Shown: positions 1 to 47,779 of the stretch, piece after piece | How the letters are laid out: each line of letters starts with the position of its first letter | Numbering within the stretch: position 1 is the stretch's first letter | From: Gammaproteobacteria bacterium | GTDB lineage: Bacteria > Pseudomonadota > Gammaproteobacteria > Steroidobacterales > Steroidobacteraceae | Assembly: GCA_027307325.1 (NCBI GenBank) | Contig: DAHUXE010000122.1 | Span: 1-47,779 of the forward strand | DNA: 47,779 nucleotides | Direction: 5' to 3' | Translations under genes and position numbers: made by a program | The notes under the pieces: generated by a model | What the model saw: only the letters and a program-made list of their open reading frames with translations | Database searches by the model: none | What the model was told of the DNA's origin: nothing

Positions 1-301
1 ATCCGACCTGCACGCCGGCGAAGCGTCCGAAGGCGCGCCGCACGTATAGATAGTGTCCGCCGTTCTCGGTGAACTGCGAGGCGGCCTCGGCGTAGCAGCC
101 GATGATCGCCGCCATCGCCAGCCCCGCGAGCACCACCGCCATGGGACTCAAGCGACCGACGAACCCCGCCACCACCGATGGCAGTCCGAAGATGCCACTG
201 CCGATAATGCAGTTCACCACCAGTGCTACCATGCTCCAGCGGCCGATGGCGCGGACCAGCTGCGGCGTGCGCTGCGTGCTCTGCGATGCGCCCTGCGTCA
301 T
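1..301 (-). CDS. APC-family amino acid permease, N-terminal part (runs off left edge)
   Basis: Reading the minus strand from an ATG at 301 gives about 100 codons without a stop to the window edge. After a short polar N-terminus comes VALVVNCIIGSGIFGLP, the unwound first transmembrane segment (GSGIF) typical of the amino acid-polyamine-organocation superfamily. A second hydrophobic helix follows (MAVVLAGLAMAAIIGCYAEA), then a conserved-looking GGHYLYVRRAFG loop. The protein would be an inner-membrane amino acid importer or exchanger; the substrate cannot be told from this part. It diverges from the PLP enzyme that starts near 333, so their promoters share a very short intergenic stretch. There is no strong ribosome site before the ATG. 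The C-terminal three quarters lie outside the window. Confidence 0.82.
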   Translation of the reverse strand, partial: MTQGASQSTQRTPQLVRAIGRWSMVALVVNCIIGSGIFGLPSVVAGFVGRLSPMAVVLAGLAMAAIIGCYAEAASQFTENGGHYLYVRRAFGRFAGVQVG

Positions 302-332
302 CGTGCTGTTGTATCACAAGCGGAAGCCGCGA

Positions 333-1535
333 GTGCGTTACTCCTACGCGACCCATCTCGAATGCAGCGCCACCGGTGAGCGTCACGACATCGCACGGTT
401 GCAGGGACTGTCGGCCGCCGGCAAGCCGCTGCTCGCCCGCTACGATCTGACGGCATTACGGCGCGAGCGCGCGCGCGCGGATATCGAGAACCGTCCGCCG
501 GGCCTGTGGCGGTGGCACGAGCTGCTGCCGGTGCCGGACGTCAAGCACAACGTGAGCCTCGGCGAAGTGGAGACCCCGCTCATCGAGCTCGCGAACAGCA
601 CCCGGCCGCCAGGCTTCATCCCCCCGACCGTCAAGGACGAGGGGCGCCTCCCGACCGGGTCCTTCAAGGCGCGCGGCCTCGCTCTCGCCGTATCGATGGC
701 GCAGTCGTTCGGTGTCCGGCGCGTCGCGATTCCGACCAACGGCAACGCCGGCGCCGCGATGGCCGCCTACGCCGCGCGTGCCGGCATGGAGGCTTTCTGC
801 TTCTGCCCCGACGACACTCCGAAAATAAATTTGAGCGAGATCGCGCTGCAGGGCGCGACCGTCTGGCGGGTCAACGGGCTCATCAACGACTGCGCGCGCC
901 TCGTCGCCCTCGGCAAGGAGCGCTTCGGCTGGTTCGACATGTCGACGCTCAAGGAGCCCTACCGGATCGAGGGTAAGAAGACCATGGGACTCGAGCTCGC
1001 GATCCAGACGCAGTGGCGGCTGCCGGACGTCGTCTTCTACCCAACCGGCGGGGGCACGGGGCTCATCGGCATGTGGAAGGGATGGCAGGAGCTCGCCGCG
1101 CTCGGCTGGATCGAGGGCCCGATGCCGCGCCTCGTCGCGGTGCAGTCCACGGGCTGCGCGCCGATCGTGCGTGCGTTCGATGCGGGCGCGGAGAGCGCCA
1201 CGCCCTGGGAGAATGCCCATACCATCGCCGCGGGGATTCGCGTCCCGGCCGCGATCGGCGACTTCCTCATCCTGCGTGCGCTGCGCGAGACGCACGGCTT
1301 CGCGCTGGCGGTCGAGGATGCGGACATCGAGCGTGCGCGGCGCGAAGTGGCGACCAGGGACGGCTTGCTGCTGAGTCCCGAGGGAGCCGCGACCTACGCG
1401 GCCTATCTCGCCGCGGCGCGCGCCGGGAAGATTGCCGCGCGCGACCGGGTGGTGCTCTTCAACTGCGCGAGCGGCCTCAAGTACCCGATGCCGCCCGTGA
1501 CCCTGCGCATGGACTTGCACACGCCTTTCGCCTGA
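333..1535 (+). CDS. Threonine synthase-like PLP-dependent enzyme
   Basis: The 400-residue product belongs to fold-type II PLP enzymes. The PLP lysine is K112 in LPTGSFKARG, and a glycine-rich phosphate loop, PTGGGTGLIG, lies near residue 236. An N-terminal piece (RYSYATHLECSATGERHDI) resembles the zinc-ribbon-like start of archaeal/plant-type threonine synthases, which convert O-phosphohomoserine to threonine. The length suits that subgroup better than the E. coli ThrC type. I chose GTG at 333 because homology begins there; GTG at 303 is an alternative, and the longer open frame back to 102 overlaps the permease and looks spurious. The gene is convergent with the amidohydrolase (18 bp between stops). 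With no hom or thrB beside it, a catabolic or paralogous role (for example threonine/diaminopropionate lyase-like) is possible. Confidence 0.8.
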   Translation: MRYSYATHLECSATGERHDIARLQGLSAAGKPLLARYDLTALRRERARADIENRPPGLWRWHELLPVPDVKHNVSLGEVETPLIELANSTRPPGFIPPTVKDEGRLPTGSFKARGLALAVSMAQSFGVRRVAIPTNGNAGAAMAAYAARAGMEAFCFCPDDTPKINLSEIALQGATVWRVNGLINDCARLVALGKERFGWFDMSTLKEPYRIEGKKTMGLELAIQTQWRLPDVVFYPTGGGTGLIGMWKGWQELAALGWIEGPMPRLVAVQSTGCAPIVRAFDAGAESATPWENAHTIAAGIRVPAAIGDFLILRALRETHGFALAVEDADIERARREVATRDGLLLSPEGAATYAAYLAAARAGKIAARDRVVLFNCASGLKYPMPPVTLRMDLHTPFA

Positions 1536-1553
1536 GCGATCCCGAGCCATCAA

Positions 1554-3296
1554 CTAGGGTGACCAGCTCCAGTCGGCGGCGCCGTTGCGGCAGCCGCCGC
1601 CCCCACCCCCGGTCCAGGCGCGCCCGCGCACCGCCCGCCCGCTGCCCGCGCCGGTCGCCACCTCGTGGCGGAGCGCCCGCACACCGTTGATCCAGACGTC
1701 GCCGACCCCGGTCGCGAGCTGCTGCGGGCGCTGGTAGGTGGAGTGGTCCTGGACCTTCGCCGGATCGAACACCACCACGTCGGCGAAGTAACCCTGGCGC
1801 AGCAGGCCGCGATCGCTCAGGGACAGCGTCGCCGCCGGCAGCCCGGTGAGCCTGTGAATCGCCTGCGCAAGCGTCAGTACCTTCTCCTCGCGCACGTAAT
1901 GCGCGAGCAGGCGCGCAAAGTTGCCGTAGGTGCGCGGATGGCGGCTGGACTTGAGGAACACGCCCTCCGGCGCCGGCGCATCGGCGTCAGAATCGAAGCT
2001 GACCCAGGGAAGCGCCACCTCGCGCCGTATGTTGTCCTCCGACATGAGGAAGTACGCGACCTCGACGCGCGCGCCGTCCTCGATAACCAGATCGATCGCG
2101 GCATCCTGGGCGCTCACGCCGCGCGCTTTGGCGACCGCGGCCAGCGTCTTGCCGGTGAGCGCCTTCAGGCGCGGATTCTTGAAGCCGAGGAGCAGCGTGC
2201 CCTCGGGACCGGCCGCGAGCAGCAGGTTCTCCCAGTCGGAGGAGGGATTACGCATGTCGGCGATCAGGCGCGCGCGGGTCGCGGGATCACGCATGCGCGC
2301 GATCCAGGCCTCGAGGCCGCCGTCCTGCACCCAGGGCGGCATGGCCGCATCCAGCCCCGTGGCGCCGGCCGTGTAGACGTACATGTCGGCGGTGATGCGC
2401 ACCCCCGAGGCGCGCGCGGTCTCCACCGCCTGGATCAACGCATCGAGCTTGCCCCAGTTGCGCTTGCCGGCCTGCTTGAGGTGATAGATCTCGGCAGGCG
2501 CGCCCGAGGCGCGCGCGATATCGACCGTCTCCTGCACTGCCTCGAGCAGCCGGTCGCCTTCGCTGCGCATGTGGGCGCTGTAGATTCCGCCGCAGCGCGC
2601 CGACTCCTGCGCCAGCGCGATGAGCTCGGGAGTCTTCGCGTACTGGTTGGGGCTGTAGATGAGCGCAGTCGTGACTCCGAGGGCACCCTGCTCCATGGCC
2701 TCGTGGACCAGAGCGCGCATCTCGGCGAGCTGCTCAGGCGCAGGCTGCGCGTCGCGCTCGCCGAGCACGTAGGTGCGCACCGTGCCGGCACCGACGTAGG
2801 AGGCCACGTTGGGCGCAATGCCGCGTCTCTCGAGGCGAGTGAGGTACTCGCCGAGCGTCGTCCAGTCGATGTCGTACCTGATGTCTGCCTGCCGTTGCCT
2901 GCCGAGGCGTTTCATCTCGGCCGACAGCGGCCCCATCGAGTCCTCGCCCAACACCTCGAGCGTCACCCCCTGGCGCAGATCGCTCAGTGCGCGCCCGTCG
3001 ATCAGCAGCGACTCCTCGGGGTGCGCCAGCATGTTGACGAAGCCCGGCGCCACCGCCTTGCCGCGTGCCGCGAACTCCTCGGCGCTGCGCCCCGGCGCGT
3101 GCGGGCCGACATAGACGATGCGATCGCCACGGATGGCGACATCGCCCGTGAACGGCGCGCCGCCCGATCCGTCATAGACGGTGCCGCCACGGATCACCAC
3201 GGCGTAGTCGGCTGGCGCCGCGTCCGACCGCGACGCAGCGGGCGCCACCGCACAGCCGCACACCGACACCAGGAGCGCGAGGACGCCGTATCTCAT
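1554..3296 (-). CDS. N-acyl-D-amino-acid deacylase-like amidohydrolase, exported
   Basis: The 580-residue protein has an N-terminal hydrophobic signal ending in VCGC, possibly a lipobox. The amidohydrolase superfamily N-terminus follows (YAVVIRGGTVYDGSGG, DRIVYVG), then DLRQGVTLEVLGEDSMGP and EIYHLKQAGKRNWGKLD, and the C-terminal LRQGYFADVVVFDP typical of D-aminoacylases. These enzymes hydrolyse N-acyl-D-amino acids. The usual HxH metal motif after PGF is replaced by PGFVNMLAHPEES, a variant I associate with a divergent subgroup, so the substrate is less certain. Its ATG overlaps the TGA of the upstream dehydrogenase (ATGA), so translation is coupled. It is the last gene of a four-gene operon. 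The extreme C-terminus (glycine-rich, then CRNGAADWSWSP) is unusual low-complexity sequence. Confidence 0.85.
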   Translation of the reverse strand: MRYGVLALLVSVCGCAVAPAASRSDAAPADYAVVIRGGTVYDGSGGAPFTGDVAIRGDRIVYVGPHAPGRSAEEFAARGKAVAPGFVNMLAHPEESLLIDGRALSDLRQGVTLEVLGEDSMGPLSAEMKRLGRQRQADIRYDIDWTTLGEYLTRLERRGIAPNVASYVGAGTVRTYVLGERDAQPAPEQLAEMRALVHEAMEQGALGVTTALIYSPNQYAKTPELIALAQESARCGGIYSAHMRSEGDRLLEAVQETVDIARASGAPAEIYHLKQAGKRNWGKLDALIQAVETARASGVRITADMYVYTAGATGLDAAMPPWVQDGGLEAWIARMRDPATRARLIADMRNPSSDWENLLLAAGPEGTLLLGFKNPRLKALTGKTLAAVAKARGVSAQDAAIDLVIEDGARVEVAYFLMSEDNIRREVALPWVSFDSDADAPAPEGVFLKSSRHPRTYGNFARLLAHYVREEKVLTLAQAIHRLTGLPAATLSLSDRGLLRQGYFADVVVFDPAKVQDHSTYQRPQQLATGVGDVWINGVRALRHEVATGAGSGRAVRGRAWTGGGGGGCRNGAADWSWSP

Positions 3297-4606
3297 GGAT
3301 GTTGCTCCAGCGGCTGAATCTCGCCGCGCCAGGCGCGGCGCTCGTTACGCGTGAGCGCGAAGGGCCGCGGATCGATGGCGGGCGGTGTGCCGGAGAGCAG
3401 CTGCGCGAGCAGCGCGGCCGAGCCGGCCGCCTGCGTCCAGCCGAGATGTCCGTGGCCGGTGTTGACGTAGAGTCCGGCGACCGGTGTCGCGCCGATGTAT
3501 GGCCGGCCGTCCGCCGACATCGGCCGCAAGCCGCACCACGGCTGCGCGTCCGAGCGGTCGACGGTGCGCGCGAGCGTGGGGCTCAGGGCCGCTAGCAGCC
3601 GCCACAGCGCCTGTACGCGAGCCGGGCGGAGAGTCAGGTCCCAGCCGCTGAACTCGGCGGTGCCGGCCAGCCGCAGCGTGGACCCGAGCGGCGTCATCAC
3701 CGCGTGCAGCGAGTCGTCCGAGAGAGCATGGCGCGGACCCGCGCCCGGATCGATGCGGATGGAGAGCGAATAGCCCTTCACCGGCCGCACGTGCACGCGC
3801 ACGCCGCAGCCGGCCAGCAGCGCGGTCGACCACGGTCCTCCCGCCACCACCACGTGCGAGCCGGGCACGAAGCCGCCGGCGGTCTCCACGCCCACGGCGC
3901 GGCCGGCGCTCAGGCGCACCGTGCGCACCGCCGTGTTGACCAGGATCCTGACACCGCGCGCCTCGAGCCGGGCGCGCAGCGCCCGGCAGAACAGCAACGC
4001 GTCGCCGCTCTCGTCCCGCGGAAAGTGGATGGCTCCGACCAGGTCACCGCGTATCTCATCGAGCAGCGGCTCGAGTCGCGCCGTGGCGGCGGGGTCGAGC
4101 GGCTCACCCACGAGTCCGAGGGGCGCGAGCGCGCGCACCTCGGCAACCGCCTGTTCGAAGGACGCCGGATCGCGATACACCTCGAGCGTGCCCAGCGTCC
4201 CCACGGCATACTCGAGGCCGAGCGCCACGCGCCACTGCCGCAGCCGCTCCAGGCTGTAGGCGCACAGGCGATAGTTGGCCCGCATCGAGGCGTGATAGGA
4301 GCGCGGCGCCGAGGCGGCGAGGAACCGCAGGCCCCAGCCGAGATAGCCGGGGATCGCCCGCGGGCGCAGCAGCATCGGCGCGTCCTCGCGCCCCAGCCAG
4401 CGCAGCAGCTGCCAGTGAACGCCGGGCGCGTTCCAGGGGTCCGGCATCGAGGGTGTAAGGATCCCGCCGTTGGCGAAGCTGGTCTCTAGCGCGACATCCT
4501 CGCGCCGCTCGAGCACAGTCACGCCGTAGCCGGCCTCGTGCAGCGCGTAAGCGCTGGCAAGGCCCGCCAGGCCGCCGCCAATCACGATGACGTCGCCGCG
4601 CGTCAC
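3293..4606 (-). CDS. D-amino acid dehydrogenase-type FAD oxidoreductase (DadA-like)
   Basis: The 437-residue protein opens with the dinucleotide-binding motif VIVIGGGLAGLASAYAL and the acidic ribose-binding end TVLERRED. The DAO/DadA-family signatures TSFANGGILTPSMPDPWN and YVNTGHGHLGWTQAAGSA near the C-terminus place it with membrane-associated D-amino acid dehydrogenases. These oxidise D-amino acids to 2-oxo acids and pass electrons to the respiratory chain. The open frame runs on upstream to 6286, but that part is antisense-frame noise over the ligase gene. I start at GTG 4606, 11 bases after the ligase stop and just before the Rossmann motif. Its stop overlaps the start of the deacylase, so enzyme and likely substrate supplier are co-translated. 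Confidence 0.86.
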   Translation of the reverse strand: MTRGDVIVIGGGLAGLASAYALHEAGYGVTVLERREDVALETSFANGGILTPSMPDPWNAPGVHWQLLRWLGREDAPMLLRPRAIPGYLGWGLRFLAASAPRSYHASMRANYRLCAYSLERLRQWRVALGLEYAVGTLGTLEVYRDPASFEQAVAEVRALAPLGLVGEPLDPAATARLEPLLDEIRGDLVGAIHFPRDESGDALLFCRALRARLEARGVRILVNTAVRTVRLSAGRAVGVETAGGFVPGSHVVVAGGPWSTALLAGCGVRVHVRPVKGYSLSIRIDPGAGPRHALSDDSLHAVMTPLGSTLRLAGTAEFSGWDLTLRPARVQALWRLLAALSPTLARTVDRSDAQPWCGLRPMSADGRPYIGATPVAGLYVNTGHGHLGWTQAAGSAALLAQLLSGTPPAIDPRPFALTRNERRAWRGEIQPLEQHP

Positions 4607-4617
4607 GGACTCAGGAC

Positions 4618-6264
4618 CTATTCGATGGCGCTCGCGGACCGGGCACGCTCGCGCAGCACGAACTTCTGGATCTTTCCGGTGGCGGTCTTCGGGATCTCCT
4701 CGAAGCGCACCTCGCGCGGGACCTTGTAGTGTGCGAGCAGTCCCCGACAGTGGGCGATCAGCTCCTCGGCGCTCGCTGCGGCGCCGCTCCTCAGCTCGAC
4801 GTAGGCCAGCGGCGACTCGCCCCAGCTGGGATCCGGCCGCGCCACCACCGCGCAGGCCATGACGGCGGGATGGCGGTAGAGCGCATCCTCGACTTCGAGG
4901 GAGCTGATGTTCTCCCCGCCCGAGATGATGACGTCCTTGCTGCGGTCGCGGATCTTCACGTAGTGGTCGGGCTCCAGCACGCCGAGGTCGCCACTGTGAA
5001 ACCAGCCGCCGGCGAACGCTTCGGCGGTCGCCTGCGCGTTCTTGAGGTACCCCTTCATCACGATGTTGCCGCGGAACATGACCTCGCCGAGCGCTGCGCC
5101 ATTGGCCGGCACCGGACGCATGGTCTGCGGCTCGAGCACGGTCATGCTCTCCTGCAGGACGTAGCGCACCCCCTGGCGGCTGTTGAGGCGCGCCTGCTCT
5201 GCAGCGCTGGCGCCACTCCAGGTGGCGCGCTTGGCCGCGACGGCCGCCGGTCCGTAGGTCTCGGTGAGTCCGTATACGTGCGTCAGGTCGAAGCCGATGC
5301 GCTGCATCCCCTCGATCATCGCCACCGGCGGAGCCGCGCCGGCGACCAGGGCGCGCACCCGCTGTGTGAGACCAGCCCGCCAGGCAGGGTCGGCGTTGAT
5401 CAGCATGTTGTGCACGACCGGTGCGCCGCAATAGTGATCCACGCCGTGCAGGCGCATCGCCTCGAGGATGGCGCGCGCTTCCACCTTGCGCAGGCACACC
5501 TGCGTGCCGCCGAGCAGGGCAACGGTCCAGGGGAAACACCAGCCGTTGCAGTGAAACAGCGGCAGCGTCCACAGGTAACGTGGAAACTGCGGCATGCTCC
5601 AGCACAGGGCGTTGGACACGGCGTTGAGATAGGCGCCGCGATGATGCGTCACGACGCCCTTGGGGTTGCCGGTGGTGCCGGAAGTATAGGACACCGCGAT
5701 CGCGTCCCATTCGTCGGGCGGACCTTCCAGACGCGCGAGCGGCGCGTGCGCGGCGAGCAGCGCCTCGTACTCGAGCGTGCCGAGGCGCTCCCCGGGGCCG
5801 GTGTACTCGGTATCGCAGACGTCGATCACCACGGGGGTGCGGCGGTGCTCGGTGCGCAGTATGTGGAGCGCGCGCGCCATCAGCGGCGCGAATTCGCGCT
5901 CGGTGAGCAGCACCGCCGCCTCGCAGTGCTGCATCTGCCAGGCGAGCAGCGGCGCGTCGAGGCGCGTGTTGAGAGTGTGGATGACCGCCCCGAGCGCCGG
6001 GACCGCGTAATGCACCTCGATCATCTCCGGCGTGTTGGTGAGCATGGCGCTCACCGTGGTGCCGCGTTTCACCCCGAGCGAGCGCAGCGCGGCCGCGAGC
6101 CGCGCGCTGCGCTCGTGCGTCTCGCGCCAGCTGTAACGGCGACTGCCATGCACCACCGCCGGCAGGTCGCCGTACACCTCGGCGCTGCGCTCGACGAAGC
6201 TCACCGGCGACAGCGCCACATAGTTGGCGGCGTTCCGGTCGAGGGACTCGTCGTAGATGCTCAT
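4618..6264 (-). CDS. AMP-forming acyl-CoA synthetase (fatty acyl-CoA ligase)
   Basis: The 548-residue protein has the full set of ANL-superfamily motifs: the phosphate loop YTSGTTGNPKGV, the adenine motif HVYGLTETYGPA, the hinge region GWFHSGDLGV and IRDRSKDVIISGGENISS, and the catalytic lysine in KTATGKIQKFVLRE. It activates a carboxylic acid with ATP and CoA; the overall look is of the medium/long-chain fatty acyl-CoA ligase (DmdB/FadD-like) group. ATG 6264 is chosen because family homology (MSIYDESLDRN) starts there; the frame extends 56 codons upstream into the CDGSH gene. It lies 8 bases after the CDGSH gene and 11 before the D-amino acid dehydrogenase. In this operon its natural job could be to activate the fatty acid freed by the deacylase. 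Confidence 0.9.
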   Translation of the reverse strand: MSIYDESLDRNAANYVALSPVSFVERSAEVYGDLPAVVHGSRRYSWRETHERSARLAAALRSLGVKRGTTVSAMLTNTPEMIEVHYAVPALGAVIHTLNTRLDAPLLAWQMQHCEAAVLLTEREFAPLMARALHILRTEHRRTPVVIDVCDTEYTGPGERLGTLEYEALLAAHAPLARLEGPPDEWDAIAVSYTSGTTGNPKGVVTHHRGAYLNAVSNALCWSMPQFPRYLWTLPLFHCNGWCFPWTVALLGGTQVCLRKVEARAILEAMRLHGVDHYCGAPVVHNMLINADPAWRAGLTQRVRALVAGAAPPVAMIEGMQRIGFDLTHVYGLTETYGPAAVAAKRATWSGASAAEQARLNSRQGVRYVLQESMTVLEPQTMRPVPANGAALGEVMFRGNIVMKGYLKNAQATAEAFAGGWFHSGDLGVLEPDHYVKIRDRSKDVIISGGENISSLEVEDALYRHPAVMACAVVARPDPSWGESPLAYVELRSGAAASAEELIAHCRGLLAHYKVPREVRFEEIPKTATGKIQKFVLRERARSASAIE

Positions 6265-6272
6265 GGGGGTCC

Positions 6273-6977
6273 TCAGCCGCCGGCACCCGAATCGCGGAAC
6301 TTGACGGCGGCGTGCGAGCCGTCGCAGAAGGGCTTGTGCTTCGAAGCGCCGCAGCGGCACAGCGTTACGCGGTTGCGCACCTCGTAGGCAAAGCCGTCGG
6401 CGGCGATGACCGGGATCCCGCCGCGCAGCCACAGTGGCCCGCTCACGCCCTCGGGCGGGTCCTCGATCACCCCGATCGACAGGGGGAGATGATGCTCGAT
6501 CGGCTTTCCGGTGGCCCGGTCCCAGGCGACCAGGCGCCCCGACGGGCAGTTGTTCACCTGCCGCACGAAGTTCGTGCGCACCTCGGTCTCATCGGTGCGC
6601 TCGACCTGGCTCCACACCTGCCCGTTCGGGTCGCAGAAGCGGGCAAAGGCACACAGCGACTCCGCGTCCGAGAGCGCGAGCACCGGCCCCTCGGTGAGCT
6701 GCGCCTGCTCGCGGTAGGGGCGGCGGTCGGCGGTCTCGGTGCCGTCGAAGCCGATCTTCTTGTGCGTGCCGTCGCAGAAGGGCTTGGTGCCCGAGTGGCC
6801 GCAACGGCAGAGCGCGTAGCTCTCCTGGCGCGGAAACGGCTGACTCTCCCGCCATTGCTGCGAGCCGCCTTCCTGGTCGGCGACGATCGTTTGCCGCGCC
6901 AGAGGCAGCGCGCCACTTACCAGATAGGGCCCGTTCCTCGTGACGACCACCCGTGGCTCGCCGCTCGACTTCGTCAT
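6273..6977 (-). CDS. Tandem CDGSH iron-sulfur domain protein
   Basis: The 234-residue protein carries two CDGSH-type [2Fe-2S] motifs: CRCGHSGTKPFCDGTH (ligands C57, C59, C68, H72) and CRCGASKHKPFCDGSH (C207, C209, C218, H222). Between them is a divergent Fe-S-like region with CAFARFCD and NNCPSGRLVAWD, as in bacterial proteins that join a middle mono-cluster domain to CDGSH motifs. There is no signal peptide or membrane helix, so it is cytoplasmic. It is the first gene of the operon that goes on to acyl-CoA ligase, D-amino acid dehydrogenase and deacylase, so an electron-transfer or redox-sensing role in that pathway is plausible but not shown. ATG 6977 precedes family homology; upstream codons are unlike protein. 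About 160 bases separate it from the divergent ppk2. Confidence 0.87.
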   Translation of the reverse strand: MTKSSGEPRVVVTRNGPYLVSGALPLARQTIVADQEGGSQQWRESQPFPRQESYALCRCGHSGTKPFCDGTHKKIGFDGTETADRRPYREQAQLTEGPVLALSDAESLCAFARFCDPNGQVWSQVERTDETEVRTNFVRQVNNCPSGRLVAWDRATGKPIEHHLPLSIGVIEDPPEGVSGPLWLRGGIPVIAADGFAYEVRNRVTLCRCGASKHKPFCDGSHAAVKFRDSGAGG

Positions 6978-7137
6978 GGATGACTCCCCGACCCCGCTGT
7001 TATTGGAACGCCCGCGGTGCGGAGTGCCTAGACTGCACCCAAGCGGGGGCACGCCACAAGAGTCTGGCCCGCACGCGGGACCTACGCGAATAATGCGCCC
7101 GGCACGCCAATCCCGGCGGCCTTGAGCGGAGCAGAAC

Positions 7138-7926
7138 ATGGCCAAAGAGACGCATGCGGCACCGCCCGTAATCGGCAGGCATCGTTACGCGCGCGAGCTG
7201 CGGGCGCTGCAGATCGAGCTGGTGAAGCTACACCGCCACGTCATCGCCCGCGGGCACAAGGTGTTGGTGATCCTCGAGGGACGCGACGCGGCGGGCAAGG
7301 ACGGCACCGTCAAGCGCATCGCCGAGCACCTGAGCCCGCGCGAACTGCGGGTGGTGGCCCCCGGCAAGCCGAGCGACCGGGAAGAGACCGAGTGGTACTT
7401 CCAGCGCTTCACCGTGCACCTGCCGGCGGCCCAGGAGATCGTGCTGTTCAACCGCAGCTGGTACAACCGCGCCGGCGTCGAATTCGTCATGAAGTACTGT
7501 ACGCGCTCCGAGCACGAGGCCTTCCTCGAGGCAGCTCCGGGGTTCGAGCGGATGCTGGTACGCTCCGGTATTCACCTGCTCAAGTACTATCTCGACATCA
7601 GCCGCGCCGAGCAGGCACGGCGGCTGCGCGAGCGGCGCCGCGACCCGCTCAAGCAGTGGAAGCTGAGTCCCGTGGACGAGGCGGCGCAACAGCACTGGCG
7701 CGACTACAGCCGCGCGCGCGACCAGATGCTGCTGCGCACGCATACGCGCGATGCGCCCTGGATGGTGGTGCGCGCAGACGACAAGCACCAGGCGCGCCTC
7801 AATGTCATTCGCGACATACTCGCGCGCGTTCCCGCTCCCGATGTCGCGCGCCGCCTGGCGCGGCCCGATGCACGCGTGGTGCGCGAGTTCAGCGCGCCGC
7901 TGCTCGAGGGGTGGGTCGCACGCTGA
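7138..7926 (+). CDS. ppk2: Polyphosphate kinase 2
   Basis: The 262-residue single-domain protein matches the PPK2 family, which uses polyphosphate to phosphorylate nucleotides or the reverse. It has Walker A EGRDAAGKDG at residues 47-56, the lid region after VVAPGKPSDREETEWYFQRF, and the Walker B-like NRSWYNRAGVE at 105-115. The C-terminal half (HLLKYYLDISRAEQARRLRERRRDPLKQWKLSPVD) is also diagnostic. Length and single-domain form fit class I (polyP-driven NDP kinase) but class cannot be fixed by eye. The start ATG is preceded by GGAGCAGAAC, an acceptable ribosome site. The 160-base divergent region upstream shows a weak -10-like GAATAAT at about 7088-7094 and no convincing -35. Confidence 0.93.
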   Translation: MAKETHAAPPVIGRHRYARELRALQIELVKLHRHVIARGHKVLVILEGRDAAGKDGTVKRIAEHLSPRELRVVAPGKPSDREETEWYFQRFTVHLPAAQEIVLFNRSWYNRAGVEFVMKYCTRSEHEAFLEAAPGFERMLVRSGIHLLKYYLDISRAEQARRLRERRRDPLKQWKLSPVDEAAQQHWRDYSRARDQMLLRTHTRDAPWMVVRADDKHQARLNVIRDILARVPAPDVARRLARPDARVVREFSAPLLEGWVAR

Positions 7927-8006
7927 GCCGCGCTGCGCGCGCGGCAGAAGGTGTTGGCCGCGCCGCGAGCTGCTGCAAAAGCGCCCGCGGCGGCCGCACC
8001 TTTGGT

Positions 8007-8012
8007 TACAAT
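8007..8012 (+). promoter_or_regulatory. Candidate -10 element (TACAAT) before the MFS gene
   Basis: TTGGTTACAATG at 8002-8013 contains a good sigma-70 -10 hexamer, TACAAT. No -35 hexamer is seen 16-18 bases upstream, where the sequence is all G and C. If used, transcription would begin about 8019, only about five bases before the ATG at 8024. That would mean either a near-leaderless transcript or use of the in-frame ATG at 8072. Confidence 0.3.
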
Positions 8013-8023
8013 GTCGCAGCCGC

Positions 8024-9301
8024 ATGCAACCGCCACGCGCCGCCACGCCTCGCTTCGCCGTCCAGGCGCTCATGTACGTCGGCATGGCATTCGTCATGCT
8101 CGGCAACTACTACGGTTACGACTCCATCGCCCCGGTCGCCGAGCAGCTGTCGCGGCAGCTGCACTTCAGCGACACGCAGATCGGCGCCCTGAACGCCATC
8201 TACAGTCTTCCCAACATCTTCCTGGTGGCGGTAGGCGGCGTGCTGGTGGACCGCTTCAGCGCGCGGCGACTGGCGGTCTTCACCACCGCGCTGTGCCTGG
8301 CGGGCGCGGTGGTGACCGCGCTCGGCGCGCAGTTCCCGGTGATGGCCACCGGGCGGCTGCTGTTCGGGGTCGGCTCGGAAACGCTGGCGGTCGTCACTAC
8401 CGTGGCGCTCGCCCAATGGTTCGCGGGTCGCTACTTCGCGCTGCTGTTCGCGCTCAACCTGTCCCTCGCACGCCTCGGCTCCTACCTCGCGGACCGCTCG
8501 CCCTCCTTCGCCGGCTCCCTGTACGCGCACGGCTGGCAGCCGCCGTTGTGGCTCGCGGTCGGCTTCGCGCTCGCCTCGTTCGCCGGGGCGCTCCTCTATT
8601 ACTGGCTGGACCGGCGCGAGGCGCCGCGCGGAACGCTGGCGCTGCCGCCGCCCGCCGAGCGCCTCGATTGGCGCCATCTGCTCTCCTTCCGCAGGGAATA
8701 CTGGCTGCTGGTAGCGGTCTGCGTAACTTTCTATTCGGTCATCTTCCCGTTCCGCAGCACCTTCGCCATCAAGTATCTGCAGGAGGCGCAGGGTCTGAGC
8801 CTGAACGCCGCGAGCACGCTCAACAGCTACGTGTTCCTCGGTGCCGTGTTCGCCACGCCGGTATTCGGCCTGCTGCTGGACCGGACCGGGCGCAATACGC
8901 TGCTGCTCGCGGCCGGCGCGGCGCTGCTGCCGCTCAGTTTCCTGGTGCTGGCGGTGCTGCCGGGCAGCGCCGGGGTGTCGACCGCGCTTCTCGGCGTGAG
9001 CTTCTCGTTCCTGCCCGCGGTGCTCTGGCCGACGGTGGTGCGCTACACGGCGCCCGAGCACCTCGGCACCGCCTATGGTGTGATGACGGCATTGCAGAAC
9101 GCCGGCCTGTTCGGCGCCAACGTCGTGGCCGGCTTTCTCAACGATGCGAGCGGGGCAAGCGCCACCAACCCCGGCGGCTATGCCGCGATGCTGTGGTTCT
9201 TCGGCCTCCTCAGCCTCGCGGCGCTCCTGTGCACGCTGGTGCTGTGGCTGCTCGATCACGTCGGTGCGCCGCGCTCCGCAGCGGCGGCCGATGGCCGCTG
9301 A
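8024..9301 (+). CDS. Major facilitator superfamily transporter
   Basis: The 425-residue protein has about twelve hydrophobic helices in two groups of six, with a polar central loop around residues 190-225 (YWLDRREAPRGTLALPPPAERLDWRHLL). The helix 2-3 loop motif VDRFSARRLAV and its second-half counterpart LLDRTGRNTLLL are the MFS motif-A signatures. The N-terminus (GNYYGYDSIAPVAEQLSRQLHFSDTQIGALNAIYSLPN) is typical of MFS proteins annotated as metabolite or nitrate/oxalate-like carriers; I cannot name the substrate. The start is uncertain: ATG 8024 is given, ATG 8072 lies directly before the first helix. A possible -10 at 8007-8012 sits between ppk2 and this gene, so it may have its own promoter. 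Confidence 0.88.
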   Translation: MQPPRAATPRFAVQALMYVGMAFVMLGNYYGYDSIAPVAEQLSRQLHFSDTQIGALNAIYSLPNIFLVAVGGVLVDRFSARRLAVFTTALCLAGAVVTALGAQFPVMATGRLLFGVGSETLAVVTTVALAQWFAGRYFALLFALNLSLARLGSYLADRSPSFAGSLYAHGWQPPLWLAVGFALASFAGALLYYWLDRREAPRGTLALPPPAERLDWRHLLSFRREYWLLVAVCVTFYSVIFPFRSTFAIKYLQEAQGLSLNAASTLNSYVFLGAVFATPVFGLLLDRTGRNTLLLAAGAALLPLSFLVLAVLPGSAGVSTALLGVSFSFLPAVLWPTVVRYTAPEHLGTAYGVMTALQNAGLFGANVVAGFLNDASGASATNPGGYAAMLWFFGLLSLAALLCTLVLWLLDHVGAPRSAAAADGR

Positions 9302-9317
9302 GTCACGGCGCTGAGCC

Positions 9318-10565
9318 ATGGGCTGGCTGACCCCGCTGTTCGTGCTCGCGGTGCTCGCCGGTGCCGCGATCGAGCTGTGGCTCGGGGAGCGCCAGAGGGC
9401 CGCCGTCGTCCGCCATCGCGGCGTCGTGCCGGAGCCGTTTGCCGCGAGCGTCTCCGCGGACCAGCACGCCAGGTCGGCCGACTACACCATCGCGAAGCTG
9501 CGCCTCGGCCGCATCGGGCTGGGCGTGGACGCCGCGCTGGTGCTCGGCCTCACCGTCGGCGGCGGCCTCGCCGCGCTCGATGCCCTGTGGAGCCGTGCGC
9601 ACCTCGCGGAGCCCTGGCTGGGACTTGCAGTCATCGCCTCCGTCGCGCTCATGGCCCGGCTCGTGAGTCTGCCGCTCGCCCTGTGGCGCACCTTCGGACT
9701 CGAGGCGCGCTTCGGCTTCAACCGCACGACGGCCGCGCTCTACCTCGCCGACCTCGCCAGGAGCCTCGCGCTCACGGTGGTGCTCGGCGGGCCACTGCTC
9801 TTCGCGACGCTCCTCTTGATGGCGCGCGCGGGCCGCTGGTGGTGGCTCGCGGCGTGGTTCATGTGGATCGCGGTCATGCTGGGTGTGGCCTGGGCGTGGC
9901 CGGCGTTCATCGCCCCGCTATTCAATCGTTTCTCGCCGCTCGCCGACGAGGCGCTGCGGCAGCGTATCGAGGCGCTGCTCGAGCGCTGCGGCTTCGCCTC
10001 CAGGGGCGTGTTCGTCGTCGACAGCTCGCGCCGCTCGAGCCACGGCAACGCCTACTTCACCGGCATCGGCCGGCACAAACGCATCGTGTTCTTCGACACG
10101 CTGCTCGGGACCCTGGGGCCCGGAGAGCTCGAGGCCGTGCTGGCTCACGAGCTCGGCCACTTCCGCCTGAAGCACGTGCGCCAGCGGCTGCTGATCTCGG
10201 TCGCGGCCGCCTTCGCCGGACTCGCCCTGCTCGGCTGGCTGGCCACACAAGACGCGTTTTACCGCGCGCTCGGCGTGCCGACACCCTCGCCACATGCGGC
10301 GCTCGTGCTCTTCGTGCTGGCGGTGCCGGCGTTCACGTTCTTCGTCACGCCCCTCGCCTCGCTCTGGTCGCGCCGGCATGAGTTCGAGGCGGACGCATTC
10401 GCCACCCGCCATGCGAGCGCCACCGAGCTCGCCACGGCGCTCGTGAAGCTCCATCGCGACAATGCCAGCACGCTCACCCCGGATCCCGTGTACGTGGCCT
10501 TCTACTACTCGCATCCACCGCCGCTGGTTCGCATCACCCGGTTGCGGGAGCAGTCGCAAGCGTAG
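9318..10565 (+). CDS. M48-family (Ste24/CAAX-type) membrane zinc metalloprotease
   Basis: The 415-residue protein has an N-terminal membrane helix, several further helices up to about residue 200, and the zinc motif HELGH at residues 277-281, followed by a membrane hairpin. The third zinc ligand lies in RRHEFEADAFA. The N-terminal half (SADYTIAKLRLGRI, FGLEARFGFNRTT) marks the Ste24 (CAAX prenyl protease 1-like) branch rather than HtpX. Bacterial members are inner-membrane proteases presumed to act in membrane-protein quality control; the true substrate is unknown. The C-terminal SHPPPLVRITRL motif is family-typical. It begins 16 bases after the MFS stop, so the two may be co-transcribed. Confidence 0.92.
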   Translation: MGWLTPLFVLAVLAGAAIELWLGERQRAAVVRHRGVVPEPFAASVSADQHARSADYTIAKLRLGRIGLGVDAALVLGLTVGGGLAALDALWSRAHLAEPWLGLAVIASVALMARLVSLPLALWRTFGLEARFGFNRTTAALYLADLARSLALTVVLGGPLLFATLLLMARAGRWWWLAAWFMWIAVMLGVAWAWPAFIAPLFNRFSPLADEALRQRIEALLERCGFASRGVFVVDSSRRSSHGNAYFTGIGRHKRIVFFDTLLGTLGPGELEAVLAHELGHFRLKHVRQRLLISVAAAFAGLALLGWLATQDAFYRALGVPTPSPHAALVLFVLAVPAFTFFVTPLASLWSRRHEFEADAFATRHASATELATALVKLHRDNASTLTPDPVYVAFYYSHPPPLVRITRLREQSQA

Positions 10566-10605
10566 TAGCCGCTGGACAGAGCCTCAACGTCCACGACGCC
10601 TCGCG

Positions 10606-13790
<3,185 letters not shown>

Positions 13791-13800
13791 GAAGCCGGCT

Positions 13801-14679
13801 TCACTTGGCTCGCGGGCGCTTGTCGGGATCCTTCAGGTACTTGAAGAACTCCCCGTCGGGAGTCAGTACCAGCAGGTCCCCGTCCTTGCCGAGAGAGCGC
13901 TCGTAAGCCTGGAGACTGCGGTAGAAAGCGTAGAACTCCGGGTCCTTCGAGTAGGCGCGCGCATAGGTCTGGCTGGCCGCGGCATCACCTTCGCCCTTGA
14001 TGCGCAGCGCATCGCGCTCGGCGTTGGCGAGAATCTCGGTGCGGCGCCGCTCGGCCTGGGCGCGGATGCCGGTGCTGGTGCTCTGCCCTTCGGCGCGCAG
14101 CCTCCCGGCGGTACGGGCGAAGCCCTGCTTCATGCTCTCGAAGACGCGCGCCGCGACGTCGTCCGGCAGGTCGATGCGCTGCACGCGCACGTCGACCAGC
14201 TCGATACCGAGGCCGACGGCGCTCTTGCTCGCCTGGCCGAACATTTCGCCCGTGACCGCGGCGCGCTCGGCGGACACGATCTGCTGCAGGGTGCGCTGCG
14301 CGACCACGCTCTTGATCCCGTCCTTGACGATGTCGGCGAGGCGCTCGCCGGCGAGCTGCTCCTTGCCGCCCGTCGCCATGAAGTACTGCACCGGATCCTT
14401 GACGCGCCACTTGATGTAGAAGTCGGCGATCAGGGCGCGGTTGTCGTTGGTGAGGAAGGTCTCGCCGTTATAAGACTGCGACAGGATGCGCCGGTCGAAC
14501 GTGGTGACCACTTCCCAGGGCCACTTGAGGTGCAGCCCCGGCGCATAGTGGCTGCCGGCGATGGCGCCGAGCCGGGTGACGATAGCGAGCTCGGTCTCGG
14601 TCACCGAGAACAGCGACAGCCCGGCGAGCACCGCCGCCACGGCGAGCGCGAGCAGCAGCGGAAACGCGCGTCCGCCCAT
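13801..14679 (-). CDS. hflC: HflC, SPFH-domain modulator of FtsH
   Basis: The 292-residue protein has one N-terminal membrane helix (FPLLLALAVAAVLAGLSLF) and then the SPFH/band-7 domain: VTRLGAIAGSHYAPGLHLKWPWEVVTTFDRR, and GIELVDVRVQRIDLPDDVAARVFESMKQGF. With HflK it forms the large periplasmic cage around FtsH and restrains its proteolysis of membrane proteins. Its start shares one base with the hflK stop (TGATG), consistent with the need for equal amounts of the two subunits. Length is close to E. coli HflC (334) but somewhat shorter at the C-terminus. Confidence 0.96.
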   Translation of the reverse strand: MGGRAFPLLLALAVAAVLAGLSLFSVTETELAIVTRLGAIAGSHYAPGLHLKWPWEVVTTFDRRILSQSYNGETFLTNDNRALIADFYIKWRVKDPVQYFMATGGKEQLAGERLADIVKDGIKSVVAQRTLQQIVSAERAAVTGEMFGQASKSAVGLGIELVDVRVQRIDLPDDVAARVFESMKQGFARTAGRLRAEGQSTSTGIRAQAERRRTEILANAERDALRIKGEGDAAASQTYARAYSKDPEFYAFYRSLQAYERSLGKDGDLLVLTPDGEFFKYLKDPDKRPRAK

Positions 14680-15785
14680 CAGCGTTGCCCCCGGCCGCGC
14701 GCCTCGATGGTCACCTGCTCGGGCTGCTCCTTGGGGCCGCTCGCGGCCTGCTCGCCCGCCTCGGAGGCGCTACCGGCAGATTTCTCGAGCAACTTGTCGA
14801 TCGGCAGGTAGATCAGGTTGCTGCCGGCGTGGCTGTCGACGATCACCTTGTGTGCGTGCGCGAGCACGCTCTCGACCGCGTCGACGTACAAGCGCTTGCG
14901 CGTCACCTCGGGAGCGAGGGCGTAGGCGCCCTCGAGCTGCGTGAAGCGCGACGCCTGGCCTTCGGCGAGCGCGGTCACCTGCGCCCGGTAGGCTTCGGCG
15001 TCCTGCTGCATGCGGCCGGCCGCGCCCTGGGCGACCGGGATGATGCTGTTGGCGTAGGCCTCGGCCTCGAGGATGGAGCGTTCCTTGTCGGCCTGTGCCT
15101 TGTTGGCGTCGCGCTGCGAGGGAATTACCGCGTCCGGCACCTGCACGTCCTTCAGGTTGACGGTGGTGACCGTGATCCCCGCGTCGTAGTTGTCGAGCAC
15201 GCGCTGAATCAGCTCCTTGGTGCGCCGGGTGATGTCCGGGCGCGTGTTGCCGACCAGCACCTCATCGAGAGTGCTGCGGCCGACGGTCTCGCGGATGGCG
15301 CTCTCGCTCACCTCGTTGAGCGTCGCGTCCGGATCGCGTACCCGGAACAGCTTCTTGACGGGATCGGTGAACTGGTACTGGACCGAGAACACCAGGTCGA
15401 CCAGGAAGACGTCCGAGGTGAGCACCCGCGACTTGAAGTCGCTCGAGTTGACGCTGGCGACGTTGACCCTCGTGATCGTCTCGATCGGCCACGGCAGGCG
15501 CCAGCCGAGACCTGGGGCGCGTACCGGCAGTACCAGCCGGCCGAACCGCTGGATGATGCCGCGCTCCGCTGCCTTCACCTGGTAGAAGCCGCTCATCACC
15601 CACACGGCGAGCGCCACCAGGACCGCCAACGCGAGCAGCGAGCCACCCTCACCGCCGCGGCCACCCGAGCGCCACAGCGACTCGAGCCTGCGCTGCCAGC
15701 TCTTCAGGCGCTCATCGAGGTCGGGGCCGCCCTGCCCCGGCCGGCGCCAAGGATTGTTCGGACCGCTTGGTTGGTTCCACGGCAT
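14679..15785 (-). CDS. hflK: HflK, SPFH-domain modulator of FtsH
   Basis: The 368-residue protein has a Pro/Gly-rich cytoplasmic N-terminus (MPWNQPSGPNNPWRRPGQGG), the classical HflK start. A membrane helix lies at about residues 49-68, and a band-7 domain beginning AAERGIIQRFGRLVLPVRAPG follows. The region GITVTTVNLKDVQVPDAV and the long helical stretch after it build the cage wall. The C-terminus ends in a polar tail. Its start follows the hflX stop by 28 bases and its stop overlaps hflC. It acts in the inner membrane with HflC and FtsH. Confidence 0.97.
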   Translation of the reverse strand: MPWNQPSGPNNPWRRPGQGGPDLDERLKSWQRRLESLWRSGGRGGEGGSLLALAVLVALAVWVMSGFYQVKAAERGIIQRFGRLVLPVRAPGLGWRLPWPIETITRVNVASVNSSDFKSRVLTSDVFLVDLVFSVQYQFTDPVKKLFRVRDPDATLNEVSESAIRETVGRSTLDEVLVGNTRPDITRRTKELIQRVLDNYDAGITVTTVNLKDVQVPDAVIPSQRDANKAQADKERSILEAEAYANSIIPVAQGAAGRMQQDAEAYRAQVTALAEGQASRFTQLEGAYALAPEVTRKRLYVDAVESVLAHAHKVIVDSHAGSNLIYLPIDKLLEKSAGSASEAGEQAASGPKEQPEQVTIEARGRGQR

Positions 15786-15813
15786 AGGGAAAGTTGTTCT
15801 GCGACCTTCTTGG

Positions 15814-17166
15814 TCAGCGCAGCTTGGTCGCGCTCACGGCGCCGAGTGATTGTAGGTAGGCACCCGAGGGGGCACAAGCCGTGTCGGGTCCCTGCACCTC
15901 GAGGATCTGCACGCCCGCGGTGCGGGCCAACTGCAGGAGCTCCAGGTCGGGAAGCTCCACGGCGAGCTCGATCGAGCCGTCCGGTGCGCTCGCCTCGGCC
16001 CGCACCGCCTGCACGGAGTAGAGGCGCGAGCGCAGCGCACCGGCGCTCGCCGGCATCCGCAGGCGCGCCCGGCGTGCAAAGCGCGCCAGCCGCTCGGCCA
16101 CCGCGTGCAGCAGCAGCTCGAGACCCGAACGCCGCCCGGCCGAGATCCACACCGCGCTCGCACGCCCGTCGCCGTCGCGGTCGACGCGCGGCGCGTTTCC
16201 CAGACGATCGATCTTGTTGTAGACGATGAGCTGCGGGATCGCGCGCGCCCCGATCTCCTCCAGCACCGCGTCCACCTGCGCGAGCTGCTCGGAACGGCGC
16301 GGGTTGCTCGCGTCGACGACGTGCAGCAGCAGCGTTGCGGCGCGCGCCTCGGTGAGCGTCGACTGGAACGCCGCGACCAGTTCGTGTGGCAGCTCGCGGA
16401 TGAAGCCCACCGTGTCCGCCACCACCACCGCGGTGCCGCCGGGAAGCATGATCCTGCGGACCGTCGGGTCGAGCGTCGCGAACAGCTGATCGGCGATATA
16501 GGCGTCGGCGCCGGTGAGCGCGCGGAACAGGGTCGACTTGCCGGCGTTGGTGTAGCCGACGAGCGCGAGCGAGGGCACGGGGATCTCGGCGCGCATCTGC
16601 CGCCCGGTCTCGCGCTGCTGCTTGAGCTTCGCCAGCCGCTTGCCGAGCACGCGCACACGCTGGCCGACGATCCGGCGGTCGGTCTCGAGCTGTGTCTCGC
16701 CGGGGCCGCGCAGTCCGATACCGCCCTTCTGCCGCTCGAGATGCGTCCAGCCGCGCACCAGGCGGCTGGCGATGTGCTTGAGCTGCGCCAGCTCGACCTC
16801 GAGTTTGCCTTCGTGGCTGCGCGCGCGCTGCGCAAAGATGTCGAGGATGAGGCTGTTGCGGTCGAGCACGCGCCGGCCCGTCAGCTTCTCCAGGTTGCGT
16901 TCCTGGCTGGGGCTCAGGGCGTGATCGATGAGGATCACCTCGGCGTCCTGGGCCTCGGCGGCTGCCCTGAGCTCCTCGGCCTTGCCGCTGCCGACGAAGT
17001 AGCGAGGGTCGGGGCGGTCGCGCCGGCCGGTCACCGTGGCCACCACTTGCGCGCCGGCGGACAGGGCGAGTTGCGTGAACTCCTGGAGATCTTCCGGATC
17101 GACGGCTGCGCCCAGCCCTAAGCGCACCAGCAGTGCGCGCTCACCGGACCGCGGGCGCTCGAACAC
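15814..17166 (-). CDS. hflX: HflX, ribosome-associated GTPase
   Basis: The 450-residue product has the HflX N-terminal domain (FVGSGKAEELR, then DHALSPSQERNLEKLTG), the glycine-rich linker GGIGLRGPGETQLETDRR, and the GTPase domain with G1 GYTNAGKST (204-212), G3 DTVGFIRELP and G4 NKID. HflX splits stalled or stress-inactivated 70S ribosomes. The start codon is GTG at 17166, 24 bases after the hfq stop, with no strong ribosome site visible. Its place between hfq and hflK is the conserved gammaproteobacterial order. The C-terminal domain extends about 100 residues past the GTPase part, as usual. Confidence 0.97.
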   Translation of the reverse strand: MFERPRSGERALLVRLGLGAAVDPEDLQEFTQLALSAGAQVVATVTGRRDRPDPRYFVGSGKAEELRAAAEAQDAEVILIDHALSPSQERNLEKLTGRRVLDRNSLILDIFAQRARSHEGKLEVELAQLKHIASRLVRGWTHLERQKGGIGLRGPGETQLETDRRIVGQRVRVLGKRLAKLKQQRETGRQMRAEIPVPSLALVGYTNAGKSTLFRALTGADAYIADQLFATLDPTVRRIMLPGGTAVVVADTVGFIRELPHELVAAFQSTLTEARAATLLLHVVDASNPRRSEQLAQVDAVLEEIGARAIPQLIVYNKIDRLGNAPRVDRDGDGRASAVWISAGRRSGLELLLHAVAERLARFARRARLRMPASAGALRSRLYSVQAVRAEASAPDGSIELAVELPDLELLQLARTAGVQILEVQGPDTACAPSGAYLQSLGAVSATKLR

Positions 17167-17190
17167 TCAGGTTTCCCAGGGACGGGGACA

Positions 17191-17445
17191 TTATTCGGCA
17201 GGCGTCTCCGGGGCGCCACCGCCCTCGTCCGCAGACAGCCGCACGTTGCGCGCGGGCACGACGGTGGAAATCGCGTGCTTGTAAACCATCTGGCTCACGC
17301 TGTTCTTCAACAACACGACGAACTGATCGAAGGAATCGATCTGGCCCTGTAATTTGATGCCGTTTACCAGGTAGATGGAAACCGGCACCCGCTCCTTGCG
17401 CAGGGCGTTCAAAAAGGGGTCCTGCAGAGACTGTCCTTTGGCCAT
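17191..17445 (-). CDS. hfq: RNA chaperone Hfq
   Basis: The 84-residue product is a complete Sm-fold protein. Sm1 is seen in [28 protein letters not shown]; the Sm2 motif YKHAISTV (the YKH pocket that holds poly-U ends) follows QMV. The short C-terminal tail ([14 protein letters not shown]) is acidic and much shorter than in E. coli. It works as a hexamer pairing small RNAs with mRNAs. The start ATG has a strong ribosome site (AAGGAGA, 6 bases away). A possible terminator separates it from miaA, so it probably also has its own promoter, but no convincing hexamers were found in the 155-base gap. Confidence 0.98.
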
Positions 17446-17534
17446 CGGGTTCTCCTTGTTTTGTGCGAATTCGAGTTCTTTGCACAGTAGAGGGACCGCA
17501 CCCGAGCTTCCCTGTTCCGCGATCCTCGAGAGTC

Positions 17535-17562
17535 AAGCAAAACGCCCCGCAACCTGTGGGGC
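17535..17562 (-). terminator. Possible rho-independent terminator after miaA
   Basis: On the minus strand 17562-17544 forms a hairpin with a five-pair GCCCC/GGGGC stem, a mismatch, then two more pairs round a small loop. It is followed by GTTTTGCTT, a broken U-rich tail. It lies 38 bases past the miaA stop and about 100 before hfq. The imperfect U-tract makes it likely to be leaky, in keeping with miaA-hfq read-through in relatives. Confidence 0.45.
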
Positions 17563-17600
17563 ACGGGACCGACGTAACATCTTAACACGGCCGGCCTTCC

Positions 17601-18557
17601 TCAGAACCCTAACGCGCTCAGGGCATTACATATGTCACGGTTCCACGACACCCCGGATGCCGGATCGAGGCGCTCACCGCGCCTCTCGGCGCGCATCCAG
17701 GTCAGCTGCCGTTTGGCCAGTTGGCGCGTTGCGGCAATCGCGCGCCGTCCGGCCTCCCCGAGATCGTAGCGCCCGTCGAGGTGGGCCCACAGCTGCCGGT
17801 AGCCTACCGCGCGAATCGAGGCATGCTCAGCTGTGAGATCGCCCCGGTCGCGCAGGCGTCTCACCTCGTCGAGAAACCCGCTCGCCATCATGGCCTCGAA
17901 GCGCCGGGCGAGACGCTCGTGCAATACCGCCCGGTCGGGAGGGTCGAGCATCCAGAAGCGTACATCGTAGGAGGCGAGCGGGCTCGAGGTCGCGCGCTGC
18001 AGCTCCGAGATCGGCTTACCCGTCGCATAGCACACTTCGAGCGCCCGTTGGATGCGCTGCGCATCGTTGGGCGCGATGCGCGCGGCGGCCGCGGGGTCGA
18101 GCCGGGCGAGCTCCGCGTGCAGGGCGGGCCAGCCGGTGCGGGCCGCGCGCGCATCGAGCTCGCGGCGCAGCTCGGGAAGCGCCTCGGGCAGCGCCGCCAA
18201 CCCGTCGAGAAGCGCGCGCAGGTACAACATGGTGCCCCCGACCAGCAGCGGCGCCCGGCGTCGGGCGTGGATGGCGCGGATGCACCCGAGCGCCTCGCTC
18301 ACGAACCGCCCTGCCGAGTAGCTCTCGGCCGCGTCGCACACGTCGATGAGGTGATGCGGAAGGCGCGCGCGCACTTCGGCCGGCGGCTTCGCGGTCCCGA
18401 CGTCGAGTCCCCTGTACACCAGCGCCGAGTCCACGCTCACGATCTCGACCGGTGCGCTCTCGGCCAGGCGGATCGCCCAATCCGTCTTGCCCGCACCCGT
18501 GGGGCCCGTGAGCAGGAGTACGGGCAGGCGACCCGCGCCCGAGGCTTTGCCCGACAC
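17601..18557 (-). CDS. miaA: tRNA dimethylallyltransferase
   Basis: The 318-residue enzyme has the P-loop LTGPTGAGKTDWA at its start, the conserved DSALVYRGLDVGTAKP (substrate adenosine recognition) and HHLIDV motifs, VGGTMLYLRALLDGL, and NDAQRIQRALEV. It adds a dimethylallyl group to A37 of tRNAs reading UNN codons. The start is GTG at 18557, directly after the mutL stop (TGA then GTG), so translation is coupled. The length and the C-terminal TRQLAKRQLTWMR motif are normal. Confidence 0.97.
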   Translation of the reverse strand: MSGKASGAGRLPVLLLTGPTGAGKTDWAIRLAESAPVEIVSVDSALVYRGLDVGTAKPPAEVRARLPHHLIDVCDAAESYSAGRFVSEALGCIRAIHARRRAPLLVGGTMLYLRALLDGLAALPEALPELRRELDARAARTGWPALHAELARLDPAAAARIAPNDAQRIQRALEVCYATGKPISELQRATSSPLASYDVRFWMLDPPDRAVLHERLARRFEAMMASGFLDEVRRLRDRGDLTAEHASIRAVGYRQLWAHLDGRYDLGEAGRRAIAATRQLAKRQLTWMRAERRGERLDPASGVSWNRDICNALSALGF

Positions 18558-20306
18558 TCAGCGCCCCCGCAGGAACAGCTGGTCGAGCTGCTGCAGTGAC
18601 AGGCGCGTCCAGGTGGGACGACCGTGATTGCACTGGTTGGCGCGCTCGGTCGCCTCCATCTGGCGCAGCAGTGCATTCATCTCCGGGAGTGTCAGGCGGC
18701 GGTGGGCGTGAATCGCACTGCGGCAGGCGAGCGTACCGAGGAAGCGGTCCGCAGCGGCCTCGAGATGGTGGGTATCGGCGTCGAGCAGCAGATCGCGGAC
18801 CAGCGCGGCGATGAGCTCGCCGACGTCGCGCGCATCGAGCAGCGCCGGCACCGCCCGCACGGCGAGCCGCGTCGGACCCAAAGCGTCGAGCTCGAAACCA
18901 GCCCGGTCGAAATCGGCACGGCGCTCGAGGAGCGCCGCCAGCTCGTGCGCCTTGAGCTCGATGACGAGCGGGGCGAGGAGGCGCTGGATGGCGGGAGGAC
19001 CCCCGGCACGTTCAGCCTTGAGCTGCTCGTAGAGAATGCGCTCGTGGGCGGCGTGCATGTCGACCAGCACCAGCCCTTCGCTGTTCTGCGCGAGGATGTA
19101 TACGCCATGCAGCTGCGCGAGCGCGGCTCCGAGCGGCTGTTCCCCGGCTGGCGGCGGCGCCGCTTCCCGCACCAGTGCTGCGAGCGCCCAGGGATCTGGC
19201 GCTGCGTCGGCAAAGGCGAGCGGCACGCTGCCCGCACCGGGCTGCACGGGGAACGGCGACGGTAGCTTGCCGCCGGGGCTGGCCGCGGCGGGTGCGCCCG
19301 CCAGACTCGGCCGGGTGGCCGCCAGAGCCTGCTCCACCGCGCGAAACACGAAGTCGTGAATCTGGCGGCTGTCGCGAAAGCGCACTTCGAGCTTGGCGGG
19401 GTGTGCGTTGACGTCCACCAGCTCCGGGGCGAGCTGGAGGTAGAGAACATAGGCGGCGTGGCGCCCGTGATAGAGAACGTCGCGATACGCGAGGCGCACC
19501 GCATTCATCAGCAGCCGGTCGCGGACGCTGCGGCCGTTGACGAACCAGAACTGCTGGTCGGGCTGGGCCCGCGAACGGGTCGGCAGGCCCACCCATCCGG
19601 AGAGCAGCACCGGCCCCGCCGCGTGCCGAATTGGTACGGCGCCCGCCGGGAAATCGCGGCCGAGCACCGCCTCGAGACGCCCAGCCTCCCCGGCCACGCC
19701 CTCGACGGCGGGCGCGTCGAGCAACAGCCGCGCGCCATGGCGCAGGCGAAAGCTCACGTCGAAGCGCGACAGCGCCAGGCGCTCCATGAGGCGCACGATG
19801 TGCGCGAGCTCGGTGGTCTCGGTGCGCACGAACTTGCGCCGCGCCGGCACGTTGAAGAAAAGGTCACGCACCTCGACGCTGGTCCCGGCCGGGTGCGCTG
19901 CGGGGCGCACTGCGCCGACGGCGGCACCATCTACCGTGATCTCGGCCGCCTGCCCGGCGAGTGCCGCATGCGATGCGATCCGCAGGCGCGACACCGAGCC
20001 GATGGAGGGCAGCGCCTCGCCGCGAAAGCCGAGAGTCGCAATCGCCTCGAGATCCTCGAGGGAGGCAATCTTGCTGGTCGCATGCCGTGCAACCGCCGCC
20101 GGCAGCTCCGCCGCGGCAATCCCTGAGCCGTCGTCGCGGACGCGGATCAGGCCGACGCCGCCGCGCTCCACGTCGACCTCGATGCGCGTCGCGAGCGCGT
20201 CGAGACTGTTCTCGACGAGCTCCTTGACGACCGAAGCCGGCCGCTCGATCACCTCGCCGGCGGCGATCTGGTCGACGAGCTCGCTCGGAAGAATGCGAAT
20301 CGGCAT
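18558..20306 (-). CDS. mutL: DNA mismatch repair protein MutL (endonuclease-type)
   Basis: The 582-residue protein has the GHKL ATPase N-terminus: IAAGEVIERPASVVKELVENSLDA, DDGSGI and TLGFRGEALPSIGSV. A proline/alanine-rich linker spans roughly residues 335-390. The C-terminal dimerisation domain carries DMHAAHERILYE, which fits the DQHA(X)2E(X)4E metal-binding endonuclease motif, with partner motifs ACRSAIHAHRRLT and CNHGRPTW. E. coli-type MutL, used with MutH, lacks this motif. The organism therefore probably performs methyl-independent repair with a nicking MutL, as in Pseudomonas. ATG 20306 is chosen at the start of family homology (MPIRILPSE); the open frame extends 66 codons further upstream into the gap and amiB. 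Confidence 0.97.
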   Translation of the reverse strand: MPIRILPSELVDQIAAGEVIERPASVVKELVENSLDALATRIEVDVERGGVGLIRVRDDGSGIAAAELPAAVARHATSKIASLEDLEAIATLGFRGEALPSIGSVSRLRIASHAALAGQAAEITVDGAAVGAVRPAAHPAGTSVEVRDLFFNVPARRKFVRTETTELAHIVRLMERLALSRFDVSFRLRHGARLLLDAPAVEGVAGEAGRLEAVLGRDFPAGAVPIRHAAGPVLLSGWVGLPTRSRAQPDQQFWFVNGRSVRDRLLMNAVRLAYRDVLYHGRHAAYVLYLQLAPELVDVNAHPAKLEVRFRDSRQIHDFVFRAVEQALAATRPSLAGAPAAASPGGKLPSPFPVQPGAGSVPLAFADAAPDPWALAALVREAAPPPAGEQPLGAALAQLHGVYILAQNSEGLVLVDMHAAHERILYEQLKAERAGGPPAIQRLLAPLVIELKAHELAALLERRADFDRAGFELDALGPTRLAVRAVPALLDARDVGELIAALVRDLLLDADTHHLEAAADRFLGTLACRSAIHAHRRLTLPEMNALLRQMEATERANQCNHGRPTWTRLSLQQLDQLFLRGR

Positions 20307-20361
20307 GCTGGCTTCAGCAGCGCAGTGTACAGGCGATCCCGGCCGCGCGGCGGCCGATGCG

Positions 20362-21591
20362 CTACGGATCGAGCGGTGCAGCGCCGGTGGATCCGGGGGC
20401 GCCAGCCACGACCGCGGCGCTCGCCACACGGCGCTCCTGCTTGAAGCGCGTGCCATCGGGCGGATTCTGCACGAAGTAGCTGCGCACGCCCCCGCAGATC
20501 GCATCCGCCAGACGTGCCTGCTGCCCGGGATTGCGCAGGCGGCGCTCCTCGCCCGGATTGGAGATGTAGGCGGTCTCGATGAGCATCGAAGGAATACCCG
20601 GGGATTTCAGCACTACGAAGCCGGCGCGCTGCACCTGAGCCCTGCGCACTTCGCCGACGTGCTCCAGGGCGGACACCACGCGCTCGGCTGCCGTGGCGCT
20701 CAGGCCAATGGATTCCTGCTGCGCGACATCGAGCACCACCGGTGCGGCCGCGCCGGCGTCGACCAGAGCACCGCCCATGAGATCCGCCGCGTTCTGCCCC
20801 TCGGCGAGCTCGCGCGCCGCCTCGCTCGAAGCCCCGTGCACGGACAGGATGTACACCGAGGCCCCCGAGATGCTGCGATCGCGGATTGAGTCGGCGTGTA
20901 CGGATAAGAACATGTCGGCGTGCGCCGCGTGAGCGCGCTGGATGCGATCGCGCAGCTCGAGGAATTCGTCCCGGTCGCGCGTCAGCACGGCGCGCATCCC
21001 GGGCTCGGCATCGATGCGTGCGGCGAGCGCCCGCGCGATCGCGAGCGTCACGTCCTTCTCGCGCGTGCCACCGTGCCCGATGGCGCCGGGATCCGATCCG
21101 CCGTGGCCCGCGTCCACCGCGACGATCACGTCACGGTCGCCATCGCCGGGCTCGTGGGCCGCGCGCACGGGCTTGGGTGCCGGATCGGGCGGCGCCGCGG
21201 GCTCGCCGAGCGACACCGTCAGCTGCCTTTGCCCGGACGGGCCGGTGGCCTGGGAGCTGTGAACGGCGACTCCCGACTTGAGCTCGAGTACGATGCGCAG
21301 CGTATCGCCGGGCTGCCGGCCGAGCCGCACGGCACTCACGAGACCGGCGGGCTCCGGTAAGGCCATGCGACGCACGGCGCGCGTGCCGGGAAGATCGATG
21401 ACGGCGCGGTCCGGGCCATCGAGCGTAAAGACCCGGGGTGACGGGCCGTCGGTCAACGCGAGAGTGAGAACGGCACTGTCCGCGGTTGCAGACAGCTGCA
21501 TCGAGCGCAGCTCCGCGGCGTTCGCCGGCGCCCAGGTGCCCAGGGCCATCAGACCGCCGGCGATTCCTCCAAGAAATGCTTTTCTAATCAT
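20362..21591 (-). CDS. amiB: N-acetylmuramoyl-L-alanine amidase (AmiB/AmiC type)
   Basis: The 409-residue exported protein has a signal peptide (IRKAFLGGIAGGLMALGTWAPANAAE), an AMIN domain (about residues 25-130, peptidoglycan/septum targeting), and a C-terminal Amidase_3 zinc domain. The latter has the ligands in VAVDAGHGGSDPGA (His), REKDVTL (Glu) and SVHADS (His) and the catalytic Glu in LIETAYISNPGEE. It cuts the amide bond between MurNAc and the peptide during daughter-cell separation. No LysM repeat is seen, unlike many AmiB proteins. A TTG three bases earlier (21594) is an alternative start; ATG 21591 is preferred. Confidence 0.94.
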   Translation of the reverse strand: MIRKAFLGGIAGGLMALGTWAPANAAELRSMQLSATADSAVLTLALTDGPSPRVFTLDGPDRAVIDLPGTRAVRRMALPEPAGLVSAVRLGRQPGDTLRIVLELKSGVAVHSSQATGPSGQRQLTVSLGEPAAPPDPAPKPVRAAHEPGDGDRDVIVAVDAGHGGSDPGAIGHGGTREKDVTLAIARALAARIDAEPGMRAVLTRDRDEFLELRDRIQRAHAAHADMFLSVHADSIRDRSISGASVYILSVHGASSEAARELAEGQNAADLMGGALVDAGAAAPVVLDVAQQESIGLSATAAERVVSALEHVGEVRRAQVQRAGFVVLKSPGIPSMLIETAYISNPGEERRLRNPGQQARLADAICGGVRSYFVQNPPDGTRFKQERRVASAAVVAGAPGSTGAAPLDP

Positions 21592-21642
21592 CAAGTTCGC
21601 GGCGCAATCTATTGCGTAATCTACGGCGTTCGCTTGCGACTT

Positions 21643-22125
21643 TCAAGGCTGCGGCTGCGAACCGCCCTCAAGTTCGACCAGCCAGGCTGCGCCGAGTGCG
21701 GAGCTCCCCGTGACCTCGATGTCATGGCCCGCGGCTCCCGCGGCGAACGCCACCACGAGATCGGCGGCCGGAAGGCGCCCCGCGCCGTGCTCGGGCCATT
21801 CGATGAGCCACACGTGTCCGGGCGCCGCCCACTCGCGCAGGCCGAGGGAGTCGAGCTCGGCAGACGATCGCAGCCGATAGAGATCGAGATGTACGAGAGT
21901 ACCGCCTGCGGCCGGGTACGGCTCGAGCAGCGTGTAGGTCGGGCTGCGCACCGGCCCGCTGACGCCCGAGGCACGGGCAAAGCCGCGCGCGAAGGTGGTC
22001 TTGCCGGAGCCGAGCTCACCGCGCAGATACAACACGGCGAGCGGCGCCCCGGATGCCGGCCGCGCACGGGCCAGGCGCGCCCCGAGCTCCTCGGTCTCCT
22101 CGGCCGTCTGCGTCTGCGTGCGCAC
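21643..22125 (-). CDS. tsaE: TsaE, ATPase for tRNA t6A37 synthesis
   Basis: The 160-residue product has the P-loop LRGELGSGKTTFARGFARA, then VRSPTYTLLEPY and LVHLDLYRL, and VWLIEWPEHGA: the TsaE/YjeE signatures in order. TsaE supports turnover of the TsaBD complex that makes threonylcarbamoyladenosine in ANN-decoding tRNAs. The start is taken as GTG 22125, 13 bases after the nnr stop, which gives a normal-length protein; upstream codons lie inside nnr in another frame. The order nnr-tsaE-amiB is standard for the lineage. Confidence 0.95.
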   Translation of the reverse strand: MRTQTQTAEETEELGARLARARPASGAPLAVLYLRGELGSGKTTFARGFARASGVSGPVRSPTYTLLEPYPAAGGTLVHLDLYRLRSSAELDSLGLREWAAPGHVWLIEWPEHGAGRLPAADLVVAFAAGAAGHDIEVTGSSALGAAWLVELEGGSQPQP

Positions 22126-22138
22126 CGGAGCGGCTTTG

Positions 22139-23614
22139 CTAGAGGTTGACGGCGTGGTGCAGCTCCCGCGCCACATCGCTCGCGAGCACCCCGCGCTCGC
22201 CGCCGCGCGCCGCGGCGTCGCCCGCCATGGCGTGCACCAGCACGCCGACGCGCGCCGCCGCCCAGGGATCGCGGCACTGCGCAAGGATCCCGGCGATCGC
22301 GCCGGTCAGCACATCGCCGGTGCCGGCGCTCGCCATGCCGGGATTGCCCCGCTCGCACACACCGGGCGTGCGGCCGGCGGCTCCGACCAGAGTGCCGGCG
22401 CCTTTCAGGACGATCGTGCCGCCGAAACGCGCCGCCAGCCGATCGAGGGCTGCGAGCCGATCGTTCTGGACATCCTGCGTCGTAGCCGCAAGGAGACGCG
22501 CCGCCTCGCCCGGGTGCGGCGTGAGGATCCAGTCATCGCGCGGGCGTGCCTCGGCCTCGGCCAGCAGGTTGAGCGCGTCCGCATCGACCACCAGGGGCTT
22601 GCCGGCACCCAGGACCGTATCGAGCGCCGCGCGCGCCCAGGGACTGCGACCCAGGCCCGGGCCGATCGCGACCACGTCGGCGCGCGCGAGCGCTTCCGTC
22701 AGCACGTGCCGATCGGTGAGCGCGAGGCAGATCAGCTCGGGCCTGCCGGCGGCGATCGCGGCGACGTTCTCGGACGCCACGGCTACCGTCGTGAGGCCGG
22801 CCCCGACGCGCAGACAGGCCTCGCCCGCGAGGCGCGTCGCACCCGGCATGCCGCTGCCGCTGCCGACGATCAGTACCCTGCCAAAATCGCCCTTGTGCGC
22901 GGTCCGGTGGCGGCGCGGCAGCGCCGCCTGGATCTCGGCGTCGACGATGCGCGTCAGGCGCGGCGCGAACTCCCCGGGAGGAGCCGTGACCTCGAGGTCG
23001 TCGAAGAAGAGCGCGCCGGTGTACTCCGGGCCCTCCCCGATCAGCAGCCCGGTCTTCAGCCCCACGAAGGTGACCGTGCAATCGGCGCGCACCGCCTCCC
23101 CGCGCGGCACCCCGGCGTCGCTGTCGAGACCCGAGGGCACGTCGAGCGCGAACACGGGGCGTCCGTTCAGGTTGATGGCGCGAATCGCCGCGGCGTACTC
23201 CGCACGCACCGCGCCGGAGAGCCCCGTTCCGAGGAGAGCATCCACGATGATCTCGCCCTCGGCGAGGAGCGGCGGCTCAAAGGGCGGCGCCCGGGCGCCA
23301 CTGGCGCGGAAGTCCGCGAAGGCCTGCTGCGCCGCGCCGCGCAGCCGCTCCGGGTCGGCGGCGGCGAGCACCCTCACGGTGAGCCCCGCCGCCTGCGCGA
23401 AGCGCGCCAGCACGTAGCCGTCGCCCCCATTGTTGCCGCCGCCGCAGACGATCACGATGCGGTGCGCCACGGGGTAGCGGCCGCGCAGGTGGCGCAGCGC
23501 CGCCTCGCCGGCACGCTTCATCAGGGTGTAGGCCGGGATCCCGAGCGTCTCGATCGCGTGAGCGTCGAGGGCGCGCACCTGCGCGCTGGAATACAAGGCG
23601 ATCGGCAGCGCCAT
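22139..23614 (-). CDS. nnr: Bifunctional NAD(P)H-hydrate epimerase / ADP-dependent dehydratase
   Basis: The 491-residue protein joins two domains. The N-terminal NnrE epimerase (about 1-215) has MKRAGEAAL, VCGGGNNGGDGYVLARF and DALLGTGLSG. The C-terminal NnrD dehydratase (about 225-491) has GRVLIVGSGSGMPGATRLAG, AIGPGLGRS, TPHPGEAARLL, LKGAGTLV and ASAGTGDVLTGAIAGILAQ. It repairs hydrated NAD(P)H. ATG 23614 fits the family start (LYSSAQVRALDAHAIE); the open frame upstream is antisense to queG. A perfect TATAAT lies exactly six bases before the ATG, so the transcript may be leaderless (see finding). Confidence 0.95.
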   Translation of the reverse strand: MALPIALYSSAQVRALDAHAIETLGIPAYTLMKRAGEAALRHLRGRYPVAHRIVIVCGGGNNGGDGYVLARFAQAAGLTVRVLAAADPERLRGAAQQAFADFRASGARAPPFEPPLLAEGEIIVDALLGTGLSGAVRAEYAAAIRAINLNGRPVFALDVPSGLDSDAGVPRGEAVRADCTVTFVGLKTGLLIGEGPEYTGALFFDDLEVTAPPGEFAPRLTRIVDAEIQAALPRRHRTAHKGDFGRVLIVGSGSGMPGATRLAGEACLRVGAGLTTVAVASENVAAIAAGRPELICLALTDRHVLTEALARADVVAIGPGLGRSPWARAALDTVLGAGKPLVVDADALNLLAEAEARPRDDWILTPHPGEAARLLAATTQDVQNDRLAALDRLAARFGGTIVLKGAGTLVGAAGRTPGVCERGNPGMASAGTGDVLTGAIAGILAQCRDPWAAARVGVLVHAMAGDAAARGGERGVLASDVARELHHAVNL

Positions 23615-23620
23615 GGGCTC

Positions 23621-23628
23621 ATTATACT
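23621..23628. promoter_or_regulatory. Overlapping divergent -10 elements between nnr and queG
   Basis: The eight bases ATTATACT read as TATAAT (23626-23621) on the minus strand towards nnr and TATACT (23623-23628) on the plus strand towards queG. No good -35 hexamers are visible on either side. Predicted start points are 23614 (the A of the nnr ATG) and about 23635 (13 bases before the queG start codon). Polymerase could probably occupy only one direction at a time. Confidence 0.45.
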
Positions 23629-23647
23629 GACGGGGAAAGAAGCGCCA

Positions 23648-24718
23648 TTGACGGGGCACGCAGACATAGACCTGGAAGAGGCCAAACGCGCGCTGAGAGC
23701 CCAGGCGCGCGCCCTCGGCTTCGACGCCCTCGGCGTCACCGCCATCGACATCCCCGAGGACGAGCGGCACCTCCTCGAGTGGCTCGATGCGGGCTTCCAT
23801 GGCGAGATGGGCTACATGCGCCGCCACGCACGGCTGCGCGCCAGCCCGCAGGAGCTGCTGCCCGGCACGGTGCGCATCGTGAGCGTACGCATGGACTACT
23901 GGCCGGCCGAGGCGCGCCCCGCCGCAGCCGTGCTCGAGGACCGCGCGCTCGGCTACATCTCGCGCTATGCGCTCGGCCGCGACTACCACAAGGTCCTGCG
24001 CGGCTCGCTCGCGCGGCTGGCGGCGGATCTCGCCCGGCAGATCGGCCCCTTCGGCTACCGCGTGTGCGTCGACAGTGCGCCGGTGCTGGAGAAGGCACAC
24101 GCGCGCAACGCCGGCCTGGGATGGATCGGCAAGCACACCAACCTCATCGCGCGCGATGCCGGCTCGTGGTTCTTTCTCGGCGAGATCCTGACCGATCTGC
24201 CGCTGCCGGTCGACGAGCCGGCCAGCGCCCACTGCGGCACCTGCCAGGCGTGCATCCCCGCCTGCCCCACCGGCGCCATCGTCGCGCCGTTCCGGCTCGA
24301 CGCGCGGCGCTGCATCTCCTATCTCACCATCGAGCACCGCAGCGCCATCCCCGAAGAGCTGCGCGCGGCGCTCGGCAACCGCATCTACGGCTGCGATGAC
24401 TGCCAGCTGGTGTGCCCCTGGAACAAGTTCGCCCGCGCCGCCGCACACCCCGATTTCAAGGTGCGCCACGCACTCGATGCGCCGGCGCTCGCCGAGCTCT
24501 TTCTCTGGAGCGCCGCTGAGTTCGGGGAGCGCATGCGCGGCTCGGCGATCCACCGCTTAGGCTACGAGCGCTGGTCGCGCAACATCGCGGTGGCGCTCGG
24601 CAATGCGCCGACTTCGCCCGCGGTGACGGGCGCGCTCGAGGCGCGGCGCGAGGACCCCTCGCCCCTGGTGCGCGAGCACGTGGCCTGGGCGCTCGCGCGG
24701 CACCGCCGGGTGGCGTGA
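23648..24718 (+). CDS. queG: Epoxyqueuosine reductase
   Basis: The 356-residue enzyme has DUF1730-type N-terminal sequence with the catalytic aspartate in CVDSAPVLEKAHARNAG, GLGWIGKHTNLI, and two [4Fe-4S] motifs: CGTCQACIPACPTGAI (C196, C199, C202, C206) and CDDCQLVCPWNKF (C249, C252, C256) with C222 in RRCISYLTIEH. It reduces epoxyqueuosine to queuosine in tRNA using cobalamin. A HEAT-like C-terminus ends the protein. The start is judged to be TTG 23648: no ATG or GTG lies in frame between the nnr start region and the conserved N-terminus, and GGGGAAAGAAG precedes it. It diverges from nnr, the common order in gammaproteobacteria. Confidence 0.95.
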   Translation: MTGHADIDLEEAKRALRAQARALGFDALGVTAIDIPEDERHLLEWLDAGFHGEMGYMRRHARLRASPQELLPGTVRIVSVRMDYWPAEARPAAAVLEDRALGYISRYALGRDYHKVLRGSLARLAADLARQIGPFGYRVCVDSAPVLEKAHARNAGLGWIGKHTNLIARDAGSWFFLGEILTDLPLPVDEPASAHCGTCQACIPACPTGAIVAPFRLDARRCISYLTIEHRSAIPEELRAALGNRIYGCDDCQLVCPWNKFARAAAHPDFKVRHALDAPALAELFLWSAAEFGERMRGSAIHRLGYERWSRNIAVALGNAPTSPAVTGALEARREDPSPLVREHVAWALARHRRVA

Positions 24719-24749
24719 ACGATTCCCGCAGTGCCTCGTCGAGGCGTGG

Positions 24750-25607
24750 CTAACTCCCGGGACGCGCGACCTGCACGTTATCGATGAGCCGCGCTCTCCC
24801 CAGGCGCGCCGCCGCGAGCACCACCAGCGCGCGCGTCTCCGGGCGGGGGGCGCTCAGGTCGTCGGCGCGGCGTACCGAGAAGTAGTCAGGCCGCAGACCC
24901 GCCTCCTCCAGCGCCTGAACGCCCGAGCGCTCGATGCTGGCGAATTGCGCATCGCCGCCCCGCAGGCGGGCCGCCGCGGCCTCGAGCGTCGCATAGATGA
25001 CCGGCGCCAGCTGGCGCTCCGCCGGCGTGAGGTACTGGTTGCGGGAGCTGAGCGCCAACCCGTCGGCATCGCGCCTGGTCGGCGCGCCGACGATCTCGAC
25101 GCGCATGCACAGCTCCGCCACCATCCGCCGGATCACGGTGAGCTGCTGAAAATCCTTCTCGCCGAACACCGCGACGTCGGGCTCCACGATGTGGAAGAGC
25201 TTCGCCACCACCGTGCTGACGCCCTCCAGGTGGCCGGGGCGGAACTCGCCCTCGAGGATGCGCGACAGGCCGGGCACCTCGACCCGTGTGACGCGCTCGG
25301 AGCCGTGCGGATAGATCTCGGTCACGTCGGGCATGAACATGAGGTCGCAGCCGGCGGAGGCGAGCATGTGCTCGTCGGCGCGCGGCGTGCGCGGGTAATG
25401 GGCGAAGTCCTCGTTGGGTCCGAACTGCATGGGATTCACGAAGATACTGGCGACGAAGCGCTCCCCGTGGCGGCGCGCGGTCTCGATCAGGCTCACGTGC
25501 CCGGGGTGCAGATTTCCCATGGTCGGCACGAACACGACCCGCGCCCCGGCGCGGCGCCAGGCGTATACCCGCTCGCGCACCGCGCCGATGGTCGTGACGG
25601 TCTCCAT
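24750..25607 (-). CDS. panC: Pantothenate synthetase
   Basis: The 285-residue product contains the nucleotide-binding VFVPTMGNLHPGHVSLI (HIGH-like), FVASIFVNPMQFGPNEDF, GEKDFQQLTVIRRMV, and GLALSSRNQYLTPAERQ (KMSKS-like region). It joins pantoate and beta-alanine with ATP to form pantothenate. The ATG at 25607 is 39 bases after the panB stop. It is convergent with queG with 31 bases between stops. This gap holds a small GCCTC-GTC-GAGGC hairpin at 24733-24745 without a U-tract. Confidence 0.98.
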   Translation of the reverse strand: METVTTIGAVRERVYAWRRAGARVVFVPTMGNLHPGHVSLIETARRHGERFVASIFVNPMQFGPNEDFAHYPRTPRADEHMLASAGCDLMFMPDVTEIYPHGSERVTRVEVPGLSRILEGEFRPGHLEGVSTVVAKLFHIVEPDVAVFGEKDFQQLTVIRRMVAELCMRVEIVGAPTRRDADGLALSSRNQYLTPAERQLAPVIYATLEAAAARLRGGDAQFASIERSGVQALEEAGLRPDYFSVRRADDLSAPRPETRALVVLAAARLGRARLIDNVQVARPGS

Positions 25608-25646
25608 GGATCGCGCTTGAATCCGGGTGCGGCGCGGATTGCCGCG

Positions 25647-26471
25647 TCAGAAACAGTGCTCGGGAGCCGGGTATTCGCGCTGCTTCACGGCGCGCACGTA
25701 GCGCTTCAGCGCCTCGAGGTTATCGGCACTACCCGCCATGAAGTTGCGCACGAAGCGCGGCTTGCGGCCGGTGGTGATGTCGAGCATGTCGTAGGTCACG
25801 AGAATCTGCCCGTCGGTGTCGGGACCGGCGCCGATGCCGATCACCGGCACGTGCAGCTCCGCCGCGATGGTCTTGCCGAGGGTGGCGGGGATGCACTCGA
25901 GCAGCACGATGTCGGCGCCGGCGGACTCGAGCCGCCGCGCCTCCTCGAGCAGCCGCACCGCGGTCTCGCGCTCGCGTCCCTGGACGCGAAAACCGCCGGT
26001 CTTGTGCACGGACTGGGGCTTCAAGCCCACGTGCGCGCACACGGCGATGTCGTGGCCCGCAAGGAACTCGACGATGTCGGTCTGCTTGCCGCCGCTCTCG
26101 AGCTTCACCATCTGCACACCGCCTTCCTGCATCAGGCGCACCGAGTTCGTGAGCGCCACCTCGCGCGAGGGGTAGCTCATGTACGGCAGGTCGCCGATGA
26201 GGAACGGGCGATGGGTGCCGCGCGCCACGCACGCGCAGTGGTACACCATCTGGTCCATGGTGACGGGCACGGTCGTCGAGTGCCCCTGGATCACCATGCC
26301 GAGCGAATCTCCCACCAGCACCACGTCGACGTCCGCCGCATCGAGCAGCACGGCGAAACTCGCGTCGTAACAGGTGAGGCTCGCGATCTTCTCGCCTTCG
26401 GCCTTCATGCGCGCGAGCGTCGCGAGCGTGACCGGCGAGCGGCTGGCGTCGCGTTGCAGATGCGTATACAT
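25647..26471 (-). CDS. panB: Ketopantoate hydroxymethyltransferase
   Basis: The 274-residue enzyme shows SLTCYDASFAVLLDAADVDVVLVGDSLGMV (Mg2+-binding aspartates), DLPYMSY, and VKLESGG. VCAHVGLKPQS, ECIPATLGKTI, IGIGAGPDTDGQILVTYDML and KPRFVRNF follow. It makes ketopantoate from 2-oxoisovalerate and methylene-tetrahydrofolate, the first committed step to pantothenate and CoA. It is followed by panC and preceded by a deoxynucleoside kinase 17 bases away, all in one direction. Confidence 0.98.
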   Translation of the reverse strand: MYTHLQRDASRSPVTLATLARMKAEGEKIASLTCYDASFAVLLDAADVDVVLVGDSLGMVIQGHSTTVPVTMDQMVYHCACVARGTHRPFLIGDLPYMSYPSREVALTNSVRLMQEGGVQMVKLESGGKQTDIVEFLAGHDIAVCAHVGLKPQSVHKTGGFRVQGRERETAVRLLEEARRLESAGADIVLLECIPATLGKTIAAELHVPVIGIGAGPDTDGQILVTYDMLDITTGRKPRFVRNFMAGSADNLEALKRYVRAVKQREYPAPEHCF

Positions 26472-26488
26472 GGCCGCCCAGAGTGTAC

Positions 26489-27145
26489 TTAGATCGCGCG
26501 GCTGCGCAACGGATTGTAGTAGAGCCGCCCGCGGCTCATGCGCCTGATGGCCGCCAGCAGCTCGTCATAGTCGCGTTGGTTCGTGACCGGGTCGATGGAG
26601 GCGGCGTTCACGATGAGGAGCGGCGCCGAGTCGAACTCGTGGAAGAAGCGGGCGTAGGCCTCGTTGAGACGCTCGAGATAGCCGCGGTCGATGTACTGCT
26701 CGTAGGCGACGCCGCGGCGCGCGATGCGTTCGAGCAGCACGTCGACCGGCGCCTGCAGGTAGACCACCAGATCGGGCTTGGGTACCTGGATATCGAGCCG
26801 CGCGTACAGCTGCTCATAGAGCGCGTACTCGGCGTCATCGAGCGTCACGCGTGCGAACAGCCGGTCCTTCTCCAGCAGGTAGTCCGCAACCCGCACCGCG
26901 GCGAACAGGTCCGCCTGCTTGAGCGCTGCGAGCTGCTGGGCGCGCTGCAGGAGGACGTACAGCTGGGCCGGCAGCGCACCGGCGCGCGGGTTGCGGTAAA
27001 AGCGCTCGAGGAACGGATTCTGCCCCGCCTCCTCCAGCACCTCCTGTGCGGAGAGGCTGCTGCACAGGCGCCGCGCGAGGCTCGTCTTGCCGACGCCGAT
27101 CGGGCCCTCGACTGCGATGAAGCGATGGGTTGTCTCGTTCGCCAT
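26489..27145 (-). CDS. Deoxynucleoside kinase family protein (deoxyadenosine/deoxyguanosine kinase-like)
   Basis: The 218-residue protein has a P-loop in FIAVEGPIGVGKTSLARRL, the DRLF region (LEKDRLFARVTLDDAEYALYE), LVVYLQAPVDVLLERIARRG, and YLERLNEAYARFFHEFDSAPLLIVNA. These are hallmarks of the dNK/thymidine kinase 2-like family. Members phosphorylate deoxynucleosides for salvage. The gene is often found between folK and panB in gammaproteobacteria, as here. Which deoxynucleoside is used cannot be told from the sequence. It starts 17 bases after the folK stop. Confidence 0.92.
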   Translation of the reverse strand: MANETTHRFIAVEGPIGVGKTSLARRLCSSLSAQEVLEEAGQNPFLERFYRNPRAGALPAQLYVLLQRAQQLAALKQADLFAAVRVADYLLEKDRLFARVTLDDAEYALYEQLYARLDIQVPKPDLVVYLQAPVDVLLERIARRGVAYEQYIDRGYLERLNEAYARFFHEFDSAPLLIVNAASIDPVTNQRDYDELLAAIRRMSRGRLYYNPLRSRAI

Positions 27146-27162
27146 GTGCGTGCGTTGCGCGC

Positions 27163-27651
27163 CTACAGTCGCGCCAGCCCCTCGGCCGTTACGGCGCCCG
27201 CGAGCTCGGCGACGCGCCCGAGCCCGGGGAGGTCGAGATGCGGGGCGATGTCCGCGAGAGGATACAGAACGAAGTTGCGCTCCGGTATCCCGGTGTGCGG
27301 CAGCGTCAGCGCGGGTGCCGAGCGCCGCTCACGCCCGTAGGAAAGCAGATCGAGGTCGATCACGCGCGGACCCCAGCGCTGGTGCGCCGCCGGGCGGCCG
27401 AGCGCCGCCTCGAGGCCACGCAGCTCGGCGAGCAGCGCCGGCGCTTCGAGTTGGGTCAGGAGGCCTGCGACCGCGTTCACGAAGTCGGGCTGGGCGATCG
27501 GCCCCAGCGGACGCGAGCGGTAGAGCGGCGAGGTCAATTCGACGCGCGTGAGCGGCAGTTGCGCGAGGCGGCTGAGCGCGCCCAGCACCTGGGCACGCGG
27601 GTCTTCGAGGTTGCTGCCCACTCCGACGTACTCCGGCCGCCACAGCGCCAT
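27163..27651 (-). CDS. folK: 6-hydroxymethyl-7,8-dihydropterin pyrophosphokinase
   Basis: The 162-residue HPPK has YVGVGSNLEDPRAQVLGAL, SPLYRSRPLGPIAQPDFVNAV, the catalytic WGPRVIDLDLLSYG and LPHTGIPERNFVLYPLADIAP. It transfers pyrophosphate from ATP to the pterin before dihydropteroate synthesis. ATG 27651 is the family start, 13 bases past the pcnB stop; the open frame upstream lies out of frame inside pcnB. It belongs to the pcnB-folK-kinase-panB-panC unit. Confidence 0.97.
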   Translation of the reverse strand: MALWRPEYVGVGSNLEDPRAQVLGALSRLAQLPLTRVELTSPLYRSRPLGPIAQPDFVNAVAGLLTQLEAPALLAELRGLEAALGRPAAHQRWGPRVIDLDLLSYGRERRSAPALTLPHTGIPERNFVLYPLADIAPHLDLPGLGRVAELAGAVTAEGLARL

Positions 27652-27664
27652 GAGCGGCGGTCCG

Positions 27665-29089
27665 TCAGGACCGTGCGGCGGCCTTAGGTCCGGGGCGGCG
27701 CCGCCGGCGGCGCCCGCCGCGACGCGGCGCGGAGGTCGAACGCGCGGCATCGCCCGCGAGCGCGTCTGCCATGTGCTCGCGCTCCGCGGCAGGGGCTTCC
27801 TGCAGCCGCGTCCACCATGCAGCCATCTCGGGCGGGGCGAGTCCGAACTCGGCACGCAGCAGCAGCAGGTCGTAGCCGGCGCGGAAGCGCGGGTGCTCGA
27901 GCAGCCGCAGCGCACGGCGGCCGCGCGGGTGCTCGAGCCGCGGCTGCAGCGCGAACATCTCGCGGACCCCGAGGGCAAAGCGTTTTGGAATCGCGATGTG
28001 CGTCTGCGCCTCGCGGACCGCCTGATCACACGCCTCGAGTATGGTCGCGAGCTCGTGCCAGCGTTCCGGCGGCGTCGCCTCGATGATCGCGGCAATCGGC
28101 CCATATAAGAGGAGAGCGAACAGGAAGGTCGGCGTGACCGGCTTGTCCTCGATGACGCGCGCATCCGTGTTGCTGAGCCCCCTGAGCAGCAGCTGCTCGA
28201 CCAGGCTGCCCGGGTGGCTCACGAAATAAGAGTCCACGCTCGGCACGAGAGCGGCGAGCAGCCCGCGGCGGCGCAACACCTGAAAGCTGCGTGCGCCGTG
28301 CCCGCTGAGGAAGAGCTTCAGGGTCTCGTCGAACAGGCGCGCCGGAGGCACCGCCGAGAGCAGCTCGCGCAACGTCGCGATGGGGCGGGCCGTGTCCGGA
28401 TCGATGTCGAAACCGAGCTTGGCTTCGAAGCGCGCGGCGCGCAGCATGCGCACCGGGTCCTCGCGATAGCGCGTCTCGGGAGCGCCGATGAGACGCAGCC
28501 GCCGCGCGGCGATGTCCTCGACCCCGCCGACGTAGTCCCACACCGAGAAGTCGGCGATATTGTAGTAGAGCGAGTTCGCCGTGAAGTCGCGGCGCCACAC
28601 GTCCTCGTCGATGGTGCCGTAGACGTTGTCGCGCAGGATCCGCCCGCTCGCATCGAAGGCCCGCGCCGCCGCCTCGTCGTCGAGGAGCTCGGGCGCCTCG
28701 CCGTCCTCCGGGTCGGTCTCCGGCAGCGGCTCATCACCCTGCGACGGCGCGCTGGTCGCCCGGAAGGTCGCCACCTCGATGGTCTCGCGGCCGAAGAACA
28801 CGTGCGCCAGGCGGAACCTGCGGCCGACCAGGCGGCAATTACGGAACAGCTTCTTTACTTCCTCCGGCAGCGCATCGGTGGCGACGTCGAAGTCCTTGGG
28901 CTCGAGACCGAGCAGCAGGTCGCGCACGCAGCCGCCGACCAGGAACGCCATGAAGCCCCCCTCGCGCAGCCGGTACAGCACGCGCAGCGCGTTCGGGGAG
29001 ATGTGGGAGCGGGAAATCGAGTGCTCGGACCGCGGGATGATCCTGGGTGCGGCTCGGGGCGTCGCGACGGACGCGTCGGGGGGGTTCAA
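27665..29089 (-). CDS. pcnB: Poly(A) polymerase I
   Basis: The 474-residue protein has the class II nucleotidyltransferase head: LVGGCVRDLLLGLEPKDFDVATDA with the metal aspartates D66 and D68, RRFRLAHVFFG, and RDFTANSLYYNI. RDPVRMLRAARFEAKLGF continues the head, and a basic C-terminal tail (APRRGGRRRRRRPGPKAAARS) is typical of PcnB rather than CCA-adding enzymes. It adds 3' poly(A) tails that mark RNAs for decay. No ATG or GTG exists in frame before the conserved IIPRSEHSISRSHISPNALRVLYRL; the only ordinary start is TTG at 29089, with AAGGAA next to it and a second AAGGA 11 bases upstream. A poor start codon is also known for E. coli pcnB. Confidence 0.95.
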   Translation of the reverse strand: MNPPDASVATPRAAPRIIPRSEHSISRSHISPNALRVLYRLREGGFMAFLVGGCVRDLLLGLEPKDFDVATDALPEEVKKLFRNCRLVGRRFRLAHVFFGRETIEVATFRATSAPSQGDEPLPETDPEDGEAPELLDDEAAARAFDASGRILRDNVYGTIDEDVWRRDFTANSLYYNIADFSVWDYVGGVEDIAARRLRLIGAPETRYREDPVRMLRAARFEAKLGFDIDPDTARPIATLRELLSAVPPARLFDETLKLFLSGHGARSFQVLRRRGLLAALVPSVDSYFVSHPGSLVEQLLLRGLSNTDARVIEDKPVTPTFLFALLLYGPIAAIIEATPPERWHELATILEACDQAVREAQTHIAIPKRFALGVREMFALQPRLEHPRGRRALRLLEHPRFRAGYDLLLLRAEFGLAPPEMAAWWTRLQEAPAAEREHMADALAGDAARSTSAPRRGGRRRRRRPGPKAAARS

Positions 29090-29116
29090 TTCCTTGGGTT
29101 TCCTTGGTTTTTTCGC

Positions 29117-29144
29117 TTGAGCAAACGGGGCCGCTCTCTATAAT
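29117..29144 (+). promoter_or_regulatory. Sigma-70 promoter of the tRNA-Glu gene
   Basis: TTGAGC at 29117-29122, a 16-base spacer, and a perfect TATAAT at 29139-29144. The bases after the -10 (ACCGCGCTCCC) form a GC-rich discriminator, a feature of stringently controlled stable-RNA promoters. The expected transcript start is near 29151, about 26 bases before the mature tRNA. Confidence 0.8.
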
Positions 29145-29176
29145 ACCGCGCTCCCGATCAAGGCCCGGGAAAGCGC

Positions 29177-29252
29177 GCTCCCTTCGTCTAGAGGCCTAGG
29201 ACATAGCCCTCTCAAGGCTGTAACACGGGTTCGAATCCCGTAGGGAGCGCCA
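29177..29252 (+). tRNA. tRNA-Glu (anticodon CTC)
   Basis: A complete 76-base cloverleaf. The acceptor stem GCTCCCT pairs with AGGGAGC. The D arm carries TCGTCTAGAGGCCTAGGA as in other bacterial tRNA-Glu. The anticodon stem TAGCC/GGCTG holds the loop CTCTCAA with anticodon CTC at 29211-29213. The T arm has GGTTCGAATCC, and discriminator G plus CCA is encoded at 29249-29252. It reads GAG codons. It marks the boundary between the conserved block and accessory genes; no direct repeat of its 3' end was found in the window. Confidence 0.97.
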
Positions 29253-29281
29253 ATAAATCAATAAGTTAGGGCGCGGGGCGT

Positions 29282-29401
29282 CACATCGGCGACAACGACT
29301 GCTGGATCGCCGGCACGGCGCTATCGAAGGGCCTGGCACTCGTGACCCGCAACGTCAAGCACTTCGAGCGCGTGCCGGCGGTCGTGTGTGCGGCCTACTG
29401 A
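29282..29401 (+). pseudogene. Remnant of a VapC-type PIN-domain toxin (C-terminal 39 codons)
   Basis: Just after the tRNA the plus strand reads HIGDNDCWIAGTALSKGLAL then VTRNVKHFERVPAVVCAAY and a stop. This matches the C-terminal quarter of VapC ribonuclease toxins, which includes the conserved ND.WIA and LVT.N..HF.RVPG signatures. An in-frame TAG at 29267-29269 and lack of any start show that the front of the gene is lost, as is any vapB antitoxin. Its last bases overlap the 3' end of the SagB-like gene on the other strand. It is a scar of past insertion next to the tRNA. Confidence 0.75.
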
Positions 29402-30456
29402 CGCAAGCCGACTCCTGCAACATAAAGAACCGACTCAGAAATTCCATCCAGCCCCAAGTCTCTCTCAATCAGTGAGTCCTTCAGCGCGGCCGTGCTGAAG
29501 GGAGCCAGTCCCAGCCTGGTTGCCGTGAGGCAAAAGGTCTGACAGAGGTGTCCTGCCTCCAGCAGAACAACTCGATACGCTCGGGCCCGACCGTACTTCC
29601 ACATGGTCCTGGCGAAGACCGCCGTCATGATAAAGAGCGCTGCCGCGCGGCCGCAGTATGGCTGATCGACGCAGTACGCGCGCGCCAGGCGCGCACTCGC
29701 TCTGGCAGGGAGTCTTGCCAAACGGTGGCTGTTCGCTTCGTAGTGATACGTTCCCGTTTCGAGCCCGTCTACTCTGAGCGCCATCAGATAGACCTCGCCC
29801 GGGTGCCTGGCACCGCCTGAAGGGCTCGTCTTGTACGGAAGCTTTCCAAACGCATTGGTCCGGAAATATCCCTGGACCCCCCACGTCGTTTGCAGCAGCT
29901 GTGAGACGCTCTCCAGAGAGATCTTTCCTCTCGCGAAATCCCTGTGCGTGCGTCTGGCGTGCAGCGTCTTGAAGAAGGTGTCTCCGACCATCCGATGCGA
30001 GGGCAACGGGACTACATCGGCGGCTCGAACTTCTTTGAACTGAGGCGGCGCCGGAGTGGCCGGAAGTAACTTTAGTCTCCTCTCGATGGGCCAGTCCGGA
30101 CGAACGTACGGGGTGTCCTTAGTCATGAAGTGAAAGGCGCCTTCCGGAAGCCACGGCCGCCATGACGACTTGACCTGCTCGTCCTGCTCCCATGCGGCCG
30201 AGCCGTATTCGAGCAGCAGCTCAGCATCGATCAGCTGCAGTATGGCCCTTGCGACACTCGCTTGAGAGTAAGAGCGGAACTCGACGAGCGCATCCTGGAT
30301 CGTCCGTGGGGCAAAAAAGAAACGAATTACGTCCAAGGTCGCGGAATTCGCCGAGAACTCCCTTCTGGCGAGGTAATTCGCGATCCGCAGCTCTCCATCC
30401 TGCCAGTACGCGATCTGGCAGGATGCGCTCCTCAACCTAAGGGGTTTTCGCTCCAC
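29395..30456 (-). CDS. SagB-type nitroreductase-fold dehydrogenase with RRE-like N-terminal part
   Basis: The 353-residue protein has a C-terminal FMN nitroreductase domain (about 160-350) of the SagB/ThcOx group: RRTHRDFARGKISLESVSQLL, TSPSGGARHPGEVYLMAL, GTYHYEANSHRL, MTAVFARTMWKYGRARAYR, and LEAGHLCQTFCLTATRLGLAP. Known relatives oxidise azolines to azoles in peptide natural products. Residues about 1-115 look like a small winged-helix unit (ATLDVIRFFFAPRTIQDALVEF, ARAILQLIDAELLLEYG), similar in pattern to RiPP recognition elements. It starts with GTG 21 bases after the small basic gene and ends the sigma-kinase unit. No YcaO cyclodehydratase is in the window. Base composition is less GC-rich than the housekeeping genes. 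Confidence 0.85.
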   Translation of the reverse strand: MERKPLRLRSASCQIAYWQDGELRIANYLARREFSANSATLDVIRFFFAPRTIQDALVEFRSYSQASVARAILQLIDAELLLEYGSAAWEQDEQVKSSWRPWLPEGAFHFMTKDTPYVRPDWPIERRLKLLPATPAPPQFKEVRAADVVPLPSHRMVGDTFFKTLHARRTHRDFARGKISLESVSQLLQTTWGVQGYFRTNAFGKLPYKTSPSGGARHPGEVYLMALRVDGLETGTYHYEANSHRLARLPARASARLARAYCVDQPYCGRAAALFIMTAVFARTMWKYGRARAYRVVLLEAGHLCQTFCLTATRLGLAPFSTAALKDSLIERDLGLDGISESVLYVAGVGLRQ

Positions 30457-30477
30457 CTCGCAGGTCTCGAACCAAGG

Positions 30478-30726
30478 TTACAAGTCATGCTCGAAAATCT
30501 CTATGTCCACCAAGCGTCGTGCCACTGCCTCCAGATCTGCCTTCAAGTCAATCGTTCTCTCCGTCTGTGCGCGCGCCAGCAACTCAGCAACCTCGCTTCG
30601 AGCCGTCGCTGTGAGCTCGCGGAGCTCTGCCAGTCTCCCGCGTTTGGGTGACCTCTTTCTCCTGGTGGGCTTCCTCGATGCCGTTCTGGCTTTGGTCTTC
30701 TTTGATGCCATGTTGTAGTTCCTCAT
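30478..30726 (-). CDS. Small, strongly basic protein of unknown function
   Basis: The 82-residue product begins MRNYNMASKKTKARTASRK; a second start at its internal ATG would give 77 residues. The first 30 residues are almost all Lys, Arg, Ser, Thr and Pro (KKTKARTASRKPTRRKRSPK), like histone-H1-type tails. The rest is a predicted amphipathic helix (AELRELTATARSEVAELLAR, then DLKADLEAVARRLVDIEIFE) ending in an acidic EHDL. It has no cysteine. Its ATG overlaps the kinase TGA (ATGA) and it is 21 bases before the SagB-like gene, so co-translation with both is likely; that supports it as a real gene. It may be a nucleic-acid-binding protein, a partner, or the substrate peptide of the kinase or SagB-like enzyme. 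I do not recognise a family. Confidence 0.7.
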   Translation of the reverse strand: MRNYNMASKKTKARTASRKPTRRKRSPKRGRLAELRELTATARSEVAELLARAQTERTIDLKADLEAVARRLVDIEIFEHDL

Positions 30727-33470
30727 TGATCAAATGCAAAGGACAGAGACGATGATTCTTCAAGTCTCAAGTGCTGATCCCTCCCGGCAGACTGGCTCGG
30801 GCCGATCAACCTCATGCGAGTCAGCAAAGCCCGGAACCTCGGGTCGCCGTGCAGATTTCGAAGCAAGGGGTCCGTCTTGATGCCAGGCATTCCGGGGTGG
30901 TGCTGTCGATACGCGACATCAAGCCACAGGAAGGCATCATCGCTTTCTCCCCGATATGCGTGGACCTTGGCAATGTCGTAGGCACGGCTCGAAGCGAATT
31001 TCTCCGTCAACAAGTTCAACGCGGCATCCGACTCAGCGCGCCTTCCCATCGCCGAGTAGACGATCGCGAGGCCGCCGAGTCTGGAAGCTTCCTCGGGTTC
31101 CTTCTGTATCGCTCCGAGCGCTGCGGCAAATTGACCAAGATACAGGCGAGTGATGCCAACGGAGGTGCTGACTCCGCCGAACTCCGGATGGAGCTGCAGC
31201 AGCCGCAAACGGGCCTGCAAACATTGCTGAAGTCGGTCAGCCGCGCACAAGGCGATGCCGAGAGAGTCCAGGGTGTTCGCGTCAAGCGGATTTCGCTCTA
31301 TGTCCTGTTGGTACAACTCTACGGCCGTGTTTATCTCCCCGAACACGAGTGCGATGTCACCGAGAGCACTTAGCAAGAAGCCGAATCGCGGGTCGAGTTG
31401 CCGCATGCGTTCCGTGTCCGCCCGCGCGGCGGCCCAATTCCAGGTGACGTTCATCTCGAATCCGCCTCGCGTGTAATACGCCCAGACGAGATTTGGGTCG
31501 AGCCGCACTGCACGGTCCAGCGCCTCGAGAAGCTGCCTGTTCTGTTCCTCCGTGGGAGGCCCTTTAAGGATTTCCTCGCTCAGGTACGCGCTTGCGAGGC
31601 GTGCCCATGGCAGGCCGTAGTTGGGGTCTATGACGATTGCCTGCTGGTAGAGCTCTGCGGCTCTTTCGACATCGCGCAGGGTCCTGCGCGCCTTGAAGTA
31701 ATTCCCCTCGAGAACAAGGTTGTACGCCCGGACATCGGGCTGCTGGTCTCCTGCCCGGTAACCGCTGCGCAAAGCGACGCGCAGGGCCTGGGAAACCTGC
31801 TCGGCAATCTCGTCCTGCACTTTGAAGATTTCGACGACCGCACGATCATAGGTGTGGGACCATAGGGATACTCCATCTGAAGCGCGAATGAGCTGCGCGG
31901 TGATACGCAGTTCCTGGCGGTCCTTGCGAATACTGCCCTCCAGAACGTGCGTCGCTGCCAGCTGGCGCGCGATCGCGCGCACGTCCTCGTTCTTACCCTT
32001 GAACTGGAACGAGGAAGACCGCGCGATGACCTTCAGGTCCGTGCTGTGCACAAGGTGGTCTATCAGCTCCTCTGAGAGCCCGTCCGAGAAGTACTCCTGC
32101 TCCTTATCGCCGCTGATATTCACAAACGGCAGCACCGCGATCGACTTTTCCGGGACGGCGGCTGCTGCCACAGCGACGGAATTCGACCCGATCGCCTGAG
32201 TCGCCGTTTCCCGGTACACGACATAGCCGAACGCGGTAAGGACGGCGGCAGCTGCCGCGGTGCTGACCGCAACCACGATCCTGTTGCGCCGGACGAACTT
32301 CCGTAATCGATAGCGGACTCGCGCCGGCCGCGCCGCGACGGGCCTGGCCGAGAGGTAGCTTCGCAAGTCCTTCGCGAGGTCGGTTGCGCTCGGATAGCGC
32401 TCGGCCGGCGCCTTGGCGAGTGCCTTGACCACGATTGCGTCCAGATCGCCGCGCAATTGCCGCGCCAAACCCTCTTGCGTAGTCGCCCGCAGCGTTGCGG
32501 CTTGCGGCTCAGCCCGCATGCTGGGATTTTCCACATCGATGCTGGCGATCGCCTGTTGGAGCACACCGATCGACCCGGCGCTCTTCAGCTGATACGGGCG
32601 GACCCCGGTGAGTAACTCGTAGATGACGACGCCGAAGGAATAGATGTCGCACCGAGCATCGAGCCGCTCACCACGCAGCAGTTCGGGACTCGCGTAGTCC
32701 GGAGTCAGTGCCCGGCCGTAGACGCTCGTGAGCTGCGGCTGATCCGCCTCTTCCTCCAGGAGCTTCGCGACGCCAAAATCGAGGAGCCGCACCTGGCCGG
32801 CCTCGGTCACCAGAATGTTGGAGGGCTTCAGGTCGCGGTGTACGACGTGTTTGTCGTGTGCATACTGCATCGCTTCAAGCACCTGCAGGCACAACTCCAG
32901 GCGTGCCGCGATCGGCAGACGATGCGCATCGCACCAGCCGGTCAGGGTCTCTCCCTCCACGTACTCCATGGCGAGATACGGCTGCCCGGCGGGATCGATG
33001 CCCGCGTCATAGAGACGGGCAATATGCGGATGCTCGAGGCTCGCCAGGATGTCGCGCTCGCGGGCGAAACGCTGTTCGAGCTCGCCGCGCATCAGTACGA
33101 GTGTCGGTATCTTCAAGGCCACCATGCGCTTCAAGGCGCCGTCGGCTCGCCTCGCGAGCCACACCTCGGCCATGCCGCCCGCTCCCAGGGGCCGAATCAA
33201 CTCGTAGGGTCCCACGCGCGCGCCGGCCTGCAGGCGGCTCGTGGACTCGCGGCTTCCCCGGTGGACGAGGAGCTTCGGCATCGTCCCGAGTGGTCTGGAG
33301 ACTGCGGCCTGAGACTCTCCCGGGAGCAACGCTTCCCATAGCGCCGCTCCAATATCCGAGTATTCGGCTGGCAGCCTCCCGAGCCAGGCGCGCCGAGCGT
33401 TGGCATCGAGTGGCAGCGCCTCGTCAAGCAGGCGGCTCATCTGCGCCATTTGAGAAACCGATAGCCCCAT
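30723..33470 (-). CDS. Membrane Ser/Thr protein kinase with TolB-like and TPR domains
   Basis: The 915-residue protein has an N-terminal helical part (1-80). A Hanks-type kinase domain (about 88-375) follows with glycine loop GAGGMAEV, catalytic K120, HRDLKPSN (211-218) and DFG (231-233). A membrane helix lies at about 398-418. A TolB/FlgO-like domain follows (KSIAVLPFVNISGDKEQEYFSDGLSEELI to SLWSHTYDR, about 444-545), then a C-terminal TPR array (to about 880). The extracytoplasmic TolB-TPR half would sense or bind something outside, and the kinase would signal inside. It follows the ECF sigma gene by 47 bases and overlaps the small basic gene. Such kinase-ECF sigma pairs are known in Acidobacteria and related soil bacteria. 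Confidence 0.92.
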   Translation of the reverse strand: MGLSVSQMAQMSRLLDEALPLDANARRAWLGRLPAEYSDIGAALWEALLPGESQAAVSRPLGTMPKLLVHRGSRESTSRLQAGARVGPYELIRPLGAGGMAEVWLARRADGALKRMVALKIPTLVLMRGELEQRFARERDILASLEHPHIARLYDAGIDPAGQPYLAMEYVEGETLTGWCDAHRLPIAARLELCLQVLEAMQYAHDKHVVHRDLKPSNILVTEAGQVRLLDFGVAKLLEEEADQPQLTSVYGRALTPDYASPELLRGERLDARCDIYSFGVVIYELLTGVRPYQLKSAGSIGVLQQAIASIDVENPSMRAEPQAATLRATTQEGLARQLRGDLDAIVVKALAKAPAERYPSATDLAKDLRSYLSARPVAARPARVRYRLRKFVRRNRIVVAVSTAAAAAVLTAFGYVVYRETATQAIGSNSVAVAAAAVPEKSIAVLPFVNISGDKEQEYFSDGLSEELIDHLVHSTDLKVIARSSSFQFKGKNEDVRAIARQLAATHVLEGSIRKDRQELRITAQLIRASDGVSLWSHTYDRAVVEIFKVQDEIAEQVSQALRVALRSGYRAGDQQPDVRAYNLVLEGNYFKARRTLRDVERAAELYQQAIVIDPNYGLPWARLASAYLSEEILKGPPTEEQNRQLLEALDRAVRLDPNLVWAYYTRGGFEMNVTWNWAAARADTERMRQLDPRFGFLLSALGDIALVFGEINTAVELYQQDIERNPLDANTLDSLGIALCAADRLQQCLQARLRLLQLHPEFGGVSTSVGITRLYLGQFAAALGAIQKEPEEASRLGGLAIVYSAMGRRAESDAALNLLTEKFASSRAYDIAKVHAYRGESDDAFLWLDVAYRQHHPGMPGIKTDPLLRNLHGDPRFRALLTRMRLIGPSQSAGRDQHLRLEESSSLSFAFDQ

Positions 33471-33517
33471 CGCCGTCTCAATCGAGTTAACGCCAGCACC
33501 CCGAGGCGGGCATCCTC

Positions 33518-34069
33518 TTATCGGACCGCCGCTGCGAGGATCATCCGCGCCTTCTCCCAGTCGCGTTGCACCGTGCGTTCGCTGACCTCCAGCGTTTCGG
33601 CAATCTCCTGCTCGCTGTAACCGCCGAAGTAGCGCATCTGCGCGACCTGGGCCAAACGAGAATCCGCTTTTTCCAGGACCTCCAGCGCCTCGTGGACTCT
33701 TAAGATCGTTTCCTCGTCTTCCGCGACGTTGGCGCCCAGGTCGGTCGAGAGGGTCAGGGCCTGCACCCCGCCGCCGCGCTTCTGCGCGAGGCGTTCGCGC
33801 ACGCTGTTGACGATGACCGAGCGCATCACTTGCGAAGCGTAGGCGAAGAACGCCCGTCGGTCCTCCGCGCGCAGCTCCCCGGCGCTCACGAACCGCAAGT
33901 ACGCTTCATGCACCAGACAGGTGGTATCCAGCAGGGTGTTGCGCCCACCGTCGCGTAGCCGCGACCGGGCGAGCCGATGGAGCTCGGAATACGCGAGCGC
34001 AAACAAACTATCGCGCGCGTCAGGCTCGCCCGCCTGGACTCGACCCAGTAGCTGGGTGAGCTCACTCAT
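33518..34069 (-). CDS. ECF-type RNA polymerase sigma factor (Sigma70_ECF family)
   Basis: The 183-residue protein matches the ECF group often found beside Ser/Thr kinases. Region 2 is seen in LVHEAYLRFVSAGELRAEDRRAFFAYASQVMR. Region 4 is the helix-turn-helix MRYFGGYSEQEIAETLEVSERTVQRDWEKARM. I chose ATG 34069 (MSELTQLLGRVQAG) because a strong ribosome site GAGGGGG lies about 4-5 bases before it; a 14-codon longer form is less likely. It has no anti-sigma factor next to it; control by phosphorylation from the adjacent kinase is the obvious hypothesis. It is the first gene of the unit ending with the SagB-like enzyme. Confidence 0.92.
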   Translation of the reverse strand: MSELTQLLGRVQAGEPDARDSLFALAYSELHRLARSRLRDGGRNTLLDTTCLVHEAYLRFVSAGELRAEDRRAFFAYASQVMRSVIVNSVRERLAQKRGGGVQALTLSTDLGANVAEDEETILRVHEALEVLEKADSRLAQVAQMRYFGGYSEQEIAETLEVSERTVQRDWEKARMILAAAVR

Positions 34070-34379
34070 CTGACCCCCTCGCGAAGCACGTATACCGCCC
34101 TCGAGGCACACCTCTCAAGGCCGATCATGGCCTCGGTGACGTCGGCGCGGATAATTGCTTGTTATGTAAGAGGATTTTAGCGTCCGGGCGGCGGAGCCAG
34201 GGACCCTCGTTGAAAATTCCGTGTCCAGATTCTTTCTCCCGCGTGGCGGGTTTGGAGCGCGCGTGGCGTCTGCATGAATGAGGCACTCCAACGGCTCCGC
34301 CTGGTTGCCCAGGCTGGCTTCCGCAGATCGCCTCACTAAGACCCTATCGCAACGTCCAACCTAACTACTGGAGATTCAC
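34070..34379. other. Divergent intergenic region, 310 bases
   Basis: It separates the sigma factor gene (minus) from the UrcA gene (plus). It contains an AT-rich patch at 34150-34180 that could hold the minus-strand promoter, but no hexamer pair is convincing. GGAG about 7 bases before 34380 is the UrcA ribosome site. A 73-codon minus-strand open frame at 34115-34336 has no homology features and is not called. No terminator or RNA gene was recognised. Confidence 0.5.
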
Positions 34380-34751
34380 ATGAACAGGTTCAACGTCATT
34401 CGTCATGTCCTGACCGCCGCGATCGTCGGCACGCTCGTCTCGGGGTTCGCCTTCCCTGCCGCCGCTGCCGACGACACGGGGGTGCGTAGCATCACCGTGA
34501 AATTCGGGGATCTGAATGTATCGAGCCCGGAGGGCGCCGCCGCACTCTACGCTCGGATTCGTTCGGCCGCGAAGTCGGTGTGCTCGCCCTGGGAGTCCAG
34601 CTCCTATCCGATCAACACCGGGTTCACAGCCTGCGTTCACAAGGCCATTGCGGATGCGGTCACCAAGGTCAACCGCATGGAGCTGTACACGGTGTACAAC
34701 CTGCACAACAAGCCGGCGCTGCCGACCGGGCTGCTGTCGCAGCAGCGGTGA
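34380..34751 (+). CDS. UrcA-family secreted protein
   Basis: The 123-residue protein has a clear signal peptide (VLTAAIVGTLVSGFAFPAAAAD) and then the UrcA pattern: ITVKFGDLNVSSPEGAAALYARIRSAAKSVCS followed by a second cysteine in FTACVHKAIADAV. The two cysteines (C68, C85) probably form a disulphide in the periplasm. The family is common in Caulobacterales, sphingomonads and Steroidobacter-like bacteria. Its function is unknown. The ribosome site GGAG is well spaced. It is followed at 82 bases by the LRAT-domain gene in the same direction, possibly one transcript. Confidence 0.87.
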   Translation: MNRFNVIRHVLTAAIVGTLVSGFAFPAAAADDTGVRSITVKFGDLNVSSPEGAAALYARIRSAAKSVCSPWESSSYPINTGFTACVHKAIADAVTKVNRMELYTVYNLHNKPALPTGLLSQQR

Positions 34752-34833
34752 GCGAGGGGCCTGCGCGGCGGCAGTTCGCCGCCGCGCAGCGCCCTCGCAG
34801 GAGAACCGCGCAATCTCAGTGTTGGGGGCACCG

Positions 34834-35388
34834 ATGGAAGACATTCCTTCGAGGGCTGGAGCGCTTCGTCTCGCAGCCGCGAGAACGGCTCTTGAGCCGG
34901 CTCTGGGAGCACATCTCGAAACCTCTCGCGTCGGCTATGAGCATCATGGCGTGTACGTTGGCAACGGGAAGGTCGTGCACTATGCCGGCTTCTGCCGCCG
35001 CTGGCGGCCAGACCCCGTCGAGGAAGTGACGCTCTTCGGTTTCTCTCTCGGTCATACGATCCGCATCCTCGAACATCCGAGTTGCACTTACTCGCCCCAG
35101 GAGATCGTGGATCGCGCCCGCTCGCGTCTAGGCGAACGGCGCTACCGGCTGCTGACAAACAATTGTGAACACTTCAGCAACTGGTGTGTCAGGGGACTGA
35201 GTCAAAGCCACCAGGCTCAGCGACCGGTCGCTCTGCTGCTTCGGCTGCTCCGGGAGGCGGCCGCACGGCTCTTGGGGATCAACGTTGGGGCGGGAATCCT
35301 GGTGGGGCCGGTCGTGCCGGCGAAGGCGCGGAAGGGCGATTCTCCTCAAGCGCGCGGCAGATGCCGTACGAAGTGTTCGAATGCCTGA
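34834..35388 (+). CDS. LRAT/NlpC-P60-like domain protein
   Basis: The 184-residue protein has the lecithin:retinol acyltransferase-like core. GAHLETSRVGYEHHGVYVGN gives the first histidine (H37/H38), VVHYAGF the second (H49), and NNCEHFSNWCVRG the nucleophile C111. A C-terminal hydrophobic stretch (PVALLLRLLREAAARLLGINVGAGILVGPVV) may anchor it to a membrane. Bacterial members are thiol hydrolases or acyltransferases of unknown substrate. The start is ATG 34834 preceded by GGGGG; GTG 34819 is an alternative. The reading frame upstream of this overlaps the UrcA gene out of frame and is not coding. The 3' end overlaps a gene on the other strand by 43 bases. Confidence 0.8.
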   Translation: MEDIPSRAGALRLAAARTALEPALGAHLETSRVGYEHHGVYVGNGKVVHYAGFCRRWRPDPVEEVTLFGFSLGHTIRILEHPSCTYSPQEIVDRARSRLGERRYRLLTNNCEHFSNWCVRGLSQSHQAQRPVALLLRLLREAAARLLGINVGAGILVGPVVPAKARKGDSPQARGRCRTKCSNA

Positions 35389-35876
35389 AACTTTGTGCGC
35401 TGAGAATAGCCGCAGAATGCCCGAATCTCGAACCCGAGCAGATCGTCTCTTTCGAAAGCCTCGAGCAGCTGGTGTTCATCGGTGGGCATTCGCTCCAGGA
35501 TTCCGGACACCGCGCTGCACAACGCAGAAACGGGCGCTTCGAGCGGGGCGTCGCAAGGAATGTACCGCTGCTCCTGGAGTTCGCGGAGGTTGGCGGTGTA
35601 GAGACCGAAACCGAACCCGGGTTCTCGTGGTTCGCGGTTTGGATTGCGCATCCAGAGCTCTTCAAACGCCTGATGAATCACCCCGACGACCCCCTCGACG
35701 ACATAACTTCCCAACGGCCTCCGCGGAAGGTTGACGTAGGCGAAGAAGGGGGTCACGCGCGAATCCCTCGCGTAGCAGGCTGGCAAGCCTGGATGCCGGC
35801 GCAGAGGCCAACCGAGCGACTCCATCTTCAGACCAATGGCCTGAACGATCAATCGCTGCTCATCCTGAACCTGCAC
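35346..35876 (-). CDS. Unrecognised protein of about 176 residues
   Basis: The product looks like a real soluble protein, with alternating helices and strands (VTPFFAYVNLPRRPLGSYVV, GVVGVIHQAFEELWMRNPNR, FGLYTANLRELQEQRYIPCD, EHQLLEAFERDDLLGFEIRA). It matches no family I know. The start is doubtful: GTG 35876 is given because the preceding 23 codons (PSRPASPARSPAFAPESGSQ) look non-coding. GTG 35945 would give 199 residues. Its 3' end overlaps that of the LRAT gene by 43 bases, tail to tail. A separate 36-codon ORF with a good ribosome site lies just upstream in another frame, so a frameshifted longer gene is also possible. GC content is modest compared with neighbours. Confidence 0.55.
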   Translation of the reverse strand: MQVQDEQRLIVQAIGLKMESLGWPLRRHPGLPACYARDSRVTPFFAYVNLPRRPLGSYVVEGVVGVIHQAFEELWMRNPNREPREPGFGFGLYTANLRELQEQRYIPCDAPLEAPVSALCSAVSGILERMPTDEHQLLEAFERDDLLGFEIRAFCGYSQRTKFQAFEHFVRHLPRA

Positions 35877-35892
35877 GGGTTGAGACCCGCTC

Positions 35893-36003
35893 TCAGGGGC
35901 GAAGGCGGGTGACCTTGCGGGACTTGCGGGGCGGGACGGGCCCACTTAAGGGTGGCAGGTTGTCGCGGATCAGCTGCGCGACGTGAGACGGGGCGGCTCG
36001 CAT
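35893..36003 (-). CDS. Small ORF (36 codons) upstream of the unrecognised gene
   Basis: From ATG 36003 the minus strand encodes MRAAPSHVAQLIRDNLPPLS, then a Pro/Arg/Lys-rich end. A ribosome site TGAGG stands 7 bases before the ATG. It ends 17 bases before the start chosen for the next gene. It could be a true small protein, a leader peptide, or the original N-terminus of that gene cut off by a frameshift near 35895-35945. Only the ribosome site and position support it. Confidence 0.35.
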   Translation of the reverse strand: MRAAPSHVAQLIRDNLPPLSGPVPPRKSRKVTRLRP

Positions 36004-36117
36004 AGGAGTACCTCAGGATATGGAACGACTCGATGACTTACAATGGGGCTAGAGCCCTGATGGGCGACTCCGACCCATCCTGCAGGCTCGAGCGGCAAGT
36101 ACCCCGAGGAGCTCACC

Positions 36118-36741
36118 ATGGCAAAGCTGAAGCTGACCTACTTCGATTTCGACGGCGGCCGCGGCGAACCCGCGCGCCTGGCCTTGGCCCTCGGCGGCAT
36201 CGCCTTCGAAGACCATCGCGTCGCGGGTAAGGACTGGCCTGCCGTGCGCGATCAGACGCCGTTCTGGGCGATGCCCACGCTCGAAGTTGACGGCAAGGTC
36301 GTTTCGCAGTCGAACAGCATCAATCGCTACGTCGGCAAGCTGACGGGCCTCTATCCCCAGGACGACTGGCAGGCGCTGTTGTGCGATGAGGTCATGGACG
36401 CAGCCGAGGACCTCGGCACCCGCATCGGTCACACGATCGACCTGCCCGAGGACGCCAGGAAGAAAGCGCGTGAAGAGCTCGTTGCCGGGCGTATCACGCG
36501 TTACCTGGAGCAGTTTCAGGCGCGACTGAAGACAGCCGGCGGCGAGCATTTCGCCGACCGGCGCCTCACGGTGGCGGACCTGAAGATCTTCATGCTGGTC
36601 CGCTGGTTGCGCTCCGGGGTGCTGGATCACATTCCGAAAGACCTCGTGGACCGCGTCGCGCCGCTTCTCGTCAGGCACTTCGAACGCATGACGGGCCATC
36701 CGGGCATCGTGGAGTACTACCGGCGTCGCAAGGCCGCGTAG
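36118..36741 (+). CDS. Glutathione S-transferase
   Basis: The 207-residue protein has the thioredoxin-fold N-terminal domain beginning LKLTYFDFDGGRGEPARLAL with the catalytic tyrosine, FWAMPTLEVDGKVVSQSNSI (cis-proline and the QS glutathione-binding pair), and an all-helical C-terminal domain with RRLTVADLKIFMLVRWLRSG. The pattern is of the sigma/alpha-like class rather than the common beta class. A strong ribosome site GAGGAG precedes ATG 36118. The stop codon directly abuts that of the DUF488 gene on the other strand. Confidence 0.93.
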   Translation: MAKLKLTYFDFDGGRGEPARLALALGGIAFEDHRVAGKDWPAVRDQTPFWAMPTLEVDGKVVSQSNSINRYVGKLTGLYPQDDWQALLCDEVMDAAEDLGTRIGHTIDLPEDARKKAREELVAGRITRYLEQFQARLKTAGGEHFADRRLTVADLKIFMLVRWLRSGVLDHIPKDLVDRVAPLLVRHFERMTGHPGIVEYYRRRKAA

Positions 36742-37296
36742 CTAGGCAAGAGGCAGCTGCAGGTTGGCGGCGGGATAGACGATCGTCTGATCGGGACGGA
36801 TGACTGCGCCGGGAGTCAGCTGGGCGGCCTCCCGGCGGCCGCCTTCCATGATGTGGAAGACCGCTTCCCGGTGGGCGAGGAGAGGGTCGGCGACGATGCG
36901 GCGGTGACAGCGCCACCAGACGGCCTCCGAGCACATGATCGCGCAGCGCCGCCCGCGCCCCTCTTCAAGCAGCCTGCCGAGAGCCACGCGAAATTCCCCG
37001 GACAGGGCGTAGTCCGCATAGTTGTGGAAGCTCCCGTTCGTCCAGAAAGCGTTCACATCCGGTGAGACGGAGCGCGACTGCGGTCGCAGGCCGCCCAGGG
37101 CCGCCATGTGCTCATAGGAGATGTCGGAGGCCGCCAGGGCGGTCGGGAGCGTGTCCCTGTTGAACTGCGGGTTGGTCCTCGACCTCGGAACCGTGCGGAT
37201 GTCCGCGAGGAGCTGAACTTGAGCGCTCCTCAGGAGCTCGACGAGCTCGGCGAGAGTCCGGGTAGAGTGACCGATGCTGAAGAACGGAATCTTCAC
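36742..37296 (-). CDS. DUF488 family protein
   Basis: The 184-residue protein shows the DUF488 signatures: FFSIGHSTRTLAELVELLRS at the start, LLADIRTVPRSRTNPQFNRD, YEHMAALGGLR, and AIMCSEAVWWRCHRRIVAD, in which the cysteines and histidines are highly conserved in the family. The family may have a metal- or DNA-related function, but none is established. The start is GTG 37296, 49 bases downstream of the aceK stop, so co-transcription with aceK is possible. Confidence 0.92.
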   Translation of the reverse strand: MKIPFFSIGHSTRTLAELVELLRSAQVQLLADIRTVPRSRTNPQFNRDTLPTALAASDISYEHMAALGGLRPQSRSVSPDVNAFWTNGSFHNYADYALSGEFRVALGRLLEEGRGRRCAIMCSEAVWWRCHRRIVADPLLAHREAVFHIMEGGRREAAQLTPGAVIRPDQTIVYPAANLQLPLA

Positions 37297-37345
37297 GGGG
37301 CCACGAGACGAGGCGCGGATCCTGTCGTGCCAGGCTCACGCATCC

Positions 37346-39148
37346 TTACTCGTCCGCTCCCTCCGTGACGTACTCCGCGCGGAGGTAACAACTCTCAGGA
37401 TAGGTCCTGATCCCCGGAACATGGCCGGTGCGGTGTGCTTCCTGCATGTCCTCCCAATACCGCACCGTAAGCAGCTCACCGTGCCCGGCGCGGAAGGCTC
37501 TGCGCAGCTCGCGGTCGGCGATACGCAGTCCCGACTCCATCTCTTCCGGCAGGAAGACCAACCCCTGCTCGAAGTACCAGTCCGGCGGCCCCTCCTCGCC
37601 CTCGACGCGATCCGCGTTGGTGCGCACCTTCATGTCAGTCAGAGCCTCGACCGCGTCGTAGTCGTAGAGGAATACCTTGAGGTAGCGCGTGACGCCGTAA
37701 TTGCGGGCGTCGAAATCCCTGTTGAACAAGTTGGCCGCGGCATTGTTCCTGATGCAGTGGCCCAGGTTGCTGATCACGCGGAGCGCCTTATCGCGCGCAG
37801 CGCTCGTCAGGTAAACGTTGAGGGGCATGAGCGTTCGCTGAACGATCAGGTACCTGAAGATCACCGCGTCGCCCTGCAGCCGCACCGCATTGCCCGCCGC
37901 CGTCACGAGCTCCTCGAGCAGCCGTGGATCGAACCATACGCGGTCGAGCTTGAGGTTCTGGAAGATGGTGTTGTCGAGCATGCTCCCGGTGCGATTGATC
38001 TCGTGTATGCGCCGGTACTTTTCGAGCACGGCGGCAGCCCCCGGAAATGTCCCCCACTTGTAGCCGTCGGTCGGGTGATCGCGGATGACCTTCAGCATGT
38101 AGGCAAGGCACGGTGCGTTGAACGCCATCGCGACGGTCCCGGGCGAGCCGGGCGCGGTCTGCAGCACCTCGCCGCTCTGCGCCAGCTGCCGCGTGATCTC
38201 GCTCATGATCGCTACTTTGCTGAAGTGGTGGTAGCCGAATATCGAGTACTGAAGGCCGAGCGGCCGACGCGGCATGATGCTGAGCAGGAACTCGGCGATC
38301 TCGTGGTAGTGCGGATTCGTGACATGGAATGCTGCTTGTGTGGTGTTGAAGAGATTGTGGACGTGCGGAATCGTCACCAGAACCGCCCGGGCAATGACGC
38401 CCCCGTCCCCGTTCTTCAGGGCGACAACCAGGGGCTTTACCCGGCCGTCGCTAAACATCATCCGGCCGACCAGGTATGCGCCTCGGTTGCGGAAGAAGCA
38501 GCCGCGGATCATCTCGATCCGTTGGAGCTCGAGCGTCGGATCCGACGCAAAGGACTCGTTCAGGCGCTGGGCAACCAGTGCCACGTCGGCGTCGATGTCG
38601 CGGTACGGGACCGTCAGGTCGCCGACCTTGAGCAGCGCGCTCACCACGTGCGGATCGACCGGCCAGCGGCAGTCGACGGCTGTAAACACTTCCTCGCGGC
38701 GCGCCTTGGGCCGCGGCAGGTCTCCCAGGGTGTAATCGACCGGGCGCCACTCGCCGTGGTGCACCCGGCGCCACACCGAATGCATGAAGGCGATCGCGAG
38801 GTCGCCGTCGTACCGCTCCTGCGCCTGCTCCGGGTATGCGTCCCCGACTCCGACCCATAGCGGCTCGTCTTCGATCAACGTGGGGTAGGTCAGCCGCAGC
38901 TCGTCGGCGAGCGCGTCGACCGTCGCATCGTAAAGCCCGAGCCGCGCGCGTGCGTGAGTGACCGCCGCGGCAGGGTCGCGCTTCTCGAATGCCGCCTTGG
39001 CAAGCCACGTGAGCCGCTGAAATTCGGCATAGAAGCAGGCGAACGAATCGAGGATCCAGGCGGCAACGAGCCGCGCACGCTCATTATCCGCTGCTGCCGC
39101 GGATAATTGCGTCGCGAAGCGCTCGGTCAGGGTTGCGGTCGCTCTCAC
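37346..39148 (-). CDS. aceK: Isocitrate dehydrogenase kinase/phosphatase
   Basis: The 600-residue protein is AceK over its full length. The regulatory N-terminal part runs to about residue 310. The kinase core has VAMAFNAPCLAYMLKVIRDHP, YKWGTFPGAAAVLEKYRRIHE, NRTGSMLDN, NAAANLFNRDFDARNYGVTR and the catalytic-loop region LKVFLYDYDAVEALTDMKVR. AceK switches isocitrate dehydrogenase off and on so that carbon can enter the glyoxylate shunt during growth on acetate or fatty acids. E. coli AceK is 578 residues. The start is uncertain: GTG 39148 is used, with no clear ribosome site. No aceA or aceB lies beside it. The acyl-CoA ligase in this window is consistent with fatty-acid use. Confidence 0.96.
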   Translation of the reverse strand: MRATATLTERFATQLSAAAADNERARLVAAWILDSFACFYAEFQRLTWLAKAAFEKRDPAAAVTHARARLGLYDATVDALADELRLTYPTLIEDEPLWVGVGDAYPEQAQERYDGDLAIAFMHSVWRRVHHGEWRPVDYTLGDLPRPKARREEVFTAVDCRWPVDPHVVSALLKVGDLTVPYRDIDADVALVAQRLNESFASDPTLELQRIEMIRGCFFRNRGAYLVGRMMFSDGRVKPLVVALKNGDGGVIARAVLVTIPHVHNLFNTTQAAFHVTNPHYHEIAEFLLSIMPRRPLGLQYSIFGYHHFSKVAIMSEITRQLAQSGEVLQTAPGSPGTVAMAFNAPCLAYMLKVIRDHPTDGYKWGTFPGAAAVLEKYRRIHEINRTGSMLDNTIFQNLKLDRVWFDPRLLEELVTAAGNAVRLQGDAVIFRYLIVQRTLMPLNVYLTSAARDKALRVISNLGHCIRNNAAANLFNRDFDARNYGVTRYLKVFLYDYDAVEALTDMKVRTNADRVEGEEGPPDWYFEQGLVFLPEEMESGLRIADRELRRAFRAGHGELLTVRYWEDMQEAHRTGHVPGIRTYPESCYLRAEYVTEGADE

Positions 39149-39326
39149 GGGCGACCGGCAGTGTATCTGAGGATGCCGAGCGCGCCGAGCGTGGCCCGGG
39201 CTCAAGACCCATCGGCCTCGAGCCGCAGGGCTGGCGCGTGACGCCCCCTAAAGTTTTCGGCAAGGAGGCCGATCAAGCACCCTGGGAACCTCCTGTCCGC
39301 GCCGGGTGACCGCACGAGGAAGCTTA

Positions 39327-39533
39327 GTGAGCTGCACTGAAAAGAACCGGCTGCTGCAGGAGTACAGCGCTGCAACGCAGCGTCTGTCGCAGGTCGTGGC
39401 GCGTTACGGCGCGAGTCTCGGCCTCGCGCCGCTCGAGCGTGTGCAGGTCGAGAAGATCGTCGAAGAGGCGCGCCGTATCTACGGCCAGACGATGGCTGCG
39501 CTCGAAGCCCATCTGCTGCATCACGGGTGCTAG
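39327..39533 (+). CDS. Small conserved hypothetical protein
   Basis: The 68-residue product (SCTEKNRLLQEYSAATQRLS, then two helices, ending HLLHHGC) is a predicted helical hairpin with a cysteine near each end. It resembles short uncharacterised proteins I recall from soil proteobacteria and acidobacteria (C.EK..LL.EY..A...Y pattern). GTG 39327 is preceded by GAGGA at 7 bases, which decides the start. It has no signal peptide. Its stop is 14 bases from the end of the pseudogene on the opposite strand. Function unknown. Confidence 0.65.
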   Translation: MSCTEKNRLLQEYSAATQRLSQVVARYGASLGLAPLERVQVEKIVEEARRIYGQTMAALEAHLLHHGC

Positions 39534-39547
39534 TCCCGACACCCGGC

Positions 39548-40061
39548 TCAGACCCGCAGCGGGTCGGTGTCGCCGCTGTGCGCTGAGGTGCTCTGCCGGA
39601 GTCTCGCGAGCTGCGCGAGGCACAGCACGAGAAACGCGACCGCGACCCAGGCGAACCAGTCCCCGAGCAGCAGAAAGAGCGTCCGGTCGTGGGTCTGCGG
39701 GACCGACACCAGGAGCGAGCTGAAGGGTGCGGCGGCGCACCAGGGCTCTGTAGAGCAGCACCGCGAGCGCATACACCAGCCCTTCGGTGAAGTAAATGCG
39801 CACCAGCAGGTGCCGTGGCAGGTGCAGCGCGCCGTGCAGCAGACCCCAGATGTTCAGAGTCCCCAGGATCATGGCGCAACCGGCGACCAACGCCGCGCTC
39901 CCGGCACTCGCGCCGCGAGCGAACAGCAGCACCGGCACCGGTGCGAGCCATATGAGGGGCCAGGAGGGATCGAGCCCGGTGCCGTACCAGATCAGCACGG
40001 CGGTCGCGAGCATGGCGATCACCCCGCGCTCCACGCGACTCACCCCAATTTCGAATGCCAT
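39548..40061 (-). pseudogene. Collapsed apolipoprotein N-acyltransferase-like gene
   Basis: From ATG 40061 one frame reads four to five membrane helices in the style of an Lnt-type protein N-terminus (WPLIWLAPVPVLLFARGASA, TLNIWGLLHGALHLPRHLLV, LVYALAVLLYRALVRRRT). At about 39720 the sense switches frame, to FSSLLVSVPQTHDRTLFLLL and GDWFAWVAVAFLVLCLAQLA, which resembles the Lnt C-terminal periplasmic end and last helix. The whole nitrilase-fold catalytic domain (roughly 250-300 residues in the family) is missing, so this is an internal deletion with frameshift. Not functional as an acyltransferase. Confidence 0.65.
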
Positions 40062-40207
40062 CGAATCGCACCGCGGCTGTTGCTCGCGTCGGCGATCTTC
40101 GCTCCCGAGTGAGCGTAGGTGACCAGATGAACGGACCGCCCGGTGCCGTCGGGGACGTACTGCGCGACGAGGCTCACCAGAAGATTCACCGTCGAAAACC
40201 TGCGCAT
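40040..40207 (-). CDS. Small ORF (55 codons), possible gene remnant
   Basis: ATG 40207 follows a very strong ribosome site (GGGAGGGG, 2 bases before the ATG). The product begins MRRFSTVNLLVSLVAQYVPD and continues SVHLVTYAHSGAKIADASNS before ending in RWHSKLG. The YAHSGA piece recalls the start of hydrolase families, so this may be the front of a lost gene. It overlaps the first codons of the Lnt-like pseudogene in another frame. The rest of 40208-40364 shows nothing. Confidence 0.3.
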   Translation of the reverse strand: MRRFSTVNLLVSLVAQYVPDGTGRSVHLVTYAHSGAKIADASNSRGAIRWHSKLG

Positions 40208-40364
40208 AACCCCTCCCTGTCACGCCTCGCGCGGCAGCTGGAGGTGCGTGCGGAACTGCCCTGGACAGCCATCCGGTCGGAGTGTCCGCGCCGTCTGGGG
40301 GGAAATGATGATCGGCTGCTGGGCCGGATGGACTACGCGGCTACCGCCGCGGCTCGCGCCGCGG

Positions 40365-40823
40365 CTAGCGCCGCAACAGGTACCGGTATTGCACGAACCC
40401 CGATCGATCGGCGATCCGCTCGTAGAGCCGCATGGCTTCGGCGTTGCTCTCATGAGTCAGCCAGTACACGCGATTCAGGCCCTGCTCCCGTGCGCGCGCG
40501 TACACGTACTCGATCAGCGCCCGCCCGACACCCGCGCCGCGGGCTGCGGGCGCGACGAACAGGTCCTGCAGATAACAGTAGTCGTCCGTGGTCCAGCAGG
40601 AGCGGTGGCGGATGTGATGTACGAGGCCGACCGCGGTCTCCTCAGACCACGCCAGTGCACCCGCCATCGGCTCGGCCCGATCATTGAGCCGTCGCCAGGT
40701 CACTTCCGACACCTCGGCCGGAATCTCCACCTTGTAGAAGGACTGATAGCCGCGCCACAGCGGCAGCCATGCCGCCTGGTCGCCCGGCGACAGCGGTTTG
40801 ATCGTCACGGATGTCCTGGTCAC
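40365..40823 (-). CDS. GNAT-family N-acetyltransferase
   Basis: The 152-residue protein has the GNAT fold: VTIKPLSPGDQAAWLPLWRG at the start, YLQDLFVAPAARGAGVGRAL with the acetyl-CoA pyrophosphate loop (RGAGVG), and LTHESNAEAMRLYERIADRS with the conserved NxxAxxLY element. It acetylates an amine on an unknown substrate. The start is GTG 40823; GTG codons in the first few residues are possible alternatives. It follows a short Tat-signal-like ORF on the same strand, overlapping no coding homology. Confidence 0.9.
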   Translation of the reverse strand: MTRTSVTIKPLSPGDQAAWLPLWRGYQSFYKVEIPAEVSEVTWRRLNDRAEPMAGALAWSEETAVGLVHHIRHRSCWTTDDYCYLQDLFVAPAARGAGVGRALIEYVYARAREQGLNRVYWLTHESNAEAMRLYERIADRSGFVQYRYLLRR

Positions 40824-40833
40824 GGGGCTATCC

Positions 40834-40938
40834 TCAATGAAAGCCGGCCAGCGTCATCGCCGCGGCCGCGCACAGCGGAGCTAAGGCTGCGGAGCTCGCG
40901 AGCCTCAGGAGTTGTCGTCGGGTCAGTGCCGGGGCCAT
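40834..40938 (-). CDS. Tat-signal-like 34-codon ORF
   Basis: ATG 40938 encodes MAPALTRRQLLRLASSAALA followed by PLCAAAAMTLAGFH and a stop. It has the twin-arginine RRQLL pattern and a hydrophobic core of a Tat signal, but nothing to export. It lies between the sugar ATPase (stop at 40946) and the GNAT gene. Most likely it is the surviving front of a deleted exported enzyme; a small lipoprotein or membrane peptide is less likely. Confidence 0.4.
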   Translation of the reverse strand: MAPALTRRQLLRLASSAALAPLCAAAAMTLAGFH

Positions 40939-40945
40939 ACGTCAA

Positions 40946-42061
40946 TCAGGTCCCCACGCGGCGCCCCGAATGGGCGTCGAAGAGGTGCAGCCGATCGGTC
41001 GCGAACGTCAGCGTCACCGGATCGCCGACCCGCAGCAGTCTTTGTGGCGGCGTGCGCAGCACCAGCTCGACGTTCCCCACGCGCACAGTGAGAAATGTCT
41101 CGTTGCCGACCGGCTCTATCAGCTCGAGCGCGCCGCTGAGATGCGGCCCGGCCTCCGGCGGCGCGCCCGCGGTTACCAGGTGAAGATCCTCGGGACGCAG
41201 CCCAGCGACGAGCTCCGCGCCATCCTGCGCGGCCAGGCTCGATGCGCGGGGCTTGCCGAGCCCGAGCCGCGTGAACCCCAGGTCGAGCTGCGGCTCCTGC
41301 GGCTCCTGCTGCTGCTGCAGCAGCCGCCCGCGCAGGAAGTTCATGGACGGACTGCCGACGAAGCCCGCAACGAAGAGGTTGGCGGGCTGTTCGTAGACCC
41401 GCAGCGGTGTATCGATCTGCTGGATCTCTCCGCCGTTCATGACCACGATCCGCTGCCCGAGCGTCATGGCTTCGACCTGATCGTGCGTCACGTAGATCAT
41501 CGTGGCACGCAGCCGGCGGTGCAGCCGCGCGATCTCGGTGCGCACGCCCGAGCGCAGCCGCGCATCGAGGTTCGACAGGGGCTCATCGAGGAGAAACACC
41601 TGCGGCTCGCGCACCAGCGCCCGCCCCAGCGCCACACGCTGCCGCTGTCCGCCCGAGAGCTGGCGCGGCAGCCGGTCCAGCTGGCCTTCGAGATCGAGGA
41701 GCGCTGCGACCTCGCGCACGCGTGCGGCTCGCTGCGAGCGCGACACTCCCTTCAGACGCAGGCTGAACCCGAGGTTCTCCTCCACCGTCATGTGCGGATA
41801 GAGGGCGTAGGTCTGAAAGACCATCGCGACGTCCCGGTCCTTGGGCGCCAGGTCGTTGACCACCCGCCCGCCGATGCGCACCGTACCGGCCGTGGGCGTC
41901 TCGAGGCCGGCGATGATGCGCAACAGCGTCGACTTGCCGCAGCCCGAAGGGCCCAGAAGTACGACGAGCTCTGCATCGTCCACCCCGAAGGTCGCTCCGG
42001 CCACGGCGACCCGCCCGCCGTCATAGGCCTTGACCACGCCCTCCAGCGCTACGGCTGCCAT
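40946..42061 (-). CDS. Carbohydrate ABC transporter ATP-binding protein (MsmK/UgpC type)
   Basis: The 371-residue ATPase has Walker A GPSGCGKST (38-46), the Q-loop VFQTYALYPHMTV, signature LSGGQRQR, Walker B VFLLDEPLSNLDARLR, and the H-loop YVTHDQVEAM. A C-terminal TOBE/OB regulatory domain begins near residue 240 (SPSMNFLRG). This arrangement is that of MalK/UgpC/MsmK, which serve MalFG-type sugar importers. It would energise the permease pair at 43621-45335, although it is separated from them by the GH1 gene on the other strand. It diverges from GH1 with a LacI-type operator in between. A -10-like TATGAT lies at 42102-42097 on this strand without a good -35. Confidence 0.95.
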   Translation of the reverse strand: MAAVALEGVVKAYDGGRVAVAGATFGVDDAELVVLLGPSGCGKSTLLRIIAGLETPTAGTVRIGGRVVNDLAPKDRDVAMVFQTYALYPHMTVEENLGFSLRLKGVSRSQRAARVREVAALLDLEGQLDRLPRQLSGGQRQRVALGRALVREPQVFLLDEPLSNLDARLRSGVRTEIARLHRRLRATMIYVTHDQVEAMTLGQRIVVMNGGEIQQIDTPLRVYEQPANLFVAGFVGSPSMNFLRGRLLQQQQEPQEPQLDLGFTRLGLGKPRASSLAAQDGAELVAGLRPEDLHLVTAGAPPEAGPHLSGALELIEPVGNETFLTVRVGNVELVLRTPPQRLLRVGDPVTLTFATDRLHLFDAHSGRRVGT

Positions 42062-42169
42062 CCAGAAGACTCGACGGGCATCGCACCCCCGGTGGAATCA
42101 TAACCGCTGCCGCCGGGGGGCGTGACAGGGGCGGGCCCGGGCTGGGAAGTTCTGCGGCCAGCGCCCAAG

Positions 42170-42181
42170 GAAAACGTTTTC
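42170..42181. promoter_or_regulatory. LacI-family operator-like palindrome
   Basis: GAAAACGTTTTC is a perfect 12-base inverted repeat with the central CG typical of LacI/GalR-family operators, in an otherwise GC-rich 170-base divergent region between the ABC ATPase and GH1 genes. A possible plus-strand promoter (TTTTCT at 42177-42182, 17 bases, TATTCT at 42200-42205) would place the palindrome over its -35, fitting repression. No LacI regulator gene is in the window. Confidence 0.6.
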
Positions 42182-42231
42182 TTCAGCTGCCCGTCCGGGT
42201 ATTCTCTCCGCCAGACGTCGCGAGGTGTCCC

Positions 42232-43575
42232 ATCGCCTTTCCGCATCGCTTCCTCTGGGGGTGCGCGACCTCCGCTTACCAGATCGAGGGCTCGCCGCTG
42301 GCCGACGGCGCCGCCCCGAGCATCTGGGAGCGCTTCGTCCACACACCCGGACTGGTCAGGGACGGGGACACCGGCGATGTGGCCTGCGATCACTACCGCC
42401 GCTACCGGGACGACGTCGCGCTGATGGCGCGTCTCGGGCTCAAGGCCTATCGGTTCAGTGTCTCCTGGAGCCGCGTGCTGCCCCTCGGCACGGGAGCCGT
42501 GAATCCCGCCGGCCTCGCCTTCTACGACCGTCTGACCGATGAACTGCTCGGCCACGGCATAGAGCCGGTCGTGACGCTCTACCACTGGGACCTCCCTGCG
42601 GCCTTGTACGACCGTGGTGGCTGGCTCGATCGCGATTCGGCGCAGTGGTTCGCCGAGTACGCGCGCGTCCTGTACCGCAGGCTCGACGATCGCGTGAAGC
42701 TCTGGGCGACCATCAACGAGCCGTGGGTCATCGCGGACGGCGGCTATCTGCAAGGCGCACTTGCCCCGGGCCACCGCAGCCTCGCCGAGGCTCCCGTCGT
42801 CAGCCACCATCTGCTGTGTGCTCACGGCGCGGCCGTGCAGGCGTACCGCGCGGAGGGAAAGCACTCGATCGGGCTGGTGGTGAACCTCGAGCCCAAGCAT
42901 CCTGCTTCCGCACGCCCGGAGGACGTCGCCGCAGCGGCGCGCGCCGACGCCTACATGAACCGCCAGTATCTCGACCCGGTGTTCTTCGGGCGCTATCCGC
43001 CGGAGCTCGCGGATATCTTCGGCACTGCCTGGCGAGAGTGGCCGGAGGCTGACTTGAGGCTCATCAGCGAGCCGATCGACTTCCTCGGCGTCAACTACTA
43101 CACGCGCGGTGTGACGCAAGCCGAGACGGCAGCCTGGCCGCTCGAGGCCGCCGTGGTCCGCCAGCCGCAGGCCACCTACACCGAGATGGGTTGGGAGGTC
43201 TACCCGAGCGGGCTCACGGAAACGCTCTGCTGGGTCAGGGATCGCTACGGCGCGATCCCGCTCTACGTAACCGAGAACGGCGCCGCCTTCGCTGACCCGC
43301 CCAGCGTGGCCGGCGATCGGCTCGAGGACCCCCTGCGGGTCGAGTACCTGCGCGGCCATGTGCGCGCGGTGGGGGCCGCGATCGAGCAGCACGTCGACGT
43401 GCGGGGTTATTTCGTCTGGTCGCTGCTCGACAACTTCGAGTGGGTACTGGGCTACTCGAAGCGCTTCGGCATCGTGCACGTGGAATTCAGCTCCCAGCGA
43501 CGCACGCTGAAGGCGAGCGCCGAGTTCTATTCCAGGGTCATCGCCGCCAACGGCCGCGCGATCGAGGCGTGCTGA
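42232..43575 (+). CDS. GH1 beta-glucosidase, apparent ATC start codon
   Basis: The product is a full GH1 beta-glucosidase of 447 residues: AFPHRFLWGCATSAYQIEGS at the start, YRFSVSWSRVLP, YHWDLP, the acid/base E163 in TINEPW, NYYTRG, and the nucleophile E348 in YVTENG. FVWSLLDNFEW at the C-terminal end holds the aglycone-side residues. It hydrolyses terminal beta-glucosides in the cytoplasm (no signal peptide). In frame there is no ATG, GTG or TTG before the conserved N-terminus; ATC 42232 sits where the ATG is expected, 6 bases after GAGG. GTG 42379 would remove the first 49 residues including part of the active-site barrel. So either AUC initiates or the gene carries an ATG-to-ATC change. 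Confidence 0.87.
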   Translation: MAFPHRFLWGCATSAYQIEGSPLADGAAPSIWERFVHTPGLVRDGDTGDVACDHYRRYRDDVALMARLGLKAYRFSVSWSRVLPLGTGAVNPAGLAFYDRLTDELLGHGIEPVVTLYHWDLPAALYDRGGWLDRDSAQWFAEYARVLYRRLDDRVKLWATINEPWVIADGGYLQGALAPGHRSLAEAPVVSHHLLCAHGAAVQAYRAEGKHSIGLVVNLEPKHPASARPEDVAAAARADAYMNRQYLDPVFFGRYPPELADIFGTAWREWPEADLRLISEPIDFLGVNYYTRGVTQAETAAWPLEAAVVRQPQATYTEMGWEVYPSGLTETLCWVRDRYGAIPLYVTENGAAFADPPSVAGDRLEDPLRVEYLRGHVRAVGAAIEQHVDVRGYFVWSLLDNFEWVLGYSKRFGIVHVEFSSQRRTLKASAEFYSRVIAANGRAIEAC

Positions 43576-43620
43576 TACGCCCTAAGGTGCGGTGCTCGGC
43601 GCGGCCGCAACCCGCTGCGC

Positions 43621-44460
43621 TCAGCCTTTGACGCTGCCCGTCAGGATGCCGCGGATGTAGTAGCGCTGCAGGGCCAGGAACAGCACCAGCACCGGCAGCA
43701 CCGTCAGCACCGCGCCCGCCATCATCAGCTCGTTGTCCTGGCCGTGCTCGCGCGACAGCGCCGCCAGGGCGACCGGCAGCGTGTACATGCGCTGATCGGT
43801 GAGCGCGATGAGCGGCCACAGAAAATCGTTCCAGCCGCCGAGGAAAGTGAATCCGCCGAGGAAGGACGCTACCGCGAGAGTCGCCAGTATCGGCCGCAGC
43901 ACCGGCAACACGATGCGCAGGAATATCCGCACCTCGTCCGCGCCGTCGATGCGCGCGGCCTCGAGCAGCTCGTCCGGGATCGACAGGGCGTACTGTCTCA
44001 CCAGAAACACCCCGAAGATGCTGGCAGCCGCCGGCAGAACGACACCGGTGTAGGTGTTCACCAGGCCGAGCCACTTCATCATGAGGAACAGCGGCAGCAT
44101 GGCCACCTGACCCGGGATCACGAGAGCCGCGAGCAGCGTGCGCAGCAGCGCCTCGCGTCCGCGGAAGCGCAGCTTCGCGAAGGCAAAGCCCGCCAGGGAA
44201 TTGAAGAGCAGGGACAGCACCGCGGTGAGCGAGGCGAGCCACAGGCTGTTGGCAATATAGCGCCCCATGCCCTGCGTCGCGAACAGCAGGCGGTAGTTGG
44301 CGGCGGTCGGGTGCCGCGGCAGAAGCGGTGGCGGGAAGACACTGGCAGTGCCGGCCGGCATGAACGACACCGCCACCATCCACAGGAGCGGCAGCAGCGT
44401 CAGCGCGGCGAGCGACAGCAGCGCCACGTGCAGCAGTACGCGAGTGGCTCTGGCGCTCAC
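43621..44460 (-). CDS. Sugar ABC transporter permease, MalG type
   Basis: The 279-residue permease has six membrane helices. The cytoplasmic EAA loop is seen in IPDELLEAARIDGADEVRIFLRIVLPVLRP, and the MalG-type C-terminus is QRYYIRGILTGSVKG. The first helix begins VLLHVALLSLAALTLLPLLW. It forms the translocation channel with the next gene's product. It starts with GTG 44460 overlapping the TGA of the partner permease (GTGA), so translation is coupled. The longer frame running up to 45414 is out-of-frame sequence of the partner. Its stop faces that of GH1, 46 bases apart. Confidence 0.93.
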   Translation of the reverse strand: MSARATRVLLHVALLSLAALTLLPLLWMVAVSFMPAGTASVFPPPLLPRHPTAANYRLLFATQGMGRYIANSLWLASLTAVLSLLFNSLAGFAFAKLRFRGREALLRTLLAALVIPGQVAMLPLFLMMKWLGLVNTYTGVVLPAAASIFGVFLVRQYALSIPDELLEAARIDGADEVRIFLRIVLPVLRPILATLAVASFLGGFTFLGGWNDFLWPLIALTDQRMYTLPVALAALSREHGQDNELMMAGAVLTVLPVLVLFLALQRYYIRGILTGSVKG

Positions 44461-45335
44461 GGTGCCTCGATCCGCCGCAGGAAGCGCATCTCGAGCGCGG
44501 TGACGACCAGCACGATGAGAAACAGGAGAAATGCGACTGCCGATGCGGTGCCGAGGTTCCACCATTTGAAGGCCTGGTCGTACATGAGATAAACCACGCT
44601 CATCGTGCTCTGCAGCGGCCCTCCCTGGGTCATCACGAAGGGCTCGGCGAACAGCTGGAAGTACCCGGCGGCCGTCAGAATCGCCACCAGCAGCAGCGTC
44701 GGACGCAGCGCGGGCAGCGTCACGCGCACGAACTCCTGCCAGAACGAGGCGCCATCGAGGCGCGCCGCCTCGTGCAGCTCCTCGGGGACAGCCTGCAGCG
44801 CCGCGATCAGGATGATCATGTTGTAGCCGAAGTTCTTCCATACCGCGAAAAGCACGATGGCCGGCATCGCCCAGTGCGGGTCGCCGAGCCAGTCGAGCGG
44901 ATGGACCCCCAACGCGCCGAGCGCCCAGTTGAGCAGGCCATAGCGCGTGTGCAGCAGGTAGCGCCACACGAGCGCCACCGCGACCACCGTCGTCACCACG
45001 GGCGCAAACAGCGCGGTGCGGAACAATGCCGGCCAGCGCGTCAGGCGGGAGCTGACCAGCAGTGCCGTGAGGAGCGAGGCCAGCACCGACAGCGGCACCC
45101 CCAGCGCGACGAAATAGCAGGTATTGCCCAGCGCGCCCCAGAACTCCCGCGAGTGCATCAGCTGCCAGTAGTTGTCGAGCCCGACGAAGCGCAGGTTGCG
45201 CAGGTCGGCGAGCGCATAGAGATCGAAATCGGTCAGGCTGAGCGCCAGCGCGCCCAGTACCGGGAGGAAGAAGAACACTCCAATGATGACGAGCGCCGGC
45301 GCCGCGAACAGCCAGCCGAAGTGGCTTGCCCTCAT
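44457..45335 (-). CDS. Sugar ABC transporter permease, MalF/UgpA type
   Basis: The 292-residue permease has six helices, opening FGWLFAAPALVIIGVFFFLP. The EAA loop is VPEELHEAARLDGASFWQEFVRVTLPALRP, and FAEPFVMTQGGPLQSTMSVV is typical of UgpA/MsmF-like subunits. ATG 45335 overlaps the TGA of the solute-binding protein gene (ATGA), and its own stop overlaps the MalG-type start, so all three transport genes are translationally linked. It spans the inner membrane as a heterodimer with the MalG-type subunit. Confidence 0.93.
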   Translation of the reverse strand: MRASHFGWLFAAPALVIIGVFFFLPVLGALALSLTDFDLYALADLRNLRFVGLDNYWQLMHSREFWGALGNTCYFVALGVPLSVLASLLTALLVSSRLTRWPALFRTALFAPVVTTVVAVALVWRYLLHTRYGLLNWALGALGVHPLDWLGDPHWAMPAIVLFAVWKNFGYNMIILIAALQAVPEELHEAARLDGASFWQEFVRVTLPALRPTLLLVAILTAAGYFQLFAEPFVMTQGGPLQSTMSVVYLMYDQAFKWWNLGTASAVAFLLFLIVLVVTALEMRFLRRIEAP

Positions 45336-46615
45336 GGAGCGGCTGCTGCCCGCGCCAGCATCCAGCGGCGCTTGGCGAGGATCGCATCCACCGTGCGGTC
45401 GAGCTCGCCCGCACCCTCCTCGACCGACAGGTCGCCGTGCACGACGCGCTCGGCGACGAGGCGCATCTCGGTCACGATACGCTCGAGCTCCGGAACTCTG
45501 GGTGTCGCTCTGACACGCTCGAGCTGCTCGCGGAAAGCGCGCGCGTAGACGTTGTCGGCGAGTTGCGGGGCCGTCCAGCTGCTGCGGCGTGGCGGCAGGT
45601 CGCCGCTCAAGTCATAGAAACGCGCCTGAACCGCGGGAGTGGACAGGAACTCGAGCAGCAACCAGGCATCGTCCTTGTGCCGCGAGCGACGGAACACGAC
45701 CAGGGCTGAGCCGCCGGCCAGAGAGGCGCCCAAGCCGTCGGGACCGGGCATCGGCGCCGTCATCCAGGTGCCCTGCTCCCCGGGCGGAAGACGCCGCTTG
45801 AATTCTTCGATGTTCCACGGACCGGATATATAGAAGGAATAGTAGCCGTGCCCGAACTCGTCCCACACGTTCGAGATCTGCGTGTCCGCGACCGGGGGCG
45901 CCCAGCCCCGGACAAAAGCCTCGCGGTAGAACCTGAGCGCACGCTCGAATCCGGAGCTCTCGAAGTTGCCGAAGCGTCCGCCGTCACGCAACAACGGATC
46001 GGGTTGCTGCAGCGCGAGCACCAACAGCGGCTCGAACTCGTTGAGCGGCAGCAACACGCTGTAGCGCTCGGGTCCCACCTGCCGCTTGATCGCCGCCAGC
46101 ATCCGCGACCACTCCGCCCAGGTGCGTGGTGGCTCGGCAAAGCCCGCCCGGCGGAGCAGATCGCGCCGATAGAAGAGCAGGCGCGTGTCGACGTACCACG
46201 GCACCCCGTACAGATGGCCGTCGACCACGCTGGTATCCCAGATTCCCTGGAAGTAGTCGGCCGGCTGCACGACCGCCGAGCGGGCGGCGCGCTCGTCGAG
46301 CGGCTCGAGGGCCTTAAGCGCCGCGAACTCCGGGATCCACGAATTGCCGAGCTGACACAGATCCGGCGTCGCATCCGCGGCGAACGCGGTGAGCAGCTTC
46401 TGATGGGCGGTGCTCCAGGGCAGCTGCTGCACGCGCACCTCGATGTTGGGATGGAGCCGGGTGAACTCGGGCAGCAGCTGCGCGATGACCTCGCCTTCGC
46501 GGCCCACCGCCCACACGGTGATCGACCGGTGGGAGGGGGAAGCGGAGCCGCAGCCCGCGCCGGAGAGAGCGAGCAGCAGAGCGAGGAATTGCCGCGGCGG
46601 GCAACTAGCGGGCAT
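45332..46615 (-). CDS. Sugar-binding lipoprotein of an ABC transporter
   Basis: The 427-residue protein has a signal peptide ending in a lipobox-like GAGC (FLALLLALSGAGC), then a bacterial extracellular solute-binding protein of the sugar type: ITVWAVGREGEVIAQLLPEF, LLTAFAADATPDLCQLGNSW, GIWDTSVVDGHLYGVPWYVD and TRLLFYRRDLLRRAG. Aromatic residues such as those in YYSFYISGPWNIEEF would stack on sugar rings. ATG 46615 lies inside the last 11 bases of the upstream glycanase gene, so coupling extends to it. The upstream 19 codons in frame are not signal-like. Confidence 0.93.
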   Translation of the reverse strand: MPASCPPRQFLALLLALSGAGCGSASPSHRSITVWAVGREGEVIAQLLPEFTRLHPNIEVRVQQLPWSTAHQKLLTAFAADATPDLCQLGNSWIPEFAALKALEPLDERAARSAVVQPADYFQGIWDTSVVDGHLYGVPWYVDTRLLFYRRDLLRRAGFAEPPRTWAEWSRMLAAIKRQVGPERYSVLLPLNEFEPLLVLALQQPDPLLRDGGRFGNFESSGFERALRFYREAFVRGWAPPVADTQISNVWDEFGHGYYSFYISGPWNIEEFKRRLPPGEQGTWMTAPMPGPDGLGASLAGGSALVVFRRSRHKDDAWLLLEFLSTPAVQARFYDLSGDLPPRRSSWTAPQLADNVYARAFREQLERVRATPRVPELERIVTEMRLVAERVVHGDLSVEEGAGELDRTVDAILAKRRWMLARAAAAP

Positions 46616-47779
46616 CCTGCAGCCAGCCACCCCGGAATCCCGCGCGCTCGAGGCCGCGCCGGACGTAGTCATTGCGGCGCATGATGCGCCACACGAGCCC
46701 GCTGCGATAGTTCTCGATCATGGCAAGGATCGGGCCCTGATCGATCGCCAGATAGTGAGGATCGACCCAGCCGCGCGCCGAGCCCGCGGGCGAGTGAGCG
46801 TCGAAGCTCAGGTTGAAGGAATCGCGGAAGCCGTAGGTCGAGTAAAGGGCGTCGCCGAGGAGCCGATGCATCTCGAGGGTGGCCGGGATGACGATCTCCG
46901 GCGCAAAGGGGAGCGAGCCGATCGCCGCGGTTGGCGCGATCGTGCCGTCATCGACGACGCCTTCGAGGCCCACGCCGCGGGCCCGGTAGGCGTAGAAGCG
47001 CCGTGTCCCGCCCTCATACGGCTGGCGCGCCTTGCCCGGGCCTTCGCAGGCCGTGAGCCCCCAGAGATTCTCTCCGTAGCCGCGCCAGTGCCCGGGATTC
47101 TCGATCGCATAGCGCTGCTGGGCGTAGGTGGCCCGGCGGCTGTTCTCGAAGTAGTCGAGATCGCGCCCGCGCATGTAGGCGTCCCGGATGCCGCGGAAGT
47201 CGATCCAGACGTGCGAATACTGGTGACCAAAGAGCGGCCCGAAGCTCAGGTGTGTCTGCCCGTAGAGGGTGCCCCAGTGCCGGTCGTAGTTCCGCGTCCA
47301 TTCCTGCCAGGCATCATCGCGCGCTGCGTGGGTGGGAGAGCCGAGCGCGAGGATGTAGATCAGCGTGGCCTCGTTGTAACCGCGCCAGGAATCACGCTCA
47401 AATCCGCTCTCGGGTGTCCAGCCCATCACCACGGCGGACGACCCGTGCTCGGACCAGATCCAGTCGACTCGCCGGTAGATGTCGTCGGCGAGGTGGCGGA
47501 TCTCCGCCTCCTGCGGATCCTTCCCGTCGAAATACGACTGACACATGAGCACGCCGCCGAGCAGCAGCGCCGTGTCCACGGTCGAGAGCTCCGAGCGGTT
47601 GCGCCGCGCGCCGCTCTCCATGTCGATGAAGTGATAGAAGAAGCCATGCTGCTCGGTGGTCGCGGCGAAGAAGCGCAGCGTCGCGAGCACGCGCGCGCTG
47701 GCGGCGGCACGGGTGATGTAGCCGCGCTCGACACCGATCGGATAGGCCGTGAGCGCAAAGCCGACGCCGGCGATGCTCG
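46605..47779 (-). CDS. Glycoamylase-family (GH144-type) glucanase, 5' end beyond the window
   Basis: At least 391 residues are encoded, with no start within the window; the open frame continues to the right edge (AGVGFALTAYPIGVERGYIT). Motifs are TEQHGFFYHFIDMESGAR, DTALLLGGVLMCQSYF, YNEATLIYILALGSPTH, HLSFGPLFGHQYSHVWIDFR, WGLTACEGP and GSLPFAPEIVIPATLEM. These fit the PF10091 glycoamylase family, which includes GH144 endo-beta-1,2-glucanases and GH-like relatives. The catalytic residues cannot be assigned by eye. Location (periplasm or surface) is unknown because the signal region lies outside. It leads the binding protein and permeases on the same strand, so it likely produces the oligosaccharide that they import. 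Confidence 0.85.
   Translation of the reverse strand, partial: SIAGVGFALTAYPIGVERGYITRAAASARVLATLRFFAATTEQHGFFYHFIDMESGARRNRSELSTVDTALLLGGVLMCQSYFDGKDPQEAEIRHLADDIYRRVDWIWSEHGSSAVVMGWTPESGFERDSWRGYNEATLIYILALGSPTHAARDDAWQEWTRNYDRHWGTLYGQTHLSFGPLFGHQYSHVWIDFRGIRDAYMRGRDLDYFENSRRATYAQQRYAIENPGHWRGYGENLWGLTACEGPGKARQPYEGGTRRFYAYRARGVGLEGVVDDGTIAPTAAIGSLPFAPEIVIPATLEMHRLLGDALYSTYGFRDSFNLSFDAHSPAGSARGWVDPHYLAIDQGPILAMIENYRSGLVWRIMRRNDYVRRGLERAGFRGGWLQDAR

Follow-up and report, generated by a model that had tools for sequence, protein, structure and literature searches.

Catalysis by McbC, the dehydrogenase of the McbBCD machinery, involves a Lys-Tyr pair. A further family of peptide-modification genes is covered by three NCBIfam models, TIGR04509, TIGR04510 and TIGR04511, which stand for a putative modified peptide, a peptide modification system cyclase and a peptide maturation dehydrogenase, respectively; a literature search covering few subscription journals found no paper naming these models, TIGR03903 or a 'peptide modification system cyclase'. 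On the side of signalling, one study places a large Ser/Thr kinase in the NHLP clusters of Burkholderia (PMC2887384), and two others describe ECF43 sigma factors (consensus QTTA; QATE, with T51, in EcfK) that are activated by an adjacent Hanks kinase, while the DxxD-type motif of other ECF factors contacts RNA polymerase (PMC13147305, PMC8999054).

The window, by which we mean the whole stretch of 47,779 nucleotides that was analysed, belongs to the 2.98-Mb genome (97.88% complete) of a soil bacterium whose closest named relatives are gammaproteobacterial MAGs. Four genes, all on its minus strand, encode in succession an ECF sigma factor, a kinase, a small basic protein and a SagB-like enzyme, in the order given by an earlier note made from the letters, which had also correctly placed gaps of 47 bases between the sigma and kinase genes and of 21 bases between the small gene and the SagB-like gene.

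33518..34069, minus strand: ECF sigma factor of the Sig-70_X6 type, 183 aa (TIGR02999 above cut-off; PF07638, E 1.1e-43)
30723..33470, minus strand: probable transmembrane Hanks kinase with a FlgO/TolB-like part and a TPR half (about residues 430-915) (PF00069, motifs)
30709..30723, minus strand: ribosome-binding-site-like AGGA (30723-30720) and start codon at 30711 (read from the sequence)
30478..30711, minus strand: small basic protein, 77 aa (82 from 30726), putative modified-peptide precursor (position and profile similarity)
29395..30456, minus strand: SagB-like FMN dehydrogenase, 353 aa (TIGR03605 above cut-off)
34380..34751, plus strand: UrcA-family protein, divergent neighbour (TIGR04433, 65.5 bits, cut-off 25)

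UrcA-like proteins, recognized by eye, are also present near the cassette in two gammaproteobacterial relatives (L014:3864-4286 and L012:9193-9615). An LRAT-domain protein (PF04970, E 6.9e-23), likewise divergent from the cassette, is read at 34516-35388 (+) of the window; read in a different frame, it overlaps the last part of the UrcA gene, and its true start is probably further in.

Recurrence of the neighbourhood

A scan retaining one genome per species returned 28 loci, 24 of which (L011-L034) belong to Gammaproteobacteria, Verrucomicrobia or Acidobacteria. Four more (L035-L038; three archaea and one Gemmatimonadota), with a kinase-like neighbour only in L037 (56.8 bits), were set aside before the counts, so that with the window 25 loci were considered, two of them (L033 and L034) from a single assembly. 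A small open reading frame is found just upstream of the enzyme start, or overlapping it, on the same strand in 23 of the 23 assessable loci, in three phyla, by position; L029 and L034, in which a contig end cuts the SagB-like gene, were left out of this count. In 23 of the 25 loci there is, nearby, a match to the kinase of the window or to the TPR half of this kinase, one of them (L020) being counted at E 5e-4 only, from a truncated gene. The two others have no such gene in 7.9 kb upstream (L027, where the contig ends about 0.65 kb past the enzyme) and in 3.4 kb upstream (L033, where it ends just past the enzyme). Of 18 genomes counted, 12 have a kinase no further than two genes from the enzyme, as compared with 0.39 expected under a simple model of one gene per kb and independent genomes, in which five Verrucomicrobia and G355 are misses. 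On these figures, a neighbourhood due to chance was rejected. Four more loci of the Acidobacterial phylum (L084-L087) have a kinase and, by position, a small reading frame, the kinase of L084 being divergent, beyond the sigma gene and read in two ORFs. The company kept by kinase, small protein and SagB-like gene, first noticed in the window, is found in other genomes belonging to three phyla, so that the proposal of the earlier note withstands the neighbourhood comparison it had named as a possible refutation, and the unit to be explained is the trio made of the TPR sensor, the small protein and the SagB-like enzyme. In L030 and L031, an EamA-like gene located directly upstream of the kinase (L030:4103-5065, L031:4108-5070) is the only transporter that was noticed, by eye, beside the cassettes.

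The cassette is sparsely distributed. Eight of 60 relatives, the window genome included, have a SagB-like match at E 1e-5; three are strong, namely the window genome (G000), G017, which is apparently the same record as L013 (identical coordinates), and G019, in which the contig ends inside the enzyme gene. The TPR half is present in two of the 60 (G000 and G017; E up to 1e-90), both carriers of the SagB-like gene. In wider draws at stricter cut-offs, centre genomes included, there are at least 5 carriers among 274 genomes of the class draw (the window genome and four weaker ones), at least 5 among 297 in the Acidobacterial phylum and at least 1 among 240 in the Verrucomicrobial phylum, these counts being lower bounds because no more than 7-8 candidates were scored in each genome.

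The sigma factor behaves differently. It scores 178.9 bits against TIGR02999 (cut-off 126.15) and starts at 34069 (MSELTQ...), as had been proposed; a longer ORF, opening with GTG and extending to 34111, would add 14 residues outside the sigma family match. Its region 2.2 motif is DTTC, at residues 48-51 (62-65 in the longer ORF), with Thr49 and Thr50. When this is compared by eye with QTTA and QATE, the threonine is present and the second acid is lost, the first Asp being kept, and a Hanks kinase gene adjoins the sigma gene as it does for the kinase-activated ECF43 factors. Since a threonine seems to occupy the ECF43 phosphorylation site, signalling from kinase to sigma factor is plausible in the window. 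A sigma-like gene occurs in the window and in 4 of 28 other cassette loci, many contigs being too short to tell, and none is found upstream of the cassette in the close relatives L012 and L014, with more than 4 kb available in each. We thus rejected the sigma factor as a constant part of the cassette, and the fixed four-part set of the earlier note gives way to one in which this gene is optional, an add-on of the window lineage and of a few others. L085 and L086 repeat the sigma-kinase-small-SagB order with another type of ECF factor (DTDD). The motif is QSAA in L025, where the threonine is missing, QPTA in L084, where it is present, and DTDD in L085, where the acids are kept.

Exchange of the sensor's output domain

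In the window, the N-terminal half of the sensor is a kinase domain (PF00069, E 1.5e-45) with the catalytic motifs in place (glycine loop, VALK, HRDLKPSN and DFG), and the protein has a single strongly hydrophobic segment, at residues 398-416. The part that had been called TolB-like is a region whose match to FlgO comes just under the cut-off of that family (20.9 vs 22.6 bits). Residues 451-915 are 58-92% identical, per 50 residues, to their counterparts in L012-L014, as against 18-58% for the earlier residues, and the window kinase half is of another subtype than the kinase of the closest relatives; between L013 and L014 the identity is 74-86% over L013 residues 101-350. As the close relatives carry another kinase domain ahead of the shared TPR half and lack a sigma factor, the kinase half and the sigma factor of the window look imported: a sigma-kinase unit may have replaced the ancestral kinase domain ahead of the TPR half. 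The window genome has a second pair of X6 sigma factor and kinase (L040:1059-2980), with genes overlapping by 4 bases and a kinase 43% identical to that of the window over residues 8-413.

The output half also differs between lineages. It is a Hanks kinase in Gammaproteobacteria and Acidobacteria, and the adjacent partner is a class III cyclase-TPR protein in five of the six Verrucomicrobial loci with a readable N-terminus, the sixth (L016) having a kinase; L017, L019, L020 and L022, where the sensor N-terminus is missing, are outside this count. The cyclase-TPR genes of L015, L018, L021, L023 and L024 are adjacent and convergent. Of the four scanned for PF00211, L018 and L023 reached it, and L015 and L024 did not at E 1e-5; the last two and L021 were called cyclases by eye from their likeness to L018 and L023. 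L015 and L018 also carry kinase-TPR genes a few genes further on. The TPR half of the window aligns with three of the Verrucomicrobial cyclase-TPR proteins (E 1e-32 to 3e-43) and weakly with the TIGR04510 protein of G224 (E 3e-4), and gives no alignment at E 1e-3 with L088 or L092. In G071 and G224, the TIGR04510 partner is found together with TIGR04511 and TIGR04509. In L092 (same order; 6384-12349), a winged-helix-TPR gene, another type of sensor output, stands on the opposite strand, upstream of an enzyme positive for TIGR04511 and of two similar 102-aa peptides.

The small protein and the SagB-like enzyme

For the small protein, the ATG at 30711 (MASKK...) is the most likely start, because an AGGA is located 8 bases upstream and no other column than this Met is invariant in an alignment of 24 proteins. 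An in-frame ATG further upstream, at 30726, accounts for the ATGA overlap and for the 82 residues that had been counted. In the window, the protein matches no NCBIfam model at E 1 and a single Pfam family (E 0.29). When the small proteins are taken together, the best NCBIfam match has E 0.005, in one member, and no Pfam family is matched by two members among the matches listed (25 of 33 families); the best of these is TssO, with one member at E 1.4e-4, and on these matches the placing of the small proteins in a known family was rejected. Profiles were run against 2,813 ORFs. One built from five gammaproteobacterial proteins places the same-position ORFs of two Verrucomicrobia, L017 and L015, on top of the rest (E 0.016 and 0.11); a Verrucomicrobial one retrieves second copies in L015 (E 1.3e-5) and L033 (7.5e-4), then L011, L026 and L025 (0.036-0.18); a joint profile retrieves L025 (E 1.9e-4). 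One-clade profiles thus rank the same-position ORFs of other clades near the top, often with weak E-values, while those of L084 and L086 match no profile at E up to 10 and those of L085 and L087 match weakly. Ahead of its main pair, L015 has this second small gene with a shortened second SagB-like gene after it (L015:889-1761), and L028 (7405-7931) has two small-protein genes in tandem ahead of one SagB-like gene.

In five gammaproteobacterial genomes, the small gene has a dN of 0.35-0.77 vs 0.08-0.15 for sagB (ratio of means 5.1), with overlapping dS ranges. Of 116 F, Y, W and H residues, 47 stand among the last 8 residues of 28 small proteins, a value reached by none of 5,000 shuffles; shuffles and dN values both ignore shared ancestry. 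The window protein ends in ...IEIFEHDL. Gammaproteobacteria and many Verrucomicrobia show constraint at this end, which is usually Leu, and no hypervariability; a Lys-rich stretch closes the proteins of L026 and L085. Cysteine is absent from the last 20 residues of 19 of the 28 proteins. The N-terminus of the window protein contains an insertion not found in four close relatives. The small protein thus evolves, and is composed, like a peptide precursor, which suggests that it may be a substrate.

The enzyme scores 125.6 bits against TIGR03605, the SagB family of peptide dehydrogenases (cut-off 78.4), and 185.7 bits against TIGR04511, the putative peptide maturation dehydrogenase, below the cut-off of 240. 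Its Lys287-Tyr288 aligns with Lys201-Tyr202 of McbC (counted from the alignment), Y288 being invariant and K287 at least 90% conserved over 23 aligned rows. The RRE-like front that had been proposed was not confirmed: the N-terminal 105 residues give weak Pfam hits, some of winged-helix type (the best, RP-C, in 4 of 22 members, E 0.0069), but nothing better than E 0.56 among PDB sequences. In the tree, the gammaproteobacterial loci group as a single clade next to Verrucomicrobia (96/90); the deep branching order is unsure, some of the outer rows being on long branches. In L033 (3466-4562) the SagB-like gene is in two frames, and a further fragment (L034) is found in the same assembly.

YcaO, whose absence had been remarked in the window, was not found in its genome either, with 0 matches to PF02624 and a positive control in E. 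coli; 18 of 20 genomes, this one among them, have no YcaO match. This makes ordinary azole chemistry unlikely, and azole (TOMM) biosynthesis was rejected for the window genome, assuming no YcaO in the missing 2%. In G479 (C1:2013071-2014952), a TIGR04509-like peptide with a weak score (20.4 bits, under the cut-off) comes within about 0.8 kb after a YcaO gene.

A candidate peptide-modification cassette

The best explanation of these data, to which we would give about an even chance, is a sensor-controlled peptide-modification cassette with the small protein as precursor, a SagB-like oxidation and a switch from kinase to sigma factor. The precursor would be a small protein rich in helices (as judged from its sequence pattern only), to which the FMN enzyme would bind before oxidizing at least one residue, often aromatic or His, of a short C-terminal part, and this would proceed without the azoline chemistry of YcaO. 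The TPR half of the membrane protein may sense an envelope or protein-interaction signal, relayed by the interchangeable N-terminal half, a Hanks kinase here and a class III cyclase in most readable Verrucomicrobial loci and in the TIGR04510 cassettes. In the window, the kinase would most likely phosphorylate the adjacent ECF sigma factor at Thr50 of DTTC (183-aa numbering), turning on the operon of which both are part.

A different view would make the small protein a subunit or chaperone for the SagB-like enzyme, or an adaptor to the sensor, the enzyme then acting on a small molecule or on another protein. Enzymes of the nitroreductase fold have many small-molecule substrates, a similar helical region recurs among the small proteins while no core motif is universal, and inspection of ORF starts by eye brought up no protease gene near the cassettes, all of which would fit; this account is nevertheless unlikely, as TIGR03605, a model of peptide dehydrogenases, is matched at E up to 1e-10 by all 23 members that were scanned, and both the aromatic and His enrichment of the C-terminus and the fast change of the protein are more precursor-like.

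Two further proposals turn on the kinase. It has its catalytic motifs, several Ser/Thr of the window small protein are flanked by basic residues, and kinase-TPR genes lie a few genes off in L015 and L018, so that phosphorylation of the Ser/Thr-rich basic N-terminus of the small protein might be the main regulatory step. We find this decidedly improbable: the cyclase-TPR partner adjacent in five of six readable Verrucomicrobial loci argues against it as a core function, despite those kinase-TPR genes, the small proteins of those loci are devoid of an N-terminus of this type, and the insertion of the window protein is not common to its four close relatives. It also seems quite improbable that sigma factor and kinase form an ordinary ECF43-like pair controlling genes elsewhere, with the peptide and enzyme genes loosely linked to it. 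The drop in identity from the TPR half to the kinase half and the second X6 pair of the genome speak for such a pair; yet the TPR half goes with the SagB-like gene in relatives and shares 71% identity with that of L012, which makes the sensor a part of the cassette whether or not its kinase domain was exchanged.

Returning to the peptide-modification cassette, we tentatively propose a new class of modified peptides, in which the aromatic or His tail of a new precursor family would undergo a YcaO-independent oxidation of SagB type, under the direct control of TPR membrane sensors whose output (kinase or cyclase) was exchanged between lineages, in soil Gammaproteobacteria, Verrucomicrobia and Acidobacteria. 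The trio recurring across three phyla hints at a little-studied route to modified peptides on demand. If true, this would add a precursor family and a SagB-type reaction dispensing with a cyclodehydratase, occurring chiefly in uncultured soil lineages and coupled to a sensor with an evolutionarily swapped signalling half, and it would make the little-studied models TIGR04509-04511 testable.

The joining of signalling to a peptide-modifying enzyme, which had caught the eye in the window, has precedents, TIGR04510 and TIGR03903 by name, and the Burkholderia NHLP kinase (PMC2887384). TIGR03903, a TOMM kinase/cyclase fusion, and the NHLP clusters share with the window a Ser/Thr kinase beside peptide-modification genes; however, they are TOMM clusters, and the window kinase scores 138.7 bits against TIGR03903, with a cut-off of 705.75. 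The ECF43 pairs EcfP-PknT and EcfK-PknS also have a sigma factor adjoining a transmembrane kinase (PMC13147305), and the window sigma factor, compared by eye, resembles theirs in the loss of the second acid of DxxD and the threonine there, but they are linked to T6SS or polymyxin resistance, whereas the window pair is linked to a SagB-like enzyme and its sigma factor is placed by its TIGR02999 match. TOMM/LAP systems (McbBCD) have in common with the window an FMN dehydrogenase of the SagB/McbC type with its Lys-Tyr pair, and differ in that no YcaO was found in the window genome and that most small-protein ends have no cysteine. Closest is the TIGR04509/TIGR04510/TIGR04511 cassette of G071 and G224, with a SagB-like enzyme of the same broad family, a signalling-TPR protein and a small peptide gene. 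TIGR04509 has no match in the window genome at E up to 0.01 and exceeds its cut-off in two genomes out of 24 (G071 and G224), and TIGR04510 is not among the matches listed for the window (25 of 29). The sensor output in the window is a kinase, the enzyme is short of the TIGR04511 cut-off, and the peptide gene lies inside the operon, whereas in G071 and G224 the peptide gene is between the two others, on the opposite strand. Not a member by the models of that cassette, the window cassette yet looks built like it.
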